Virus record (IMG/VR): IMGVR_UViG_3300030107_003333
Span: 1 to 59,210 of that record
Source of the DNA: a virus
DNA: 59,210 nt
Reading direction: 5' to 3' (one strand)
Shown here: piece after piece, positions 1 through 59,210 of the stretch
Layout: each line of letters starts with the position of its first letter
Position numbering within the stretch: the stretch's first letter is position 1
Notes under the pieces: model-generated
Told to the model about the DNA's origin: nothing
Databases searched by the model: none
The model's input: only the letters and a program-made list of their open reading frames with translations
Program-made: the position numbers and the translations under genes

Positions 1-85
1 CATTAGTAACTTCTTCTTCGGTTGTGGTATCGGGCACTTCTACCTCGATTGTGGTGGTGTATGTACGTACCACTTCTATTTCAAA
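1..85. repeat. Left copy of terminal direct repeat
   Basis: The first 85 bases recur at the right edge of the window with a single difference: T at 68 here, C at 59193 there. It means the sequence closes on itself, either as a circular assembly or as a terminally redundant virion genome. The difference is synonymous (valine GTA versus GTG) in the gene that crosses the join. Confidence 0.95.
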
Positions 86-94
86 TGTTTTCAT
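1..94 (-). CDS. 5' part of a small acidic protein split by the window ends
   Basis: An ATG at 94-92 opens a frame that runs leftward off the window and continues in the frame at 59210-58953. Joined through the 85-base repeat it gives a protein of about 88 residues, beginning MKTFEIEVVRTYTTT and rich in Glu, Asp and Thr. The function is not recognised. It is the link between the early genes at 118-1873 and those at 58.9 kb and below, so one minus-strand transcript probably crosses the join. Confidence 0.8.
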   Translation of the reverse strand, partial: MKTFEIEVVRTYTTTIEVEVPDTTTEEEVTN

Positions 95-117
95 GATTAT
101 AAGTATTTTTTTTGCTT

Positions 118-480
118 TTATAGTTCAGCTTGTATGCTACACCCACAATCAGGATTTTCTTCTAAGTATTCGAGTATCTGCTTACCCAATTGTAAGTCTG
201 CATACTCGGATAAACCTTCTTTAGTAACCCCATACTTCTTTTGTATCTCATCATTGTACCCCATCTCATTATCGAACATCTTATTTATACGCTTGATTTG
301 GTCAGCACTTTCGGTTTCGATTTGCTTGACTTCCTCACGCACTTCATCAATTCTATCAGAATCTATCCAATAGTCTATATAGTCTTGATTTTCTATTGCC
401 CCGAACCTTTCAGGTGCGTCGCTTGGTTGTACTGCGAACATGAACTTGCCTTCAATGTCGCCTGTATAATATCTACCCAT
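118..480 (-). CDS. Conserved phage protein of unknown function (120 aa)
   Basis: The frame is complete and starts MGRYYTGDIEGKFMF. That opening resembles small conserved proteins I associate with phages, but I cannot name the family. The protein is acidic, helical through its middle (Glu/Lys-rich, about residues 42-75), and ends in a short Cys pair (CGC) near residue 113. It sits between the split terminal gene and the 207-residue gene, with gaps of 13-23 bases on either side. Soluble and cytoplasmic by appearance. Confidence 0.8.
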   Translation of the reverse strand: MGRYYTGDIEGKFMFAVQPSDAPERFGAIENQDYIDYWIDSDRIDEVREEVKQIETESADQIKRINKMFDNEMGYNDEIQKKYGVTKEGLSEYADLQLGKQILEYLEENPDCGCSIQAEL

Positions 481-493
481 GTTTTCTATTTAT

Positions 494-1117
494 TTATTTT
501 GTTTCGTTGTGGTATAATTCGTATTCTTCTTCAATTTCATCGCTATCTATGTACTCTTGCAAGTAAGAGTGTATCATCCAATCATCACTTGGTTTGAATA
601 GTTTAGCATCGGTATAACCTCCACGTACATCACACCCACCATGTATTTGAAGGAGTAGGTACGTTTCCCCATCTAAGTCTAACCATGAACCTTGCAACAC
701 TTGGGATAGGTCGCTATTTCCGTTATATGTATTGAATTGGTGTTTGCTTTCCATATTGATTAGTTCTAAGAAGTCAGCACCTGCTTGACATACTCCCCAC
801 GATATATCGCCACCCCACTCTAAGCAATTAGTGTTTAGTTCGTTGAATTTATCGCATACATGATCCAATTCTAATTCGCTTAGGTAGTGAAAGATTGATA
901 CATCACGTATGTATTCGGTGTGTACTTTTCCGTCTTTATCTGTCCATTCAGACTTTTCAATTGTTGCCTCTTGTTCATTATCGAAATCCTCAATAGTCTT
1001 AACTTGGTTGCGTTGCCATCTACGACCATTTGCACCCCCACTATCTAAGAAGTGAGTGCCTGTGTTTTCCGTAAGCATAGCATACACTAGCTTTTGTGTT
1101 TCTGTAAATTGTTTCAT
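494..1117 (-). CDS. Conserved hypothetical protein, early region (207 aa)
   Basis: The frame begins MKQFTETQKLVYAML. Two stretches look conserved: a Gly/Asn-rich block near residues 19-34 (TGTHFLDSGG then GRRWQRNQ) and a Gly/Cys block near residues 158-170 (LLQIHGGCDVRGGYTDAKLF). There is no signal peptide or membrane segment. The function is unknown; its place among small early genes suggests a host-takeover or accessory role, which is only an inference. Confidence 0.8.
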   Translation of the reverse strand: MKQFTETQKLVYAMLTENTGTHFLDSGGANGRRWQRNQVKTIEDFDNEQEATIEKSEWTDKDGKVHTEYIRDVSIFHYLSELELDHVCDKFNELNTNCLEWGGDISWGVCQAGADFLELINMESKHQFNTYNGNSDLSQVLQGSWLDLDGETYLLLQIHGGCDVRGGYTDAKLFKPSDDWMIHSYLQEYIDSDEIEEEYELYHNETK

Positions 1118-1129
1118 GTTTTATTGGTT

Positions 1130-1375
1130 TTATAAATTACCCTCTAATTTCAAAAGGGTTAAAAAGATGTGGTCGTTGGGTGTTTCAAGTGCCTCGCCTT
1201 TTTCCCATTCATTTTCATCATAGGTAGCTTTTAATTCTTCGTAATGTGTTTGCTCACTTTCGTAATAATGCGTTACTACTTTCGTAGCAAGTAATTTTAT
1301 TTGTTCTAATTCGCCACGTAGTTCTGTTATCAATCTACCTTGTGCCTCGATTGTTTTGAATAGTTCTTTACTCAT
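1130..1375 (-). CDS. Small coiled-coil protein (81 aa)
   Basis: The frame starts MSKELFKTIEAQGRLI and is strongly helical. Heptad-like Leu/Ile spacing across residues 8-40 suggests a short coiled coil, followed by an acidic C-terminal half. It lies 12 bases from each neighbour in the early operon. The family is not recognised. Confidence 0.75.
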   Translation of the reverse strand: MSKELFKTIEAQGRLITELRGELEQIKLLATKVVTHYYESEQTHYEELKATYDENEWEKGEALETPNDHIFLTLLKLEGNL

Positions 1376-1387
1376 AGTTTATTGGTT

Positions 1388-1606
1388 TTACTCGTTATCT
1401 ATTCCGAGTGTTTCACATATCCAATCTTCCTCAAACCATAGAATATCGTTTAGTTGCGTTTCCGTCATTCCTTCGGGGTATAAATCCTGCATCATAAATT
1501 CAAATTCATCTTCTTTGTTGTTGTCAAGTATTAACTGCTTAGTGTCCTTTGCTCCTGACCAAGCGTCAAAATTTCTTAAACTTAGGTTGTCGTTTACTAC
1601 TTTCAT
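1388..1606 (-). CDS. Small acidic phage protein (72 aa)
   Basis: The protein is acidic and opens MKVVNDNLSLRNFDAWSGAK. It carries the stretch EGMTETQLNDILWFEE near residues 45-60, a pattern I associate with short conserved phage proteins of unknown role. It is complete and cytoplasmic by appearance, in the same operon as its neighbours. I cannot assign a function. Confidence 0.75.
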   Translation of the reverse strand: MKVVNDNLSLRNFDAWSGAKDTKQLILDNNKEDEFEFMMQDLYPEGMTETQLNDILWFEEDWICETLGIDNE

Positions 1607-1610
1607 GATA

Positions 1611-1757
1611 TTAAATTTCTAATGTTAAAATTGCTTGTTTACAAAACGCCTCACTTATTAAATCTATTGCCTCCGAATCGTTAAGAAATGTAAAATAGAT
1701 ATATGCAAGTTCTAATTCTTCTATTGAAAAATCATTGAAATGGTTGTAATCGTTCAT
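1611..1757 (-). CDS. Very small acidic protein (48 aa)
   Basis: A complete 48-codon frame starts MNDYNHFNDFSIEELELA and ends QAILTLEI. Its ATG overlaps the stop of the upstream micro-gene as ATGA, which supports coupled translation. It is predicted helical and acidic, with a single Cys. No family is recognised. Confidence 0.6.
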   Translation of the reverse strand: MNDYNHFNDFSIEELELAYIYFTFLNDSEAIDLISEAFCKQAILTLEI

Positions 1758-1873
1758 AGTTCCATGTTTATAATTTCAAACTCTGCGCCCATATCTGCAA
1801 GGGCTTGAGTCATTGCCGTGTCAATTGGTGATAGTGAGCCGTTTGGCTCGTGTGATGTTTTGATATTTTCCAT
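1754..1873 (-). CDS. Micro-protein, first gene after the early leader (39 aa)
   Basis: This 39-codon frame (MENIKTSHEPNGSLSPIDTA onward) is the first one downstream of the structured leader at 1907-1988. Its stop overlaps the next start by four bases (ATGA). The A/T-rich stretch just upstream has no Shine-Dalgarno sequence, as is usual in Bacteroidota. The function is unknown, and it could be a leader-type micro-protein. Confidence 0.5.
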   Translation of the reverse strand: MENIKTSHEPNGSLSPIDTAMTQALADMGAEFEIINMEL

Positions 1874-1906
1874 TATTGAAAAGGTTTTATTTATAAAAAT
1901 TTACAA

Positions 1907-1988
1907 ACTAAGGATGAGCCCCGATAACGTGCACGCTTAACTTTTAGCATCTTACACGCTTCTAGCTCTCCTTAGTCCGTTGTTATCG
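1907..1988 (-). promoter_or_regulatory. Predicted pseudoknotted leader RNA upstream of early genes
   Basis: Two interleaved pairings are visible. ACTAAGGA (1907-1914) plus GAGC (1916-1919) pairs with GCTC plus TCCTTAGT (1965-1976), giving 12 bp with one bulged base. CGATAAC (1922-1928) pairs with GTTATCG (1982-1988). The order a-b-a'-b' is that of a pseudoknot. It sits just upstream of the first early micro-gene, so a leader or riboregulatory element is inferred. Formation could also be in DNA or on the other strand. Confidence 0.45.
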
Positions 1989-2001
1989 TGTGGCCTCCAC
2001 T

Positions 2002-2023
2002 AGCCCGAGTATCTCGGCGGGCT
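2002..2023. repeat. GC-rich inverted repeat with two alternative pairings
   Basis: AGCCCG (2002-2007) can pair with CGGGCT (2018-2023). Alternatively CCGAG (2005-2009) can pair with CTCGG (2013-2017) around a three-base loop. The two pairings exclude each other. It lies just beyond the stop of the 71-residue minus-strand frame and next to the pseudoknot, so it could be a terminator-like or switching element. Confidence 0.4.
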
Positions 2024-2039
2024 CGTATGTTGTCGGCGC

Positions 2040-2255
2040 TTATGCTCTCGCTCGGCGTCTTCGGTTGCGTTGCTCATCTGCTCGCTCGATTCGGTCAGAT
2101 ATCGCAACAACTTTGTTTTCAGTTATTGCTCTTGCTCTGCTTGATTTCTGCCCCTTTGTACTGCCGTAAGTCTTGTTAGAGTATTCCTTTCGGTATCTTC
2201 CATCCTGTACGGCTCGTTTGGGGTTGTGCTTGTTTATGCTTGTTAGGTATTTCAT
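2040..2255 (-). CDS. Putative small very basic protein (71 aa)
   Basis: The frame starts MKYLTSINKHNPKRA behind AAAGGAA and ends in an Arg-rich tail. It is strongly basic, consistent with nucleic-acid binding, and would be the first gene of the minus-strand arm. Its 3' half lies in DNA of higher GC than the rest of the window, and the plus strand is also open there, so the frame may be partly fortuitous. I rate it as plausible only. Confidence 0.4.
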   Translation of the reverse strand: MKYLTSINKHNPKRAVQDGRYRKEYSNKTYGSTKGQKSSRARAITENKVVAISDRIERADEQRNRRRRARA

Positions 2256-2317
2256 TTCCTTTGTTTGTTTCTTGGTGCTAAGATGGGGGTATCATTTCGA
2301 CAATACCAAATTAAAAG

Positions 2318-2562
2318 TGTTAACGAATGTTAAAAGGATTTTAACCCTTTACAATGGTGCGTGTACGCACGTGCGCACGTATAGGCAAAGGAGAACAGAC
2401 TAACAAACAAATAATGTTAACAGATGTTAAAAGAGGTTGAATTTGTCGAGGTTGCAATATCTCAACTTTTTAAGGGTGTACTACCAGCGAAGGGGGGTAA
2501 GTCCTCAAAACGCCTTAAAACGATTCGGTGTTAAGATATGTTAACAGATTTGGATATGTTAA
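2318..2562. repeat. Paired TGTTAA repeats at 10-bp spacing
   Basis: TGTTAA occurs seven times. Six copies form three pairs separated by exactly four bases (TGTTAA-N4-TGTTAA), starting at 2318/2328, 2415/2425 and 2529/2539; a single copy lies at 2557. The ten-base period puts both halves on the same DNA face, as expected for a cooperative DNA-binding protein. A looser pair with 11-base spacing recurs at 6847-6863. Candidate ligands are the DnaA domain IV-like protein at 49450-50076 or a host factor. Confidence 0.7.
2357..2380. repeat. Overlapping palindromes
   Basis: GTGCG-TGTA-CGCAC (2357-2370) is followed by the perfect 12-base palindrome ACGTGCGCACGT (2369-2380). They lie between the first and second TGTTAA pairs. 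Dyads like these are common protein-binding or cruciform sites at origins. The binding factor is unknown. Confidence 0.6.
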
Positions 2563-2600
2563 ATAGTAGTTGTATCACGCACGTACACACGTACGAGGAT

Positions 2601-2658
2601 TTAGGAAAGACTAGAGAAATAGATTAGGCAAGACTAAAAAAAAGTTTAGGTTGGACTA
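2601..2658. repeat. Three 13-bp iterons TTAGG-N3-GACTA
   Basis: TTAGG-NNN-GACTA occurs at 2601-2613, 2624-2636 and 2646-2658, start-to-start 23 and 22 bases. Each is also a dyad of the TTAG-N6-CTAA type; the first ends CTAG instead. The period of about two helical turns is typical of initiator-binding iterons. They stand beside the TGTTAA pairs in the divergent control region. Confidence 0.7.
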
Positions 2659-2682
2659 AATAATAAAACCCCGTAAGGGGGT
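2655..2682 (-). terminator. Possible intrinsic terminator, minus strand
   Basis: Read on the minus strand, ACCCC and GGGGT pair around a five-base loop and are followed by TTTTATTATTT. No gene ending here is visible, so it would stop a non-coding minus-strand RNA, or simply be a binding hairpin. The evidence is the hairpin and T-run alone. Confidence 0.35.
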
Positions 2683-2820
2683 AAGGTGGCGCAATATGGT
2701 AAGAGGGTGAGGGGATTGTTCCTTGCTCACATACAACACGTTACAAAACGAGCTTCAACCTGTGCTTAACTCAACACATGCTAAGTTATTGACATTCAAT
2801 GCCGTAGCAAAAAGCTAAAA

Positions 2821-2845
2821 AGTATGCGCAAAAGTGCGCAATACT
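2821..2845. repeat. Strong hairpin in the control region
   Basis: AGTATGCGCA pairs with TGCGCA-A-TACT around an AAAG loop: ten base pairs with one bulged A. It is followed by a G-rich run (2846-2860) on the plus strand. It could be an RNA hairpin, a cruciform or an operator. Confidence 0.5.
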
Positions 2846-3072
2846 TGGGGGAGGGGGTCTAAAAAAGTCGTTTCGGTTTATATAGTCTAGCGTCTGTATA
2901 TATATATAATCCCCATACTACGTATTTCTGGCATTTTTTTCAAATTGACTTCAGATCTGCTGAAATTCTCCGTATTTTACACTCAATAAAAAACCGCTAT
3001 GTTAGCTTATATGCGTTTAAACCTGTCATTTACAGCGTTTTAGAATCTGTCTCTTAAACTTTTACTTTACTC

Positions 3073-3103
3073 TTGACTTTTAAGAAAATAGTTTATACCT
3101 TTA
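3073..3103 (+). promoter_or_regulatory. Bacteroidota-type promoter for the plus-strand arm
   Basis: TTG at 3073-3075 is followed after 20 bases by TACCTTTA at 3096-3103. This fits the bacteroidetal housekeeping promoter (TTG, about 20 bases, TAnnTTTG) except for the last base. An imperfect palindrome (CTGCTG-TT-CAGTAG, 3110-3123) follows just downstream and could be an operator. The leader to the first gene is about 100 bases. Confidence 0.55.
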
Positions 3104-3204
3104 CGGCATCTGCTGTTCAGTAGAACACAAATAAGCATTATAGATGGTTTTTTTGTATGTACTGAAGAGTCTGTTATTAATTTAAACGCAAGAATAGTTG
3201 TATC

Positions 3205-3810
3205 TTGAGAGTAAGTAGGTTGAATATAGGTGGTTTAATTGAAAAGGATCCACCTAAGGAGCCCCCTAAGGGTTATAAGTATAACGAAGCTGGTAATCTA
3301 GTTCCTATTGATTTTGAAGAGTTCCATGAAGAGAACGATTTAGACATGGAGGATCTTATGAGAGGTGTTTCTCAAGCGGAGAGTGCTGGAGGGGAGCTTA
3401 TGTTAAACCCATATAGTTCTGCAACGGGGGAATATGGACAGCTTTATAACGAGATAAAAGATTTACAGTTTATGCAGGGGATAAGTAGGGATGAATTTTC
3501 TAGGGATAGAGATCTGCAAAAAAAAGTATTTAAGATGAGGGTTGAGGGGAACCTACCAAACATACCTTCATTAGAAAAGAACGCTTATGATCTTACTGAC
3601 GAGTATGCTCCTCAACTAGGGGACAAGTGGGACTTTACTTTAGATGAAGTAGCCGCTATAAGCAATTATTTAGGTAGGCAAGGTGCAAGAAACTACTTTG
3701 CATCTATAAGAGATAATACAGAATACATACCCTCAGGTACTGTTAATAAACCAGTAGAAGAGTACCTACAGATATATAGGTCGGGTAGAGATGCGAGTTA
3801 CGAAGAGTAA
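3205..3810 (+). CDS. Lytic transglycosylase-like protein (201 aa)
   Basis: Residues 56-85 look like the catalytic start of an SLT fold: an ESAGG motif, then NPYSSATGEYGQLY, as in families where the first Glu cleaves peptidoglycan. A later YLGRQGARNYF segment (about 155-165) fits the same group. The start is TTG at 3205 because no ATG precedes the N-terminal NIGGLIEK motif. Its role would be local cell-wall digestion during entry or lysis. Assignment is by motif only, and the N-terminus with its Pro-rich stretch is uncharacterised. Confidence 0.5.
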   Translation: MRVSRLNIGGLIEKDPPKEPPKGYKYNEAGNLVPIDFEEFHEENDLDMEDLMRGVSQAESAGGELMLNPYSSATGEYGQLYNEIKDLQFMQGISRDEFSRDRDLQKKVFKMRVEGNLPNIPSLEKNAYDLTDEYAPQLGDKWDFTLDEVAAISNYLGRQGARNYFASIRDNTEYIPSGTVNKPVEEYLQIYRSGRDASYEE

Positions 3811-3913
3811 GTTTGTAGCGAAAAAAATCCGAATGCTTGTACAAGAGGGTAAACCTATGAAACAAGCTGTCGCTATTGCCCTTGATATGTGGAGAAGAAG
3901 GAAAAACAAATAA
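3791..3913 (+). CDS. Micro-protein of the short basic phage type (40 aa)
   Basis: The ATG at 3791 lies 20 bases inside the preceding gene in another frame. The product is basic and contains KPMKQAVAIALDMW, a motif resembling small phage proteins near the DUF6496 group. It ends just before the promoter at 3917. Probably real, given codon usage and the motif; the function is unknown. Confidence 0.55.
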   Translation: MRVTKSKFVAKKIRMLVQEGKPMKQAVAIALDMWRRRKNK

Positions 3914-3916
3914 CCT

Positions 3917-3924
3917 TATATTTG
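3917..3924 (+). promoter_or_regulatory. TAnnTTTG promoter directly at a start codon
   Basis: TATATTTG is followed by four bases (TAGT) and the ATG at 3929. In Bacteroidota transcription begins a few bases after this element, so the mRNA should be leaderless or nearly so. No clear TTG lies at the -33 position. Confidence 0.65.
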
Positions 3925-3928
3925 TAGT

Positions 3929-5284
3929 ATGGTAACTCAGAAAACAGACCAGTTAGGCAGAACTTATTATACTGACATCTATGGAAATAAAACATCTCGT
4001 GCTGGGTCCATGGCTTCTCACGCTAGTTATGTGGATTCGGAAGGAAGGTTGAGAGATTCTGGGGACGAAGGCAAAAGGACTGGTACTGGGTTCTTTGGTA
4101 TAGATCAAGGTGGAGGTAAATGGGATGCTGGTACAGCTGAGTCAAGAGCTTTAGTTAGAGAAAGGGCTGGTATTGAGCAAGGCCAAGAAATGGAGGGTGA
4201 AGGATTTAAGGATTTAAGAAAAACTCACGCAAAAGCCCGACGAGCTGAAAGAAGGTTAAAAAGAATTAACGAAAGAGAGGCAAACAAAGCTAGAAGAAAA
4301 GGATATAAGTCAGGTCAAAAAAGCACCTACAAATCACTTGGTGGAGGGAGTAAAAGAAGAGCTAAGCTAGAAGAAAAAAAAGCAGCCATAGCTACAGGTG
4401 AGGGGGGTAAGATGACATCTGAAGATAGGCAAGTACAACAATACTTTGAGGATTTAAGGCAAGATAGAGAGGAAATAGCTGCAAAGAAAGTTATGGAGGT
4501 TGCGGCAGTTGTTGCCACAGCAGGAGCTTTGGGGGCTTTTAGCGGAGGGGCAGGCGCCGCAAGTGCTGCTGGAGGAACAGCTACTGCAGGAACAACAGCT
4601 ACTGCAGGAACAACAGCTGCTGGAGGAACGGCTGCTGCAGGAGGAACAGCTACTGCAGGAACAGCTACTGCAGGAACAGCTACTGCGGGTGCTGCTAAAG
4701 GAGGAGCTACAGCTGCCGCTGCTAAAGGAGGAGCTACTGCGGGTGCTGCTAAAGGTGGAGCTACTGCAGGTGCTGCTAAAGGTGGTGCAGGTGCTACAGC
4801 CGCTAAAAGTGGTGCAGCTTCAGGTGGTACTACTACAGGTCAGAAAATAGCTGAGGGATTAAAAAAGGGTAAAGAATATTACGACAAAGCAAAACCATAT
4901 ATAGAAACTGCTCAAACAATAGCAGGAGCATTTCAAACACAAGGAGGGGGAGGACAGCCTCAAGGTGGCCCTACAATTCCATCCGCAATGCCTCAACAAC
5001 AGGGGTCAATAGTACAAGCTTCTCCAGTTACCCCAATGATAGTTCAAGGTCAGTATGAACCACCCGCATCGTTAGCTGGTATGGGTTCTTCTGGTCCGAG
5101 TCAGCAGATGCAGGGCATTTCTACAGCTTTAGGGGTAGGCGCACAGGATCAGTATGATTTAACTACCTTTGTAAATCCATCAGACATGCAATCACTGTAT
5201 GCTGAAAAAGGGGGGAGAGTAAAAACAAAAACAGAATATCCAGAACAAATCCTCAAACAAGGAGGTAGAATAAAAAGAGCATAA
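3929..5284 (+). CDS. Internal virion-like protein with Ala/Gly/Thr repeat tract (451 aa)
   Basis: Residues 85-160 are highly basic and helical. Residues 195-305 form a low-complexity Ala/Gly/Thr tract built from 12-15-base tandem repeats (TAGT and AAKGGAT units). A Gln/Pro-rich part follows, and the end carries EKGGRV and KQGGRIKRA. The layout resembles structural or ejected internal proteins with a flexible, possibly membrane-associating tract. It has its own promoter four bases upstream. No family is recognised, so the virion role is inferred. Confidence 0.6.
   Translation: MVTQKTDQLGRTYYTDIYGNKTSRAGSMASHASYVDSEGRLRDSGDEGKRTGTGFFGIDQGGGKWDAGTAESRALVRERAGIEQGQEMEGEGFKDLRKTHAKARRAERRLKRINEREANKARRKGYKSGQKSTYKSLGGGSKRRAKLEEKKAAIATGEGGKMTSEDRQVQQYFEDLRQDREEIAAKKVMEVAAVVATAGALGAFSGGAGAASAAGGTATAGTTATAGTTAAGGTAAAGGTATAGTATAGTATAGAAKGGATAAAAKGGATAGAAKGGATAGAAKGGAGATAAKSGAASGGTTTGQKIAEGLKKGKEYYDKAKPYIETAQTIAGAFQTQGGGGQPQGGPTIPSAMPQQQGSIVQASPVTPMIVQGQYEPPASLAGMGSSGPSQQMQGISTALGVGAQDQYDLTTFVNPSDMQSLYAEKGGRVKTKTEYPEQILKQGGRIKRA
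4560..4815 (+). repeat. Tandem short repeats encoding the Ala/Gly/Thr tract
   Basis: GCTACTGCAGGAACA-like units of 12-15 bases repeat many times, then give way to GCTGCTAAAGGAGGA-like units. All lengths are multiples of three, so the frame stays open. Such a tract is prone to expansion and contraction between strains and to assembly errors. Confidence 0.8.
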
Positions 5285-5718
5285 TGGCAACCTTAAGTGT
5301 AAAAATAGAAGAGAACCTCGTTTTGAACGGTCAGCCGTTTCACGGGGACACAAACATGACATTTACCGTAAATGATGTTTATAGAAGAATCGTGTCATGT
5401 ACCAATACAGAACAAACTGTTTTATTATTTGGGGCTGCTGTAGCTGCTGGACAACTAAAAGATAATCAATTAAAGTATTTACGAGTTACAAACTTAGATT
5501 CTGCTGCATCAGGTGTTGCTGTTACTATAAGGGTTATAGCTGACGCAGAAGCTTACTTTATAAAGGTTCCAGCTCAGTCAAGTTGGATGATCGCTGATGA
5601 CGACATGGAAGCTAATGGTGATGGAACTACTTTTAGCGCTTTTGAAAATATATCCCAAATAACTATAACAGCTGCTTCAGGAACAGTTGATTGCGAAATC
5701 TATGCTGCTACAGCTTAA
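5284..5718 (+). CDS. Beta-rich small virion protein, paralogue group (144 aa)
   Basis: The start is ATG at 5284, overlapping the upstream stop as TAATG. It begins MATLSVKIEENLVLNG and includes KYLRVTNLDS, matching the style of the proteins at 24006-24404 (KVYIKNTST) and 24404-24811 (LYIKNLDVE). The three look like diverged copies of one beta-sandwich. A minor head or decoration role is likely, but this is inference. Confidence 0.6.
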   Translation: MATLSVKIEENLVLNGQPFHGDTNMTFTVNDVYRRIVSCTNTEQTVLLFGAAVAAGQLKDNQLKYLRVTNLDSAASGVAVTIRVIADAEAYFIKVPAQSSWMIADDDMEANGDGTTFSAFENISQITITAASGTVDCEIYAATA

Positions 5719-5730
5719 TAATAAAAAACT

Positions 5731-6387
5731 ATGAAAAGTAAAAAAGAAAATATGCTATACGCCTTAGGTGGAATGATAAGAGAATACATGGGTGGTGGTA
5801 GGACTGGTGAGCCTCGTGAATACGCTAAGGCTAGAAACGTGGGTGGTGCTAGCGGTATGAGGGTTCGTAAGAATTATGAACATGGTGGTCTATGGCATGA
5901 TGCTGAAGGAAATGCTATTGACCGTCAAGGAAATCCTCTTCCAAGTGCAGCAACAGATTCATCAGCTGGTGCTCCGAAAAAAACAGACCCTAAAAAGTCA
6001 CGTAAGTACTCTGCATACGATACAGGAGATAGGGGCGAAGATTTCCCTCAAATAGATATTGAAACAAAAGAGATAGAAACAGGAAGGGATAGAGTTTCAG
6101 GAGAACCTATATTTGAAACTGAATATCAATTCTTTTTAGACGGAAAACCCGTAACCTCTCAAGACGCCGCTAAATCGTATGCAATGTCTATAGAGGGGGT
6201 TGATAAAGCTCCATCCTTTAATGATTTTGTTCAGGGTTATATGAATACATATGCTGGTGAAAGAATGGGGCCAAAACATGATATGCCTCAAACAAGATCA
6301 AGAGTAAAAGCTAAAGAGAAAGTAGATGTTGAAGGCTTAATGAAAGCTCTTAAACAATACGGAGAATACAACCAGTCAGATTCATAA
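5731..6387 (+). CDS. Hypothetical protein with GG motifs (218 aa)
   Basis: The N-terminus has ALGGMI and, near residue 50, EHGGLW, echoing the K/E-x-GG motifs of other proteins in this genome. The middle is polar and disordered in appearance; the end is basic and helical. It follows the beta-rich protein after 12 bases and ends convergently, overlapping the minus-strand gene by six bases. Probably a minor virion or morphogenesis protein; no family recognised. Confidence 0.55.
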   Translation: MKSKKENMLYALGGMIREYMGGGRTGEPREYAKARNVGGASGMRVRKNYEHGGLWHDAEGNAIDRQGNPLPSAATDSSAGAPKKTDPKKSRKYSAYDTGDRGEDFPQIDIETKEIETGRDRVSGEPIFETEYQFFLDGKPVTSQDAAKSYAMSIEGVDKAPSFNDFVQGYMNTYAGERMGPKHDMPQTRSRVKAKEKVDVEGLMKALKQYGEYNQSDS

Positions 6388-6756
6388 TCTAGCTAATATT
6401 TCAATTTTAGTTTTCTCGCCTACGTTTACATTGGGTGTAAACTCAATTAAACATCCTTCCCCTGTTTTTACAGCTGTAATAGTGTATTGATCAACTATTA
6501 CATCGTTTTGAATCGCATTAATAATGTATTGCGTATCTCCCGACCTTAAGTTTATTGGGTTAAATATTGCTTTGGTGTCCCAAGGTTTTATAGCTTCTAA
6601 TGTAATTCCATCTACCACCATGTCCATTCCATACTGGAACACATCTTCTTCCCAGTTTAGTGGGGTTACGATAAAATCAACAGAGCATGCAGTTACTTGT
6701 GCGTTTACTGCAATAGTTGTAAGAGCAAAGCTTACGAGTAGGAATAAATTTTTCAT
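6382..6756 (-). CDS. Secreted small protein with signal peptide (124 aa)
   Basis: A clear signal peptide opens the protein (MKNLFLLVSFALTTIAVNA, cleavage after about residue 19, then QVTACSVDF). The mature part is short, beta-rich and has two Cys, which could form a disulphide in the periplasm. It is a lone minus-strand gene within the plus-strand arm, suggesting separate expression or acquisition. No family is recognised. A role in the host envelope, such as exclusion or lysis timing, is speculation. Confidence 0.65.
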   Translation of the reverse strand: MKNLFLLVSFALTTIAVNAQVTACSVDFIVTPLNWEEDVFQYGMDMVVDGITLEAIKPWDTKAIFNPINLRSGDTQYIINAIQNDVIVDQYTITAVKTGEGCLIEFTPNVNVGEKTKIEILARL

Positions 6757-6789
6757 TGTGTATAAATTAATTGTTTAAAATTCAATTCG

Positions 6790-6797
6790 TATATTTG
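6790..6797 (+). promoter_or_regulatory. TAnnTTTG promoter element
   Basis: TATATTTG stands in the spacer between the minus-strand secreted gene and the plus-strand DUF5675 gene. The leader to the ATG at 6953 would be about 150 bases. It holds a TGTTAA pair with 11-base spacing (6847-6863) and an A/T hairpin AAAACTT-GAAA-AAGTTTT (6863-6880). Confidence 0.5.
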
Positions 6798-6952
6798 AAT
6801 TGCTGATCTCAAGGTAAAATAAAAAAATTGACAATTCCAAATAAAATGTTAAAAAAATGTTAAAAACTTGAAAAAGTTTTATTTTAACACAAAGAAAAAA
6901 CGTAAGGATCACGCCAAAGAAGCGGAACTAATTAGGCTTAATAAAATCAAAA

Positions 6953-7471
6953 ATGAAACTAGAAGTAATAAGATTCAACAAAGGAGTGGATTCAACTAAT
7001 GGTATACTATTCGATATAACAAACAATGAAAGAAAATTTTTATGCTATACTCTCGAAGATGAGAGCCGTGAAGAAAAAGTTTACGGAGAAACTTGTATAC
7101 CTGAAGGAGAGTATTGTATACAGTTTAGAAATGAAGGCGGATACCACGCCAAGTACTCTAAAAGATTTGCTGATGTACATATGGGAATGCTTGAAGTGTG
7201 TGACGTCCCAAATTTTAAGTATATTCTTCTTCATTGTGGTAATACTGATGAGGACACTGCGGGATGTTTATTGCTGGGTGACACGCAAGAAAACAACAAT
7301 ATCAAAACAGGCGGCTTCATCGGTAGGTCGACCAAAGCGTACCTCAGGGTCTACCCGAAAATCGCCCAAGCGCTCAAAGAAGGCGAAGAAGTGACTATTG
7401 CTTATAGAGACTTTGCTGACTGTCTAATACTTGACCCGCTAGAATTAAACAAGCTGGCAGGAGAAGCTTAA
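6953..7471 (+). CDS. DUF5675-family protein, likely lysis-related (172 aa)
   Basis: The whole length fits the DUF5675 pattern. A FLCYTLED element lies near residues 29-36, GETCIPEGEY near 44-53, and the conserved LLHCGNTDEDTAGCLLLG near 90-107, whose His and Cys recall active-site residues. DUF5675 proteins are common in phages beside lysis genes, but their chemistry is not settled. There is no signal peptide. A nuclease-fold gene follows after 10 bases. Confidence 0.7.
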   Translation: MKLEVIRFNKGVDSTNGILFDITNNERKFLCYTLEDESREEKVYGETCIPEGEYCIQFRNEGGYHAKYSKRFADVHMGMLEVCDVPNFKYILLHCGNTDEDTAGCLLLGDTQENNNIKTGGFIGRSTKAYLRVYPKIAQALKEGEEVTIAYRDFADCLILDPLELNKLAGEA

Positions 7472-7481
7472 ACTTACACAT

Positions 7482-7841
7482 ATGTATACCTATAAAATAG
7501 ATGTTCTTAGAGTTATAGATGGGGACACCATTGACGCTAATATAGATCTAGGGTTTGACGTATCGGTAAAGAAACGTATTCGCTTTATGGGGATAAACAC
7601 TCCAGAATCCAGAACAAGAGATCTTGAAGAAAAGAAGCGTGGTTTAGCGGCTAAGGCTAGAGTGGCAGAGCTACTAGATACAGCTACAGAAGTTCAACTT
7701 ATATCTCATGGCGTAGGTAAGTTTGGTAGATGTTTAGGTGAGATAGATTTTGAGTGTCCAGATTCTCTGACTTTAAAAAACCTAAACAAACAGCTTATTG
7801 AAGAAGGGCATGCTGTAGAATACCATGGAGGTAAAAGATAA
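7482..7841 (+). CDS. Staphylococcal nuclease-like (thermonuclease) protein (119 aa)
   Basis: The SNase fold is recognisable by DGDT (13-16), RIRFMGINTPE (32-42) and FGRCLGEI (81-88). Asp15, Arg34, Glu42 and Arg83 align with the Asp21, Arg35, Glu43 and Arg87 catalytic set. The expected activity is Ca2+-dependent cleavage of DNA or RNA. It lacks a signal peptide, so a cytoplasmic target such as host DNA is likely. It is slightly shorter than the usual 130-150 residues, and its stop abuts that of the convergent next gene. Confidence 0.8.
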   Translation: MYTYKIDVLRVIDGDTIDANIDLGFDVSVKKRIRFMGINTPESRTRDLEEKKRGLAAKARVAELLDTATEVQLISHGVGKFGRCLGEIDFECPDSLTLKNLNKQLIEEGHAVEYHGGKR

Positions 7842-8261
7842 CTACTCTAACTCTCTATAAAAAGACTGCACTAACAATCTTCCCTTTTGAGCTAAGGCAT
7901 ACCTGACTCTATAGTTGGTTTTTGTCTCATCTCTAAATATATGATCTTCTAAAGTTTGAGATGGAGTTAATTTATCGAAGTGTTTATATATGTACCCTTC
8001 ATTAAGAAGTGGATACACTATTCTCTCACTTAACTTTTTCCTAGAATATTGATATTCTTTTGAAGCATAGTCAAGTGTCCAGAACTCTAAGTCATAAGAC
8101 CATAACATAAACATCATTTCTTTTTCAAATATATCATGACGTTTACAAAAATTTAAAAGCTTAACTCTTAGATTTTTAAGAAAATTTCTTTTTACGTACC
8201 TTTGATTCAGTTTAGAAAAATCTCTAAACAGTTTCTTTTTTGACACTTTGCTTTTTGGCAT
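7842..8261 (-). CDS. Putative winged-helix protein, minus strand (139 aa)
   Basis: The start chosen is ATG at 8261 (MPKSKVSKKKLFRDF); upstream codons in frame lie opposite the divergent gene and look unlike protein. The basic N-terminus precedes helices, KKLSERIVYPLLNEGYIYKHF and YALAQKGRLLVQSF, a layout like a MarR-type winged helix-turn-helix. It could regulate transcription. Its start faces the next gene's ATG with only four bases between. No close family is recognised. Confidence 0.5.
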   Translation of the reverse strand: MPKSKVSKKKLFRDFSKLNQRYVKRNFLKNLRVKLLNFCKRHDIFEKEMMFMLWSYDLEFWTLDYASKEYQYSRKKLSERIVYPLLNEGYIYKHFDKLTPSQTLEDHIFRDETKTNYRVRYALAQKGRLLVQSFYRELE

Positions 8262-8265
8262 TAAA

Positions 8266-8598
8266 ATGAGATTGTTACGTAAAGATATGGAAGAACAAGC
8301 TTTTTTCTTAGAAATGCAGCGTCTATCTATGGAGATGGATGCTATTATTGATATGTATAATATGCGGGAAAAAGTTATATCTATATTTGTTTGCGGGCTA
8401 TTAGATGAAGACATAATAGGAAACGTAAGAATTAAAGCGATATATAGCTATTCTTTAGAGTCAAAAGAGGAATTAGACAGTGTAATTAATTTTGTAGATA
8501 ATACTTGGTACGATCCAAATGCAGACGGGCTTACAGAAAAGAGATACTATAGAGATATAGATGATTTGCTAGATGGTACTGGTATAGAGTTAGAATAA
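8266..8598 (+). CDS. Hypothetical acidic protein (110 aa)
   Basis: ATG at 8266 (MRLLRKDMEEQAFFLEM) is preferred to the in-frame TTG upstream. The first 30 residues form a Met-rich amphipathic helix, followed by a mixed alpha/beta domain and an acidic tail. Its start is four bases from the divergent winged-helix gene, so their control regions overlap each other's coding sequence. Function unknown. Confidence 0.6.
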   Translation: MRLLRKDMEEQAFFLEMQRLSMEMDAIIDMYNMREKVISIFVCGLLDEDIIGNVRIKAIYSYSLESKEELDSVINFVDNTWYDPNADGLTEKRYYRDIDDLLDGTGIELE

Positions 8599-8599
8599 A

Positions 8600-8836
8600 A
8601 TGGAAGGAATTATTAGAAAAATTATTATCGGACAAGATCCGAAGGATGCCATGGCTTATTATGTAGGTATGAGAGCAGGTGGCGGCAAAGTTTCAACTAT
8701 AATATTAGATGAAAGACATCTTGCTCATTACAGTAAAAAGAGATATCTTGTGTATATTAGCATAGATAATTCACAAGTTCTATGGAAAGCTATCGATGAT
8801 ATGCCATGCATAGTTGAATTTGATTGTAACTTTTAA
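8600..8836 (+). CDS. Hypothetical protein (78 aa)
   Basis: The frame begins MEGIIRKIIIGQDPKDAMAY one base after the previous stop. It includes KRYLVYISIDNSQVLWKAID, probably a small alpha/beta domain. Nothing indicates export. The pattern recalls short conserved phage proteins ahead of the head genes, but I cannot name it. Confidence 0.6.
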   Translation: MEGIIRKIIIGQDPKDAMAYYVGMRAGGGKVSTIILDERHLAHYSKKRYLVYISIDNSQVLWKAIDDMPCIVEFDCNF

Positions 8837-8837
8837 A

Positions 8838-9131
8838 ATGGTAAGAACACAGTTATACACATCAGGTGGAGAATTTAATCTACCAGACGGTACAAATTAT
8901 ATAGGACCTTATCATGTGCATATAGATAATGGAGCGATGGTTGGCGGGTTTCATAAAACAGAAGCTCATGACCGCTTGACACCAGCCAATGCTTCTGCTA
9001 GATCAAAAGTTAGATCAATACAGCAAGAACTTTCTAATGAAGCTGCAGCAAATAGAAGAAATACTCGCAGACCAAGAACAGCATCTTACAGCCCTGCTTC
9101 TACTGCTTCTTCAGGATCTTCAGGATATTAA
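8838..9131 (+). CDS. Conserved phage protein with TSGGEF motif (97 aa)
   Basis: ATG at 8838 directly follows the upstream stop. The N-terminal half has YTSGGEFNLPDGTNYIGPYH and then GGFHKTEAHDRLTP, a motif pattern I associate with small virion or neck-region proteins of marine phages. The tail is Ser/Ala/Arg-rich and probably disordered. Function unknown; a structural role is inferred. Confidence 0.6.
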   Translation: MVRTQLYTSGGEFNLPDGTNYIGPYHVHIDNGAMVGGFHKTEAHDRLTPANASARSKVRSIQQELSNEAAANRRNTRRPRTASYSPASTASSGSSGY

Positions 9132-9145
9132 ATTAATTAAAATAA

Positions 9146-9742
9146 ATGGAAACTTTACACTTGTTCGTTGTCGAGTTAGAAAAAAAGATCAACGACACTA
9201 TTAAAACCGATTCTGGTTTAGAGCTTTATGTAGATAATAGATTTAATGAATTTGAACATAGGGTTACTGAGGGGCCAGTAGTATGCTCCCCCCGTAAATA
9301 CAATACAGGAGTTAAAAAGGGTGATACTCTGTATTTTCATCATCTAGTTGTAATTAATGAGGGTCAAGCCTTAACTGGTTCTGATAATCATTATTTAATA
9401 AAATATGATGATAAGCACACCATAAACAATCAGGCTATTGCATATAAGTGTCAAGACACTGGAGAAATAAAACCTTTGGCAGGTTGGTCTCTATTAAAGC
9501 CAGTAGAACAGAAAGCTGAGGTTGTTTCTGATATTATAGAGGTAATCAACACAGAGGATGAAAAATTACCCACCAGAGCAGAAGTTGCTTTTGATGCACC
9601 TTGGTTAGAGGAGTTAGGTGTAAAAAAAGGGGACATCGTAGGGTTTAAAAAAAATAGAGACTACAGAATCAAAATAGACGGGTTTGAGTACTATCGAACT
9701 CGTGCAGAAGATTTAATGTATATAATTGAAGAAAATGTTTGA
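9146..9742 (+). CDS. GroES-like co-chaperonin candidate (198 aa)
   Basis: Features of a GroES beta-barrel appear in order: a short N-terminal strand, EGPVVCSPRKYNTG then KKGDTLYFHHLVV (about 43-70), AIAYKCQDTGEIKPLAGW (about 97-114) and LLKP. A second, partial copy follows (GVKKGDIVGF with FEYYRTRAEDLMYI at the end). Phages such as T4 replace GroES with their own lid to fold the large capsid protein. Length is about twice a normal GroES. I consider the assignment likely but unproven. Confidence 0.55.
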   Translation: METLHLFVVELEKKINDTIKTDSGLELYVDNRFNEFEHRVTEGPVVCSPRKYNTGVKKGDTLYFHHLVVINEGQALTGSDNHYLIKYDDKHTINNQAIAYKCQDTGEIKPLAGWSLLKPVEQKAEVVSDIIEVINTEDEKLPTRAEVAFDAPWLEELGVKKGDIVGFKKNRDYRIKIDGFEYYRTRAEDLMYIIEENV

Positions 9743-9995
9743 TAAAAAAGAACTGTGGTTGCATCTGGAGGATCATGAGTGTTTATTAGCCGACGGATTT
9801 AATAATGCCGTTATAGGTGTAACATTTGGAGTAGAGCCAAAAGCTGTATATAGTGTATCTAAATGTTTAGATATATTAGTAGAAGAAGGTATGAGCATGG
9901 AAGACGCTATCGAGCATTTTGAATACAACGTAGCTGGAAGCTATGTAGGAGAAAAAACACCTATATGGGTGTACGACTATCAAGAAGATGAGTAA
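9735..9995 (+). CDS. Conserved small phage protein (86 aa)
   Basis: Start ATG at 9735 (MFDKKELWLHLEDHECL), overlapping the previous gene by eight bases. The segment AIEHFEYNVAGSYVGEKTPIWV (19 of it conserved-looking: EYNVAGSYVGEKTPIW) is of a type I have seen in podoviral small proteins of unknown role. It is acidic and soluble. Confidence 0.65.
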   Translation: MFDKKELWLHLEDHECLLADGFNNAVIGVTFGVEPKAVYSVSKCLDILVEEGMSMEDAIEHFEYNVAGSYVGEKTPIWVYDYQEDE

Positions 9996-10272
9996 GTTTA
10001 CTACTATATCTGCTTCTGAGCGCCTAATGAAAAGTATGGAAGCTGCTATAGACAATATGATAGAAGAGGTTAAAAAACCTGTTGATCCAGATATTAATGG
10101 TAGCGCTAGAAAAGCTGAACTTCAGTCTATTAAGCAGACTGCTACAGATTGTAAAGAGCTAATCATAGAAAGGCAGCGCTTAGAACAAATGGTTAAAGAT
10201 CTGAAAGCTAGTGGAGAAATAAACGAAGCTAAAGATTATACTGGAGGGTTCGCTGAAAGATTTTCTAAGTAA
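9988..10272 (+). CDS. Small helical protein, possible terminase small subunit (94 aa)
   Basis: The protein is almost wholly helical with a coiled coil at about residues 40-75 (QSIKQTATDCKELIIERQRL). Its position a few genes before the large terminase and its helix-rich character would suit a small terminase subunit. No DNA-binding motif is definite, so this is a weak positional guess. It overlaps both neighbours slightly (8 bases before, TAATG after). Confidence 0.45.
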   Translation: MSKFTTISASERLMKSMEAAIDNMIEEVKKPVDPDINGSARKAELQSIKQTATDCKELIIERQRLEQMVKDLKASGEINEAKDYTGGFAERFSK

Positions 10273-10628
10273 TGGCTTATAAAGACGCTAAAGATCAAGC
10301 TGCAGCAGCAAAGCGTCACTACGAAGCCAACAAGCAAAAAGTTAAGGATCGTAGTAAAAAAAGAAATAGAAAACAAAGAAAAAGAAACAAAGAATACATA
10401 GCTTTTGTTAAAAGCTTGTTATCCTGTGTTGATTGTGGAGAGGACAATCCAGTTCTTTTAGAATTTGATCATGTTAGAGGAAAGAAGAAAGGTAATATAT
10501 CAGACATGGCTAATCAATCCTATTGTACAGAAACGATACAGAAAGAAATAGAGAAGTGTGAGCCACGCTGCGCTAACTGTCATAGAGCTATAACACATAA
10601 AAGAAGAAATATTCGTAACTTGCGGTAG
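10272..10628 (+). CDS. HNH endonuclease (118 aa)
   Basis: A very basic N-terminus (residues 1-40) precedes an HNH fold with CVDCG (near 52-56), the core EFDHVRGKKKGNIS (near 64-77) and the second zinc pair in CEPRCANCHRAITH (near 94-107). HNH proteins of this type next to terminases can assist DNA packaging cleavage or act as free-standing nicking enzymes. Its place four genes before the large terminase favours the first. Metal ligands all appear intact. Confidence 0.8.
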   Translation: MAYKDAKDQAAAAKRHYEANKQKVKDRSKKRNRKQRKRNKEYIAFVKSLLSCVDCGEDNPVLLEFDHVRGKKKGNISDMANQSYCTETIQKEIEKCEPRCANCHRAITHKRRNIRNLR

Positions 10629-10630
10629 CT

Positions 10631-10870
10631 ATGAAGGTAAAAAAAAGAAACTATAAAAAGGAATATAAAAAATTCCAATCTTCTAAAAAGCAGAAAAAAA
10701 GGAGAGCTGCTAGAAATAGACGTAGAAGAAGGCTTCTTAAAATGGGTTTGGTAAAAAAAGGAGATGGGAAAGACATACATCATAAAGGTGGTAAAGTAAC
10801 GGTAATGAAAGCCTCTAAGAATAGAGGGATGCGTGAAAAGTCTAGGCTAAAAGGATCTAAAAGAAAATAA
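10631..10870 (+). CDS. Very basic protein with HH-GG nuclease-like tail (79 aa)
   Basis: Residues 1-35 are nearly all Lys and Arg. The rest carries KKGDGKDIHHKGGKVTVMKA and SKNRGMREKSRLKGS, resembling the degenerate HNH-like proteins found in many phages. It starts two bases after the HNH gene. Probably binds DNA; whether it cuts is unclear because the second zinc motif is absent. Confidence 0.6.
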   Translation: MKVKKRNYKKEYKKFQSSKKQKKRRAARNRRRRRLLKMGLVKKGDGKDIHHKGGKVTVMKASKNRGMREKSRLKGSKRK

Positions 10871-10880
10871 ATTGAATGAA

Positions 10881-11063
10881 ATGGCTGAATATAAATGTGA
10901 ATGCTGTGAGCATGAAGTAGAGTGTACTGGAGTCGTAATTAGAATAATCGACGGTAAGGCTACTCACGATATTAAATGCCCTTGCGGAAAGTATATGAAG
11001 TTAGCAAATCCTAAAACAGGCATTGCTAGCTTTGGAAGTGATAGATATGGTAGGGTGCGTTGA
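10881..11063 (+). CDS. Zinc-ribbon protein (60 aa)
   Basis: ATG at 10881 (MAEYKCECCEHEVEC) is preferred over the TTG nine bases earlier. Cys pairs CECC and CPCG, about 30 residues apart, form a probable zinc ribbon. It ends in TTGA shared with the start of the large terminase, so the two are translationally coupled. It may be an accessory packaging or transcription factor; no family name can be given. Confidence 0.6.
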   Translation: MAEYKCECCEHEVECTGVVIRIIDGKATHDIKCPCGKYMKLANPKTGIASFGSDRYGRVR

Positions 11064-13183
11064 GCGTTTTACTAAACATAGAAGAATATGACGAACCTGC
11101 TATCAAGATTTGTCCCAACGGTACGGAGGGTGAAATTATTGAACTCGGTGGGTTACTCATTTGCCTTCCAAAAAGGCCGAAGAAGAAAGACATTTTCGGA
11201 CATAAAGAATCAGACTCTATGCAAGTGTGGAGAAGGTTATCTATGCCGAAGGAATTGTCTCGTATTCGTTCTATGGATGAGTGGGCGGAAATGCCAAGGG
11301 AGTTCAGAGAGAGGTTTCGTCCATATATCGAGGAAGAGTTTAGGCGTAGGCGTGAGGGTTTTTGGTTTTATAACAACGGCACAGCTACATATATTACGGG
11401 GCGGCATTACATGATGCTTCAGTGGACCAAGTTAGATATTGGATACCCATACTTTCTTAACTTTCAGCGTGAAATCTTTCTACATATGGCTGCTTGCGAG
11501 GCTGATCCTCGCTGTATTGGTCAGCTTTATACTAAGTGCCGTCGTTCTGGGTACACCAATATATGTTCTTCTGTTCTTGTGGATGAAGCTACACAGGTTA
11601 AAGATAAGCTTATGGGGATACAGTCAAAGACAGGTAAGGACGCCCAAGAAAACATTTTTATGAAGAAGGTGGTTTATATGTTTAGAAACTACCCATTCTT
11701 CTTTAAACCTATACAAGACGGTACAACTAATCCACGTATGGAGCTAGCTTTTAGGGAGCCGTCAAAACGAATAACTAAAAACAATAAAACTTCTCAAACA
11801 GGAGAAGCACTTAATACTGTTATTAATTGGAAAAACACAACTAACAACGCATACGATGGTGAGAAGCTACACATATTGTATTTAGACGAAGCAGGAAAAT
11901 GGGAAAAACCAACAGACATAAGGGACGCATGGAGGATTCAGAGGACATGCTTAATAGTAGGAAGAAAAATTGTAGGAAAGGCCCTCGTAGGAAGCACAGT
12001 AAATCCAATGGACAAAGGTGGAAAAGAGTACAAGGAACTGTGGAGAGATTCAGATCCGACGGAGAGGAATGCGAATGGGAGGACTAGGACAGGTTTGTAT
12101 AGGCTGTTTATTCCAGCATATGAATCGCTAGAAGGTTTTTTTGATAAATACGGTAATCCAGTAATAGAAGACCCTTTAAAAGTTATAGATGGTTTAGATG
12201 GGGAAGATATTATTTTTGGAGCGAAAACATATTTAAAGAACGAAAGGCAAAGCTTAAAAGACGACCCTTCTGAATTAAATGAGGTAACAAGACAGTTTCC
12301 TTTTACAACTGACGAGGCTTTTAGAGATAGTATAGACGGTAGTTTGTTTAATATAGGTAGGATATATGAGCAAATACACCATAATGATGAGCTTTTTCCA
12401 AACCCTATAGTAATAGGTAATTTTGTGTGGAAGAATGGTGAAAAAGACACTGAAGTAGTTTTTAAGCCAGATGCAAAAGGTAGGTTTAAAATTGCTTGGA
12501 TGCCTCCGCCAGAGCTCAGAAATAAAAAGACATATGAAAGAGGTAAGCTTTTGCCAGCAAATGCAGAGCTAGGAGTAGGGGGAGTTGACTCCTATGATCT
12601 TGATGCTACTGTTGATGGTCGAGGATCTAAAGGAGCGCTACATCTTTATAATAAATTTCATATGGAGCACCCATCTAATATGTTTGTATTAGAGTATGCA
12701 TCCCGCCCGCCTCTAGCTAAAATATTTTATGAAGACGTTCTTATGGCTGCTGTGTTTTATGGATACTCTATTTTAATTGAAAACAATAAGTATGGTATTG
12801 CAAGGTACTTTGAATCAAGAGGTTATGATGGGTATTTAATGAATAGGCCGCCTCACCTTAATTCTTCTAGTTCTAGAGTTAATGTTAAAACTAAAGGAAT
12901 ACCTTCAAACTCTCAAGATATTATCCAAGCTCATGCTCATGCTATTGAAGCTTATATTCATAATCATGTAGGTATGCATAGAGAAACTGGTGATATTGGT
13001 AAGATGTATTTTAATGACACTTTAGAGGATTGGATTGGATTTAATATAAATAATAGAACTAAATTTGACCTTACTATAAGTTCTGGCTTAGCGCTCTTGG
13101 CTGCTCAAAAAAGTAAACCAAAAAAGAAGCAATCTAATTTTGCTGAAAAGAAATTCTTTAGGAGATATAAGCCCATATCTTAA
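11060..13183 (+). CDS. terL: Terminase large subunit (707 aa)
   Basis: This ATPase-nuclease pumps DNA into the prohead. A degenerate Walker A-like loop (KCRRSGYT, 159-166), Walker B (HILYLDEAGK, 271-280), a coupling motif (VGSTVNP, 310-316) and a C-terminal RNase H-like nuclease starting with GGVDSYDLDAT (507-517) are seen, with further acidic residues near 573 (ILIENN). The start is TTG at 11060, overlapping the upstream stop. Size and motif spacing fit the terminases of crAss-like and other Bacteroidota podoviruses. Confidence 0.85.
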   Translation: MSVLLNIEEYDEPAIKICPNGTEGEIIELGGLLICLPKRPKKKDIFGHKESDSMQVWRRLSMPKELSRIRSMDEWAEMPREFRERFRPYIEEEFRRRREGFWFYNNGTATYITGRHYMMLQWTKLDIGYPYFLNFQREIFLHMAACEADPRCIGQLYTKCRRSGYTNICSSVLVDEATQVKDKLMGIQSKTGKDAQENIFMKKVVYMFRNYPFFFKPIQDGTTNPRMELAFREPSKRITKNNKTSQTGEALNTVINWKNTTNNAYDGEKLHILYLDEAGKWEKPTDIRDAWRIQRTCLIVGRKIVGKALVGSTVNPMDKGGKEYKELWRDSDPTERNANGRTRTGLYRLFIPAYESLEGFFDKYGNPVIEDPLKVIDGLDGEDIIFGAKTYLKNERQSLKDDPSELNEVTRQFPFTTDEAFRDSIDGSLFNIGRIYEQIHHNDELFPNPIVIGNFVWKNGEKDTEVVFKPDAKGRFKIAWMPPPELRNKKTYERGKLLPANAELGVGGVDSYDLDATVDGRGSKGALHLYNKFHMEHPSNMFVLEYASRPPLAKIFYEDVLMAAVFYGYSILIENNKYGIARYFESRGYDGYLMNRPPHLNSSSSRVNVKTKGIPSNSQDIIQAHAHAIEAYIHNHVGMHRETGDIGKMYFNDTLEDWIGFNINNRTKFDLTISSGLALLAAQKSKPKKKQSNFAEKKFFRRYKPIS

Positions 13184-13198
13184 AAACGTGTTATTTAG

Positions 13199-13206
13199 TA
13201 TATTTG
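13199..13206 (+). promoter_or_regulatory. TAnnTTTG promoter before the portal gene
   Basis: TATATTTG ends 18 bases before the portal ATG at 13225 and just after the terminase stop. This places a transcription start at the head-gene cluster. An in-frame TTG overlapping the element is therefore unlikely to be the real start. Confidence 0.6.
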
Positions 13207-13224
13207 CACAAACACAATTCCCTG

Positions 13225-15690
13225 ATGTATAAAAGCGATAATAAAAGTTCAGGCAGCTTTCCAGACCCTTTAGCCCCTCAACATGTAAAAGAAAACAAAG
13301 CTTATGGACTGAAATACGCCAAAGCTATTGAATCTCAGTGGGGAAAAGTACAAGATGCAGGATCTTTATATAATAAAAGAAATAACATCTTTGAAAGAAA
13401 TAGGGATTATGCAAATGGAACTCAAGACACAAATCTATACAAGCAGATCTTAACAAACCTAGATCCTAATAGCGCTGATGGAAGCCTTGTAAATTTAGAT
13501 TATACTCCAGTTCCAATTCTCCCAAAGTTTGCTAGAATAGTAACGAATAAAATCCTTTCAAGAGAGCCGTACCCAAATTTAGAGGCAGTAGATCCTATAT
13601 CTTCTTCCGAAAAGAATAAGCAAAAACAAAGAATTAAAATTCAAGTTGAGCTTAAGGAGCAATTAATGCAGCTTAAAAAGGATACCAATGGGCTTGTTTT
13701 AGATCAAGATCCAGAGTCGTTGCCAGATACTTTAGAGGAAGCTGATATATTTCTAGACACTAATATTAAAACTGACGCTGAAATAGCTGCTCAGATAGGC
13801 ACAAATATGACTCTATCTTGGAATGATTTTAATGATGGTGTATATAGAAGGTGTGTAAATGACTTAGTTGCTTTAGGAATGTGTGTTGTTAGACGTACAA
13901 ATGATCCTAGCTATGGGATAAAGACAGATTATGTTGACCCATGTTCTTTTATACATAGTCAAACTGAAAACCCTAATTTTGATGATTTAGTTTATGCTGG
14001 ACATGTTAAAACCATAACTATTCAAGAATTAAAGCGTTTAGCTGGTGAATCTTTTACAGAAGAAGAATACAAAGAAATTGCTACTTCTGCAGCTAAATCT
14101 AAATCTCATGACACCTCTAAATTTTCAATGACTAAATATGACAATTCATTGAATAAAAATGTTTACGGGTATGATAATTATTCAGTAGAGTTATTGGACT
14201 TTGAGTTTATGTCTGTTGATTGTATGCATTTTGAAGAAAAAGAAAACAGATACGGTAACAGGAACTTCTTTTATGAAGGATTTAACTATAAAGAAAAAAC
14301 AGGTGGCGTTTTTGAGCGTAAGCCTCACAGGATGGATATAGTTACTGTCTACGGCGGTCTTTATATTTTAGGTACTAAGCATATATTTAACTACGGAATG
14401 AAAACAAATGTTCCGAGAAATATACATGATATAGGTAGAACACGTATGGGTTATTCTGTTGTTGCAACAAACTTCAGAAATATGATGCCTAAATCTATGG
14501 TTGATAGTTGTATTGGATTTGCCGATATGCTTCAGATAACCCACTTGAAAATTCAACAAGCTATAGCTAAAGCAAAGCCAGATGGGTTAATTATAGATAT
14601 TGAAGGCTTAGAGAATGTACAGCTTGGAAAGGGAGGTGAGCTTCAGCCATTAGAACTTCATGATATTTACGAACAAACTGGAGTGTTTTACTACAGGAGT
14701 AAAAACCCAGAAGGTGGTCATCAAAACCCGCCAATCAGAGAGATCGGAAATAGTATAAGAAACATTAACGAACTTATAGCTATATACAACCACTACTTAA
14801 GATTAATAAGAGATACAACAGGCATTAATGAGGCTATGGATGCTTCTACTCCTAAGGGAGATGCGTTAGTTGGTGTTCAGCAGCAAGCTATAGCAGCGGG
14901 CAATAACGCTATATATGACATCACTAATGCTGCTATGATTTTGTTCAAAAAGGTTTGTGAGGATGTTGTTAAGTGTTTGCAGATTATCCCGCCAGAGTCT
15001 GTCCTCATGGGGATATATCAAAATGCTATAGGTGAGTCTAACATGGAGGTTTTAACTTCTTTTAGCGATTTACCTATGTTTAATTTTGGTGTTTCTGTTC
15101 AGAAAGAAATGGAGGATTCTGAAAGGGCTTATCTTGAGCAAAATATCCAAATGGCTATTCAGCAACAGCAAATAGATTTAGAAGATGCTATAGCTATTAG
15201 AAACCTTAAAGATGTTAATCAAGCAGAAAGACTTCTTATTCTTCGACGTAAAAAGAGAATGGATATTGCGCAAGCTGTGGCTCGTCAAAACTCTCAACTG
15301 CAAGCTCAGCAAGCTCAGGAAGCAGCTCAAGCAGCCTCTCAAGCAAGACAGCAAGAGTTGCAAATGGAAGCTGAGTTAGAAGGACAAAAACTTCAGCTTA
15401 AATCTCAGTTAGAAGTACAAGTTGCTCAAGCTCGACATGAAATGCAAAAAGAAATAGAGATGATAAGAGCGCAGGCTACTTTAGGCTTTAAAACTGATGA
15501 CCAAGAATTTAAGGAAAAAATTGAAGTACTTAAAGAGGATAGGAAAGACTCTAGGGTTAAAAAACAATCTGCAGAACAGAGTAAGTTGATATCTCAAAGA
15601 AAAGGTCAACGTGGAGAAATAATTGAACCCATGCAGTTAGATGAACCTCAAGAATTAGATGAAACTGTTCAAAATATATTACAACAATAA
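13225..15690 (+). CDS. Portal protein (821 aa)
   Basis: The portal is the dodecameric vertex ring through which DNA enters and leaves. The protein follows the large terminase, has the right length for podoviral portals, and carries the segment LIRDTTGINEAMDASTPKGD near residue 540, of the kind found in portals of Bacteroidota phages. The last 180 residues are a Gln/Ala/Glu-rich coiled coil with basic tail. ATG at 13225 was chosen because the upstream TTG lies inside the promoter. Confidence 0.8.
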   Translation: MYKSDNKSSGSFPDPLAPQHVKENKAYGLKYAKAIESQWGKVQDAGSLYNKRNNIFERNRDYANGTQDTNLYKQILTNLDPNSADGSLVNLDYTPVPILPKFARIVTNKILSREPYPNLEAVDPISSSEKNKQKQRIKIQVELKEQLMQLKKDTNGLVLDQDPESLPDTLEEADIFLDTNIKTDAEIAAQIGTNMTLSWNDFNDGVYRRCVNDLVALGMCVVRRTNDPSYGIKTDYVDPCSFIHSQTENPNFDDLVYAGHVKTITIQELKRLAGESFTEEEYKEIATSAAKSKSHDTSKFSMTKYDNSLNKNVYGYDNYSVELLDFEFMSVDCMHFEEKENRYGNRNFFYEGFNYKEKTGGVFERKPHRMDIVTVYGGLYILGTKHIFNYGMKTNVPRNIHDIGRTRMGYSVVATNFRNMMPKSMVDSCIGFADMLQITHLKIQQAIAKAKPDGLIIDIEGLENVQLGKGGELQPLELHDIYEQTGVFYYRSKNPEGGHQNPPIREIGNSIRNINELIAIYNHYLRLIRDTTGINEAMDASTPKGDALVGVQQQAIAAGNNAIYDITNAAMILFKKVCEDVVKCLQIIPPESVLMGIYQNAIGESNMEVLTSFSDLPMFNFGVSVQKEMEDSERAYLEQNIQMAIQQQQIDLEDAIAIRNLKDVNQAERLLILRRKKRMDIAQAVARQNSQLQAQQAQEAAQAASQARQQELQMEAELEGQKLQLKSQLEVQVAQARHEMQKEIEMIRAQATLGFKTDDQEFKEKIEVLKEDRKDSRVKKQSAEQSKLISQRKGQRGEIIEPMQLDEPQELDETVQNILQQ

Positions 15691-16106
15691 TGGCTAGTAA
15701 AGTAAATTTAGACGTATCAGAAAGGTTAGATATAACGTGCCGTCAAGGAGACAGCTTTGAACTCACCTTAACTTTAAAAGATTCTTCTGGGACGGCACTT
15801 ACGCTGTCTACTGATAATTATTCGTTTCTTATGCAGGTATGGCCTTCTGATAAAAAATCTAAAAATCCTATATTAGGAAGTAAGAATTTAGGTAAAGCTG
15901 TTGATAATACGTTTGAGAACTTTACTATTGATGATAGCGGTAATGTTACTATTACTGCTACGCCTGCTACTATGAGGAACATAAAGGCAGGAAGATATGT
16001 TTATGATCTTCAGCAGATAAAACCAACAACTTCAGGGGTAGATACTCATACAACTATACTTAAAGGTACTTTTACTGTTAATTCTGACGTTTCTAAATCT
16101 CTTTAA
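15690..16106 (+). CDS. BppU-like fibre-attachment protein candidate (138 aa)
   Basis: The N-terminal CRQGDSFELTLTLKDSSGTA element followed by beta-strands resembles the N-domain of upper-baseplate or fibre-adaptor proteins that introduce polarity into tail fibres. It overlaps the portal stop as TAATG and precedes two fibre-like genes. No signal peptide. The assignment is by pattern and position. Confidence 0.5.
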   Translation: MASKVNLDVSERLDITCRQGDSFELTLTLKDSSGTALTLSTDNYSFLMQVWPSDKKSKNPILGSKNLGKAVDNTFENFTIDDSGNVTITATPATMRNIKAGRYVYDLQQIKPTTSGVDTHTTILKGTFTVNSDVSKSL

Positions 16107-16115
16107 TTTTTACAT

Positions 16116-17579
16116 ATGAGTGTAGACGTTACAACAACATCTGGAAATAGTGTTACTGCTACATCGACTGGTGGTACATCAGTTAGTTTTTCTTCTAGCT
16201 CAACTTCTGTTGCAGTAACGACTCCAACCTCATCTAGTATTACAGTAACAAGCAAAGGACCTAAAGGAGATACTGGGGCTACAGGTGCTACAGGGTCAAC
16301 AGGGGCGACGGGCGCTACGGGAGCTACAGCAACGGCGGGAGACGGAATAGATATTGCTGGCGGAGAAGTAAGCACTGATTTAAAATCTAATGGGGGGTTA
16401 GTTATAGAGTCTACAGAATTAGCTGTTGATTTAGGAGCATCATCTATTACGGGTACTTTAGCTGTTGGAGACGGAGGTACAGGAGCTACAACCCTTACAG
16501 ATAACGCTATTCTTACTGGTACTGGAACTAGTGCTATTACAGCTGAAGCTAATGCTAGTTATGACGGGAACGACTTTACATTAGCAAGCTCAACTTCTGC
16601 TAAACCAGTTTTAACTCTTTCGAATAGCAATACCGATGCTGTTAGTTCGGAAATTGTTTTTCAAAAAACAGCAACAGGAGCAGACAATGATGATGTTGGT
16701 AAGATAGACTTTAAGGGTGATAATGATAACAATGAGGTTACATCATTTGCCACCATTCTTGCGGAAATAGCAGATGCTAGTGATTCAGATGAGGCTGGCA
16801 GGTTGTCAATGACTGTTATGGCTAGTGACGGTAGTTTTAATCACTCACTTCCTGCTCACCAAGGTAGAAATGCATTTACTGCAACTGGCCATGGAACTAA
16901 TGATATTGTTGATGTAACTCTTGGATACGGCACTGCTTCAACAACTACGGTAGCTGGTACTCTTACCATGGGTTCGACGGCAGCAATGACTAACGCTGGT
17001 TTACTTTCTGTAGGGAATCAAACAAATATTACTGGTACAGGCGCTTTAAATGGTGGGAGTATAACTTCTGGTTTTGGCAATATAGATATAGGTTCTAGTA
17101 CGTTTGACACTACGGGCGATGTGAGCACAGGAGTAATTACCCCCACAGCTATTAAACATACTATTAGTGGTAATAACGCTGGTGATTACGGAACTGGTGC
17201 TGAAATACTATATGGCATAAGTAATGATAGCGTTACTGCTGGAGCCATATATGTTTTAAGATCTGGTGTATGGACAACAATAGATGCTGATGTTTCAAGT
17301 ATGGTTAGTCAATTAGTTGGTGTTGCAACAATAGCAGCAGGAAATGGAGACTCTTCAGACGGCATGATTATAAAAGGGAGTGTAACATTAGCTTCTGCAT
17401 ATACAGCAGGATCTGATGCTGAAGGAGCAATAGTATATGCCTCTGCGACGGCTGGAGAAGCTACACTTACAGCTCCTTCTTCTTCTGCTCAATTTGTGAG
17501 AATACTTGGATATTCCTTTAATGTAAGTAGCAAAAAAATGTTCCTTAATCCAGACAGCACGTTTGTAAAAATAGCGTAA
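16116..17579 (+). CDS. Tail-fibre-like protein with collagen-like repeat (487 aa)
   Basis: A Ser/Thr/Val-rich beta N-domain leads into a Gly-X-Y tract (GPKGDTGATGATGSTGATGA, about residues 48-67), then several hundred residues of Gly/Thr/Ala-rich beta repeats, and a C-domain with fewer repeats (about 395-487). This build, a trimeric collagen-like stalk and beta-helical shaft, is usual for receptor-binding fibres. The host specificity determinant is likely near the C-terminus. Confidence 0.7.
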   Translation: MSVDVTTTSGNSVTATSTGGTSVSFSSSSTSVAVTTPTSSSITVTSKGPKGDTGATGATGSTGATGATGATATAGDGIDIAGGEVSTDLKSNGGLVIESTELAVDLGASSITGTLAVGDGGTGATTLTDNAILTGTGTSAITAEANASYDGNDFTLASSTSAKPVLTLSNSNTDAVSSEIVFQKTATGADNDDVGKIDFKGDNDNNEVTSFATILAEIADASDSDEAGRLSMTVMASDGSFNHSLPAHQGRNAFTATGHGTNDIVDVTLGYGTASTTTVAGTLTMGSTAAMTNAGLLSVGNQTNITGTGALNGGSITSGFGNIDIGSSTFDTTGDVSTGVITPTAIKHTISGNNAGDYGTGAEILYGISNDSVTAGAIYVLRSGVWTTIDADVSSMVSQLVGVATIAAGNGDSSDGMIIKGSVTLASAYTAGSDAEGAIVYASATAGEATLTAPSSSAQFVRILGYSFNVSSKKMFLNPDSTFVKIA

Positions 17580-18142
17580 TGGGTTATATAGACGAAACAT
17601 TAGTATTTGAGTCTGATAAAGTGTATTACACAGACGATTTTGGCACAGAGCTTCAAGTAATGATGACTTGGGAAGATCCTATCATGAAAGCTTCCGCTGA
17701 TTACGTTTGTGAAGGAGGTGGAGATATATTAGAAATAGGATTTGGCATGGGTATATCTGCAGATTACATTCAAGCTAATTCTATATCGTCTCATACCATA
17801 GTAGAGAACCACCCTCAAATGATTGAAAAAGCTAAAGCTTGGGCTGCTGATAAACCTAACGTAACTATAGTAGAGGGAGATTGGTATACTGTAAAAGATT
17901 CTTTATCTACTTACGATGGAGTGTTTTATGATACTTGGGGGGATGACAATGCTTTGAAATTTGTAAGTGAAGCCCCTAATTTTACGAAATCGGGGACAAG
18001 AGTTACGTGGTGGAATAATTATACAGACACAGATGATGTTTTGTACATAAATGGAACTACGTATCAATCTATAAGTGTAAACCCAGATAGTAATATGTAT
18101 TTTCAATCTAATACATATCACCTTCCTAAAAAACAGTTTTAA
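17579..18142 (+). CDS. GAMT/Rmt2-like SAM-dependent methyltransferase (187 aa)
   Basis: The class I fold is clear: MMTWEDPIM (28-36), motif I DILEIGFGMGISADYIQ (about 49-65), acidic loop HTIVENHP, and motif II YDGVFYDTWGD (about 112-122). The set closely follows guanidinoacetate N-methyltransferase and the fungal arginine methyltransferase Rmt2, rather than DNA or RNA methylases. A guanidino-group substrate such as arginine in a fibre or host protein is inferred. It sits inside the fibre cluster, overlapping both neighbours. Confidence 0.7.
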   Translation: MGYIDETLVFESDKVYYTDDFGTELQVMMTWEDPIMKASADYVCEGGGDILEIGFGMGISADYIQANSISSHTIVENHPQMIEKAKAWAADKPNVTIVEGDWYTVKDSLSTYDGVFYDTWGDDNALKFVSEAPNFTKSGTRVTWWNNYTDTDDVLYINGTTYQSISVNPDSNMYFQSNTYHLPKKQF

Positions 18143-18855
18143 TGCCAGTTGTAAATACTGATAGCGGTGACGGATGGATCTCTTCTAATGCGCAGTCTTC
18201 GTGGGCAGCTGCAAGAGACATTACGTCTGGGGGGACACCTGATACAAACGACCTCCAATTTAACGGCGCTACTACTGCTATTAAGAGCGGTAGTCGAGGA
18301 GGTGGTAGTAATTATTATGTAACACGCACGTTTATGTATTTTGACACCTCTGGTATTACAGGAACAGTAGCTAGTGCCACTATAAAAGTAAGAGGATATC
18401 AGCAAAATGGTGGCAGTGTTATCGCTGTAAAAAGCACAGCGTTTGGTGGTGATGGAGGAACTGCTTTGGCTTCTGGCGATATAGACGCTATTGTTGGGTG
18501 GACAACTGGGGCTTCTGCTGCTGGAAATGTTACGGATTACAGCTCTCAAATAACTAGTGGATGGAGTATTTCTGCTTATAATGATTTAGCTAGCACTAGT
18601 GATTTAAGGGCTGACATGAAAAATAATGATGCTGTTATAATTTGCTTTATGAATTACACTTACGATTATCTAAATGTAGAACCAAGCAATTACCATAGGA
18701 TTGGTTTTCAATTCACGAACAATGTAGCGTCGAGGCCATACATAGACTACACTTTGGCGGGTTATGGAAATGATGTTATTGGAGTATCTAGTGCTAACAT
18801 AGATGGAGTTATAGGGGTGGCAACAGCCAATATAGACAAAATAATAGGAGTTTAA
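18142..18855 (+). CDS. Fibre or adhesin-like protein with terminal VIGV repeats (237 aa)
   Basis: The body is a beta-sandwich of the DNRLRE/carbohydrate-binding style, with TRTFMYFDTSGITGTVASAT near residue 55. The last 30 residues repeat NDVIGV, IDGVIGV, IDKIIGV, a pattern seen as a linker in marine phage fibres; here it ends the protein. Likely a surface-exposed tail component, perhaps binding glycans. It overlaps the methyltransferase stop as TAATG. Confidence 0.6.
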   Translation: MPVVNTDSGDGWISSNAQSSWAAARDITSGGTPDTNDLQFNGATTAIKSGSRGGGSNYYVTRTFMYFDTSGITGTVASATIKVRGYQQNGGSVIAVKSTAFGGDGGTALASGDIDAIVGWTTGASAAGNVTDYSSQITSGWSISAYNDLASTSDLRADMKNNDAVIICFMNYTYDYLNVEPSNYHRIGFQFTNNVASRPYIDYTLAGYGNDVIGVSSANIDGVIGVATANIDKIIGV

Positions 18856-18861
18856 ATAAAC

Positions 18862-18869
18862 TATATTTG
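18862..18869 (+). promoter_or_regulatory. TAnnTTTG promoter directly at the T9SS-protein start
   Basis: TATATTTG, then CAAT, then the ATG at 18874. The four-base gap is the same as at 3929, 30624 and 39811, implying a leaderless mRNA that starts with the secreted-protein gene. Confidence 0.65.
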
Positions 18870-18873
18870 CAAT

Positions 18874-21090
18874 ATGAAAAAGATATCACTTATTTTATTT
18901 TTAATAATACCTTCTATTTTGTTTGCTCAGCCAGACGATGCAAGCTGGTTAAATGTAACGATACAAACAGATAACTATGGGGGAGAATCATCGTGGGAGA
19001 TAATAAACTTCGACGGTAATACTGTAGCTACAAATCCGCCGCTTCAGAACAATACATTAACAAACACAATGGTTTTTCTGCCTGCTGGAGACTACAGTTT
19101 TATAATGTATGATTCGTTTGGTGATGGTATATGCTGTTCCTTTGGTCAAGGTTTTTTTGGTATTACGAACACTTGCGGTTTAGAAGAGTTTAATTATGAG
19201 TTTGATTCAGCTATAGATACTATACCTTTTACATTGACACCTTGTATGCCTCTACTACTTGGCTGTATGAACGAAGCTGCAGATAATTACAATCCATGGG
19301 CCAATCAAGATGATGGTAGCTGCGAGGTTGTAGAGTGCGATTCGCTTGAAACGCTTGTGTCTATGGATTTAACTCTTGATACTTGGCCTAGTGAAACTGG
19401 TTTTACTTTAGTTGATATAGCTACTGGTCAACCTTATCACCAAGTACTACCTTTAGAATTTGATTTTGGAGATCAGCTTGTTACATACACATATGACTTT
19501 TGTGTTGCTTTAGGGTTTGAGTTAATTTTAACAGACGAGTATGGAGACGGCCTTAACGGTTCTGCTTCAGGGGGGGAAGATGGAGCTTGTGTTATAACTG
19601 CTTGCGATAGTGTTATATGGGAATTAGAGGACTTAGCATTTACGGAATTTGATGATGGAAACACAATGTACTCTGGAGCTATTTTTACAGAGCCTTGCCC
19701 GCCCGTGCCGCCCGTTGTTGGGTGTATGGATGATGACTATGTAGACTACAACCCTCTTGCCGAAGTCCAAGATACTTGCATGACATTACACACATGGGGT
19801 TGCACAGACCCAGAAGCTATGAACTATGATAGCACTGCAACAATAAACGACTTAAACGGCCCTTGCAGCATACAGATTATCTTAGAAGATGACGCTGGTG
19901 ATGGCTGGGGTATGTCTGGGATAGGTGTAATTCAAGGAGATCAACAATGGTTATTTACTGTAGGCCCTAATCAGTTTTCACAATCTTGGGATATTATGCT
20001 GGATTCTGATGAGGAGGTTGATATATATTACTTTCAAGGTGGAGGGCAACAGTCATCTGCACAAGAACTAGCTTTTCAAACATTACACAACTCTGTATAT
20101 GCTATCAATCAAGCTGGAGACACTTTACTGTCTGAAGGATCTAATCCTTTCCTAAATAACGGCCAAGGGGCTTTGCAGCCATTTAGTGCACCAAATTGGC
20201 ACACGTATAGTTTTACCCCTTATTGTGGAGACAGTTGCATCCCCTATATATATGGGTGCACAGACTCAGCAGCCTGCAACTATGACGCAGAGGCTAATAC
20301 AAATTTTGACTGTAATTACCCTGTTCAATACTATGATTGTAATAATAGCTGCGTGAATGACTCTGACGGCGATGGTGTATGTGATGAGTTAGAAGTACTA
20401 GGTTGTCAAGATCCAACCGCATTTAATTACAACGCATTGGCTACTGATGCTGGAGAGTGCATACCAGTAATATTTGGCTGCACAGACCCAACACAATTTA
20501 ATTACGATCCAGAAGCTAATACAGAAAATCAAAGCTGTATTCCTTTTATATATGGTTGCATGGACCCATTAGCTTTGAATTATGACCCTAACGCTAACAC
20601 TGATAATGAATCTTGCATTGAAGTAATAGTTGATTGCATGGACCCTACTGCAGTGAATTACAATGAGTTAGCAAACACTCCTGACAACAGTACTTGTTTG
20701 TATGATGCTGGGTGTATTGGCGAGGCGGGTGATCCATATTATTTAAATGACTCATGCTATGCTTGGATTATAGATATTGATCCGTACTGTTGTGAAGTCG
20801 CTTGGGATGGAGCTTGTGTTGAATTGTATGATTATTGTCAAGCTGGATGGCCTACTGATATATACGATATACACGATATATATAATGTATATCCTAACCC
20901 AGTTGAGAATATTTTAAACATACAAACGTCTTTAGATGTAACTACAGAAATTTATAACTCTTTTGGACAGCTCGTAGTTTCAGCAACTAGAGAAAAGCGA
21001 ATTAACCTTCAACACCTTTCTAAAGGTTTGTATCATGTTGTTATAAAAAATAACGATAGGACTTCAATTAAAAAAATAATTAAATCATGA
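18874..21090 (+). CDS. Secreted protein with type IX secretion sorting domain (738 aa)
   Basis: A signal peptide (MKKISLILFLIIPSILFA, cut before QPDD) sends it through Sec. Two or three beta domains with acidic GDG loops follow. From residue 129 there are at least seven repeats of the form GCxDPxAxNYDPxAN...SC, as in flavobacterial surface proteins, and a calcium-type DSDGDGVCD near 500. From about residue 670 the end is a type A sorting domain: NVYPNPVENIL, an IYNSFGQLV strand, then LSKGLYHVVI and a final KKIIKS. T9SS would carry it to or past the host outer membrane. It has its own promoter. Confidence 0.85.
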   Translation: MKKISLILFLIIPSILFAQPDDASWLNVTIQTDNYGGESSWEIINFDGNTVATNPPLQNNTLTNTMVFLPAGDYSFIMYDSFGDGICCSFGQGFFGITNTCGLEEFNYEFDSAIDTIPFTLTPCMPLLLGCMNEAADNYNPWANQDDGSCEVVECDSLETLVSMDLTLDTWPSETGFTLVDIATGQPYHQVLPLEFDFGDQLVTYTYDFCVALGFELILTDEYGDGLNGSASGGEDGACVITACDSVIWELEDLAFTEFDDGNTMYSGAIFTEPCPPVPPVVGCMDDDYVDYNPLAEVQDTCMTLHTWGCTDPEAMNYDSTATINDLNGPCSIQIILEDDAGDGWGMSGIGVIQGDQQWLFTVGPNQFSQSWDIMLDSDEEVDIYYFQGGGQQSSAQELAFQTLHNSVYAINQAGDTLLSEGSNPFLNNGQGALQPFSAPNWHTYSFTPYCGDSCIPYIYGCTDSAACNYDAEANTNFDCNYPVQYYDCNNSCVNDSDGDGVCDELEVLGCQDPTAFNYNALATDAGECIPVIFGCTDPTQFNYDPEANTENQSCIPFIYGCMDPLALNYDPNANTDNESCIEVIVDCMDPTAVNYNELANTPDNSTCLYDAGCIGEAGDPYYLNDSCYAWIIDIDPYCCEVAWDGACVELYDYCQAGWPTDIYDIHDIYNVYPNPVENILNIQTSLDVTTEIYNSFGQLVVSATREKRINLQHLSKGLYHVVIKNNDRTSIKKIIKS

Positions 21091-21284
21091 GTTATAAAAC
21101 AAATAAAACGACTAAGAAACGAATAGACAGCCTATTGAGTAAAAATGCTAGCTATCAAGCCGCTAATGTTTGCGTCACAAACAGTAAGACAAAGAGGCAA
21201 GAAATTAATAGATACTGTCGTGTTAACTTTGTAAATCCCATTAAGGATATAGATAAAAATTTTTATGATCAAATAATTTTATAA
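21087..21284 (+). CDS. Small basic protein (65 aa)
   Basis: The ATG overlaps the previous stop (ATGA). The sequence starts MSYKTNKTTKKRIDSLL and is basic with two Cys (near 28 and 44). No signal or membrane segment. It may be coupled to the T9SS protein in translation only. Function unknown. Confidence 0.55.
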   Translation: MSYKTNKTTKKRIDSLLSKNASYQAANVCVTNSKTKRQEINRYCRVNFVNPIKDIDKNFYDQIIL

Positions 21285-21286
21285 TA

Positions 21287-21436
21287 ATGAAAATAGATTG
21301 GATAAACAGCTGGAATGCTGGCAACAAGAAAGAAGTATACGAGCTTTCATTTAGACTTGGTACTATTACTGTTTTAGAAATAAGTTTTGGTAAATCATTT
21401 AGATTTATGGTATTGAATTTCGGATTCGAAGTGTGA
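21287..21436 (+). CDS. Micro-protein (49 aa)
   Basis: Frame from ATG at 21287 (MKIDWINSWNAGNKK) to TGA at 21434-21436. It is beta-rich and ends in a hydrophobic run (FRFMVLNFGFEV). The TGA overlaps the ATG of the next gene (TGATG), which supports it being translated. Function unknown. Confidence 0.5.
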   Translation: MKIDWINSWNAGNKKEVYELSFRLGTITVLEISFGKSFRFMVLNFGFEV

Positions 21437-22506
21437 TGACAGAAAAAAAGGATTTAACTTCAGTTGTATATGCTCTAATAATGTTAGGGGTGTTTCTTCT
21501 TGCAACATTTACAGCTAATGGACAAACTGTAAAAAAGACGTTTAAGTTTGCTACATTCTATACGGCGTTTAGTGGAGGTAACTCCATAGCTGATGATAAC
21601 ATATACTCTGTGACTAATGGGTTGCAAACTGATGTATTAGAAACTCCTTTTGATTATTCATTTACAGCTGGTGTACGTAAAATTGCTAGATTCGGATACG
21701 AGAACCGAGCTAATGTATTCTATGACGGAACAGAGAAATCATACAGTGACGCAGCCACTATTGGTAAAGTAAAAGGATTTGAATTTTTATTTGAAGCCGA
21801 TTGGCGTAGACAGCAAGGTAGGAACTTTGTTGATCAGGATTATTTCTTGCGTTATGTAGCAAAAAACTGGATAGCTAAGGTTGAGTATCTACAAGATGGC
21901 TTTGCTGACGTAGAATATTTTGAAGGCTCTCAGAGATTAAGACTTAATGCAAATGACCACCTTAGTTTTAACATCGGAGTGGCTCAACGTATATCTGAGC
22001 CTTATGGATATAATCCTTTAGAAGAGTGGGTGTTGTCAAACAATAATATACATTACACAAGTCTCGCTATACAAGAAGGTTACACTATAGATGTGCAAGC
22101 AGGTGAATATTTTTCTCCAGACGGCGAGCTTGTAGCTAATAGTGTTGATGTATGGGAGCAGGTTGTTATACCTGAAGTTATTGATGATTATGTAGCTAAG
22201 AAAAGAAATGAGCTACCTAATGTATGGAACTATTCTGTAGTTGTTGGGTACGACTACTATAAATATTCCAAAGAATTTTGGATGCACAACTGGGTAAGTG
22301 TAATGCCTTATCACCTTAAGACAGATGACGAATATTCTTATTTCGAAACCACGGAAGGAGGCCAATGGTTGGATTACGGCGCAGGCCTTATCTTTGGTTG
22401 GAGATTAAATAAGAGTCTTGGTGTATTCTTAGAGGGTAAGTACAATAAGTACTGGAATCGAGAATGGCACGATTTCTCTGTCGGACTAAACTATGTAATA
22501 TTGTAA
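21436..22506 (+). CDS. Outer-membrane beta-barrel candidate (356 aa)
   Basis: An N-terminal helix with Ala-X-Ala-like end (YALIMLGVFLLATFTANG, then QTVKKT) serves as signal peptide. The rest alternates aromatic and hydrophobic residues in strand-like stretches, and the protein ends HDFSVGLNYVIL with a closing beta-signal-like hydrophobic end. This is the usual look of an outer-membrane barrel. Placement after the T9SS protein suggests the phage alters the host surface, for instance to block re-infection. The exact family is not recognised. Confidence 0.6.
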   Translation: MTEKKDLTSVVYALIMLGVFLLATFTANGQTVKKTFKFATFYTAFSGGNSIADDNIYSVTNGLQTDVLETPFDYSFTAGVRKIARFGYENRANVFYDGTEKSYSDAATIGKVKGFEFLFEADWRRQQGRNFVDQDYFLRYVAKNWIAKVEYLQDGFADVEYFEGSQRLRLNANDHLSFNIGVAQRISEPYGYNPLEEWVLSNNNIHYTSLAIQEGYTIDVQAGEYFSPDGELVANSVDVWEQVVIPEVIDDYVAKKRNELPNVWNYSVVVGYDYYKYSKEFWMHNWVSVMPYHLKTDDEYSYFETTEGGQWLDYGAGLIFGWRLNKSLGVFLEGKYNKYWNREWHDFSVGLNYVIL

Positions 22507-22790
22507 TGGCACAACAAATTGGAGAAGATACTAAAGTAACATTTGACCTAAAGACAATAGGGTTGGGTGTAGCAGGGCTAGCAGCCCTAATAGGAATGTG
22601 GTTTACGCTACAAGCTGATATAGCAGAAGCAAAAGAGTTGCCAGAGCCATTGCCGTCAGAGGTCACACGTATGGAGTTTGATATGAAAGACCAATTAATC
22701 CGACAGACTATTATGACTACGCAAGAAGATGTATCAGAGCTTAAAGAAGACCTAGACCGCATCGAAGAAAAAATAGATAAACTTCAATAA
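22506..22790 (+). CDS. One-helix membrane protein with coiled coil (94 aa)
   Basis: ATG at 22506 (TAATG overlap) is preferred to the upstream in-frame ATG, which lies inside the barrel gene. Residues 16-35 are a membrane helix (LGVAGLAALIGMWFTLQ), and about 60-94 form an acidic coiled coil. This topology is shared with small holins and inner-membrane spanin subunits, so a lysis role is possible but unproven. Confidence 0.6.
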   Translation: MAQQIGEDTKVTFDLKTIGLGVAGLAALIGMWFTLQADIAEAKELPEPLPSEVTRMEFDMKDQLIRQTIMTTQEDVSELKEDLDRIEEKIDKLQ

Positions 22791-23128
22791 TGAAACATTT
22801 AATTTACATATGTTTATTTGCAATGACATCTCTTGGTATGACTATACCAGATTCGGGGGTATGCGTCGTTGAGTTTAACGCAAGTTTTAACTCATCAAAT
22901 AGTGTTGATTGGATTGATGAGTTGAGTGATTGCAAAGGGAAGAGGGTTGATATACTTACTAATCCTGAATTACAAAAAGAACATAAAATTGTAGTAGTAC
23001 CTACTGTTATTGTATTTAACGATGGGGAAGAGGTGGAGAGATTTCAGGCGAATATTATGATGCAACTTGAGGCAACGAAAGATGAGGTTCAAGAAGCGGT
23101 AGACGAAATTATAATGAGTGCGTTTTAA
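22790..23128 (+). CDS. Secreted thioredoxin-fold protein lacking CxxC (112 aa)
   Basis: A signal peptide of about 17 residues (LIYICLFAMTSLGM) precedes VCVVEFNASFNSSNS, where a thioredoxin would have WCxxC, then the fold's strand DILTN and the cis-Pro motif VVPTVIVFNDGEEVERF (about 67-83). The redox Cys pair is missing, so it should bind rather than reduce partners. It overlaps the preceding gene as TAATG. A periplasmic role in envelope modification is inferred. Confidence 0.65.
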   Translation: MKHLIYICLFAMTSLGMTIPDSGVCVVEFNASFNSSNSVDWIDELSDCKGKRVDILTNPELQKEHKIVVVPTVIVFNDGEEVERFQANIMMQLEATKDEVQEAVDEIIMSAF

Positions 23129-23412
23129 TGCCTAAGGTAAAAAAAGATCCAAGATTAAAAAGGGCTGGTGTATCTGGATATAATAAACCAAAGCGTACTC
23201 CTAACCATCCAACAAAGTCGCATGTTGTTGTAGCTAAGGTTGGAGATATAATTAAGCTGATTAGATTTGGACAGCAGGGTGTAACTACTGCGGGTAAAAA
23301 GAAAGATGCAAGATCTAAAGCTAGGCGTAAGTCATTTAAGGCTCGTCATGCAAAAAATATAGCTAAGGGTAAAATGAGCGCTGCGTACTGGGCTAATAAA
23401 GTAAAGTGGTAA
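23128..23412 (+). CDS. DUF6321-like basic phage protein (94 aa)
   Basis: The full-length pattern, KKDPRLKRAGVSGYNKPKRT then a SHVVVAK strand, a RFGQQGVTTAGK loop and the end AKGKMSAAYWANKVKW, matches a widespread family of small basic phage proteins that I recall as DUF6321. Function is undefined; strong basicity suggests nucleic-acid contact in the capsid or assembly. It overlaps both neighbours by a TAATG. Confidence 0.7.
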   Translation: MPKVKKDPRLKRAGVSGYNKPKRTPNHPTKSHVVVAKVGDIIKLIRFGQQGVTTAGKKKDARSKARRKSFKARHAKNIAKGKMSAAYWANKVKW

Positions 23413-23603
23413 TGAAAACTATTAAGTATAAAAAAGGAGGTAAGTTAAAAATATCCAACAAAAAAGTTTCCGTGGACCCGCCTGAAGGTTATCACTGGAT
23501 GGAAGAAGCGGGTCGTTATTATTTAATGGCTGGTGATTACAAACCTCATGCAGGCGCAGTAAAAAAAGCTAATTTTAAAACAGCTTCACATCCTAAAGGA
23601 TAA
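23412..23603 (+). CDS. Small protein with KKGGK motif (63 aa)
   Basis: Start ATG at 23412 (MKTIKYKKGGKLKISNKK). The KKGGK is encoded with AAAGGAGGTAA at 23433-23443, a perfect Shine-Dalgarno-like run inside the gene. The rest includes DPPEGYHWMEEAGRYYLM, a short beta unit also hinted at in the first plus-strand gene (DPPKEPPKGYKY). Likely a minor virion protein; function unknown. Confidence 0.55.
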   Translation: MKTIKYKKGGKLKISNKKVSVDPPEGYHWMEEAGRYYLMAGDYKPHAGAVKKANFKTASHPKG

Positions 23604-23749
23604 TGAAAGTAAATAAAAAATATTTAAAAGGTAGTAAGAACGCTAAACGTAGAGAACAGCTTATAAAAAAAATTGCTGCTATATATAAAAAAGGTAAACC
23701 ATACCCAAAGAACTTAGATGCTTTAATGAAAGAAAGAGACTCGCTATGA
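23603..23749 (+). CDS. Small basic protein (48 aa)
   Basis: Frame MKVNKKYLKGSKNAKRREQL to KERDSL with TAATG and ATGA overlaps on each side. Basic and helical. It is too short for recognition but fits the tight gene string. Confidence 0.55.
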   Translation: MKVNKKYLKGSKNAKRREQLIKKIAAIYKKGKPYPKNLDALMKERDSL

Positions 23750-23973
23750 AAATGCTTAAAAAAGGAGGTAAAACTAAAGGCAAAGGCTATGCCAGTCTTG
23801 ACTCCGCACAAAAACAAGTGTATAAACGAGGCCTTGCTGCTTATATGAGTGCTGGAAGTAGACCTAAAGTGTCTCAACACGCATGGGCTATGGCTCGTGT
23901 TAAAAGTGCCTTTGGTAAAAGAGAGGCTGCTAAGATTAGAGCTGGTAAGGATAAAAAAACTAAAAAGAAATAA
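23746..23973 (+). CDS. Small basic protein with KKGGK motif (75 aa)
   Basis: Begins MKMLKKGGKTKGKGYASLDS; the motif is again encoded by AAAGGAGGTAA (23761-23771). The core QHAWAMARVKSAFGKREAAK resembles the DUF5872-type small phage proteins. It ends in a Lys-rich tail and is followed by a promoter, closing this small-gene string. Function unknown. Confidence 0.6.
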   Translation: MKMLKKGGKTKGKGYASLDSAQKQVYKRGLAAYMSAGSRPKVSQHAWAMARVKSAFGKREAAKIRAGKDKKTKKK

Positions 23974-23977
23974 TCAC

Positions 23978-23985
23978 TATATTTG
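23978..23985 (+). promoter_or_regulatory. TAnnTTTG promoter before the head-surface genes
   Basis: TATATTTG is followed by 20 bases and the ATG at 24006. It probably drives the two beta-rich proteins, the scaffold and the capsid gene, up to the terminator at 28341. Confidence 0.6.
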
Positions 23986-24005
23986 CAAGTAAATAACTAT
24001 TCAAA

Positions 24006-24404
24006 ATGGCAACAACAACCGCAACACTAACATTATCAAGCGCAGACCTAACAGGTGACGCTCTATCGTTGTCTACGACGGCAACACTAACTAAAGCTGG
24101 AACAGTAACTGGTTTAAGTCAAACTACTGGTATAGCAAGAAAAACTACATCTGCTAGTTCTCAATACACATTATTTGACGGAGATGCTTATGGAAATGGA
24201 TCTCATAAAGTTTATATCAAGAATACAAGTACGGTAGCTACAGAGTATGTAACTATAGAGATTAACTCTGAGCAAATGGGTAAACTATATGCTGGTGATT
24301 GGTGCTTCTTCCCTTGGGAAGCTAACGCAGACACTAACGACATTAAACTTCAGCCAAGCGTTTCTACAGCGTTCACTGTAGAGTATGCTTTATTTTACGA
24401 ATAA
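24006..24404 (+). CDS. Beta-rich virion protein, paralogue group (132 aa)
   Basis: MATTTATLTLSSADLTGDAL followed by KVYIKNTSTVATEYVTIEIN and WCFFPWEANADTNDIKL. The strand order and the Y-(I/L)-(K/R)-N element are shared with the proteins at 24404-24811 and 5284-5718. Likely a head decoration or head-fibre unit, inferred from position just before scaffold and capsid. Confidence 0.6.
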   Translation: MATTTATLTLSSADLTGDALSLSTTATLTKAGTVTGLSQTTGIARKTTSASSQYTLFDGDAYGNGSHKVYIKNTSTVATEYVTIEINSEQMGKLYAGDWCFFPWEANADTNDIKLQPSVSTAFTVEYALFYE

Positions 24405-24811
24405 TGGCTACATTAAGTGTTAGTTTAAATATAGAGTCTGTTAATGTATTGAGCACAAATCTTGCTCTGTCTATATCTAAGGATATGACAGTAGATAGTG
24501 GTAACTTAATACGGGCTAAAGTAAAAGGTACGGCTGCCGACACTAATGACTTAGCTGTATATATTGCTAACCAATGTAGCGACAGAGCTTACTTATATAT
24601 AAAAAACCTAGACGTTGAGTTAGAGAATTACATCTACATACACAATGATACTGATACTGGAGAAGTTGCCAAAATAGGTGGTGGTGAATTTGCATTCATT
24701 CCACTTAATCCAGCGAAGAAGTACGAGGTGTATGGCACGAAAGTAGATCAACTTATTGAATACGGGGTATACGGAAATGATAATTCAGCTAACCAGTACG
24801 GTGGTAGCTAA
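24404..24811 (+). CDS. Beta-rich virion protein, paralogue group (135 aa)
   Basis: MATLSVSLNIESVNVLSTNL, then LYIKNLDVELENYIYIHND, GGGEFAFIPLNPAKKYEVYG. It is the closer relative of the 144-residue protein at 5284 by its opening MATLSV. TAATG overlap with the preceding copy indicates tandem duplication. Presumed virion surface component. Confidence 0.6.
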   Translation: MATLSVSLNIESVNVLSTNLALSISKDMTVDSGNLIRAKVKGTAADTNDLAVYIANQCSDRAYLYIKNLDVELENYIYIHNDTDTGEVAKIGGGEFAFIPLNPAKKYEVYGTKVDQLIEYGVYGNDNSANQYGGS

Positions 24812-24822
24812 TAAATAAAGAC

Positions 24823-25338
24823 ATGGCATTTGATATTATAACAATAGAACCAACAACGGTAGACGGAGCTCATGCAGCGGGTGATGTATTTTTTAATCTT
24901 ACATCTTTTCAGATTCCTGCAAGGGCATGTAAACTTTTAAGTATTCATATGGAGGTTGCTAACGGTGCTGGAGAGGATGATACTAAGCTTGGTATTTTGT
25001 TTTTCAAAAAAAATACACAAGTTACTTTAGGTACGTTAGATGCTACAGCTAATATTGCTCATGCAGACTTTACCTCTAATCAATATATCGGTCAGTCGTT
25101 TTTAACTCTATCAGATGCTGGAGGTTTAGACAATGATATTATAGATACTACTGCTTTGTATTATCCTTCTGGCTCATCACAAAAAGCAGCTAATTCTAGT
25201 GAAAATCTATTTATACCTTTGATACTTAAGGGTGATTCTGGAAGCACAGACTTATTTGCAGGTGGGGTTGTTCATGCAGGAGCACCAGACTTTGACGGAA
25301 CGGCTAACGTGAAGATCCACCTTCATGTAGAATACTAA
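24823..25338 (+). CDS. Structural protein, head cluster (171 aa)
   Basis: A beta-rich protein (MAFDIITIEPTTVDGAHAAG onward) with no signal peptide, placed between the paired beta-proteins and the scaffold. It ends VKIHLHVEY. The position fits a head or head-tail joining protein; no family is recognised. Confidence 0.6.
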   Translation: MAFDIITIEPTTVDGAHAAGDVFFNLTSFQIPARACKLLSIHMEVANGAGEDDTKLGILFFKKNTQVTLGTLDATANIAHADFTSNQYIGQSFLTLSDAGGLDNDIIDTTALYYPSGSSQKAANSSENLFIPLILKGDSGSTDLFAGGVVHAGAPDFDGTANVKIHLHVEY

Positions 25339-25363
25339 ATTGAATATTAATAATTAAATAATA

Positions 25364-26476
25364 ATGGAAGAAAATAAAGAAACTGTCGGAGGGTTTGAAG
25401 TTTTCAACTCACCCGAAGATCTCGCTGCGTCTATGAACGCACCACAAGAAACTACAACAGAAGAGGCTCCTCAACAGGAGTCTCAGTCTATTCAAGAGGA
25501 TGTTCAGCCAGAACCAGCTGTAGAGGCTCAGCCAGAACCAGCAGTTGTTTCCGAAGAACAGCCTCCACAAGAAAATATTCAACAGGAAACTGTTGCCCCA
25601 CAAGAAAATACTATTGAGTATTCTGACTCAGATGTTGAAGGAGCTGTCTTTAATTACCTAAGCGAGAAGCTAGGTAGAGATATTACTTCTTTAGATGCTT
25701 TGTCAGAGCCTCAACAGAGCGCTCTAGATGAAAGAATCGAGGCTATTGCCAGATTCGTTGAAGACACAGGCAGGAGCCCACAAGAATGGTTTGCTTATCA
25801 GCAGCTTAACACATCTGAGATGGATGATGAAACTGCAATACGAGTAAACATGGCTGGTGAATATCCTGATCTCACACGAGACGAATTAGATCTTTTATTA
25901 AAGAGCAAATATAAGCTTGATCCCGACGTTCATACGGACGATGAGATAAAGCTGTCTCGCCTTCAAATAAAGATTGATGCTCGGAAAGCTAAAGAAAGAA
26001 TAGAAGGTCTTCGTAAATCTTACGAGGCTCCTGAAAAAGTTCAGTCTGCACCTGAAAGCGTTATAACTGATAAATGGGTGTCTGATATGAGTAAAGAGGT
26101 GGATGCTATGACAGGTCTAGAGTTTGACCTAGGTGGCGATAAAACTTTTGTCTTTGGATTAGATGACAATTATAAATCAGCACTTATCGAGAAAAATGCA
26201 AATCTTGATAAGTATTTTAATTCTTACATCCGTGAAGACGGGAGTTGGGATTATGATACGTTATCTTCTCACAGAGCTGTGGTTGATAATATTGACAAAA
26301 TCGTTTCTTCTGCATATAGGCAGGGGATGAGCGATGGTCAAAGAAACATAGTGAGTAATGCAGCTAACGTATCAACAGAAACACCTGCTCCAACACCGCA
26401 AAATGAAAATCCGTTGGCGGATCAGGTGAGAAATATTTTACGAGGAAATACCTCAAAACTTACTTTTAAAATCTAA
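25364..26476 (+). CDS. Probable scaffolding protein (370 aa)
   Basis: Residues 1-90 are a disordered Gln/Glu/Pro-rich tail with repeats of the QPEPAV type. The middle (about 95-215) is helical, and the C-terminal 40 residues are polar with a basic end (TSKLTFKI). This composition and the position directly before the major capsid gene are typical of scaffolds that guide prohead assembly and then leave. Motif evidence is absent, so this is inferred from layout. Confidence 0.65.
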   Translation: MEENKETVGGFEVFNSPEDLAASMNAPQETTTEEAPQQESQSIQEDVQPEPAVEAQPEPAVVSEEQPPQENIQQETVAPQENTIEYSDSDVEGAVFNYLSEKLGRDITSLDALSEPQQSALDERIEAIARFVEDTGRSPQEWFAYQQLNTSEMDDETAIRVNMAGEYPDLTRDELDLLLKSKYKLDPDVHTDDEIKLSRLQIKIDARKAKERIEGLRKSYEAPEKVQSAPESVITDKWVSDMSKEVDAMTGLEFDLGGDKTFVFGLDDNYKSALIEKNANLDKYFNSYIREDGSWDYDTLSSHRAVVDNIDKIVSSAYRQGMSDGQRNIVSNAANVSTETPAPTPQNENPLADQVRNILRGNTSKLTFKI

Positions 26477-26489
26477 AAACTAAGAAAAA

Positions 26490-27905
26490 ATGGCTACTAC
26501 TGCTGCTGCGGCTGCTGGTCTAGATGGCGCTACTGCGAATCTAAGAACCACGCCCGAAACATATACAACAGTAGGTACTCTATTAGATCAGAATAAGGAT
26601 TTCGTAATCCCTGAATTAGTAGAAACTTACGGTGATCAAGGAATCACAGGATTCCTTAAATTAACTGGGGCTATCCAATCTGGTGGAACTTCTGATGAAG
26701 TTCGTTACCACGAGGTAGGAAGACGCCACAGACTTGTAACTGGTATTACAGACGGTCTTGATGGAGACCAACAGAATATTAGCGTAACTGCTGACGGTAC
26801 TGACGGTACTGCTCTAGGTCCAAACGATGTCCTTATGGATAGCGCTGACGGACGTCGTTACGTTGTTATTCTTGCTGACGGAACACCTCTTACAACTGAT
26901 GATTATACAATTGCGTCTTTAGATGGTGCAACTGCTGGAGCTAATAACTCTACTTCACGTTCTTTTATCGTATTAGGTAACTTATACGGGCAAGGAACTG
27001 AGCAGCCAGCACACTTCCTAGACACTGACGTTGTTGTTCGTCAAAACCCATTCATGATTGTTAAGGATCGTTACCAAGTAAACGGATCTCAGGCTACAAA
27101 CATTGGATGGATTAATATCGGAAACGGTGAGTATCGTTGGTTTATGTACGGTGAACAAGAAGCACGTAAGCGCTTTGAAGACCGTCGTGAGATGATGATG
27201 CTTTTTGCTGAGACTGGAAATGATAGTGACTGGACTGATGCTACGTCTGCTGCGTTTAGTAATAGCGCAAACCAAGATATCGGTACAGGTTCAGAAGGCT
27301 ATGTTTCTGCTGTTGAATCAAGAGGTATCGTAGTTTCTAACGCTAACGCTAACCCACTTGATTCTTTTGCTGAGTTTGACGATATTATTGTTGAACTTGA
27401 TAAGAATGGTGCTACTTCTGAGTACGCTATGTACGTAAACAGAAAGCAAGATTTAGCTATCGATGATATGCTTGCTCACGGTGTTTCTACTGGAACTACT
27501 GCTGGTCTAGCTGGACAGTTCGGTGCGTTTAACAACGACGCTGATATGGCTGTTAAGCTTGGATTTAAGTCGTTCACTCGTGGTGGATACACTTTCCACA
27601 AGCATGACTGGAAGCTTCTAAACGATCCAACTCTTCTTGGTGCGTCTAACTACTTACAGGGAGCTATGGTTCCAATGTCTCAAGTTGCTGATGCTCGTAC
27701 AGGTGTGAAAGCTCCTGCTCTAGCTATGTACTACAAAGAGGCTAACGGTTACAACCGTGAAATGGAGCACTGGGTAACTGGAGGTGGTGTTTTAGGACAC
27801 ACTAACAATGGAGATGCTGGTCGTGACGTTGCTACGTTCCACTACCGTTCAGAGATCGCTCTTGTGACTCGTGCTGCTAACCAACACGTTCTTATTAAAG
27901 GATAA
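26490..27905 (+). CDS. Major capsid protein, HK97-like (471 aa)
   Basis: The position after the scaffold, the length, the Ala/Thr-rich flexible N-terminus and the even codon-optimised sequence without rare codons mark the most highly made virion protein. An E-loop-like region around 190-215 and a C-terminal domain with EMEHWVTGGGVLG and FHYRSEIALVTRAANQHV can be made out. I could not identify a chemical crosslinking or protease site. The fold assignment is by context. Confidence 0.75.
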   Translation: MATTAAAAAGLDGATANLRTTPETYTTVGTLLDQNKDFVIPELVETYGDQGITGFLKLTGAIQSGGTSDEVRYHEVGRRHRLVTGITDGLDGDQQNISVTADGTDGTALGPNDVLMDSADGRRYVVILADGTPLTTDDYTIASLDGATAGANNSTSRSFIVLGNLYGQGTEQPAHFLDTDVVVRQNPFMIVKDRYQVNGSQATNIGWINIGNGEYRWFMYGEQEARKRFEDRREMMMLFAETGNDSDWTDATSAAFSNSANQDIGTGSEGYVSAVESRGIVVSNANANPLDSFAEFDDIIVELDKNGATSEYAMYVNRKQDLAIDDMLAHGVSTGTTAGLAGQFGAFNNDADMAVKLGFKSFTRGGYTFHKHDWKLLNDPTLLGASNYLQGAMVPMSQVADARTGVKAPALAMYYKEANGYNREMEHWVTGGGVLGHTNNGDAGRDVATFHYRSEIALVTRAANQHVLIKG

Positions 27906-27931
27906 TATTAACATATAAAAAACTAGAAATT

Positions 27932-28318
27932 ATGGCTGAAAAATATTTATACTTTAGAACTGTAGCTGCTGCTGGAGATGACGATCAGGGTCAAGACTCT
28001 GTTTGTTACCCATTAAGCAAGTTTAGAGGATTCTCTATGGGTGCAGCTGGCGACATGGACGCTACTGCAGATGAGGATCTATTCACAATGGCATTTGAAT
28101 CAATTCAAAACGACACTGCTGGTGACGATGCGAATTTTGACATCATTGTTATGAATATCACTACAGACAACAACGCTAAAGCTGTTTGGAAAGGACTTGT
28201 TGAAGCATTTGCTCACAGCAAGGAAACTTTCCTTGTAGTTGGTGATGATGTTACTGGTGACTATCTACACTCTGATATTGAATCTGTTGGTGCAATCACA
28301 TTGGTTGACGCAGGATAA
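27932..28318 (+). CDS. Small acidic capsid-associated protein (128 aa)
   Basis: An acidic alpha/beta protein (MAEKYLYFRTVAAAGDDDQG onward) directly after the capsid gene and in the same highly expressed style, immediately before the strong terminator. This is the usual place for a decoration or cement protein. No family is recognised. Confidence 0.6.
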   Translation: MAEKYLYFRTVAAAGDDDQGQDSVCYPLSKFRGFSMGAAGDMDATADEDLFTMAFESIQNDTAGDDANFDIIVMNITTDNNAKAVWKGLVEAFAHSKETFLVVGDDVTGDYLHSDIESVGAITLVDAG

Positions 28319-28340
28319 TATATCTTATATTGCAACAAAG

Positions 28341-28363
28341 AAAGGGGCTTCGGCCCCTTTTTT
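28341..28363 (+). terminator. Intrinsic terminator with UUCG loop after the capsid genes
   Basis: AAAGGGGC and GCCCCTTT pair around TTCG, an exceptionally stable tetraloop, and a run of T follows. It would end the capsid transcript; the next promoter starts ten bases later. Confidence 0.9.
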
Positions 28364-28372
28364 ATTTCTTTG

Positions 28373-28380
28373 TATATTTG
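28373..28380 (+). promoter_or_regulatory. TAnnTTTG promoter after the capsid terminator
   Basis: TATATTTG starts ten bases past the terminator and 16 bases before the ATG at 28397. The ORF could be extended upstream through TTG at 28370, but that would place it inside the promoter. Confidence 0.65.
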
Positions 28381-28396
28381 TACGTATTTTAGTAAA

Positions 28397-29683
28397 ATGA
28401 AAAAATTCTTCCTGTTTAACAGAGAGCCCTTGAATCCAAGTAGCTCTGATTCTTCTAATACAGGAGCTGGTTTAAGCGTATTTGCTATATCCAGCGATCA
28501 TTTAGCTTTTATGACTGCTTTAAAAGGGGCAGTAAACATAACATTTAATAATGCGTCTTTATATGATTATAGCGAGCTTTTTACTGGAGACGCTGTAAAG
28601 AAATCATCAGTAACAGTTTCTTGTAGAGAAGGGGAAGAAAATGCATTAATAGAAGCAATTTTAGGTTTTATTTCTTCTGTGTCTTCCGAAGATACAGTAA
28701 TGAGATTTGACGTTATTTCAGGTAGATCTACTTTTTCTCAGTTTTTGCCAGAATCTTCTAATTCTATTAAATCTAAAATATTTAGAAGTCCTATTGTTAT
28801 GGATAGCGGAAGGTTTAGTCAGGGTTCTGAAAAGAAGATTTACCAGAACACCATAGCTGATATTCACTTTGGGGAAAATTTACCTTTAGTAGATTATAAC
28901 CACGAAGGTTTGGGTGGGTATGCAGACGGTGATGAAATAACTAGTTGGGTTAATGCTGGTACTGGTGGGGCTACTTATAATATTAGCACTAATGTAGCTG
29001 ACCCTAGTGCTGAAGTTAGCTCTTCGTCAAGTGATATAAATACTAAGGCAGCGCATTTTAATGTAGGTGATTATTTTGACATTCCAGCTATAAGGGTTAG
29101 CAATGATTACACTTTATATTGCGTTTTAGGAATTTCAACACACATAATGGCGCTTTATGGTGATGATACTGGAGAGTGTCTCGGCTTTGGAGGTAAATAC
29201 CCTGAAAGCGCTGATTTAGATGAAAATAATGTTGAAAAACTAAATAGTTCTTTTTCTGTAAGGCATAGCGGAATGACAGGTGCAGTAGCTACTACAATGG
29301 CTAATAATACTGACAATGGAACTTCATATGGTGAGTTCCCAGAATATCAATATGTTGGAAACGATTCAACCAAATCAAATGCAGAGGTATTTATTATTAG
29401 AAGGGATGTGGAAAATAACATGTATCTACATGATAGAACTGGAAATATTATAGCGTTTATTGAAGGAAAGGGAGATAAAACAATGAATGCTACAGACCCT
29501 TACAGGACTGATGGCGACCTTTTGATAGAGGTGTTAGGCACTGTAAAAGACAATACCTCTGGTGGAGCAGGTAAATGGAATGGGTTTTTAGCAAGATTTG
29601 GCGTTATAAAGCATGATATAGGGTCTGATAGGTCTTCCCAGCTTGCAAAAGATCTTTTTAGTTTATATAAGACAAATACTTAA
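28397..29683 (+). CDS. Virion protein with LamG/lectin-like domain (428 aa)
   Basis: The first 120 residues (MKKFFLFNREPLNPSSS onward) are an alpha/beta head. From about residue 150 there is a jelly-roll stretch with VDYNHEGLGGYADGDEITSW and YFDIPAIRVSNDYTLYCV, as in concanavalin/LamG folds. This suggests glycan binding or a head-fibre role. The ATG at 28397 follows the promoter by 16 bases. The gene stands between the capsid and the tail cluster. Confidence 0.6.
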   Translation: MKKFFLFNREPLNPSSSDSSNTGAGLSVFAISSDHLAFMTALKGAVNITFNNASLYDYSELFTGDAVKKSSVTVSCREGEENALIEAILGFISSVSSEDTVMRFDVISGRSTFSQFLPESSNSIKSKIFRSPIVMDSGRFSQGSEKKIYQNTIADIHFGENLPLVDYNHEGLGGYADGDEITSWVNAGTGGATYNISTNVADPSAEVSSSSSDINTKAAHFNVGDYFDIPAIRVSNDYTLYCVLGISTHIMALYGDDTGECLGFGGKYPESADLDENNVEKLNSSFSVRHSGMTGAVATTMANNTDNGTSYGEFPEYQYVGNDSTKSNAEVFIIRRDVENNMYLHDRTGNIIAFIEGKGDKTMNATDPYRTDGDLLIEVLGTVKDNTSGGAGKWNGFLARFGVIKHDIGSDRSSQLAKDLFSLYKTNT

Positions 29684-29697
29684 TTTAATATAATATT

Positions 29698-30576
29698 ATG
29701 GAAAAAACAAAAACAAGAAGGGCTACTGAAAGTCCTAAAGCAACAAAGGTTGAAGAACCTGTTGTAGTTCAGGAAACAGTAATTGTAGAACCTCAGGTTA
29801 AAGAAGAGCCTAAATCTCATTCTAAACCTAAAAAAAGAACTATAAAAAGGCAAGAAAAAGAAGTTTTTCATTGTGAGTTTGAAATCATTAAAGGCGGGGG
29901 TATAGCATATATGCTACCTCAAAAAGGAGTAACTGTTTATGACTCTGATAAGGATACAATTAGAGAGATTAGGTATTGTCCTAATGAACCCTCTATTTAT
30001 GTAGATGAACAATCTGACAATGCCTTAAAACAATCCGTTACTTTTAGAGATGCTAAGTTGTTTGTATCAAAAGAACAGCCTAATCTTAGAAAGTTTATGG
30101 AAATGCATCCAGCAAATCAAGCAAATGGTGGAACTACCTTTAGAAAGGTCGATAAAAGAAAAGATGCAGAACTAGAACTTGAAAGGGAGTTTTTACTTAC
30201 TGATGCTGTTTCTATAGTTAGAGACAGAGATATTAATGACTTGCTTCCTTTGGCTATATACTTTGGTATTAATATAAACGCTCCTGTTTCAGATATTAGG
30301 TACAACCTTTTAAGGATTGCAAAATCTAAAACAAAAGAGTTTTTACAGTCTTTAGACTCGCCGCAGGTTTCGTGCAGGTCTACTATTCAACAAGCAAAAG
30401 ACTATCAAATATTAAATATGAAATCTAATGGGGTTTATTGGTTTGATTCAAATCAACTAATTATCTCAGTTCCAGTAGGTCAAGACCCTATAGATACTAT
30501 GGTTCGATTCTGCTTAACTGAAAAAGGAGCCTCCGCCCTTGCTTTGATAGAAGAAAGGTTAGATAAATTAGCTTAA
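29698..30576 (+). CDS. Structural or assembly protein with disordered N-terminus (292 aa)
   Basis: Residues 1-60 are charged and disordered (Glu/Lys/Pro-rich with RTIKRQEKE). The remainder is alpha/beta: EFEIIKGGGIAYMLPQKGVT and TVRFCLTEKGASALALIEERL near the end. The end falls just before a second strong terminator. It follows the lectin-like gene after 14 bases. Probably a head-completion protein; not recognised. Confidence 0.55.
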   Translation: MEKTKTRRATESPKATKVEEPVVVQETVIVEPQVKEEPKSHSKPKKRTIKRQEKEVFHCEFEIIKGGGIAYMLPQKGVTVYDSDKDTIREIRYCPNEPSIYVDEQSDNALKQSVTFRDAKLFVSKEQPNLRKFMEMHPANQANGGTTFRKVDKRKDAELELEREFLLTDAVSIVRDRDINDLLPLAIYFGININAPVSDIRYNLLRIAKSKTKEFLQSLDSPQVSCRSTIQQAKDYQILNMKSNGVYWFDSNQLIISVPVGQDPIDTMVRFCLTEKGASALALIEERLDKLA

Positions 30577-30580
30577 CAGA

Positions 30581-30604
30581 AAGGCCCCAAAAGGGGCCTT
30601 TTTT
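30581..30604 (+). terminator. Intrinsic terminator before the ring-protein genes
   Basis: AAGGCCCC and GGGGCCTT pair around AAAA, followed by a T-run (TTTTTCTTTTT). It closes the transcription unit that began at 28373. The next promoter begins inside the flanking T-rich DNA. Confidence 0.9.
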
Positions 30605-30611
30605 CTTTTTG

Positions 30612-30619
30612 TATATTTG
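30612..30619 (+). promoter_or_regulatory. TAnnTTTG promoter directly at a start codon
   Basis: TATATTTG, then TAAT, then ATG at 30624. The same four-base gap as three other genes. It immediately follows the terminator, so this unit has an independent start. Confidence 0.7.
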
Positions 30620-30623
30620 TAAT

Positions 30624-31391
30624 ATGATCAGCGTAATAGAGGTTTATAATACTGTAAGAGACCTTTGTAATAAAGACCAAAAAGGATTTGTTACACCAAG
30701 GGTTTTTAACACGTTTGCAGAAATCGCTCAGCAAAATGTTTTTAACGAAATGTTTAAGGAACTAAGCGTAACAAAACAACTTAGAAAAAGTAATTTTGAT
30801 GCTGCTGGTAAAGATTCAATGTACAGGGGTGTAAAAGAAGATATTTCACTTTTTGTTACTAAAGAGGCTATTGAAACAGATCAAGTAGGATCTAACTATA
30901 CGGAAGCAAATTTGTTTAACAAGCCAACGGATGTATTTAGGATTATCTCAATTCATGTTGCAGATGGAACAGGCTTTTTCCCAGTTGAACTAGTGCATGA
31001 TGCGGATAAAATGCCTCTTATTTTATCGAGTAACTTATCTGCCCCTACTACTGAATATCCTGTAGCTCTTATATCAAGAGATATAGAAGTATTTCCCTCT
31101 GATGTAAACGCTGTAGTTTTAACATATTATAGACAACCAGCTTCAAAGTATGCATCTAATGTTGGTGGATTTGCTTATGGCGATGTAGATACTACGTCTG
31201 GCCCTAGATTAGTTGCATCAACAGAATTAGACGATGGGTTTATAGTGCCTGACATTAATAGCTCTAGGCATTTTGAACTTCCAGAACATTACAAAAGTGA
31301 AATTATAGCAGAAATTGCAAGAATGATCGGAATAAGATTAAGAGATGAGATGATAATTGCAAACACTGTGCAAGAAATAAATATTAAATAA
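30624..31391 (+). CDS. Ring or tail-tube-like protein A (255 aa)
   Basis: ATG at 30624 (MISVIEVYNTVRDLCNKDQKG) is preferred to the TTG inside the promoter. The order, a 255-residue then a 290-residue protein, then a very large tail protein, follows the ring and stabilisation genes of crAss-like phages. EPEHY-like and Y-rich segments (LPEHYKSEIIAEIARMIGIR) fit an oligomeric connector. Sequence identity to known rings could not be tested. Confidence 0.6.
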   Translation: MISVIEVYNTVRDLCNKDQKGFVTPRVFNTFAEIAQQNVFNEMFKELSVTKQLRKSNFDAAGKDSMYRGVKEDISLFVTKEAIETDQVGSNYTEANLFNKPTDVFRIISIHVADGTGFFPVELVHDADKMPLILSSNLSAPTTEYPVALISRDIEVFPSDVNAVVLTYYRQPASKYASNVGGFAYGDVDTTSGPRLVASTELDDGFIVPDINSSRHFELPEHYKSEIIAEIARMIGIRLRDEMIIANTVQEINIK

Positions 31392-32263
31392 TGGCATATC
31401 AAGACGTATCGTCATCGGGAATGAATTATGTTACCTTAACGGATATTATAGGTGACTTTAAAATTACTATGGATAGTGATGATTATGCCGCTAATGCATC
31501 GGATATTGCTATAAGAAATTTTGCTTTAAGAGGTATTAGGGAGTTTGGATTTGACGTAACCAGCAGAATCAAGTCTTTAAAACTGTCAATAGATACGTCA
31601 ACTAATACTGTTTCGCTACCTGACGATTATGTTGATTTAGTAAAAATAGGTATAGTGGATGATAACGGTATTATAAGAACTTTAGGTGAAAATAAACATA
31701 TAAATTATAGCAGGAAGTATGAAGTTGATGCTGCTGGTGATGCCACTAATGAAACTATTGATAGTCAAGAAGGGCCTTTAGATATAACGGCTAATCTTAT
31801 TTTAGACAGACAGAATGACAAAACAAGCACATCTAACGGTAATGCAGATAGCGGGGATTTAGATTATTATATTTTTGAAAACTATCTATATCAAGGGGGG
31901 TTAGGTAGATTATACGGTATTGGAGGGGGTAAAAGAGCAGGAGACTATAGAATTAATTTAGATCAAAACAGGATAGAGATAGATACGAACACTAGTACTG
32001 CGGAAGTTATAATAGAATATATAGCAGATGAAGCAAGGTCTACAAATCCAGTAATACATGTATATGCTGAGGAGGCTCTTCGTTGTTATGTGTATTATAA
32101 AATATGTGAAAGAAAATCAACAGTCCCAGCAAATGAAAAAGCAAGGGCTCGTTCAGAATATTATAACGAAAGAAGAAAAGCTAAAGCAAGACTAAGTAAT
32201 TTTAGCAAAACGGAAGCATTAAGAACTATACGTAAAAACTTTAAGTTAGCACCTAAGTATTAA
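31391..32263 (+). CDS. Ring or tail-tube-like protein B (290 aa)
   Basis: TAATG overlap at the start and stop-start overlap at the end with the huge tail gene. It opens with LTDIIGDFKITMDSDDYAAN and has SLPDDYVDLVKIGIVDD and AEEALRCYVYYKICERK, features of the second ring protein in podoviral connectors of this type. It would link the portal and tail tube. Inferred from order and pattern. Confidence 0.6.
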   Translation: MAYQDVSSSGMNYVTLTDIIGDFKITMDSDDYAANASDIAIRNFALRGIREFGFDVTSRIKSLKLSIDTSTNTVSLPDDYVDLVKIGIVDDNGIIRTLGENKHINYSRKYEVDAAGDATNETIDSQEGPLDITANLILDRQNDKTSTSNGNADSGDLDYYIFENYLYQGGLGRLYGIGGGKRAGDYRINLDQNRIEIDTNTSTAEVIIEYIADEARSTNPVIHVYAEEALRCYVYYKICERKSTVPANEKARARSEYYNERRKAKARLSNFSKTEALRTIRKNFKLAPKY

Positions 32264-35200
32264 TGATTAGTAAGGTAGTACCAAGAAAATTAGATCACTC
32301 TTCAGACTCGAAGGTTAGGCGTAAAGACGATATGTTTGATGCGCTTAATGTTTCTATATGGAGTGATGATAGAGGTGGAGCGTCAGGTAATGAAGGCGTT
32401 ATAAAGCCTGTAAAAAGTAATGTGTTGTTGGATGGCTCTGGAGCTTTTGACGACTCTTCTGACAAAGTAGTGCTCGGCAAGGTTATAGACAATAAATATG
32501 ATGTTATATACTTTTTTGTTTATTGTTCTAATGTTGCTGATTCTGGCGTGTATGCATACGACCCAACAAATTATCTTAGCGACTTTCATCCTGCAGAATC
32601 TGTATTTAAGGTATATGCTACTTCTGAATTTAATTTTCATCCAGAGAGTTTTGTAAAAGGGGATATTACTTACGTTCAGAAAAAAAGAGAATTTGGGGGT
32701 AGGGTGTATGAAGATACCCCTATGTTGTTTTTTACAGATAATAGAAACGAACCTAGAAAGCTTAATGTTTTAAGAGCTGTTTGGGACCCTACTGTTACCA
32801 CTTACACTGTAGGTAGTTCAGGCATTGTAGATTTTATTACAGCGTGTCCTAAAATGCCTACTATGCCAATTGAATTTGAGTTTGTTGAAGATCCAGATAC
32901 ACCATACAGCGAGTTCAAGAATGTAAATGGATTCCAATTTGCGTATCAGCTTGTTTATAAAGACGGGAATGTTAGCGCTATGTCGACTGTATCTGATATA
33001 GCTGTTCCTCCTTCTTATGTAAACCAAGGGGTTTTACCTGTACCATATCTAAACCTGCATAATATATGTAGATTAACAGTACCTCCACAAGCTATAACTT
33101 CAGAAGTTGAAAAAGTAAAGATACTGGCAAGAAGGGGTAATGATGGTAATTTCTTCGAGATTACGGAGATGGAGAATAGCCTTATTTATATAAATGGATT
33201 AATAGAAGGAATTATAATTTCAGGCGGGAATGTCGATGATATGATGGATCTATTCCAAGAGATAGATACATCTGAAGAATCGTCACAAATTACTCAAGAG
33301 AATCCTTTTGTGTATGATTTTAAAAACGATACGATAAATATTGCTATATCTCAAGATGATCAAATAAAACATTTCGATAATCTACCGAAAAGAGCAGAGT
33401 CTCAAAGTATTGTAGATAACAGACTCTTTTATGGGAACTATGTAGAAGGATTTGATCAGGTTGAGACTGAAGCTACAATTAATGCCGTACCTCTGCCGAG
33501 AACTCCAGATTTTACAAATTATGAGATAAAAATTGAACCAGCAACTTGTCTTAGCGCTAGCCTAACTTCAGACGGTATGTGGGAAAATCTCGACGATTTC
33601 GACAATGATGTAACTAATTCATGGAATAAAAATAGCGCTTTTGTTATTAATCCTTACGAAATGCCTGAAGATGGAATTGCTATTGGGGACGAAGTATCAA
33701 TTTCTTTCAGTTTAATACCTGACACAAATTGGCATATATATGATTCAACTAACAGTTATCACCAAACCAATCAACTAGGAGATTTTTTTGGACCCTCTGC
33801 AGGTACAGTTTTTGAAAGCGATTATGATTACACCCCTCTTGAGCTTGAGGGGCGTAGGGTTGACGGCTTCTTTCAGTATATAAGAGGGGATTTTGAGGAT
33901 CTAGTTTTTGATGTTCAGGCGGAAAGTAACTATGGCCTTGCTGAGCCTTGTTTGCCTGCTGTTTGCGATGACGGCGTACAAGACGCAGGGGCTAATAAAG
34001 TTTGGAAAAACTCTTACTCTGCTGAAGGGTCTATGGAATGCTTATACGGAACCAGCGCAGCTAACCCTTTAATAGTGCAGGGAGGTGAAATAAGCATTTC
34101 TATAAAAATAAAAGCTTTAGCTTCAAATAGCAAAGAGGCTGTTTCTCAATTTTTAGCTGATATCATTACTGGAGACCCAACGATATATTCAAATAATGCG
34201 TTTCAACTTTTGGAAGCAGAGATTAACTCTACTTACAGCTATGATTTAGGTTTACAGCATGAAGACAGCTTCAATCAAGGCGACCCATTTGGTAAGCTTA
34301 TAGTTATGGTAGGAGGCGATTCTCAAGAACTACAAACTAAAAATGCCCTTCAAAATCTAGCTGGAGCATTTATAATAAATAAAGCTACTGTAGAATTAGG
34401 ATTTTTTCTAGATGAAGCATATCATCAGCCCCTACCTGAAAGCTACACAGCTTCTGGTCACGGCAATTGGATAGGTGAAGGTTCTGGATGGGATGAAGAA
34501 ATTGGTAAGAGAAGGATAGGAATTTATGTAAAAAGAATTACTGATGTAGAGACTATGACTTGCCAAAGAAGGCTGTTATCTTCTAGCCCTTGGACAGTTC
34601 TTGACAATTCTGAAGTCATGACTTTTAACTCAGCTCAGAACTTACCTTATGGGCCTTTTGAACTTGTAGCTCAAGAATTTGACTCATATTTAAATAACGA
34701 GTTTCTAGGTGGTGACACAAGTGGGCCTACTGATGGATGTTTTAAGTGGTGGAGAGGTTATCTTGATTATTCTCAAGAGAATTATCCCTTCTTTGAAGAC
34801 GGTGTGAATGGCCCTCCTCAGTTTAGCGTTATGGACGGAGAAGGGGGGATTGGCGGCGGACCTACTTCAACACCTTTACCTATCTGGGTTTCTCCTTACG
34901 ATGATTGTCAAATAGTTACATCCCCTGAGGGGTCAACACAGTATCTTAACTGGTCATCTAATATCGCTATGATAAAAGGTGTAGGAAATTTAGGGAGCGC
35001 CCCTTTGGTAAGTTTTACTCCTAATGGAGTGTTAACCCCTAACTCTGCTTATATTCAACAAACGGGTGCTGGCGGAGGTGCAGCCAACGAGCATAAATTA
35101 GGAACTATAGTTTCCAATAATGTGATTCTTCATAAGCCAAACTTGAGTAATTCTAACCTTCCTAATCTAAGTGGCAATTCTGATGAGGTTATAGCGATGC

Positions 35201-38200
35201 CTATGTTTTATCGAACTGGACAAACTAGCAATCCTGCAGTGTTTTACGAATGGGAAGCCATTACAGTTGAAGGAGGTGATTTTCAACTAATTCCGAACAC
35301 TACAAACTATATATTTCCCTATAGCTGGATGGATAGAGCTCATTCTACGGCCAATATATTTAAGTTTTCGTTTTATAATGCAACGCTTTATGCAGAAGGT
35401 TCTAAATCTTATAAAAGTGCGGCAAATCATACTTTTGGAATTGTTTATTATGATTCTAGAGGTAGAGCTAGTAATGTTTCGCCTTTAGGGTCTGCTTTTT
35501 CCCCAGCTTATCATGAAAGAGCTGAAGGTTTTGAAGGTAAGGTGGAAATGCAGATTCAAATGAGTCATGATCCCCCTCCTGATGCAGAGACGTTCCAAAT
35601 AGTGTATTCTGGGAATACTTCTGTTACTAGGTTTATACAGTATGCTACTAGCGGGGCGTACATATCAACTAGAATGTACGAATCTGGTGGCGGCCATTTT
35701 TATGTAGGTTTAAATTACTTACAGGGGGGCGATATAGCGTATCACGAAAGTTTTGGGGCAAGAGCTTCTGAAGGTGGTGTTCCATATACTTACAGAGATG
35801 GAGATATGCTCAGGGTTATATCTTATTATAGTACAGGAAGTCTAGACTCTAGAGTTTGGCTTTCCGATATTTATGAATTTGAAGTTTCGTACACTCAGGA
35901 AATGCCTGACGATAGTATGAGTCCTCTATATGTAGCTGCAATAGACGGTGCAAGTACACATCCAGCAAAAAGAGGTACGTTTATTAAAGTTAAAGACAAT
36001 CCTAACGCACTTGGCTTTTCTTTTGCTGATATACAGTCAGGAAATAATCAACCAGATTCACAGACCCACAACTGGGGAAAAAGATGTATTGTAGAAATAT
36101 ACAACCCTGCTGACGCTGTAGCTGAAGATGATTTAATTTTTTACGAAACGGGCGATGTTTTTAGTATAACTCAACATGACAGTCTTTTAACTTTATCTGG
36201 TGGTGATGTATGGTGGAGACACGTACCCGTAAATATGGCTGAACATGACGGGGCAATGTTTACAAATCTTATTGATTTAGATTTTTCAGAATCAAACTTC
36301 AAAAACTACTCTTTAGAGACACAAGCATTTAGCGATTTTGTAAGAGGTTCAGATGTTCTTGATAAGGGAAAGCTTAAGATTATAGTACCTAACTCTCAAG
36401 AGGTTGTCCGTTCATCTTCTATTACGTACTCTGAAAAAAATAATCCAGCGTCAAAGCTGTTTACTCTTACGTCTTTTAATCCTGCAAAAATGCAATTTAA
36501 AGACATGCCTGCCGAATACGGTAACATAAACTACATGGTTAATCAACAAGACTCTATGTTTGTTATACAGTCTAGTAGGTGTAGTTCAGTTCCAGTAAAT
36601 CGAAACTTAATAACGACAGCTTCTAATGACGAGTCACTTATAGCTGCAACAAAAGTTCTTGGCACGGAAAGGTATTATGCTGGTGAATATGGGTGTGACA
36701 ATAATCCTGAATCTGTATGTGTTGTTGGGCCAAATATTTATTTTGCTAGCAAAAGCAGCAAGGAGGTTTATAAGTTTAATTCATCGACAGGAATAGATGT
36801 TATTTCTAATACAGGTATGAGGTCTTTCTTTAGGGATCTTTTTAATAGCGCTATTAATGATGAAGGTGTGGTTAAGGTTGTAGGAGGTTATGACCCAATA
36901 AAAGATGAATTTATATTAAGTGTATATAATCAACCTTCTATTGAATATACTGAAGATGCTGATGATCCAACAGGAGCAGCTAGTGGAGGTGTTGTATTCC
37001 AAGACACCACTACTATTAATTCTTTAGAGCAGCAGTTGTACAATGTTATTCAAGCTATAACTTCATTACAAACAACTGATGGAGAGACACTCTTCCCTCA
37101 AGGGATTTTACCTCCGCCTTTACAGCAGTTCTATCAAAACTTCTCAGGTACGAATGAATTGGATTACTTAAATGGTTTAGATGCTGATGGTAGCGGCATT
37201 ATGGAACCAGAAGAAGTAGTTTCGTCTAATGCAGTAACATATCCGCTTATGTTGCAGGTTTTTGAAACTATTGCACTTATAGAAAACAATGCTATTGTAG
37301 ATATTATTAACACAATAACTTCCGTTATCGACGACCCTTCTATAGACACTGCTCAAGAGATACAAAATTACATATCTAATTTACAGGTAGATAACGCTAC
37401 ACTAACTGAAAGTCTTTCAACCCTTCAGTCTAGTTATGATACTTTACAGTCTGATTATAATGTCTTGCAAACCGATTATGCAACGCTTCAGACTGACATA
37501 GCTTCTAATGAAGCCGATATAGAGCAACTTAATCAACAGATAGTAGATCAATTAGCTCAAATAGCTCAGCTACAAACTCAAGCTAATGAGGATGGTAATA
37601 CTATAACTGATTTAAACGCTCAACTTGCGGAATACGCTGCTCAAGCTGGACTTGATGCAGAGACAATAGCTCAGTTACAGAATCAAGTCAATATAGACGC
37701 TGAGACAATAGCTGAATTAGAAGCTGCTGCTCAAGTAGCTGAAGGGACTATAGCCGATTTAAATAATCAGCTATCAAGTGCAAACGCTCAAATAGCAGCT
37801 ATGCAAGAATCACTTGCAGTCCAAGCAGCGGAAATAACAGCTTTAACTCTAGCTAATGCAGAAGCAACAGCTCTTGTAGCGGGTTATGAACAAAACATAA
37901 GCGCTTTAGAGGGTCAAATATTAAATCTGGAAGACGCTTTAGCATCATCAGCATCTTCAATTGAATTATTAGAATCTCTTGTTGCACAACAAGCGACATT
38001 CTCTGCGGAGGCGGAGGAGTCAATAGACGAGCTTACTGCCGAAAATCTTGCTCTACAAACTCAGCTAGACTTAGAGGCTTCTGCTTTAAGAAGTGCTTTA
38101 GTTCAATTAGATATGCAGTTACTTCATGCTGGATACGGTACAGTAAATGTAGCTAATTCAAACATTCAAGCAAACGTAAATAATTTAGAATTTGATGGTG

Positions 38201-38892
38201 TTGCGGAAAGAATTAACACCGCCGTAAATAGAGTAAATACGGCTTTAAGTCACCTTGGAGACCTTCAGTTAGCCTTTTCAGATTCTGGTGATTCTACTAC
38301 TACCATAAATCCTAAAGGTGTAAAATTTGGGTATTTTTCAGAAGAAGGCTCTAGCGAGGTTAACAACCTTCAAGGAGAAAGAGTAAAACCATTTGCTTGG
38401 GGGAATCCAAATTTAGATAATGGAGCTCAAATAAAAGCTTTTGCAAATGCTGTCAACGACGTTAAAACATTAGCTAATATTTTTGCTGGAATGAATCCAG
38501 ATTCTTTTGCGGCTGCAGCAGGTGTTGGTACTGAACACTTTCAGTATGATTCGTCAGGAAACTTAATGAACCAAGAGGAAATTGCTGCTCGTGGGTATCT
38601 TGGTAGTTCTATAGTAGATATGCTGCAAAGTTATGTTAATACGAATGGTGGTGGTGAAATTACTTCATCAACTTTAGAGGAAATTTTAGCTAACGATGGT
38701 ATTAGCATGTCTCAGTTTGTAGACCTATTAGCTGGACTAAGTAATATTGCAGGAAACAATGATTTCCTAAAAGCAAGGTATGATGCTTCAGGAACAGGAG
38801 AGGTTAACCAGAGTGATTTCTTAACTTTTATAAGTCTTTTTGGTGAGGCTTATGATACAGATAACCAAGAAAAATACACGGTAAATATATAA
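32263..38892 (+). CDS. Very large tail or stabilisation protein with coiled coil and EF-hand-like loops (2209 aa)
   Basis: The first 60 residues (KVRRKDDMFDALNVSIWSDD then EGVIKPVKSN) match the opening of the large tail-stabilisation proteins of crAss-like phages. Beta-rich modules fill about 60-1590. A Ca2+-type loop DADGSGIMEPEE lies near residue 1638, a Gln/Ala/Leu coiled coil of about 240 residues spans 1709-1952, and a second dockerin-like loop DASGTGEVNQSDF is near 2174. It probably forms the tail body. Its overlap with the ring gene points to one unit. Confidence 0.6.
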   Translation: MISKVVPRKLDHSSDSKVRRKDDMFDALNVSIWSDDRGGASGNEGVIKPVKSNVLLDGSGAFDDSSDKVVLGKVIDNKYDVIYFFVYCSNVADSGVYAYDPTNYLSDFHPAESVFKVYATSEFNFHPESFVKGDITYVQKKREFGGRVYEDTPMLFFTDNRNEPRKLNVLRAVWDPTVTTYTVGSSGIVDFITACPKMPTMPIEFEFVEDPDTPYSEFKNVNGFQFAYQLVYKDGNVSAMSTVSDIAVPPSYVNQGVLPVPYLNLHNICRLTVPPQAITSEVEKVKILARRGNDGNFFEITEMENSLIYINGLIEGIIISGGNVDDMMDLFQEIDTSEESSQITQENPFVYDFKNDTINIAISQDDQIKHFDNLPKRAESQSIVDNRLFYGNYVEGFDQVETEATINAVPLPRTPDFTNYEIKIEPATCLSASLTSDGMWENLDDFDNDVTNSWNKNSAFVINPYEMPEDGIAIGDEVSISFSLIPDTNWHIYDSTNSYHQTNQLGDFFGPSAGTVFESDYDYTPLELEGRRVDGFFQYIRGDFEDLVFDVQAESNYGLAEPCLPAVCDDGVQDAGANKVWKNSYSAEGSMECLYGTSAANPLIVQGGEISISIKIKALASNSKEAVSQFLADIITGDPTIYSNNAFQLLEAEINSTYSYDLGLQHEDSFNQGDPFGKLIVMVGGDSQELQTKNALQNLAGAFIINKATVELGFFLDEAYHQPLPESYTASGHGNWIGEGSGWDEEIGKRRIGIYVKRITDVETMTCQRRLLSSSPWTVLDNSEVMTFNSAQNLPYGPFELVAQEFDSYLNNEFLGGDTSGPTDGCFKWWRGYLDYSQENYPFFEDGVNGPPQFSVMDGEGGIGGGPTSTPLPIWVSPYDDCQIVTSPEGSTQYLNWSSNIAMIKGVGNLGSAPLVSFTPNGVLTPNSAYIQQTGAGGGAANEHKLGTIVSNNVILHKPNLSNSNLPNLSGNSDEVIAMPMFYRTGQTSNPAVFYEWEAITVEGGDFQLIPNTTNYIFPYSWMDRAHSTANIFKFSFYNATLYAEGSKSYKSAANHTFGIVYYDSRGRASNVSPLGSAFSPAYHERAEGFEGKVEMQIQMSHDPPPDAETFQIVYSGNTSVTRFIQYATSGAYISTRMYESGGGHFYVGLNYLQGGDIAYHESFGARASEGGVPYTYRDGDMLRVISYYSTGSLDSRVWLSDIYEFEVSYTQEMPDDSMSPLYVAAIDGASTHPAKRGTFIKVKDNPNALGFSFADIQSGNNQPDSQTHNWGKRCIVEIYNPADAVAEDDLIFYETGDVFSITQHDSLLTLSGGDVWWRHVPVNMAEHDGAMFTNLIDLDFSESNFKNYSLETQAFSDFVRGSDVLDKGKLKIIVPNSQEVVRSSSITYSEKNNPASKLFTLTSFNPAKMQFKDMPAEYGNINYMVNQQDSMFVIQSSRCSSVPVNRNLITTASNDESLIAATKVLGTERYYAGEYGCDNNPESVCVVGPNIYFASKSSKEVYKFNSSTGIDVISNTGMRSFFRDLFNSAINDEGVVKVVGGYDPIKDEFILSVYNQPSIEYTEDADDPTGAASGGVVFQDTTTINSLEQQLYNVIQAITSLQTTDGETLFPQGILPPPLQQFYQNFSGTNELDYLNGLDADGSGIMEPEEVVSSNAVTYPLMLQVFETIALIENNAIVDIINTITSVIDDPSIDTAQEIQNYISNLQVDNATLTESLSTLQSSYDTLQSDYNVLQTDYATLQTDIASNEADIEQLNQQIVDQLAQIAQLQTQANEDGNTITDLNAQLAEYAAQAGLDAETIAQLQNQVNIDAETIAELEAAAQVAEGTIADLNNQLSSANAQIAAMQESLAVQAAEITALTLANAEATALVAGYEQNISALEGQILNLEDALASSASSIELLESLVAQQATFSAEAEESIDELTAENLALQTQLDLEASALRSALVQLDMQLLHAGYGTVNVANSNIQANVNNLEFDGVAERINTAVNRVNTALSHLGDLQLAFSDSGDSTTTINPKGVKFGYFSEEGSSEVNNLQGERVKPFAWGNPNLDNGAQIKAFANAVNDVKTLANIFAGMNPDSFAAAAGVGTEHFQYDSSGNLMNQEEIAARGYLGSSIVDMLQSYVNTNGGGEITSSTLEEILANDGISMSQFVDLLAGLSNIAGNNDFLKARYDASGTGEVNQSDFLTFISLFGEAYDTDNQEKYTVNI

Positions 38893-38896
38893 CAAC

Positions 38897-39790
38897 ATGC
38901 AAAGAACAATAGCTTTTAGTAACAGTAAAAATGTTTGGACTACTAGATATAGTTTTGTTTCTGCTTGTATGGGCTGGATAAGAAATTTTATGGTGTCAGC
39001 ACCTAGAACTTCTATGAATAATCAAGTTTTATACAAACATGACGAAAGCTCATCTGACAATAATAGATTTTACGGAGTTCAAGCTGCCTCTACTATAGGC
39101 GTGACATTTAACGATAAGCCCTCTTCTAACAAACAATTCAAATCTTTTTCTATAGAGAGTGGAGACCCTTCTGTTATATCTGGTTTAAATACGTTTGTAG
39201 TTAATCGTAGTGGAACTCAAGCTGTAGATAAAAACACAACTATAAGTTCTTTAAGAGAAAAAGGCGGGATAGTATATGGGAATATTCCAGAAGAAGAAAG
39301 AAGAACTATGTCTAATATAGAATATATAGGTCAAGTTCAGTCTGTTGTAGGGCTGTATGATGATAGTGATGAAATATCTTTAGAGGAAGCTGAAGCTTTA
39401 GGGTATCCGCAAAATATTTCTGATCAATTACTATATGTAAAGTTAGATTCAGTAGAGTCTGTTCCTCTTAGTCATAAAGGGGCATTTCTTCTTAGAGAAC
39501 AAAATATAGAGAATTTTAGAAATATTCCAACTAGCCCATTGCAATTACCGACTCAACTTGGTCCACAATATGTTGACTTACCTATATATTATAATGGTGG
39601 ATTAATAGTAAGATCTGCAGGTATGAACCCTGTTGTAGGGGACAGATTATTTTTTGGCTATAATGGAGTTAATGGTGAAGCTCCTAAAGGTCAATATGCT
39701 GACGCTGTTATATCTTTAGGTAGTGGCGATTTTGAGGTGTATGCCTTAAATGTAGAATATTCACCTACAAGTTTAGATCATAATAAGTAA
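38897..39790 (+). CDS. Tail-associated structural protein (297 aa)
   Basis: It begins MQRTIAFSNSKNVWTTRYSFVSACMG, a phrase resembling the C-terminal motif of the stabilisation proteins of crAss-like phages, so it may be the split-off end of the large protein. The rest is beta-rich with a LPIYYNGGLIVRSAGMNP element. No signal. A minor tail component is inferred. Confidence 0.55.
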   Translation: MQRTIAFSNSKNVWTTRYSFVSACMGWIRNFMVSAPRTSMNNQVLYKHDESSSDNNRFYGVQAASTIGVTFNDKPSSNKQFKSFSIESGDPSVISGLNTFVVNRSGTQAVDKNTTISSLREKGGIVYGNIPEEERRTMSNIEYIGQVQSVVGLYDDSDEISLEEAEALGYPQNISDQLLYVKLDSVESVPLSHKGAFLLREQNIENFRNIPTSPLQLPTQLGPQYVDLPIYYNGGLIVRSAGMNPVVGDRLFFGYNGVNGEAPKGQYADAVISLGSGDFEVYALNVEYSPTSLDHNK

Positions 39791-39798
39791 TATTTTAG

Positions 39799-39806
39799 TA
39801 TTTTTG
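39799..39806 (+). promoter_or_regulatory. TAnnTTTG promoter directly at a start codon
   Basis: TATTTTTG, TAAA, then ATG at 39811: the fourth case of the element exactly four bases before a start. It drives the internal-protein unit. Confidence 0.6.
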
Positions 39807-39810
39807 TAAA

Positions 39811-40761
39811 ATGAGCGATTTTGGAGACTGGGCCCAATCAGAAGGAGGCCAACAAACAATGGCAGGAGTTGCATCTCTTCTTGCAGGCCTTGCTCAGAAA
39901 AAAGCATCTAAAGATGCTTATACGGCTGGACAAGATGTTTTAGAAGCGGAAGGTGCAGAACAATCAGCAGAAGGCCAGAAGCTATATGAAGCTATGCTTA
40001 AAGAACTTCGTTCTGGAAAGTATGATGTTTCTCAAGCTCAAAGAGATTTAGCAACGGATACTAAAGAAGCTGCTGAACAATTTATAGTGGATACAAGGCG
40101 GAGAGGTCAAGAGCGTAGAGGCGATATAGTATCTGCTATTCAAAGCGGTGATCCAAGGCAAGTAGGGTTAGCTGAGACTTCTTCTAGGAATATTGAAGAC
40201 GACTTGAAAGGAGCTGAGCTTACAGCTCTGCAAACTAAGGTTGGTGCAGATAAAGCAATAGCTGATTTAGAACAAGCGGGATTAGATAGGCAAGCTGCGT
40301 TAAGCGAAATGGAAATGCTAAGAGGCGCTCAAGGCGCTGAAGCGGGCAGACAAATGGAGCTGCAAGCTATGTTGACTCAAGCGCAAGCAGGCCCTCAAGC
40401 CACACAAGAGGGTATAAATACAGCTCTTACAGCATTTAGTGCGTTATTTAATCCAGAATACGGAGAAAACGATGGTGGTTCAAACACTAACGAAGATGAC
40501 CCAAACAATGTCGAAAAAGGAGGTAAATTAGATTTTGCAAGGAAGGGTATGAAAACAAACGGAGAGTTTTCTCACGAAACTAATCCAAAGGCTATTATTG
40601 ACGAAGACACTGGTATAAAAGAAGGGGAGGTAACTGGAGGAGAGTTAGTGTTTAATCCTGATCAATCAGACAATATGGAGGCTTTAATTAACAAAGGTGA
40701 TGCTAAAGGGCTTCTTAAATATCTTAAGGATCTTCTTTCTGAACCGCAATTCCAAGCATAA
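39811..40761 (+). CDS. Internal virion-like protein with EKGGK motif (316 aa)
   Basis: Ala/Glu/Lys-rich and mostly helical from residue 20 to 200, then disordered Asn/Asp-rich, then EKGGKLD (encoded by AAAGGAGGTAA at 40516-40526) and a folded end (GEVTGGELVFNPDQSD). Composition resembles podoviral internal proteins ejected with DNA. TAATG overlap with the next internal gene. Confidence 0.55.
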   Translation: MSDFGDWAQSEGGQQTMAGVASLLAGLAQKKASKDAYTAGQDVLEAEGAEQSAEGQKLYEAMLKELRSGKYDVSQAQRDLATDTKEAAEQFIVDTRRRGQERRGDIVSAIQSGDPRQVGLAETSSRNIEDDLKGAELTALQTKVGADKAIADLEQAGLDRQAALSEMEMLRGAQGAEAGRQMELQAMLTQAQAGPQATQEGINTALTAFSALFNPEYGENDGGSNTNEDDPNNVEKGGKLDFARKGMKTNGEFSHETNPKAIIDEDTGIKEGEVTGGELVFNPDQSDNMEALINKGDAKGLLKYLKDLLSEPQFQA

Positions 40762-42533
40762 TGGCTAGCGGAGGATTTACATTCACTCAGGGTATAGACC
40801 CTCAAGCACAGGTAGCGCAGGCAGCTCAACAGCAGCAAACAGCAACAACAACAGCTTCTGCTATATTAAATGCCTCTACTCTCATGGAGCAAAAGAGGCG
40901 TCAAGCTTATTTGAAGTATGAGAATGCTCGTCAGTATATGCGTAATGACTTGAATCAAATAGCTCAATTTGATGTTTCTTCTGCAGGAACAGGTCAAATG
41001 TCAGATGCTCTTTCTCAACTAGCAGATGATGCTCGTGAGCAAATAAAAGAAGCTAATAATACTATTGAAGCTCAAGAAATTATAGCTAATTTTAAAGAGC
41101 AGTATGATATGCTTGTAGCAAGAGAAACTTCTATATCTGAAAAGCGTCAGCTTTTTGAAAATGCATCTCACGCTACAGGGGCCGATATAGACGCTCTAAA
41201 CGCTGGGTTGGATGCAGATCAACAATACGTTATCCCTGAAGTTTCTGATGTGGCAAATTCTGAAAATAAATGGCACAATCCTTTTGAGGGTGGTATTCAG
41301 GTTGTTGATGGTAGGCTTATGGCTGTAGATCCTACAGATAACGTCCTAAAAGAAATAACCGACATAGAAGCTTTTTTAAACGATTCTATGTTTGATTTGC
41401 AAACAGAGCAAATTACTGTTGGTTCTATTAGTGATTGGGCTATGACACAAACAGTAGTCGATAAAATCAAACTTAAAGACGGTAGTTGGAATCGAAGTAG
41501 AGCTGAAAGCCTTTATAATGACGCTATTATGCAAGTGGGTAGAACTGGGGACAGAACAAGTAGCGGAGCTGTACATAGGCGTGAAGTATTAAATACTTTA
41601 GAGACTAGAGAACTTATATCCCCCTTCGATGAAGACGAAAGAAAAGCATTTATAAACGGAAATTTTGATTATTTCAACACCGAATCAAGTAAAGAGACTT
41701 TAGATGAAGTAATAGAAAAGGGTAGGGAAATATTTGTAAAAGAATCTAAGTTTGGTTTTGACTCTCCTGAAGATATAAAAACCAAAGAAGATGCCGCTTT
41801 AAAGACTCAGCAAGAATCTTTAGAGGGGTATAGTATGCGAGGGTTAACTGCTACATCTCAAGGACAGACTTTTGATCTATACTCTATACCTGAAACAATA
41901 GATGTAGAGGGTAGCGTTCATGTAGAGGGTGGTGAGTATAGCATATATGGGTTTAATGTTAACCCAACTGATGGGAGTATAGTAGCTAGAATTAAGAAAG
42001 AAGAAAAAGTTCTTATGTACGAGTATGTAGATGAAAACAATGTAGTTCAACTTGCTAACACTCTCGAACAAGCTCAAAGACTTGGACAACCTACTGGAGA
42101 AACTGAAGAGTTTACTAAAGGTGGTACACCAGAAACCATAACTATAGAACAAGATGGCAAAGGGTTATCTAGAGAGGTATTTAATAAGCTCTTTGCGGAA
42201 GACCCTATAGCACTTTCGTTATTAGGCCAAGAACTTGATGCTTATAATACACGTATATTAGATGAAGCTTTAGAACAACAGTATCAAGAGACTCCAGCCA
42301 ATGTAGATCCAGATGCACCTATTTATACTACGCAAGAAGACGATCTTTTGCAAGTGGGAGATATTTGGAACCGATTAACTGGTGAGACCAAGACAATTTT
42401 AGGAAGATTAGATATTGGACAAGATGAGCTTGAACAGCTTATAAGGGCTGAAAACATAACAACAGAAGAACAATTACTTGAAATGATAAATCAAACTTTA
42501 TCTGGAAGAAGCGGAGCAGGCGCATCTTTTTAA
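40761..42533 (+). CDS. Internal or ejection protein candidate (590 aa)
   Basis: Largely helical and Gln/Glu/Ala-rich at the N-terminus (GIDPQAQVAQAAQQQQ), with a mixed C-terminal half. No signal or membrane segment is seen. It lies between two other internal-type genes in a single unit, so a DNA-ejection or inner-core function is inferred. No family recognised. Confidence 0.55.
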   Translation: MASGGFTFTQGIDPQAQVAQAAQQQQTATTTASAILNASTLMEQKRRQAYLKYENARQYMRNDLNQIAQFDVSSAGTGQMSDALSQLADDAREQIKEANNTIEAQEIIANFKEQYDMLVARETSISEKRQLFENASHATGADIDALNAGLDADQQYVIPEVSDVANSENKWHNPFEGGIQVVDGRLMAVDPTDNVLKEITDIEAFLNDSMFDLQTEQITVGSISDWAMTQTVVDKIKLKDGSWNRSRAESLYNDAIMQVGRTGDRTSSGAVHRREVLNTLETRELISPFDEDERKAFINGNFDYFNTESSKETLDEVIEKGREIFVKESKFGFDSPEDIKTKEDAALKTQQESLEGYSMRGLTATSQGQTFDLYSIPETIDVEGSVHVEGGEYSIYGFNVNPTDGSIVARIKKEEKVLMYEYVDENNVVQLANTLEQAQRLGQPTGETEEFTKGGTPETITIEQDGKGLSREVFNKLFAEDPIALSLLGQELDAYNTRILDEALEQQYQETPANVDPDAPIYTTQEDDLLQVGDIWNRLTGETKTILGRLDIGQDELEQLIRAENITTEEQLLEMINQTLSGRSGAGASF

Positions 42534-42547
42534 TAAAAACCTAAAGC

Positions 42548-45500
42548 ATGAACGGAGTTACTTTACAAAATCCATTTCAAACAAGCCAAGATCCTCAAGA
42601 TAAAAGGCAGTACGACTTTGATCAAAGTTTAGAAGCGTTGCTGGCTCAAAACCATTCTCCTGATAAAATTGTTAAGATTATGGGTTCGGCAGGGTTCGAT
42701 CCGTATGATGTGGCTAGCAGTATAAATAAAAGGTATGATGATCAGAGGAGGCAAATGTTTAACGATCATAAACAACTGCAAGATCAACTTAAAGCAGAAA
42801 AGGAAGCATATGACAACATCTTAAAAAAAAAAGATATTGCATTAGAACAAGATGGGGAGCAGTCTGTCTTTGGTTTGGATTTGAGTTTAAGTCCAGACGA
42901 TCAAGCTAAAGCTTACTATGACGGTTTATCTAACGATCAAAAATGGGATCAGTTTGGTATACTATCTAAATCTTTAGCTTTAGATAAAATTAAAACAGAT
43001 GTATTACCAACTTTAACTCCTCCAGAACCTGTTAACCCACCTTTAACATCTGAGCTTGCTGTTGATAATAACTTAGCGGCGCTTAATCTTATTGACAATA
43101 CTGCTCTTGAAGTTTATAGCGACTACACAGCGGCATCTAAATTAAAAACAGCTATAGCTAATAACGACACTAAAGAGATTATTAGCTTAATAAATTACTT
43201 TAACGCTCAAAAAAGACTTACTGAGTTTCCAACAGAAGAGGCATCATCTGTTTGGGATTATATGCAAAACTTAGGTTGGTCGGTTGTTTCTCCAGTTACG
43301 TCATATGTTTTGCCAGAAAGAGACCAAGATCCAGAACCTTTTAGTCAGGACTTTCTGAAAAATCTAGATTTTGAAGTAGATAAAATTTTAAAAGAATCTA
43401 GTAACGCTCAATCTAATGTTATGAATATGATTAATGATTTTAATTATAGAAATAATATTCCGATGCAATACAATCCATCAAGCGAAATGGATTACAATAT
43501 ATTTTTAAGAAACTCTGTAAACAGAAGCTTAACAAGGGCGGAGGAAGAAGAGGCTTCTCTGAATGAGTTTATATATTCTGAACTAACAGAAGATGAAAGA
43601 AAGGATCCAGTAAAAAGAAAAGAGGCTGAAGATTACTATTATGGGACTATACCTGATACATTTTTTGGAAATTTACTGGCGGCAGACAGAGCTAGAGGGA
43701 CTTGGGGAGAATGGTGGGATACATGGCAGAATAATTTTGGACTAGCTTTAAATCCAATAGTAGCAGAAACGTGGGGTGAAGATATGGGCGAGGTAATGAA
43801 AAACGAGCTTCTTGAAATAAAAAGGCAGCAGGACTTAAGAGAATACGATAAAAAAGTACAGCTGGCTAGAGATTTTGATATTACTCCAGAGCAGTTGAAG
43901 ATGCCTATTGATCAAAGGTTTTCTGAAACTATTAATGGTAATATTTCTATGGGGGACTTTTTTGCTACCACTACTGCTAATACAGCAGAAATCATGTCAG
44001 ACGCCCTTATTAGTTCTGCCGAGTTTATGATTCCTTATATAGGTCCAGCAGTAATGGGTCTTGATATATACAGTCAAACTTACGCTGACGTTGTAGCTAA
44101 CCAACCACATATAAGCCCTCAAGAAGCTATGATGACATCTGCTCCTAAAGCTGTTTTTGAGGTTCTTATAAATAAACTTATGTTTGCGAAAGGTATTGGT
44201 TCTGTTGGGGCTTTGAAAGATGTAGCGGCAAACCTTGGAGCTAAAGAAACAATTAAACAAGTTGGAAAACGAGCTGCCGTAGAGAGAGGATTACTTGGTA
44301 ATGCCTTTACCAAGTATTTACTTCCAGAAGCTATGGAGGAAGGAATCGTTTCTATAACCAATCAAACTATTGATGCTGTTGCCGATGTTGCACAGGGTAG
44401 AGCTGTAAGGGATCTTAATACATATGAAGTTTCTGATGCGTTTTGGGCTGGTATGGTTGGAGCCGTAGGCCCTGCTAGCGTAGCTACATTTACAAGTAAT
44501 CTAGGTCACACCAGAACAATGGATGACAGATTAAAAACTGTGGAAGGTATAAATGACTTAAAAAGTCAAATAAGTTCTGAAACAAATCCTGATATTAAAT
44601 CAAATAAAGTTGCTCTCCTTCATGATGAAATAAAAAAGATGAAAATACTTGCTACAGATGAAGCAGCGTATTACAGTGCTCTTAATCCTGAAGAGGTGAG
44701 GAGTATTATGTCTATAAACCAAGAACTTTCTCAAACAAGAGATATCTTAAAAAGAGGTAGATATTTTACCGATGAAGTCGTTGAGGAGAGCGATATTGAA
44801 GGGCTTGAAAATCGTATGCAGGATCTGTACAAAGAGAAAGCTAATATTGAGAATGAAGCTATAAGAAGGGCTGAAGCTGAAATGAGAGCTCAGGAAAGAT
44901 CCAATATAGTTAACAATGAAGATGCAGCTAAAAGAAACGAAACTCGTACTGGCACTAAAGCTGATATTGAGAAAGCTGCTGAAGAAGCATCTGAAAGAGA
45001 GAGAACTATTGATGATGATATAGAAGACGCTAGAAGAGGAGATGTAGAAGCTCAAGAAAAACTAAAAAAGTATGGTATAGAATGGGAATACACTCCTGTT
45101 TATAGGTTTATTTCAGAATCAGAAGTAGAAGCTTTAAAGAAAGGAAAAACCATCAAGGGTAAAAATCCTAAATTTGGAGCTGATGTAACTATAGATCCTG
45201 AAGGTGAGGGCGCTGGAGCAACTACTACAGAATATAGAGTCACTTTTAAAGAAGATGGATTCGATAACAAAAAGACAGGTTCGAGAGTCCGTATGAAGAA
45301 TAAACAGGACGGATGGGTGTCAGAAGGTTACTCTATGGATGATGTTGCTAAGATTGAAAAGAAAAGCGCTGATGGAACATGGGAGACAGTTTATGAAGCT
45401 GATGCACCAACAACAGACGCTATAGATAAACCGCAACAAAAAACTTCTTATAATACCATATTAGAATCGGAAGTATCAAAATCGGCATTAAAAAGCATCC

Positions 45501-48500
45501 TTCTATCAATTAGAAAATCTTACCCCAACTCCTATGCGGTAGACCTGCTAAGCGATGTTATAAAAGAAAAGCCTATAGATGACTTTAATTATGACTATTT
45601 GAATGACGAGAACTTAACGTATCAGTCTGTTATTGATATGTTAGTTTCAGAAGAGATATTTAACACGACACGAGAGGCTGTCGATAAACTTTCTATTATA
45701 GGAAAGGGAATCGTAATGAAAGATATTGCTGGTAAATCGGTAGATAAAGCCACTGCCCAAGAACAAACTGAAGTAAAACCTACTGAGACAGTTGAAAAAG
45801 ATTATGATACTGTAATTAAAGATTATATGAACTCAGTAGAGGATCTTGAATTATTTTATGAAGAGCTAATTGTAAGAGATTCTCCTAAGATGGAATCAAG
45901 ATCTCAAATGTCAGTTGTTATTAACGGATATGAAGACTTTATGGATTTGTGGGCTGCTATTACTGGTAATGGAAAGCTTCCATCTGCTATGCAGAACATA
46001 TACTTTATTAAAGATGATAAAAGATATAATGTAAACCCACCAAGCCCTAAACTTGATGAAGATGGTAATGTGATAGACATGCCTCTAAAAAAGACATTGC
46101 GTGATTATTTACTTCAAAAAGCAGCTGAAGAAGAACTAACAACACCAAAAGAAGATGTCTCAGAAGAAGATGTAGAATTACCAAAAGAGCTTACAGAAGA
46201 AATCGATCAAGGGATATTTGAAAAATACACTGGTGAAAATCCATTTCTTAAAGGTTTAAATTTAGCAGAAAGAGTTCGTAAAAAATATTTTAGATCACAA
46301 AAACTGTTACCTAAAACTGTATCTAGACTTCTTGAATTAGAGGGAGGAGCTTTAGCAGCTCACTTTAAAGATGTGGAGTCAAGCTTTAAGGATTTTTGGA
46401 AAATGTACGACGCTTATAAGGGGGATAAAGAAGCTCTCTTAGAAGACTATGACGCAGCTTTAAGAGGTGACGTTGAGGCGCTTGACAGACTCCCTGAAGA
46501 ATTTGCCATTCACTTAAAGAAAGTTAGGAATCAAATAGACGGGCTAAGCCAAGAAGCGATAGATGTCGGTGTGTGGGATTTATCTACAGAGGAGGGAAGA
46601 AAAACAGCTCGTACTGTAAAAGATAAACTCGGTAAATACTTAACAAGGTCTTTTGAAATCTTTGATAATGATAACTGGGCTAATGAAGTTAGCGATAAAG
46701 TAGTTGTAGCTGCTAAAAATTTAATTAGACAGCAGATCAAAGATGCGGCAAAATTAGAATACGAAAGCGATCCTGCTCTCAAGGAGAAATTTGAAACTTT
46801 TGAAGATTACCTTACTGACAGAGTTGATGGGTTGGTAAATGAACTCTTAACCAAAGAGACAGCTAAAGGTTATATAAAAGGGAAAGCATTACTAGGAAAG
46901 GGCTCAGACATAAGTAAAAAGCTTAAAGATATACCTGCTGAGATAAGAGCACTGATGGGTGAGTATGCAGACCCGATGAAGAATTACGCTAAAAGCATAT
47001 TAAAATTAGCGTCAGCAGTAGAGGGCACTAAAACTATGCAGAAGGTAAGAGAGGCTGGCTTAGGTAAATGGTTGTTCGAGAATCCTACAGGACAGTTTGT
47101 TTCTCAAATAGCTGCTGAAGGTAGCGAGACCATGAGGCCTCTCAATGGCTTGTATACCACACCAGAAATAGCAGAAGCTATTAAAGAAGTACCCCAAACA
47201 AAAAGCGCTTTAGTTGAGCTTTATATAAAACATGTTTCCTCTAGGGTTAAATGGGCTAAAACTATTGGGTCTGTAGCTACTCATATGAAAAACATCTTAG
47301 GTAACTTAGGTTTTATGTGGGCTAATGGTCATACAGATATTTCTCAAATGGGTATTGCTTTTAAGACTATAAAAAATGACATTCAAAACAGAGGTGATGA
47401 AGCGTTAAGAGAAAGGCTGAAAGAATATATTCAACTAGGACTTGTAAATCAAAACGTAGCAATAAGAGAAATAAACGATATGTTTAGCTCTGAAAATTTT
47501 GAGAATGCTATGATGGATAATCTAAACTCTCAAAGAACTTCTAAAAAAGCTAAGCAAGCTAAAGGTGTTGTTAAAGGTATAAAACGACAGCTTCTTGATA
47601 CTAAGTCTGTTATTTTGCCCGCAAAGTTTGAGCAAATGCTTGATGACTTATATCAAGCGGAAGATGACTTTTTTAAGATTGTTGCGTTTGAAATTGAGAG
47701 AAATAGATACGCAGATGCTTTATTTGGAAAGCCATATGAAAAACTAACTCCTGAAGAGAAGAAAGCTCTTAATGAATACATAGTAGATAAAATAGTTAAA
47801 CAAACTTACCCTTCTTATGATAGGGTTCCAACAGCAGTAAGAGCTCCTAGTCAGATATGGCTAGGCAACTTCGTTTCATTCGTTGCTGAATCATACAGAG
47901 TGAGTTACAATACGCTTTCTCTTTCAGCTCAAGAGATGGCGTCTGATAATCCAAAATTAAAAAAGATTGGTATGAAAAGACTTGCTGGGGCGCTTTCGTA
48001 TGTAAGCGCTAAGAGTGGGTTAGTAGCTGGGTTTGGAACATTGGCTGGAGTAGGGGCTATGGGTATAATGGGGGCGTTTACAGACGATGAAGAGGAAAAG
48101 AGAAAGAGAAAGGCGACAAAGAATTTTGTTGCTCCATGGTCTAAAGATTCTGATTTACTTTACTACAGAGTAGGAGACGGTAAGTTTTCTTACATTGACT
48201 TATCTGCTTCAGATCCTTATGGTCAAATAAGCAGGGTCGTAAACGCTACTGTAGGTAGCGGAGAAGGTGTAGAGTCAATGATAGACGGACTTGTAGTTGC
48301 TTTAAGTCCTTTCGTTGATCCAGACATAGGAACGAGGAGGCTTATGAACATCATCTACAATCAAGATGATTACGGAAAACAGATATACAATCCTGAAGAT
48401 CCTATGGTAGATCAAATAGCTGATATAACAGCAGCATTTTATGAGGTTATAGAGTTAGGAAGTGTGACTTCGATGAGAAAAATCTGGAATGCAGAAGGGT

Positions 48501-48838
48501 TTACAGACACATCTATAGAACTAGTTGGACAGATTAGTGGATTAAAGCCATATACAGTAGATGTAGCAGAAGCTTTTGGATATAAGATGGCGAGATATAA
48601 GGTTAGGATAGCTAATGCTCGTAAACTTAAATACGAGGATGTAAATGAAGCCAACAAAGCCCTACAAGGAATTTATCAAGAGATATATGAGGATGCAGAA
48701 GCTGCTCAGGCGTTAGGAGTAACCTTTAAAGATTTAAGAGAAGTAATGATGCAATGGGGTGGGTTAGGAAAACAAACCTCAAAAGACATATTATTAAACA
48801 GATATAGACCCTTAACAATAGAAAGAAGAAATGAGTAA
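42548..48838 (+). CDS. Giant internal protein with LPD38-like end (2096 aa)
   Basis: A helical protein of unusual size. The region near residues 1690-1900 (DDLYQAEDDFFKIVAFEIER, then QTYPSYDRVPTAVRAPSQIW and FVSFVAESYRVSYNTL) resembles the LPD38 polyvalent-protein domain, and residues about 1820-1850 form a hydrophobic Gly/Ala stretch. The N-terminal half holds a predicted membrane-interacting part (about 480-560). Such giants are ejected or inner-core proteins of podoviruses. Functional detail is unknown. Confidence 0.6.
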   Translation: MNGVTLQNPFQTSQDPQDKRQYDFDQSLEALLAQNHSPDKIVKIMGSAGFDPYDVASSINKRYDDQRRQMFNDHKQLQDQLKAEKEAYDNILKKKDIALEQDGEQSVFGLDLSLSPDDQAKAYYDGLSNDQKWDQFGILSKSLALDKIKTDVLPTLTPPEPVNPPLTSELAVDNNLAALNLIDNTALEVYSDYTAASKLKTAIANNDTKEIISLINYFNAQKRLTEFPTEEASSVWDYMQNLGWSVVSPVTSYVLPERDQDPEPFSQDFLKNLDFEVDKILKESSNAQSNVMNMINDFNYRNNIPMQYNPSSEMDYNIFLRNSVNRSLTRAEEEEASLNEFIYSELTEDERKDPVKRKEAEDYYYGTIPDTFFGNLLAADRARGTWGEWWDTWQNNFGLALNPIVAETWGEDMGEVMKNELLEIKRQQDLREYDKKVQLARDFDITPEQLKMPIDQRFSETINGNISMGDFFATTTANTAEIMSDALISSAEFMIPYIGPAVMGLDIYSQTYADVVANQPHISPQEAMMTSAPKAVFEVLINKLMFAKGIGSVGALKDVAANLGAKETIKQVGKRAAVERGLLGNAFTKYLLPEAMEEGIVSITNQTIDAVADVAQGRAVRDLNTYEVSDAFWAGMVGAVGPASVATFTSNLGHTRTMDDRLKTVEGINDLKSQISSETNPDIKSNKVALLHDEIKKMKILATDEAAYYSALNPEEVRSIMSINQELSQTRDILKRGRYFTDEVVEESDIEGLENRMQDLYKEKANIENEAIRRAEAEMRAQERSNIVNNEDAAKRNETRTGTKADIEKAAEEASERERTIDDDIEDARRGDVEAQEKLKKYGIEWEYTPVYRFISESEVEALKKGKTIKGKNPKFGADVTIDPEGEGAGATTTEYRVTFKEDGFDNKKTGSRVRMKNKQDGWVSEGYSMDDVAKIEKKSADGTWETVYEADAPTTDAIDKPQQKTSYNTILESEVSKSALKSILLSIRKSYPNSYAVDLLSDVIKEKPIDDFNYDYLNDENLTYQSVIDMLVSEEIFNTTREAVDKLSIIGKGIVMKDIAGKSVDKATAQEQTEVKPTETVEKDYDTVIKDYMNSVEDLELFYEELIVRDSPKMESRSQMSVVINGYEDFMDLWAAITGNGKLPSAMQNIYFIKDDKRYNVNPPSPKLDEDGNVIDMPLKKTLRDYLLQKAAEEELTTPKEDVSEEDVELPKELTEEIDQGIFEKYTGENPFLKGLNLAERVRKKYFRSQKLLPKTVSRLLELEGGALAAHFKDVESSFKDFWKMYDAYKGDKEALLEDYDAALRGDVEALDRLPEEFAIHLKKVRNQIDGLSQEAIDVGVWDLSTEEGRKTARTVKDKLGKYLTRSFEIFDNDNWANEVSDKVVVAAKNLIRQQIKDAAKLEYESDPALKEKFETFEDYLTDRVDGLVNELLTKETAKGYIKGKALLGKGSDISKKLKDIPAEIRALMGEYADPMKNYAKSILKLASAVEGTKTMQKVREAGLGKWLFENPTGQFVSQIAAEGSETMRPLNGLYTTPEIAEAIKEVPQTKSALVELYIKHVSSRVKWAKTIGSVATHMKNILGNLGFMWANGHTDISQMGIAFKTIKNDIQNRGDEALRERLKEYIQLGLVNQNVAIREINDMFSSENFENAMMDNLNSQRTSKKAKQAKGVVKGIKRQLLDTKSVILPAKFEQMLDDLYQAEDDFFKIVAFEIERNRYADALFGKPYEKLTPEEKKALNEYIVDKIVKQTYPSYDRVPTAVRAPSQIWLGNFVSFVAESYRVSYNTLSLSAQEMASDNPKLKKIGMKRLAGALSYVSAKSGLVAGFGTLAGVGAMGIMGAFTDDEEEKRKRKATKNFVAPWSKDSDLLYYRVGDGKFSYIDLSASDPYGQISRVVNATVGSGEGVESMIDGLVVALSPFVDPDIGTRRLMNIIYNQDDYGKQIYNPEDPMVDQIADITAAFYEVIELGSVTSMRKIWNAEGFTDTSIELVGQISGLKPYTVDVAEAFGYKMARYKVRIANARKLKYEDVNEANKALQGIYQEIYEDAEAAQALGVTFKDLREVMMQWGGLGKQTSKDILLNRYRPLTIERRNE

Positions 48839-49268
48839 AAAGAAAATAAAAGACACCAAGCTTGGATCTTGGTTAGCAGAAAAAGCGCCGCAGGTGCTTG
48901 GCGTAGTAGGTGATTTATTGCCAGACAGCGGAGGCTTAGGTATAGTAAAAAACCTTATTGACACTGATGATAGTGTTGACTCTGAGGAGGCTCAACGTGT
49001 AATCGACGCAGAGGTTAGATTCCAAGAAAACGTCACAGAGCGTTGGAAAGCTGATATGGGTAGTGATGTTAAACTAGCTAAGTTAATACGCCCAGTGACG
49101 CTTATATGCCTTATGGGGATGTTTATGATAACTATGTTTATAGACAGCATGGATAACGTAGCATTTAACGTAAAAGATTCTTACGTTTCTTTGCTTGAAT
49201 TGCTAATGCTTACTGCCTTTGGCGCATACTTTGCTGGTAGAACTATAGAGAAAAAAGCAAGTAAATAA
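48831..49268 (+). CDS. Holin-like protein of the 3TM/GTA-holin type (145 aa)
   Basis: An amphipathic N-half ends in RWKADMGSDVKLAKLIRPVT, a motif of the holin family PF11351, followed by membrane helices at about 99-117 (VTLICLMGMFMITMFIDSM) and 125-142 (LLELLMLTAFGAYFAG). The expected role is timed inner-membrane permeabilisation at lysis. The start lies eight bases inside the giant gene. PF11351-type holins are usually near the terminase or tail end, which suits this place. Confidence 0.7.
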   Translation: MSKKKIKDTKLGSWLAEKAPQVLGVVGDLLPDSGGLGIVKNLIDTDDSVDSEEAQRVIDAEVRFQENVTERWKADMGSDVKLAKLIRPVTLICLMGMFMITMFIDSMDNVAFNVKDSYVSLLELLMLTAFGAYFAGRTIEKKASK

Positions 49269-49273
49269 TTTGC

Positions 49274-49281
49274 TATATTTG
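49274..49281 (+). promoter_or_regulatory. TAnnTTTG promoter before the last plus-strand micro-gene
   Basis: TATATTTG with 19 bases to the ATG at 49301. It starts right after the holin-like gene, giving the last 50-residue frame its own promoter. Confidence 0.5.
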
Positions 49282-49300
49282 TGGGCTAAATTATCACCTC

Positions 49301-49453
49301 ATGCCTACAGAAAAAAACTACTATAAAGAGCAATTTAAAGCTCCGTCATTTCTTGATCAGAATAAGCTAAAAGAACAAGAACAAAAGATTGAGTCTGGAG
49401 AAATAAAATGCTCGACAGATAGTCATGAAGACTGCGAGGCTTGCGGTGCTTAA
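49301..49453 (+). CDS. Micro-protein with three Cys at the arm junction (50 aa)
   Basis: ATG at 49301 (MPTEKNYYKEQFKAPSFLDQ) and end CSTDSHEDCEACGA. Acidic and polar with three Cys in the last 15 residues. Its TAA at 49451-49453 overlaps the stop of the convergent DnaA-like gene. A promoter precedes it, so it is probably real; function unknown. Confidence 0.5.
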   Translation: MPTEKNYYKEQFKAPSFLDQNKLKEQEQKIESGEIKCSTDSHEDCEACGA

Positions 49454-50076
49454 TAGCACTCAATAACTTCACTGTACACGCCGTTGTATAGTGTATTAAT
49501 TTTTCGAGATAATTGAGTTACCGTGCCTTCTTTTGTGCGGTGAGTTATTATATTGTATAATGTTTTATACTTAGGGTTATAATGCGATAACTCTTCATGG
49601 CAATCTTTATACTTTTCCTCTAAAGTCTTGTTCCTTAACTCTAAATATTCTACTTGCTGTTCTAACTTTTTTGTCTTTTTATGTAGAGTGCAAATAGTTT
49701 CTTGTAGAGATTGATTAATAGACTCGGCTCTTACAGCATCAGCTCTTTCTAAATCTTCAAGAAATCTTTTCTTGCATAGCAAATACTTTTCTTTCAGTAG
49801 TTTATCGCCTTTAAGAATAAACTTAAAATCTTTATTGTAATGTATTATAGTAGCATGATCTTTACCTATAAATTTACCTATTCTAGAGTAATTATAACCA
49901 CGCTCTCTCATTATATATGAGTACACTCTTCTAGCATCAACATTTTCTCTAACCCTATGTATAGACATCATATCAGACTCAAACACTTCGTCTACTATAG
50001 CTTGTAGGATATTACCATCTCTATCCTTATTATCGTCCAACATTTGAAACCCGTCGACTAATTTAGGTTCTTCCAT
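49450..50076 (-). CDS. DnaA domain IV-like DNA-binding protein (208 aa)
   Basis: Residues 24-80 hold a helix-turn-helix closely matching DnaA domain IV: ARRVYSYIMRERGYNYSRIG then FIGKDHATIIHY, where DnaA has GKDHSTVIHA-like residues. DnaA uses it to bind 9-base boxes. No AAA+ domain is present. The C-terminal half is a coiled coil (about 115-165). A dimeric origin-binding protein that replaces or helps host DnaA is inferred. It is the last gene of the minus arm. Confidence 0.7.
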   Translation of the reverse strand: MEEPKLVDGFQMLDDNKDRDGNILQAIVDEVFESDMMSIHRVRENVDARRVYSYIMRERGYNYSRIGKFIGKDHATIIHYNKDFKFILKGDKLLKEKYLLCKKRFLEDLERADAVRAESINQSLQETICTLHKKTKKLEQQVEYLELRNKTLEEKYKDCHEELSHYNPKYKTLYNIITHRTKEGTVTQLSRKINTLYNGVYSEVIECY

Positions 50077-50100
50077 TATATTTAATTTTTAAAAGGATAG

Positions 50101-50679
50101 CTAAGATACCATAAAGGTCATCAATTTACCAGTTTTAGGATGATTATATTCTAAAAAAGATGCGGGAGCAGCAACCTTTTTGATATCCTCTTCATCCCAA
50201 GGTATGTAAACAAAAGAAGAAAGCTCTGATAAGTCATGAATCGTTACGCTTGTCACTACATCTTTCTTACCCCAAGAAGACCTAGTATAAAGTTTTTTGT
50301 ATGCTTGTTTATAACTATCTACATAATCAATAGATATATTTGATCTACACCAATCTAACCCCTCTTCTCTATCAAATCTAAAAAACCCTGTAGCTTCTTC
50401 TATTTCTACAGCTATCCATGTAGCGTCACCATGCATCCATCCTTTTTCCCCAACTGTGTTTTTAAATTCTAGACATATACTGTCTGGTAATTTCCTACCT
50501 TTAACATCCACACCAAAAGTTTCATTTGGACCGTGCCAAAAATCAACATGCCTGTACCTATCTGTCTTATAATCTGTTTTTACAGCGTCAGGATGAATGG
50601 CCAGCCACCTCTCTTCCGAAGTCTGACCATGATCCCAAGAGTCTTTAAGCTTATCCTCTCGTACTTTCAGTGTACTCAT
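50101..50679 (-). CDS. PD-(D/E)xK-type nuclease candidate (192 aa)
   Basis: A HVDF (44-47) and then FGVDVKGRKL (55-64) with CLEFKN (69-74) fit the D-x(n)-D-x-K core of the PD-(D/E)xK fold, with Asp46, Asp58 and Lys60. The rest is alpha/beta with several Trp. It may process DNA during replication or recombination. The family is not identified beyond the fold. Confidence 0.5.
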   Translation of the reverse strand: MSTLKVREDKLKDSWDHGQTSEERWLAIHPDAVKTDYKTDRYRHVDFWHGPNETFGVDVKGRKLPDSICLEFKNTVGEKGWMHGDATWIAVEIEEATGFFRFDREEGLDWCRSNISIDYVDSYKQAYKKLYTRSSWGKKDVVTSVTIHDLSELSSFVYIPWDEEDIKKVAAPASFLEYNHPKTGKLMTFMVS

Positions 50680-50872
50680 CTAGTGCAGTTTTAATAATAG
50701 ATAATTCTTCACGAACAACATTAGACACAGCTTCAGTTGAAGAGTTTATTATGTCTGATTCTAAGATGGGTTTACCGTCTTCGTCATGTAAGGATTCGTA
50801 AAGATCATCTATTGCCTCATGCACTCTATCACACGCTAAATGATAAAAAAAAGACAGTTTAGATTTCTCCAT
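50651..50872 (-). CDS. Small acidic helical protein (73 aa)
   Basis: Opens MEKSKLSFFYHLACDRVHEA; three helices by appearance. Overlaps both neighbours (29 and 14 bases). No motif recognised; its place between two nuclease genes suggests a partner protein but nothing in the sequence proves it. Confidence 0.6.
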   Translation of the reverse strand: MEKSKLSFFYHLACDRVHEAIDDLYESLHDEDGKPILESDIINSSTEAVSNVVREELSIIKTALDEYTESTRG

Positions 50873-51308
50873 CTTTAATTGATTGTATTATTTCTTTAAT
50901 GCAATGATCAACTTGACCTTTGTTCTTTGCTAAAAATACAATATAATCATCTTCCAATCCAACTAAATGATTTAAAAAAAGCTTCCAACGCATAGGAAAA
51001 TCGTGATGAGACGGTAAAAAGCCTTTAGTTTCTATAACCCAGTTGTGTTTTTTACCCATAAAATCTGGCTTGTAAGTAATCGGAAGAACAATTGCGTTTG
51101 TTTTATCCGACATCTCTTTTTTCTTTGCCGTCATTTTAAAGTACTTGTTTGGATATCTAAACTTAGGGAGTAGTTCAAAGCTGTGCTGTTCATAATCGAA
51201 AGCCAGCTTGTGTGCTTTTAATTGATCCGCACAATATTTTTCTATTGCGCTAGCGTATTTACCTAATTTCTTTTTATTGGACGACTTCTTCCTTTTGTTT
51301 CTCTTCAT
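50859..51308 (-). CDS. Endonuclease I-like Holliday-junction resolvase (149 aa)
   Basis: The catalytic set of T7 endonuclease I is seen: an early Glu (AIEKYCADQ, Glu23), TYKPDF (78-83, Asp82) and WVIETKGFL (90-98, Glu93-x-Lys95). The N-terminus is very basic. Such enzymes cut branched DNA and debranch concatemers before packaging. Length equals T7 gp3. It overlaps the primase-helicase by 35 bases. Well supported, though not proven by alignment. Confidence 0.75.
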   Translation of the reverse strand: MKRNKRKKSSNKKKLGKYASAIEKYCADQLKAHKLAFDYEQHSFELLPKFRYPNKYFKMTAKKKEMSDKTNAIVLPITYKPDFMGKKHNWVIETKGFLPSHHDFPMRWKLFLNHLVGLEDDYIVFLAKNKGQVDHCIKEIIQSIKDGEI

Positions 51309-53103
51309 TATTTAAGAAATTAAAGTTTAAGGGTATTGCCGTATCTGTATGAATATCAATAGGTTTGAATAGTTCACTTCTACCTATCCATGAGATAAAG
51401 CCTGTATGTCCGCTGTTCATCACTAATCTATATGGATCGTCTAACGGAGTAGGCTGTCCTCCTGTTTCTACCTCTCTAACTTTTCGAACATGTATCTCGC
51501 TCATTTTCCGTATGTTATGGTCTGGTGACTGAACCTTTCGATGAACTGTGATAAAGCAGTCTGCTCTGTTTACAAACTTTCCTCCGCCTTCTGTGTCTTC
51601 TGCGTATGGAGCTACAGGTAGTCCATCATCTCCTTTACGTCGTTGAGCTTCTGTTACGGCATGCATGTTTAACCACACAGCTATGTTTGTCGCTTTACTA
51701 AAGGTTAAAAATTCACTAGCGGCTTCGTAATGATAATCATGCGTACTTATTCCATTTTTACCCATATCTAATCTTAAGCTATTGTAAGGATCAATAAAAA
51801 CAGCATCAATGGGTTTTTGCTTCATAATTTTTTCAATAAAAATTAAAAGATCTGAATAGCTATACACCTGATTGTTATTGATGATAGTGAAGTGTTCTTC
51901 AACCCACTTGTAAGATTTTTTGCGCTGCATATAGGTCATATCTTCAACCCTTCTATTTACGCCAAATTGCATCAAAGTCATTTTTACCGATGCGGTTCTG
52001 TTTTCAGAAGAATATATAACCCACTTCCAGTCATGTCTAATGGTTGCATTAACAATCATATACAAAGCTGTCGTAGTTTTACCTACGTTAGAGTGACCGT
52101 TTATTATTAGGAACTCTTTTTTATATCTAAAGTATTCATCTAGGGCTGCATCTCCTGTGTCAAGGCCTATTTCTATCTTACCCTGAGCAAAATCATCAAT
52201 CCACCTAAAATCCTCATCATCAGATGAGATGAACGACATATCCCCATCGTTAATTAGTATTTCTCTTCGTGCAGCTTTTTCGTTTTCGATGATATCTCTG
52301 ATGGGCATGGTCTTCCCCTTTTCAATGCCGTCACGAATTGCTGTCTTAGCCGACTCTTCTGAGTCAATGTCTCTCTTGTTTATTTCTCTAAGAAGTATTC
52401 TAATAACCTCTTCTTCCTCCATCCTACCAGCGGATATATACCCACCACAAAGAGTAGACGCTTTGATAAGAGCGTTGTGTTTATCGCCATCGTGAGCATT
52501 ACGTATCATACGAGCCGCTAAGTTTAGCTTCATATAATCCGTGTAATCGTAAGCTTCGTTTGTAGTAGTCTGAGCTTCAGCCATTTCGCTGGTAAATGCC
52601 CCAAACTTTCTTGCGTTATCCTTTATAACTATTTCAGGATCATAGGACTCAAAGCAGGCTCTAGATTCATTAATACCAGACTCATCAAGTTCAAGTCCGT
52701 ATTGCTTTTGAAAATATTTTATTAAAGCTCTGAAGTGATCCCTATGCCTTTCGGGATTTGTTATTTGAACTAATGCTTTTATACCATCTCCAGATGGAGA
52801 CACCCAACATGCAGAAATATATTCGTCAGTACTAAGGGCTGTCTTAACTGTATCTACCTCAACGTGATCGAAGTCTAATACTATATGACCACTATGCTCA
52901 AATAATGCTTCGTCACTTCTTTTTGAAAACTCTCCGCTAAATAATACTACAGGGAGGGACAGCTTTTTATTCTTGTCGCCATTCCGTATTTCAGTTATAG
53001 TCGATGATGACTTCCCCTGCTGTATGCGTCGTAGGGCTGTTTTTAGCGTTATGTGATGAGGATTCTCCTTTTCGTATACATTCTTGAATATAGTTACTTT
53101 CAT
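51274..53103 (-). CDS. Primase-helicase: BT4734/VirE-like primase with RecA-type helicase (609 aa)
   Basis: The start MKVTIFKNVYEKENP at 53103 is preferred over an ATG four codons earlier. Residues 50-115 carry the BT4734/VirE_N pattern SGHIVLDFDHV and WVSPSGDGIKALV (primase-like). A RecA core follows with Walker A LIINGHSNVGKTTT (about 332-345) and Walker B PIDAVFIDPYNSL (about 430-442), as in DnaB-like helicases. One protein would prime and unwind. Its N-terminus overlaps the next upstream gene by 113 bases. Confidence 0.8.
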   Translation of the reverse strand: MKVTIFKNVYEKENPHHITLKTALRRIQQGKSSSTITEIRNGDKNKKLSLPVVLFSGEFSKRSDEALFEHSGHIVLDFDHVEVDTVKTALSTDEYISACWVSPSGDGIKALVQITNPERHRDHFRALIKYFQKQYGLELDESGINESRACFESYDPEIVIKDNARKFGAFTSEMAEAQTTTNEAYDYTDYMKLNLAARMIRNAHDGDKHNALIKASTLCGGYISAGRMEEEEVIRILLREINKRDIDSEESAKTAIRDGIEKGKTMPIRDIIENEKAARREILINDGDMSFISSDDEDFRWIDDFAQGKIEIGLDTGDAALDEYFRYKKEFLIINGHSNVGKTTTALYMIVNATIRHDWKWVIYSSENRTASVKMTLMQFGVNRRVEDMTYMQRKKSYKWVEEHFTIINNNQVYSYSDLLIFIEKIMKQKPIDAVFIDPYNSLRLDMGKNGISTHDYHYEAASEFLTFSKATNIAVWLNMHAVTEAQRRKGDDGLPVAPYAEDTEGGGKFVNRADCFITVHRKVQSPDHNIRKMSEIHVRKVREVETGGQPTPLDDPYRLVMNSGHTGFISWIGRSELFKPIDIHTDTAIPLNFNFLNNEEKQKEEVVQ

Positions 53104-53356
53104 TATCTTTTGCAATCATTAAAAGGATTAGGTATCCAGCTAAATCCATAACCGTATCCTCTGTTTCGTCATTTATACCTTTGTTCTCAATCCTCTTAAG
53201 TTTGTCGTCTATCCTTATTTTGATAGCCTCCACAGAAGAAAGATGGGAAAATATATTTGCTGGTATAAGAGCTGAATCCCCGTAAGCATCATTCTTTTTT
53301 ATAAGTAGCTTCTTAAGCTCAGCGCACTTGAATTGTATTTTCTCCTTTGTGTTCAT
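52991..53356 (-). CDS. Nucleotide-modification-associated domain 1-like protein (121 aa)
   Basis: The core KKNDAYGDSALIPANIF and RIDDKLKRIENK then EDTVMDLAGYLILL matches the DUF1599/Nmad1 family associated with modified-nucleotide metabolism in phages. The last 38 residues overlap the primase gene in another frame and lack family resemblance. If right, the phage may carry or police modified bases, but no partner enzyme is obvious here. Confidence 0.6.
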   Translation of the reverse strand: MNTKEKIQFKCAELKKLLIKKNDAYGDSALIPANIFSHLSSVEAIKIRIDDKLKRIENKGINDETEDTVMDLAGYLILLMIAKDNESNYIQECIRKGESSSHNAKNSPTTHTAGEVIIDYN

Positions 53357-53588
53357 CTAGCGTTATTTGTGATCGTGATAACTCCACACAATCTAATATC
53401 TCACGTATGATAATTTCTTTATTTTTCGCTTTTGGTGTAAAGTATTTATCACGTAAGCGGTTCATAGCTCTTTTATCGTAACGCATGATATCAGATGGCG
53501 TGTCAAATACTGTAACTATGTACTCAACACGCTCATGTACAACCTTCCGTTTCTTGAAGGCGACACGAGCGTGTAAGTATTTAATCAT
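53319..53588 (-). CDS. Hypothetical basic protein (89 aa)
   Basis: ATG at 53588 (MIKYLHARVAFKKRKVVHER) follows the SSB-like stop by four bases. The in-frame ATG at 53609 would overlap it. Alpha/beta with a basic N-half, ending in polar residues. Lies in the replication operon; not recognised. Confidence 0.6.
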   Translation of the reverse strand: MIKYLHARVAFKKRKVVHERVEYIVTVFDTPSDIMRYDKRAMNRLRDKYFTPKAKNKEIIIREILDCVELSRSQITLDEHKGENTIQVR

Positions 53589-53592
53589 AGGT

Positions 53593-53898
53593 TTAGAATG
53601 GCATGTCATCTGCTACTTCTTCAGTAGCTGCCTGCTTAGCTGCACGTTTTTCTTTAGCAGCAGCACTATTAGGATCAAAACAACGACAGCAAGGCTTACC
53701 GTTCTTTGACATAAACATAGTCAAATAGATGTTACCACCCTGACCTTGTTCGTTACGCTGTGTTGCGTATTTTTCAATCATTTCTTTAAGTTCATGATCT
53801 TTGAAACGCACGCTCCAACTCATTAACTCTCCCGCATCATTGTGACGGGGCTCTTCAGCGTAACCTACTAGGACGCTATCGTATTTAACTTCACTCAT
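53593..53898 (-). CDS. SSB-like single-strand DNA-binding protein (101 aa)
   Basis: The acidic C-terminal tip EEVADDMPF copies the DDIPF-type tail by which SSBs recruit partners. The body is beta-like (YDSVLVGYAEEP, GNIYLTMFMSKNGKPCCRCF) with two short Cys pairs. It is smaller than most SSBs and lacks a clear OB-fold core by eye. Its place with exonuclease and primase-helicase supports the role. Confidence 0.55.
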   Translation of the reverse strand: MSEVKYDSVLVGYAEEPRHNDAGELMSWSVRFKDHELKEMIEKYATQRNEQGQGGNIYLTMFMSKNGKPCCRCFDPNSAAAKEKRAAKQAATEEVADDMPF

Positions 53899-53940
53899 TT
53901 TATAATATAATTTAAGAGATTAATAAACGTAAACTGTATA

Positions 53941-53948
53941 CAAAGGTA
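53941..53948 (-). promoter_or_regulatory. Minus-strand TAnnTTTG promoter before the SSB-like gene
   Basis: Read on the minus strand, TACCTTTG ends 42 bases before the ATG at 53898. A leader of about 35-40 bases is expected. It would drive SSB-like through DnaA-like genes. Confidence 0.5.
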
Positions 53949-53994
53949 TAGACCTATAAACATTAAAACAACCTTAATTGTGTTTTTATTTTTT

Positions 53995-54756
53995 TTAGAC
54001 AGTAAATTCTGCATAGTGATTTTGTGTTGGTGCGCCCTCGACTAACCATTGTTTGATATTGCCGACAGCTTCATTAAACTTCATTTCTCCTTTGAATAGT
54101 GTTTCGTCAGAACACTTAACTAAGGCTGGATAAAATGGGTAAGCTTTTTCTTGAACTACCCAATAGTAATCTTTAATTCCAAAGACAGTTGTATATATGT
54201 ATGCTTGGATGTCATAACTCCAGCTGTTCACATCATAACGGAACTTACTCACGCTACGTGAACTTTTACTATCTGTTATAAAGCCATCTCCCAAGCAATC
54301 AAGAAACCCTTTAACAGGGACTCCATCAATTTCTTCATTAAATTCTACTTGGTATTCTCCTGATAGATAGCTACTTAACAATCCACAGGCTTCTAACCTG
54401 TCGATCATTTCGCTTGCTTTTTTCCAGTCTTCTTGCGTGACGAGCGTTTTTCCTTCATTCTTTTCAGCAATTTCTGTCTTCCACTCTCGGTAGCGTTTAG
54501 TATTCCTAGGATATTTGCCACCAATATCGGCGACAATATCGCCATCATCCAAACGATAAAATAAATCATCTAATTTTTCTGGTTCAAACAGCATCATGTC
54601 GTAAAGGCTACCAAATGTCAATGCATCTGACTCTTTCTTAAGTTGCCCCCTCATGTACATCTCCCAGAGACGCATGTCTCCTAGAGCGTACTTGATAGAG
54701 GAATAAGAAAGGTGACCTTTACCTACAGATTCTGTTAATTGTTTTCGTAATGTCAT
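53995..54756 (-). CDS. RecB-family PD-(D/E)xK exonuclease (253 aa)
   Basis: The nuclease core is PVKGFLDCL (147-155, Asp153), ITDSKSS (160-166, Asp162, Lys164) and WSYDIQAYIYT (179-189, the Q-x3-Y motif). It matches phage exonucleases paired with annealing proteins, as with RecE or PF12684. The Rad52-like candidate lies one gene upstream, making a two-part recombination system likely. It begins at a 4-base overlap with the 129-residue gene. Confidence 0.7.
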   Translation of the reverse strand: MTLRKQLTESVGKGHLSYSSIKYALGDMRLWEMYMRGQLKKESDALTFGSLYDMMLFEPEKLDDLFYRLDDGDIVADIGGKYPRNTKRYREWKTEIAEKNEGKTLVTQEDWKKASEMIDRLEACGLLSSYLSGEYQVEFNEEIDGVPVKGFLDCLGDGFITDSKSSRSVSKFRYDVNSWSYDIQAYIYTTVFGIKDYYWVVQEKAYPFYPALVKCSDETLFKGEMKFNEAVGNIKQWLVEGAPTQNHYAEFTV

Positions 54757-55142
54757 GCTTTTTTAGTTAATTTGTAATAAGCGTTTATTGCTTGGTTATA
54801 TTCTCCTGTAAGAATCTTTTTAAGAGATCTTAATGGTAGCTTACACCATTGCTTATATCCTTTATATCTAGTTTTCATAGAGGGTAGAGCAACGTATACT
54901 TTTTCCTCATCGTTGATATCTACTAGTACAATTCCAGATGTAGGTTCGTTGCTTAAATCAATTTTCCATTTCAGAAGTCGTTCTATATTTTTGAACTTTT
55001 TACGCTCTGAATTTTGTTTTTTATAGCAACCACAACCCCATGAACTGTCATGAACGCAACTTATGTAGTCGTTCGACCATAGGTATTCATAACCTCCTTT
55101 AGATTTTATGTACTCATACCACTCTAAACTAGAGGATATCAT
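54753..55142 (-). CDS. Hypothetical Trp/Cys-rich protein (129 aa)
   Basis: The Cys-rich stretch SCVHDSSWGCGCYKKQ lies near residues 28-43; the rest is alpha/beta and basic. The four-base ATGA overlaps on both sides place it in the annealing-exonuclease cassette. Function unknown; a zinc-binding cofactor of the pair is possible. Confidence 0.6.
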   Translation of the reverse strand: MISSSLEWYEYIKSKGGYEYLWSNDYISCVHDSSWGCGCYKKQNSERKKFKNIERLLKWKIDLSNEPTSGIVLVDINDEEKVYVALPSMKTRYKGYKQWCKLPLRSLKKILTGEYNQAINAYYKLTKKA

Positions 55143-55669
55143 CGCACAAACTTCTTAAGTCCAGCTACTTGCTTTTCAGTAAGCTGATCACCATACTTAG
55201 CTACAATAGCATCAAAAGCTTTTGCTTTATCTGTAGAAGATTTGATATAGCCAACAGCTTTATCCATAATATTTTCAACAGGAGCAGATGATGATAGTGA
55301 TGAATTACCTTCTTGCTTAGCAATAGCATCTTGGACCTCATTAGCTGATGCGATAGACGTATCTATACCAATACCCATCATTGCTAACGCTCTACCAACA
55401 GCAGATGTTTCACAATTTTCGACATAGCTTGTTTTGTTGATATGGCTAGCTGATTTTTCTTCGTGAGCATGGCCGACAGCTATAACACGTTGGTTTGGAT
55501 CAGCTATAATAGCTTTACATACACACATTTCTGAATCTAGTGCTGTAAATTCAGTTGATATTGTCCAGTTTTTGTACTCATCCTCCTGACGGAAGAACTT
55601 AATACGTTCATTTACCTCAACGTACTGTTTGCCACGTATGTTCGTGGTCTTGAATTTATAATTACTCAT
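55139..55669 (-). CDS. Rad52-superfamily-like annealing protein candidate (176 aa)
   Basis: YVEVNERIKFFRQE at the start, VIAVGHAHEEKS, and NKTSYVENCETSAVGRALAM near residues 77-96 form the pattern of phage ERF/Sak-type annealing proteins, with helical C-terminus (about 135-176) in place of a partner-binding tail. It would anneal single strands made by the neighbouring exonuclease. A promoter precedes it. Exact family not tested. Confidence 0.55.
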   Translation of the reverse strand: MSNYKFKTTNIRGKQYVEVNERIKFFRQEDEYKNWTISTEFTALDSEMCVCKAIIADPNQRVIAVGHAHEEKSASHINKTSYVENCETSAVGRALAMMGIGIDTSIASANEVQDAIAKQEGNSSLSSSAPVENIMDKAVGYIKSSTDKAKAFDAIVAKYGDQLTEKQVAGLKKFVR

Positions 55670-55687
55670 AATTTAATTTAATTGTTA

Positions 55688-55695
55688 CAAATTTA
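55688..55695 (-). promoter_or_regulatory. Minus-strand TAnnTTTG promoter before the recombination pair
   Basis: TAAATTTG on the minus strand ends 18 bases before the ATG at 55669. It would start the annealing-protein and exonuclease transcript. Confidence 0.55.
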
Positions 55696-55707
55696 GTTAA
55701 TAAAGTG

Positions 55708-55887
55708 TTAAAAACCATAATTTTTCGCCTCTTTGTATAGCTCGTGCATAGATTTTTCAAACTGCTTAGGTGTTTGGTGTATGTCTCTGCATATAGCTAC
55801 AAATCTATTAACCAAATGCATAGCGTCTAGGTGTTCGCTTTTTAATTGAAGCGAAGTGTTAAGTATTTTTTCTTTTGTTTTACTCAT
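55708..55887 (-). CDS. Small helical protein (59 aa)
   Basis: ATG at 55887 (MSKTKEKILNTSLQLKSEHL) with ATGA overlap to the next micro-gene. Largely helical and basic-acidic; ends YKEAKNYGF. Function unknown. Confidence 0.6.
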   Translation of the reverse strand: MSKTKEKILNTSLQLKSEHLDAMHLVNRFVAICRDIHQTPKQFEKSMHELYKEAKNYGF

Positions 55888-55961
55888 GGTTTGTTGTTTT
55901 GATAAGTTAAATAAATGGCTGCGATTATATAGCACAGCGCTATCGGTATTAGTATATTCAT
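55884..55961 (-). CDS. Tiny membrane protein (25 aa)
   Basis: Frame MNILIPIALCYIIAAIYLTY plus five residues: a single membrane helix with a short polar tail. Stop overlaps the next start as ATGA. Such micro-proteins occur in phages; it may be chance given the size, but the overlap supports it. Confidence 0.4.
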   Translation of the reverse strand: MNILIPIALCYIIAAIYLTYQNNKP

Positions 55962-56052
55962 ATCTATTAAATTAAATGACAAGAAAGGAGGACTTGTGTT
56001 ACCTGTTTAGTTGTTAATAAAAAGTTTGCCCCCTCCCTTATCAAGATGTTGT

Positions 56053-56145
56053 GTGAGTAAGAGGGATCGAACCTCAATACATAACCAATAAAAGTAGTCA
56101 GATCTAGTAGGTACATCACAACCTAGCGATCTTCCAGACACTCAC
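56053..56145 (-). ncRNA. tRNA-like element, non-standard
   Basis: On the minus strand GTGAGTG pairs with TACTCAC (7 bp) and TGAGG-TTCGATC-CCTCT resembles a T-arm, followed by an A at the discriminator place. A GACTA-CTTTTAT-TGGTT hairpin would read UUU (Lys). But 46 bases precede it instead of 26, so it may instead be a variable arm with TAGGT-TGTGATGT-ACCTA as the anticodon arm. Degenerate or type II-like; not a confident tRNA. Confidence 0.35.
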
Positions 56146-56149
56146 TATA

Positions 56150-56281
56150 TTATATCCAATCTTTTTCTTCATTCATGTCATGCCAGTAGCCAATAGAACA
56201 GTTTTTTGAACAAAACTGCCCTTCTTTTTCTACACGATATGTGTCGCAATATTGACACAAGTATATTTCTTCATTCTCCAT
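56150..56281 (-). CDS. Tiny zinc-finger-like protein (43 aa)
   Basis: ATG at 56281, MENEEIYLCQYCDTYRVEKE, then FCSKNCSIGYW. CxxC and a later CxxxC, 11 residues apart, look like an FCS-type zinc finger. ATG lies within the preceding gene's last codons. Too short for other searches; plausible and translation-coupled. Confidence 0.6.
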   Translation of the reverse strand: MENEEIYLCQYCDTYRVEKEGQFCSKNCSIGYWHDMNEEKDWI

Positions 56282-56441
56282 GATATTCTAACTTAAAGTT
56301 GTAATAATTAGCTGATGCTTTTAATAATATATCTACGTAATGTCTAGGATCTTGTCGCAAATCTTCTGCAAATCCCTCAACGTGAAAATACATTATAGCA
56401 TCTTGCACTTCTTCTTTTGTTACTTTATTCGGTAGGTTCAT
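56271..56441 (-). CDS. Micro-protein (56 aa)
   Basis: Frame from ATG at 56441 (MNLPNKVTKEEVQDAIMYFH) to TGA, overlapping the next start by 11 bases. Acidic, helical. Function unknown. Confidence 0.55.
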   Translation of the reverse strand: MNLPNKVTKEEVQDAIMYFHVEGFAEDLRQDPRHYVDILLKASANYYNFKLEYHGE

Positions 56442-56604
56442 TTTTATCTTCTTTTAATTTATTTATTTCTATTTGTAAATTCTCAAACATTATACGCCAT
56501 GTCATAGCTGTTTTTAGCAAGGTGGTTTTAGTGTTTGCTTTTAATACAGATTTAATCTGTTCTTTTGTCCATCCCTCTAGTGGGTTAAATTCTTGTTCTT
56601 TCAT
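56425..56604 (-). CDS. Small coiled-coil protein (59 aa)
   Basis: MKEQEFNPLEGWTKEQIKSV then a helix with Leu/Ile spacing (FENLQIEINKLKEDKNE). Overlaps the next gene by 17 bases. Function unknown. Confidence 0.6.
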   Translation of the reverse strand: MKEQEFNPLEGWTKEQIKSVLKANTKTTLLKTAMTWRIMFENLQIEINKLKEDKNEPTE

Positions 56605-56619
56605 TAAAATTTTAGTTGT

Positions 56620-57291
56620 TTAATAATATGCAATTCTCCATCCATAAACAGATTGAGCCCTGCCTTTTGTTTTATTTATCATGTGAGATATAGCTTGTCT
56701 GCCACATCCAATATATTCTTCAGCACTTTTTATAGAGGGAAACACTTTGTAAACACCATCTTTTTCTAATGCAACTGACTTACATCTAGATCTTTTCGGT
56801 TTAACATCAATAAGATGCCAACCATAAACAGATTTCCTTACACCTGCTTTAAGTTTTGATACGGAAGAATAATAACATCCTATAACTTTTGATGCCTCTG
56901 TAATCGTTTTGAAGAAATGTTCTTTACCATCTGGATCCACAAGGGTAATAGAGGCTCTATTATTCCCTTTCCACATAGCTTGCTTATAACTACCACCTTT
57001 GGCTTTATTAAGACATAACGGATCTTTAAGCATTTCTTCATCCACAATAAGAGCTTCTATTTCAGATAAATCTTCCCATCCCAAACCATCGCATAATATT
57101 TTAGCATCCCATCCTGTTTTAGCGCATTCTACTACTTGCGGGCAACCTTTACCGAGATTTTTGTTCACGTACCTACGCTTAAAAGTTCGTTTACTAATGC
57201 CGTAATAGTAGTGCCCACTTCCAAACTCAATACAATAAACAATGCCTTGACGTTCAGATAAGTCGTATGTATTTAATTTGTTTTCCATCAT
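56620..57291 (-). CDS. GIY-YIG homing endonuclease with NUMOD-like repeats (223 aa)
   Basis: GIVYCIEF (residues 16-23) and YYYGISKRTFKRRYVN (28-43) are the GIY-YIG pair. A ISEIEAL-type Glu region follows near 75. The C-terminal half has two helix-turn-helix repeats ending VYGWHLI and VYGWRIAY, as in NUMOD1 domains that bind DNA. A free-standing homing endonuclease. It starts by TAATG overlap with the HTH gene and looks intact. Confidence 0.75.
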   Translation of the reverse strand: MMENKLNTYDLSERQGIVYCIEFGSGHYYYGISKRTFKRRYVNKNLGKGCPQVVECAKTGWDAKILCDGLGWEDLSEIEALIVDEEMLKDPLCLNKAKGGSYKQAMWKGNNRASITLVDPDGKEHFFKTITEASKVIGCYYSSVSKLKAGVRKSVYGWHLIDVKPKRSRCKSVALEKDGVYKVFPSIKSAEEYIGCGRQAISHMINKTKGRAQSVYGWRIAYY

Positions 57292-57449
57292 TATGTTTTC
57301 TTTGTGCTTGTTACTTCAAGTCCATGTCGTTTTATATTTCTCCATAAAGTTTCTCGTGTGATCCCCAACGCTTTCGCAGCGTCAGATACATAGTCGTAAC
57401 GATCTAAAGCTTTTTGCATTTTAGCTATGCGCATCTCTTTAATTGTCAT
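57291..57449 (-). CDS. Fis-like helix-turn-helix protein (52 aa)
   Basis: A 52-residue frame MTIKEMRIAKMQKALDRYDY with DAAKALGITRETLWRNIKRHGL, the HTH_8 (Fis-type) pattern of NtrC-class C-termini. It could bind phage promoters. Overlaps neighbours as ATGA and TAATG. Good support despite its shortness. Confidence 0.7.
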   Translation of the reverse strand: MTIKEMRIAKMQKALDRYDYVSDAAKALGITRETLWRNIKRHGLEVTSTKKT

Positions 57450-57583
57450 TTGATTTTGTCTTTAATTTTTGTCCATGTATCGGGGTGTTCATCTATTAGT
57501 ATTCGCTTGAGCGTTTGTAGTTCACTCCAGTTATCTCTGATAACCTTAGCTTGATTCTGTATTGTTCTATCCTTGTCCGTCAT
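57446..57583 (-). CDS. Micro-protein (45 aa)
   Basis: ATG at 57583, MTDKDRTIQNQAKVIRDNWS, ending HPDTWTKIKDKIK. Helical and polar. ATGA overlap downstream. Function unknown. Confidence 0.5.
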   Translation of the reverse strand: MTDKDRTIQNQAKVIRDNWSELQTLKRILIDEHPDTWTKIKDKIK

Positions 57584-57792
57584 TATTCCCATGTCATTTT
57601 ATATAATATTCCGTTTGCTCTTGCTATATCTAATGCTTCCTCTTCTGTAAAGTATTTTCTATCGGGATTCTCGTCATGCATTTCCTCTGATATGTCATCC
57701 CAACAAGACCACATTAAAATATGTCCCCTTATGTCCTCAATGTACACCCAGTAGTCATCGCCTTCGTTGAATGGGTATTTTTTATTGCTCAT
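57583..57792 (-). CDS. Small acidic protein (69 aa)
   Basis: MSNKKYPFNEGDDYWVYIED onward, Trp- and Asp-rich, ends GILYKMTWE. A small alpha/beta protein that may be a host-takeover factor; not recognised. Overlaps the upstream gene by 11 bases. Confidence 0.6.
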   Translation of the reverse strand: MSNKKYPFNEGDDYWVYIEDIRGHILMWSCWDDISEEMHDENPDRKYFTEEEALDIARANGILYKMTWE

Positions 57793-58114
57793 CGTTGTCT
57801 TCTTTAATAAATTCTACTACTCTATCGTACACTACTTCTATATCCATTGTCAATAATGATTCGTTGATAAAGTAATGCTGACCTTCTGAAGGCTGTTGTG
57901 TATCAAAGCACTTCTGTACTACGGGCATCAACCAATCCCAAGATGTGTGGTACTTTGAGTACTCAGTAATTCCTTCCATTACTTTCTCCTTACTATCTTC
58001 TGTTATGTAGAAGAATGGGGCATCACTCCAAGAGTGTATGTTACCTGCAATGGAGTCTAATGATATCTCATCAAACAACCCCATAAATTCTGCTATTAGT
58101 TTATTGTCTTTCAT
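57782..58114 (-). CDS. Conserved phage protein (110 aa)
   Basis: Acidic helical protein. The phrase YSKYHTSWDWLMPVVQKCFD near residues 52-71 is of a recurring type I have seen in phages and hosts of this group. ATGA overlap upstream. Function unknown. Confidence 0.65.
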   Translation of the reverse strand: MKDNKLIAEFMGLFDEISLDSIAGNIHSWSDAPFFYITEDSKEKVMEGITEYSKYHTSWDWLMPVVQKCFDTQQPSEGQHYFINESLLTMDIEVVYDRVVEFIKEDNDEQ

Positions 58115-58269
58115 TGTTTCTTATATAATTTAATTGCCTCACTCATCGAATAGTACATATATTTATGACCATTGATGTTTATTACACCATTTGGATATTT
58201 ATGTGCATAAACTCCATCTTTGACTTTAACACTTTTGATAGGTGTGCTAAATAAATCTACGTTATTCAT
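58111..58269 (-). CDS. Small protein (52 aa)
   Basis: MNNVDLFSTPIKSVKVKDGV to KLYKKQ. Small beta-hairpin-like part (NGVININGHKYMYYS). Overlaps both neighbours. Function unknown. Confidence 0.55.
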   Translation of the reverse strand: MNNVDLFSTPIKSVKVKDGVYAHKYPNGVININGHKYMYYSMSEAIKLYKKQ

Positions 58270-58453
58270 TTGTTACTTCTTTATTAGTTGGATTGGTTTT
58301 TTCTAGTCCTAACTCGTGGTAAAAATCATACCCACACTCTTGTATTATCTCGTCATCTTTATCGAAGATGTCGTACACTACGCCTTCATCATCAAACTTT
58401 ATCTGTACGTATGTTCCGTATGTGTTTGGTACGTGTATCTTTTTGTATATCAT
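58262..58453 (-). CDS. Small acidic protein (63 aa)
   Basis: MIYKKIHVPNTYGTYVQIKF then a negatively charged region FDKDDEIIQECGYDFYHEL. Compact alpha/beta with one Cys. Function unknown. Confidence 0.6.
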   Translation of the reverse strand: MIYKKIHVPNTYGTYVQIKFDDEGVVYDIFDKDDEIIQECGYDFYHELGLEKTNPTNKEVTNE

Positions 58454-58614
58454 TTTGTTTTGGTTTTATAAAATTCGTCTTGCCTTTTCTTAAAAGCCTC
58501 TTTAGTAAAGTGTTGTCTGCGGTTAGCACCTACAATTACTTTTGCTAGTTCATGCATACTGAATGATGCGAAGTACCCTGTCTGTGTTTTTGGTTTACGT
58601 TGTTTGTCCTTCAT
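58450..58614 (-). CDS. Small basic protein (54 aa)
   Basis: ATG at 58614 (MKDKQRKPKTQTGYFASFSM) to KTKTK; basic, helical C-part. ATGA overlap at the stop. Function unknown. Confidence 0.55.
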   Translation of the reverse strand: MKDKQRKPKTQTGYFASFSMHELAKVIVGANRRQHFTKEAFKKRQDEFYKTKTK

Positions 58615-58741
58615 ATTTATTAAAATTACTTACTATTATCTCGCACATAGTTCTCAAAGTACGATCTGGCATGTCGTCAAAGTGTGTAAGCAAGTCCTCT
58701 TGCACTCGCTCTCTTAGTTCTCGTAGTTGATGTATTGTCAT
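58595..58741 (-). CDS. Micro-protein (48 aa)
   Basis: MTIHQLRELRERVQEDLLTH onward; helical and leucine-rich. Overlaps the following gene by 20 bases. Function unknown. Confidence 0.5.
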   Translation of the reverse strand: MTIHQLRELRERVQEDLLTHFDDMPDRTLRTMCEIIVSNFNKYEGQTT

Positions 58742-58743
58742 GA

Positions 58744-58842
58744 CTAAAATTGATCTTTTATTAGTTGTACTTTCTCTGCGTCTGTTAATTCATCGCTATC
58801 TAGTATGTTGATTAGGTAGCACTCAAATTCTTCTGTGTTCAT
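58744..58842 (-). CDS. Micro-protein (32 aa)
   Basis: MNTEEFECYLINILDSDELT plus 12 residues, acidic. It fits the gene string by frame and spacing alone, so its reality is uncertain. Confidence 0.4.
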   Translation of the reverse strand: MNTEEFECYLINILDSDELTDAEKVQLIKDQF

Positions 58843-58852
58843 GATGTATATT

Positions 58853-58960
58853 TTATTGGTTTATTATTAGTGTTACTATTATCGTAGAGATAATATATCC
58901 CATTAGAGCAGAGAATGTTACAACCCCTGCGACTATTAGTCCTGCTTTTCTATTACTCAT
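58853..58960 (-). CDS. Tiny membrane protein (35 aa)
   Basis: MSNRKAGLIVAGVVTFSALM then IISTIIVTLIINQ: one or two short hydrophobic helices. The start overlaps the stop of the join-crossing gene by eight bases. Could be a small holin-like or inhibitory peptide; not proven. Confidence 0.45.
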   Translation of the reverse strand: MSNRKAGLIVAGVVTFSALMGYIISTIIVTLIINQ

Positions 58961-59210
58961 TTTCTTGTCCATAAGGTGCTTCATTAAATGATTTTAATTC
59001 TTCGTGGTATACTTCTTTGATTTTGTGGTCTATCAAATCGGTATCGCACTGCTGAAGTTCTTGGTAAGCTATGCTATCCCATATTTCCTCATAAAGGAGG
59101 TCATTATTTCCTCCTGCGTATAAAGCATTAGTAACTTCTTCTTCGGTTGTGGTATCGGGCACTTCTACCTCGATTGTGGTGGTGTATGTACGCACCACTT
59201 CTATTTCAAA
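58953..59210 (-). CDS. 3' part of the small acidic protein split by the window ends
   Basis: This frame continues the gene that starts at 94. The window edge cuts its first three codons; the sequence FEIEVVRTYTTT at the edge matches the left copy. Acidic with Glu-rich middle and end YGQENE. It proves that the minus-strand operon is continuous across the join. Function unknown. Confidence 0.75.
   Translation of the reverse strand, partial: FEIEVVRTYTTTIEVEVPDTTTEEEVTNALYAGGNNDLLYEEIWDSIAYQELQQCDTDLIDHKIKEVYHEELKSFNEAPYGQENE
59126..59210. repeat. Right copy of terminal direct repeat
   Basis: Eighty-five bases equal to 1-85 except for C at 59193 in place of T at 68. See the left copy; the variant is synonymous in the gene that crosses the join. 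Confidence 0.95.

Follow-up and report, generated by a model that had tools for sequence, protein, structure and literature searches.

A predicted type IX secretion cargo encoded by uncultured phages within a conserved four-gene envelope cassette

Why would a phage encode a protein addressed to the type IX secretion system (T9SS) of its host? The question is raised by one gene of the IMG/VR virus record IMGVR_UViG_3300030107_003333, of which the whole stretch analysed here, 59,210 bases, is called the window. A first, sequence-only reading of this gene had described a signal peptide, a C-terminal type A sorting domain and repeats of a flavobacterial surface type. It had regarded such a cargo as a host trait, found as a promoter-equipped gene inside the virion cluster, and had proposed a possible role outside the cell. 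The features on which the following analysis relies are collected in Table 1.

Table 1. Positions in the window of the cargo gene, its neighbours in the cassette and the landmark phage genes.
Feature	Positions	Strand	Remarks
Terminase, phrog_6681	11060-13183		PHROGs match
Portal, phrog_6547	13204-15690		PHROGs match
T9SS type A cargo	18874..21090	+	738 aa, ATG start, 37 Cys
Signal peptide, residues 1-18	18874..18927	+	read by eye; mature start predicted at invariant Gln19
Repeat region, residues ~454-615	20233..20718	+	shared with large proteins of bacterial genomes in the same order as MAG G002
Type A sorting domain, residues 672-737	20887..21084	+	seven-strand Ig-like sandwich; sequence and fold
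Small ORF, 65 aa	21087..21284	+	top match in 14 fetched loci
Small ORF, 49 aa	21287..21436	+	stop overlaps barrel ATG; relatives in 19/63 dereplicated loci
Outer-membrane beta-barrel, phage-type, 356 aa	21436..22506	+	signal peptide; model, Foldseek, viral matches
Inner-membrane coiled-coil protein, 94 aa	22506..22790	+	one N-terminal transmembrane segment and a coiled-coil-like stretch, by eye
Exported thioredoxin-like protein, 112 aa	22790..23128	+	hydrophobic leader, cis-Pro motif, no CxxC
Capsid-region protein, phrog_13704	26490-27905		PHROGs match
Holin, phrog_3427	48831..49268	+	apart from the cassette, downstream of a large structural gene

The motifs quoted in the sequence-only reading are all in place, with PNPV at residues 674-677, followed by IYNSFGQLV, LSKGLYHVVI and the terminal KKIIKS. 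The profile check that it had proposed turned out positive, PF18962 matching residues 672-736 (E=3.5e-14, 53.3 bits for a cut-off of 27) and TIGR04183 giving E=2.2e-12 and 46.8 bits (cut-off 23). PF18962 was also matched individually by 51 of the 54 aligned cargo homologues, and a profile of the cargo family retrieved from the PDB the solved T9SS substrate domains 8glk_D and 8glj_D, together with gingipain R2. AlphaFold2 models the cargo C-terminus as a sandwich of seven strands, with a pLDDT of about 87-93; this is the fold with which type A sorting domains have been described (PMC4804311, PMC12618676). Foldseek matched it to T9SS-bound NucA (8glk_D; TM-score 0.77 by target, 2.2 Å, 30% identity) as well as to the RgpB sorting domain, with 7pq4 among the matches. 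The adhesin-like and lectin-like matches of the whole cargo were set aside for their low TM-score, the sorting-domain match alone being usable.

In Bacteroidota, the so-called Q-rule predicts a glutamine directly after signal peptide cleavage (PMC10653852). The signal peptide of the cargo, read from its sequence, is in line with this rule. Gln19 at the predicted cleavage site is invariant in the alignment, and a signal peptide end of the A/Q type is seen in 53/54 cargo and 43/43 barrel sequences, as compared with 45% of background ORFs. The GC-x-D-P-x-A-x-N-Y repeats are real as well, and extend over residues ~309-600. Every sequence and fold test used agrees on a phage gene encoding a T9SS type A cargo, and the predicted export of its product through the host T9SS is very probable. 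Being such a cargo, the protein would have an extracellular role.

Could the gene nevertheless be host DNA joined to a phage contig? A scan with the cargo protein alone found relatives encoded by 167 IMG/VR stretches, of which the best 79 loci were kept, at identities of 40 to 84%. In many of these independent contigs the flanks are those of the window, with the portal and 15690-like genes before the cargo and 23128-, 24006-, 25364- and capsid-like genes after it. The GC content of the cargo gene (0.389) is also near that of the window (0.372). A chimera with host DNA is refuted by these shared phage neighbours and this composition. The suggested search of related phages has thus shown conservation in a matching phage context, and the view of a host trait picked up by a single phage has to give way to that of a cargo widespread in uncultured phages.

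The cargo gene does not stand alone. Across the compared neighbourhoods it is found together with the genes for the barrel, the coiled-coil protein and the thioredoxin-like protein, which form with it a four-gene envelope cassette. To avoid circularity, an independent search was performed from the barrel. It brought up relatives in more than 580 stretches, and among the 83 loci examined a sorting-domain cargo is present in 82, directly upstream of the barrel in 80. All four genes were likewise recovered in 63/77 loci when the search started from the thioredoxin-like protein and in 56/73 when it started from the coiled-coil protein, the misses lying mostly near contig ends. The phages concerned are diverse, their terminases being 76-88%, 50-52% or 22-29% identical to that of the window, or not detectable, and their records reaching 113 kb. 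Two gene orders are observed, with the cargo either first or last, and near-complete relatives with an empty portal-capsid slot carry the cassette elsewhere in the genome. Given such divergent terminases, the two orders and the varied positions, the genes are kept together by more than whole-genome descent. It is highly likely, if slightly less so than the export of the cargo, that the four products make up one functional unit.

Two elements of the initial description need revision in this context. The location inside the virion cluster holds for the window, where the cassette lies between portal and capsid genes, but not for the relatives, in which other genome positions are occupied. Our own idea that close relatives either have or lack the whole cassette in the portal-capsid slot proved wrong for the same reason, since the near-complete records with an empty slot carry it elsewhere, the others being fragments. 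The gene is not a promoter-equipped, stand-alone unit either, as it belongs to the cassette. A promoter-like TAnnTTTG site does precede its ATG directly in the window, but such a site lies within 60 nt of the cargo in only 6/54 relatives, and a conserved promoter of its own was therefore dropped.

Cultured phages look very different. The cassette is absent from every phage isolate searched, and among these isolates the barrel and the coiled-coil protein have no homologues. The thioredoxin-like protein has only general thioredoxin matches there, in Streptomyces phages, and the cargo only short repeat-level matches in INPHARED, in cyanophages. One such cargo-like repeat is found in Synechococcus phage S-CAM3 (KU686198, 36833-36976), within a protein annotated as virion structural; the host group of this cyanophage is not known for T9SS. 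Judged by the terminase, the isolates closest to the window are MW202828 (spring), at 48% identity, and the Flavobacterium elemo phages, at 42%. Six related isolates, searched whole, lack both the sorting domain and the barrel.

The modelled barrel (pLDDT 71.6) has almost only porins and other outer-membrane barrels as top Foldseek matches in the PDB. Their TM-scores are low, and the claim is therefore limited to the fold class: at this level, and as far as the model goes, the protein is an outer-membrane beta-barrel. Its best viral match has an E-value of 2e-21. A barrel gene behind a cargo gene recalls the Flavobacterium type B cargo genes, which often have a dedicated PorP/SprF shuttle barrel directly downstream (PMC12618676), sometimes followed by a gene for a cell-wall-linking protein. 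The sorting domain of the phage cargo, however, is of type A, which normally relies on the shared PorV, and the barrel is neither a PorP/SprF nor a PorV protein. PF11751 and the NCBIfam PorP models are unmatched in 43 members, with an hhalign probability of 5.6%. For PorV, NF033709 is unmatched and hhalign, run against three PorV-family sequences only, gives 0.3%. On these model searches and profile comparisons, both shuttles were rejected as identities of the barrel.

The thioredoxin-like protein matches thioredoxins by profile, at the fold level, but the CxxC active site is missing in all 25 aligned members. The coiled-coil protein is laid out by eye like an i-spanin, with flanking charges that weakly favour an N-inside topology and with weak PHROGs matches. 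No lipobox cysteine is conserved in the barrel or thioredoxin-like alignments, as an o-spanin lipoprotein would have, and no spanin appears among the Pfam and PHROGs hits of the cassette. The PADLOC defence models are also without a match, and a known defence or exclusion family was dropped as a candidate on this ground.

The cassette is also associated with a holin. The phrog_3427 holin gene is, among real genes, the only other frequent neighbour (33/63 dereplicated loci), and many relatives have it immediately ahead of the cassette. Several relatives show the succession of a large structural gene, holin, cargo, barrel, coiled-coil and thioredoxin-like genes, in which holin and cargo overlap by 4 nt. 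The phrog_3427 family is present in 18/20 cassette records as against 0/5 related isolates devoid of the cassette. The gene at 6953-7471 of the window, encoding a DUF5675 protein (PF18925, 90 bits), may be a lysis gene too; locus L159 has a homologue immediately after the barrel gene, and L048 has one a short distance after the cassette.

The exceptions to the four-gene rule are informative. Four loci (L294, L307, L299 and L315) have a divergent barrel gene together with coiled-coil and thioredoxin-like genes, but no cargo. The rest of their records, which include two large ones of 65.7 and 84.9 kb, is devoid of a sorting domain as well. In L294 and L307 the holin adjoins this reduced set. That the two large records combine holin, barrel, coiled-coil and thioredoxin-like genes without a cargo implies that the cargo is dispensable for the job of the core. 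The core thus consists of the latter three proteins, often with the holin, the cargo being very common but not obligatory. Conversely, cargo genes occur as tandem pairs in L041, L042, L044, L057, L187 and L202. In three of these the second cargo, with a CARDB-like match, lies behind the first and ahead of the barrel (L041:12064-13446, L042:12064-13626, L044:12025-13257).

How does this assembly compare with known systems? The cargo resembles the T9SS type A cargo proteins of bacteria, such as Flavobacterium NucA and the Porphyromonas gingipains, in its Sec signal peptide and its C-terminal seven-strand Ig-like sorting domain. It differs from them in being encoded by a phage and followed by a barrel of its own and two further envelope genes, and in having no known enzyme domain. 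Phage proteins sent to the host outer membrane are also familiar, as exemplified by Llp of T5, which shields progeny from receptor on debris, and Lom of lambda. These are a lipoprotein and a single small barrel that use no host secretion system, whereas the cargo of the phage cassette is directed to T9SS. Two-component spanins (Rz/Rz1) share with the cassette the holin linkage and the pairing of a small inner-membrane protein, the tail of which looks coiled-coil-like in the cassette as read by eye, with an outer-membrane partner. In the cassette, however, this partner is a barrel instead of a lipoprotein, a thioredoxin-like protein and a surface cargo are added, and there is no sequence match. 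Finally, type A sorting domains have been reported on three variable Cryophage genes, encoding an endoglucanase, a glycoside hydrolase 39 and a PA14-domain protein, the secretion of which through the host system was suggested, possibly for superinfection exclusion (Bellas et al. 2020, PMC7468147). Phage-encoded T9SS cargo has thus been noted once before and is not new. The difference lies in a conserved, non-enzymatic cargo within a fixed and mostly holin-linked cassette of many phages, as opposed to variable genes. We found no known counterpart of this surrounding module, nor any description of the four-gene cassette, in a survey of papers outside subscription journals and preprints.

The holin link, together with one predicted product per envelope layer, favours a late surface-remodelling module, by which Bacteroidota phages would exploit the T9SS of their host to cover the dying cell with a coat, and so aid release or block re-adsorption. 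We put this reading at roughly 0.4. The cargo, as the surface-exported member of the module, would be synthesized late, exported by Sec and then recognized by the host T9SS through its type A sorting domain. T9SS depends on the proton motive force, which the holin collapses, and the cargo would therefore have to reach the exterior of the infected cell first. The barrel would most likely help to keep or position the cargo at the outer membrane, direct contact between the two having about even odds. The coiled-coil protein in the inner membrane and the thioredoxin-like protein in the periplasm would complete the assembly. The repeat-rich ectodomain would then most likely coat the surface late, allowing a clean exit of the progeny without re-adsorption to the dying cell or to cell debris, and also keeping rival phages off. 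The sequences show the gene, its export signal, the linkage of the four genes and the association with the holin; the late timing, the location at the surface, physical contact among the four products and the shielding role are inferred from them. That release or such a shield against re-adsorption is the main role is itself tentative, somewhat short of an even chance. If it holds, phages recruit the most distinctive secretion system of their host for the end of infection, and the state of T9SS would be linked in a testable manner to phage yield. The cassette would also provide the first concrete candidates for the handling of the Bacteroidota outer membrane by phages, be it for lysis, release or exclusion. 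What can be said in any case is that a T9SS-directed protein is near-constant in a conserved, holin-linked module of four genes, which occurs in hundreds of marine viral contigs whose several backbones look unrelated.

Why a coat should need a coiled coil in the inner membrane, or a thioredoxin-like protein, is not obvious. The main rival assigns the cassette to lysis, as its outer-membrane stage and a functional stand-in for spanins: once the holin has acted, coiled-coil protein and barrel, bridged by the thioredoxin-like protein, would rupture the outer membrane or bring about its fusion, with the cargo assisting from outside. The direct linkage to phrog_3427, the distribution of one predicted product per envelope layer, the i-spanin-like layout of the 94-aa protein as read by eye and the persistence of core and holin without cargo speak for it. 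Spanins could not be identified in 91 of 677 surveyed phages (PMC6139136). This lysis reading is nevertheless unlikely, since the cassette has neither an o-spanin-like lipoprotein nor a Pfam or PHROGs spanin match, related Bacteroidota phages lyse without it, and the surface display of a varying ectodomain is left unexplained. Sequence cannot separate it from the shield. A broader formulation, somewhat doubtful too and marginally less probable, sees in the cassette a new kind of trans-envelope phage machine with parts at the surface, to which the host T9SS would deliver the cargo, and in the outer membrane, periplasm and inner membrane. Together with the holin, this machine would either replace spanins or relay a surface signal, for example superinfection, to the timing of lysis.

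Other readings place the action of the cargo earlier, in the particle, or outside the phage cycle altogether. Cargo and barrel could change the cell surface soon after infection and block other phages by exclusion or receptor masking, as proposed for the Cryophage cargo (PMC7468147); the surface-directed signal, the host-like repeats and the variation of the ectodomain would suit this role. It is rather improbable, given that the place among late genes or beside the holin argues for late expression and that neither a conserved promoter of its own nor a PADLOC match was found. If the portal-capsid location in the window were meaningful, cargo or barrel might belong to the virion, for instance as an adhesive decoration, and the Synechococcus phage repeat in a protein annotated as virion structural would fit. 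This is very improbable: the genome position is not conserved, and signal peptide and sorting domain direct the cargo out of the cytoplasm, where virions assemble. Just as improbable is a moron: the phage would have captured an adhesin-like host gene a single time, and would carry it by accident or to the benefit of the host without using it in its own cycle. The repeats are indeed common to the cargo and bacterial proteins, and other phage T9SS cargo genes are variable accessory genes (PMC7468147), but the four-gene linkage is near-constant over many phages and backbones, and cellular counterparts are scarce, as detailed below.

A search of 196 genomes belonging to the same order as the Flavobacteriales MAG G002 gave strong cellular matches to the cargo in the repeat region only, at ~454-615, and the proteins concerned are hundreds to thousands of residues long. 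In the same genomes the N-terminal part of the cargo has a strong match only on a phage-like MAG contig that itself bears the cassette. For the barrel, 84,980 species genomes yielded matches on no more than three MAG contigs. SprA, PorV and PorP family genes are present in two of the three MAGs with cassette contigs, the bins of which may be wrong, one of the contigs sitting in a Nitrosopelagicus bin; all three may be mis-binned phage contigs. MAG JAAXIF010000025 (L159; genome G001) has two contigs with terminases ~51% identical to that of the window, perhaps from two related phages or proviruses.

Variation is unevenly distributed within the cassette. Mean pairwise identity is 64% for the barrel, 73% for the coiled-coil protein and 57% for the thioredoxin-like protein. 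In the cargo it amounts to 55% for the body, 43% for the N-terminal part and 37%, the lowest value, for the sorting domain, and the ectodomain varies through gain and replacement of domains. Over 79 dereplicated cassettes, the distance between sorting domains follows that between barrels (rho 0.64) better than that between the bodies of the same proteins (rho 0.20), with a bootstrap difference of 0.34-0.53. The nine cassettes with the cargo last give 0.77 and 0.63, a weak contrast. These values are suggestive of ectodomains that can be swapped while the anchor stays the same. The sorting domain adjoins the barrel gene, however, and recombination through physical linkage explains the co-variation of sorting domain and barrel equally well.

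The cargo proteins of L069 and L411 end in DLLGRP...LLLYIYDDGSVKKK instead of a PNP-type sorting domain, and PF18962 misses this ending. As a similar ending recurs in L411, the C-terminus of L069 may represent a variant sorting domain and not a degenerate one.

Three further genes of the window deserve mention. On the minus strand, opposite to its neighbours, 6382-6756 is a 124-aa ORF with a clear signal peptide ending in AQ and without a family match, possibly another exported phage protein. Amid structural genes, 17579-18142 encodes a methyltransferase-like protein (PF13649, E about 1e-6). Just upstream of the cargo, the product of 16116-17579, probably a fibre, contains a short collagen-like stretch (GPKGDTGATGATG...).
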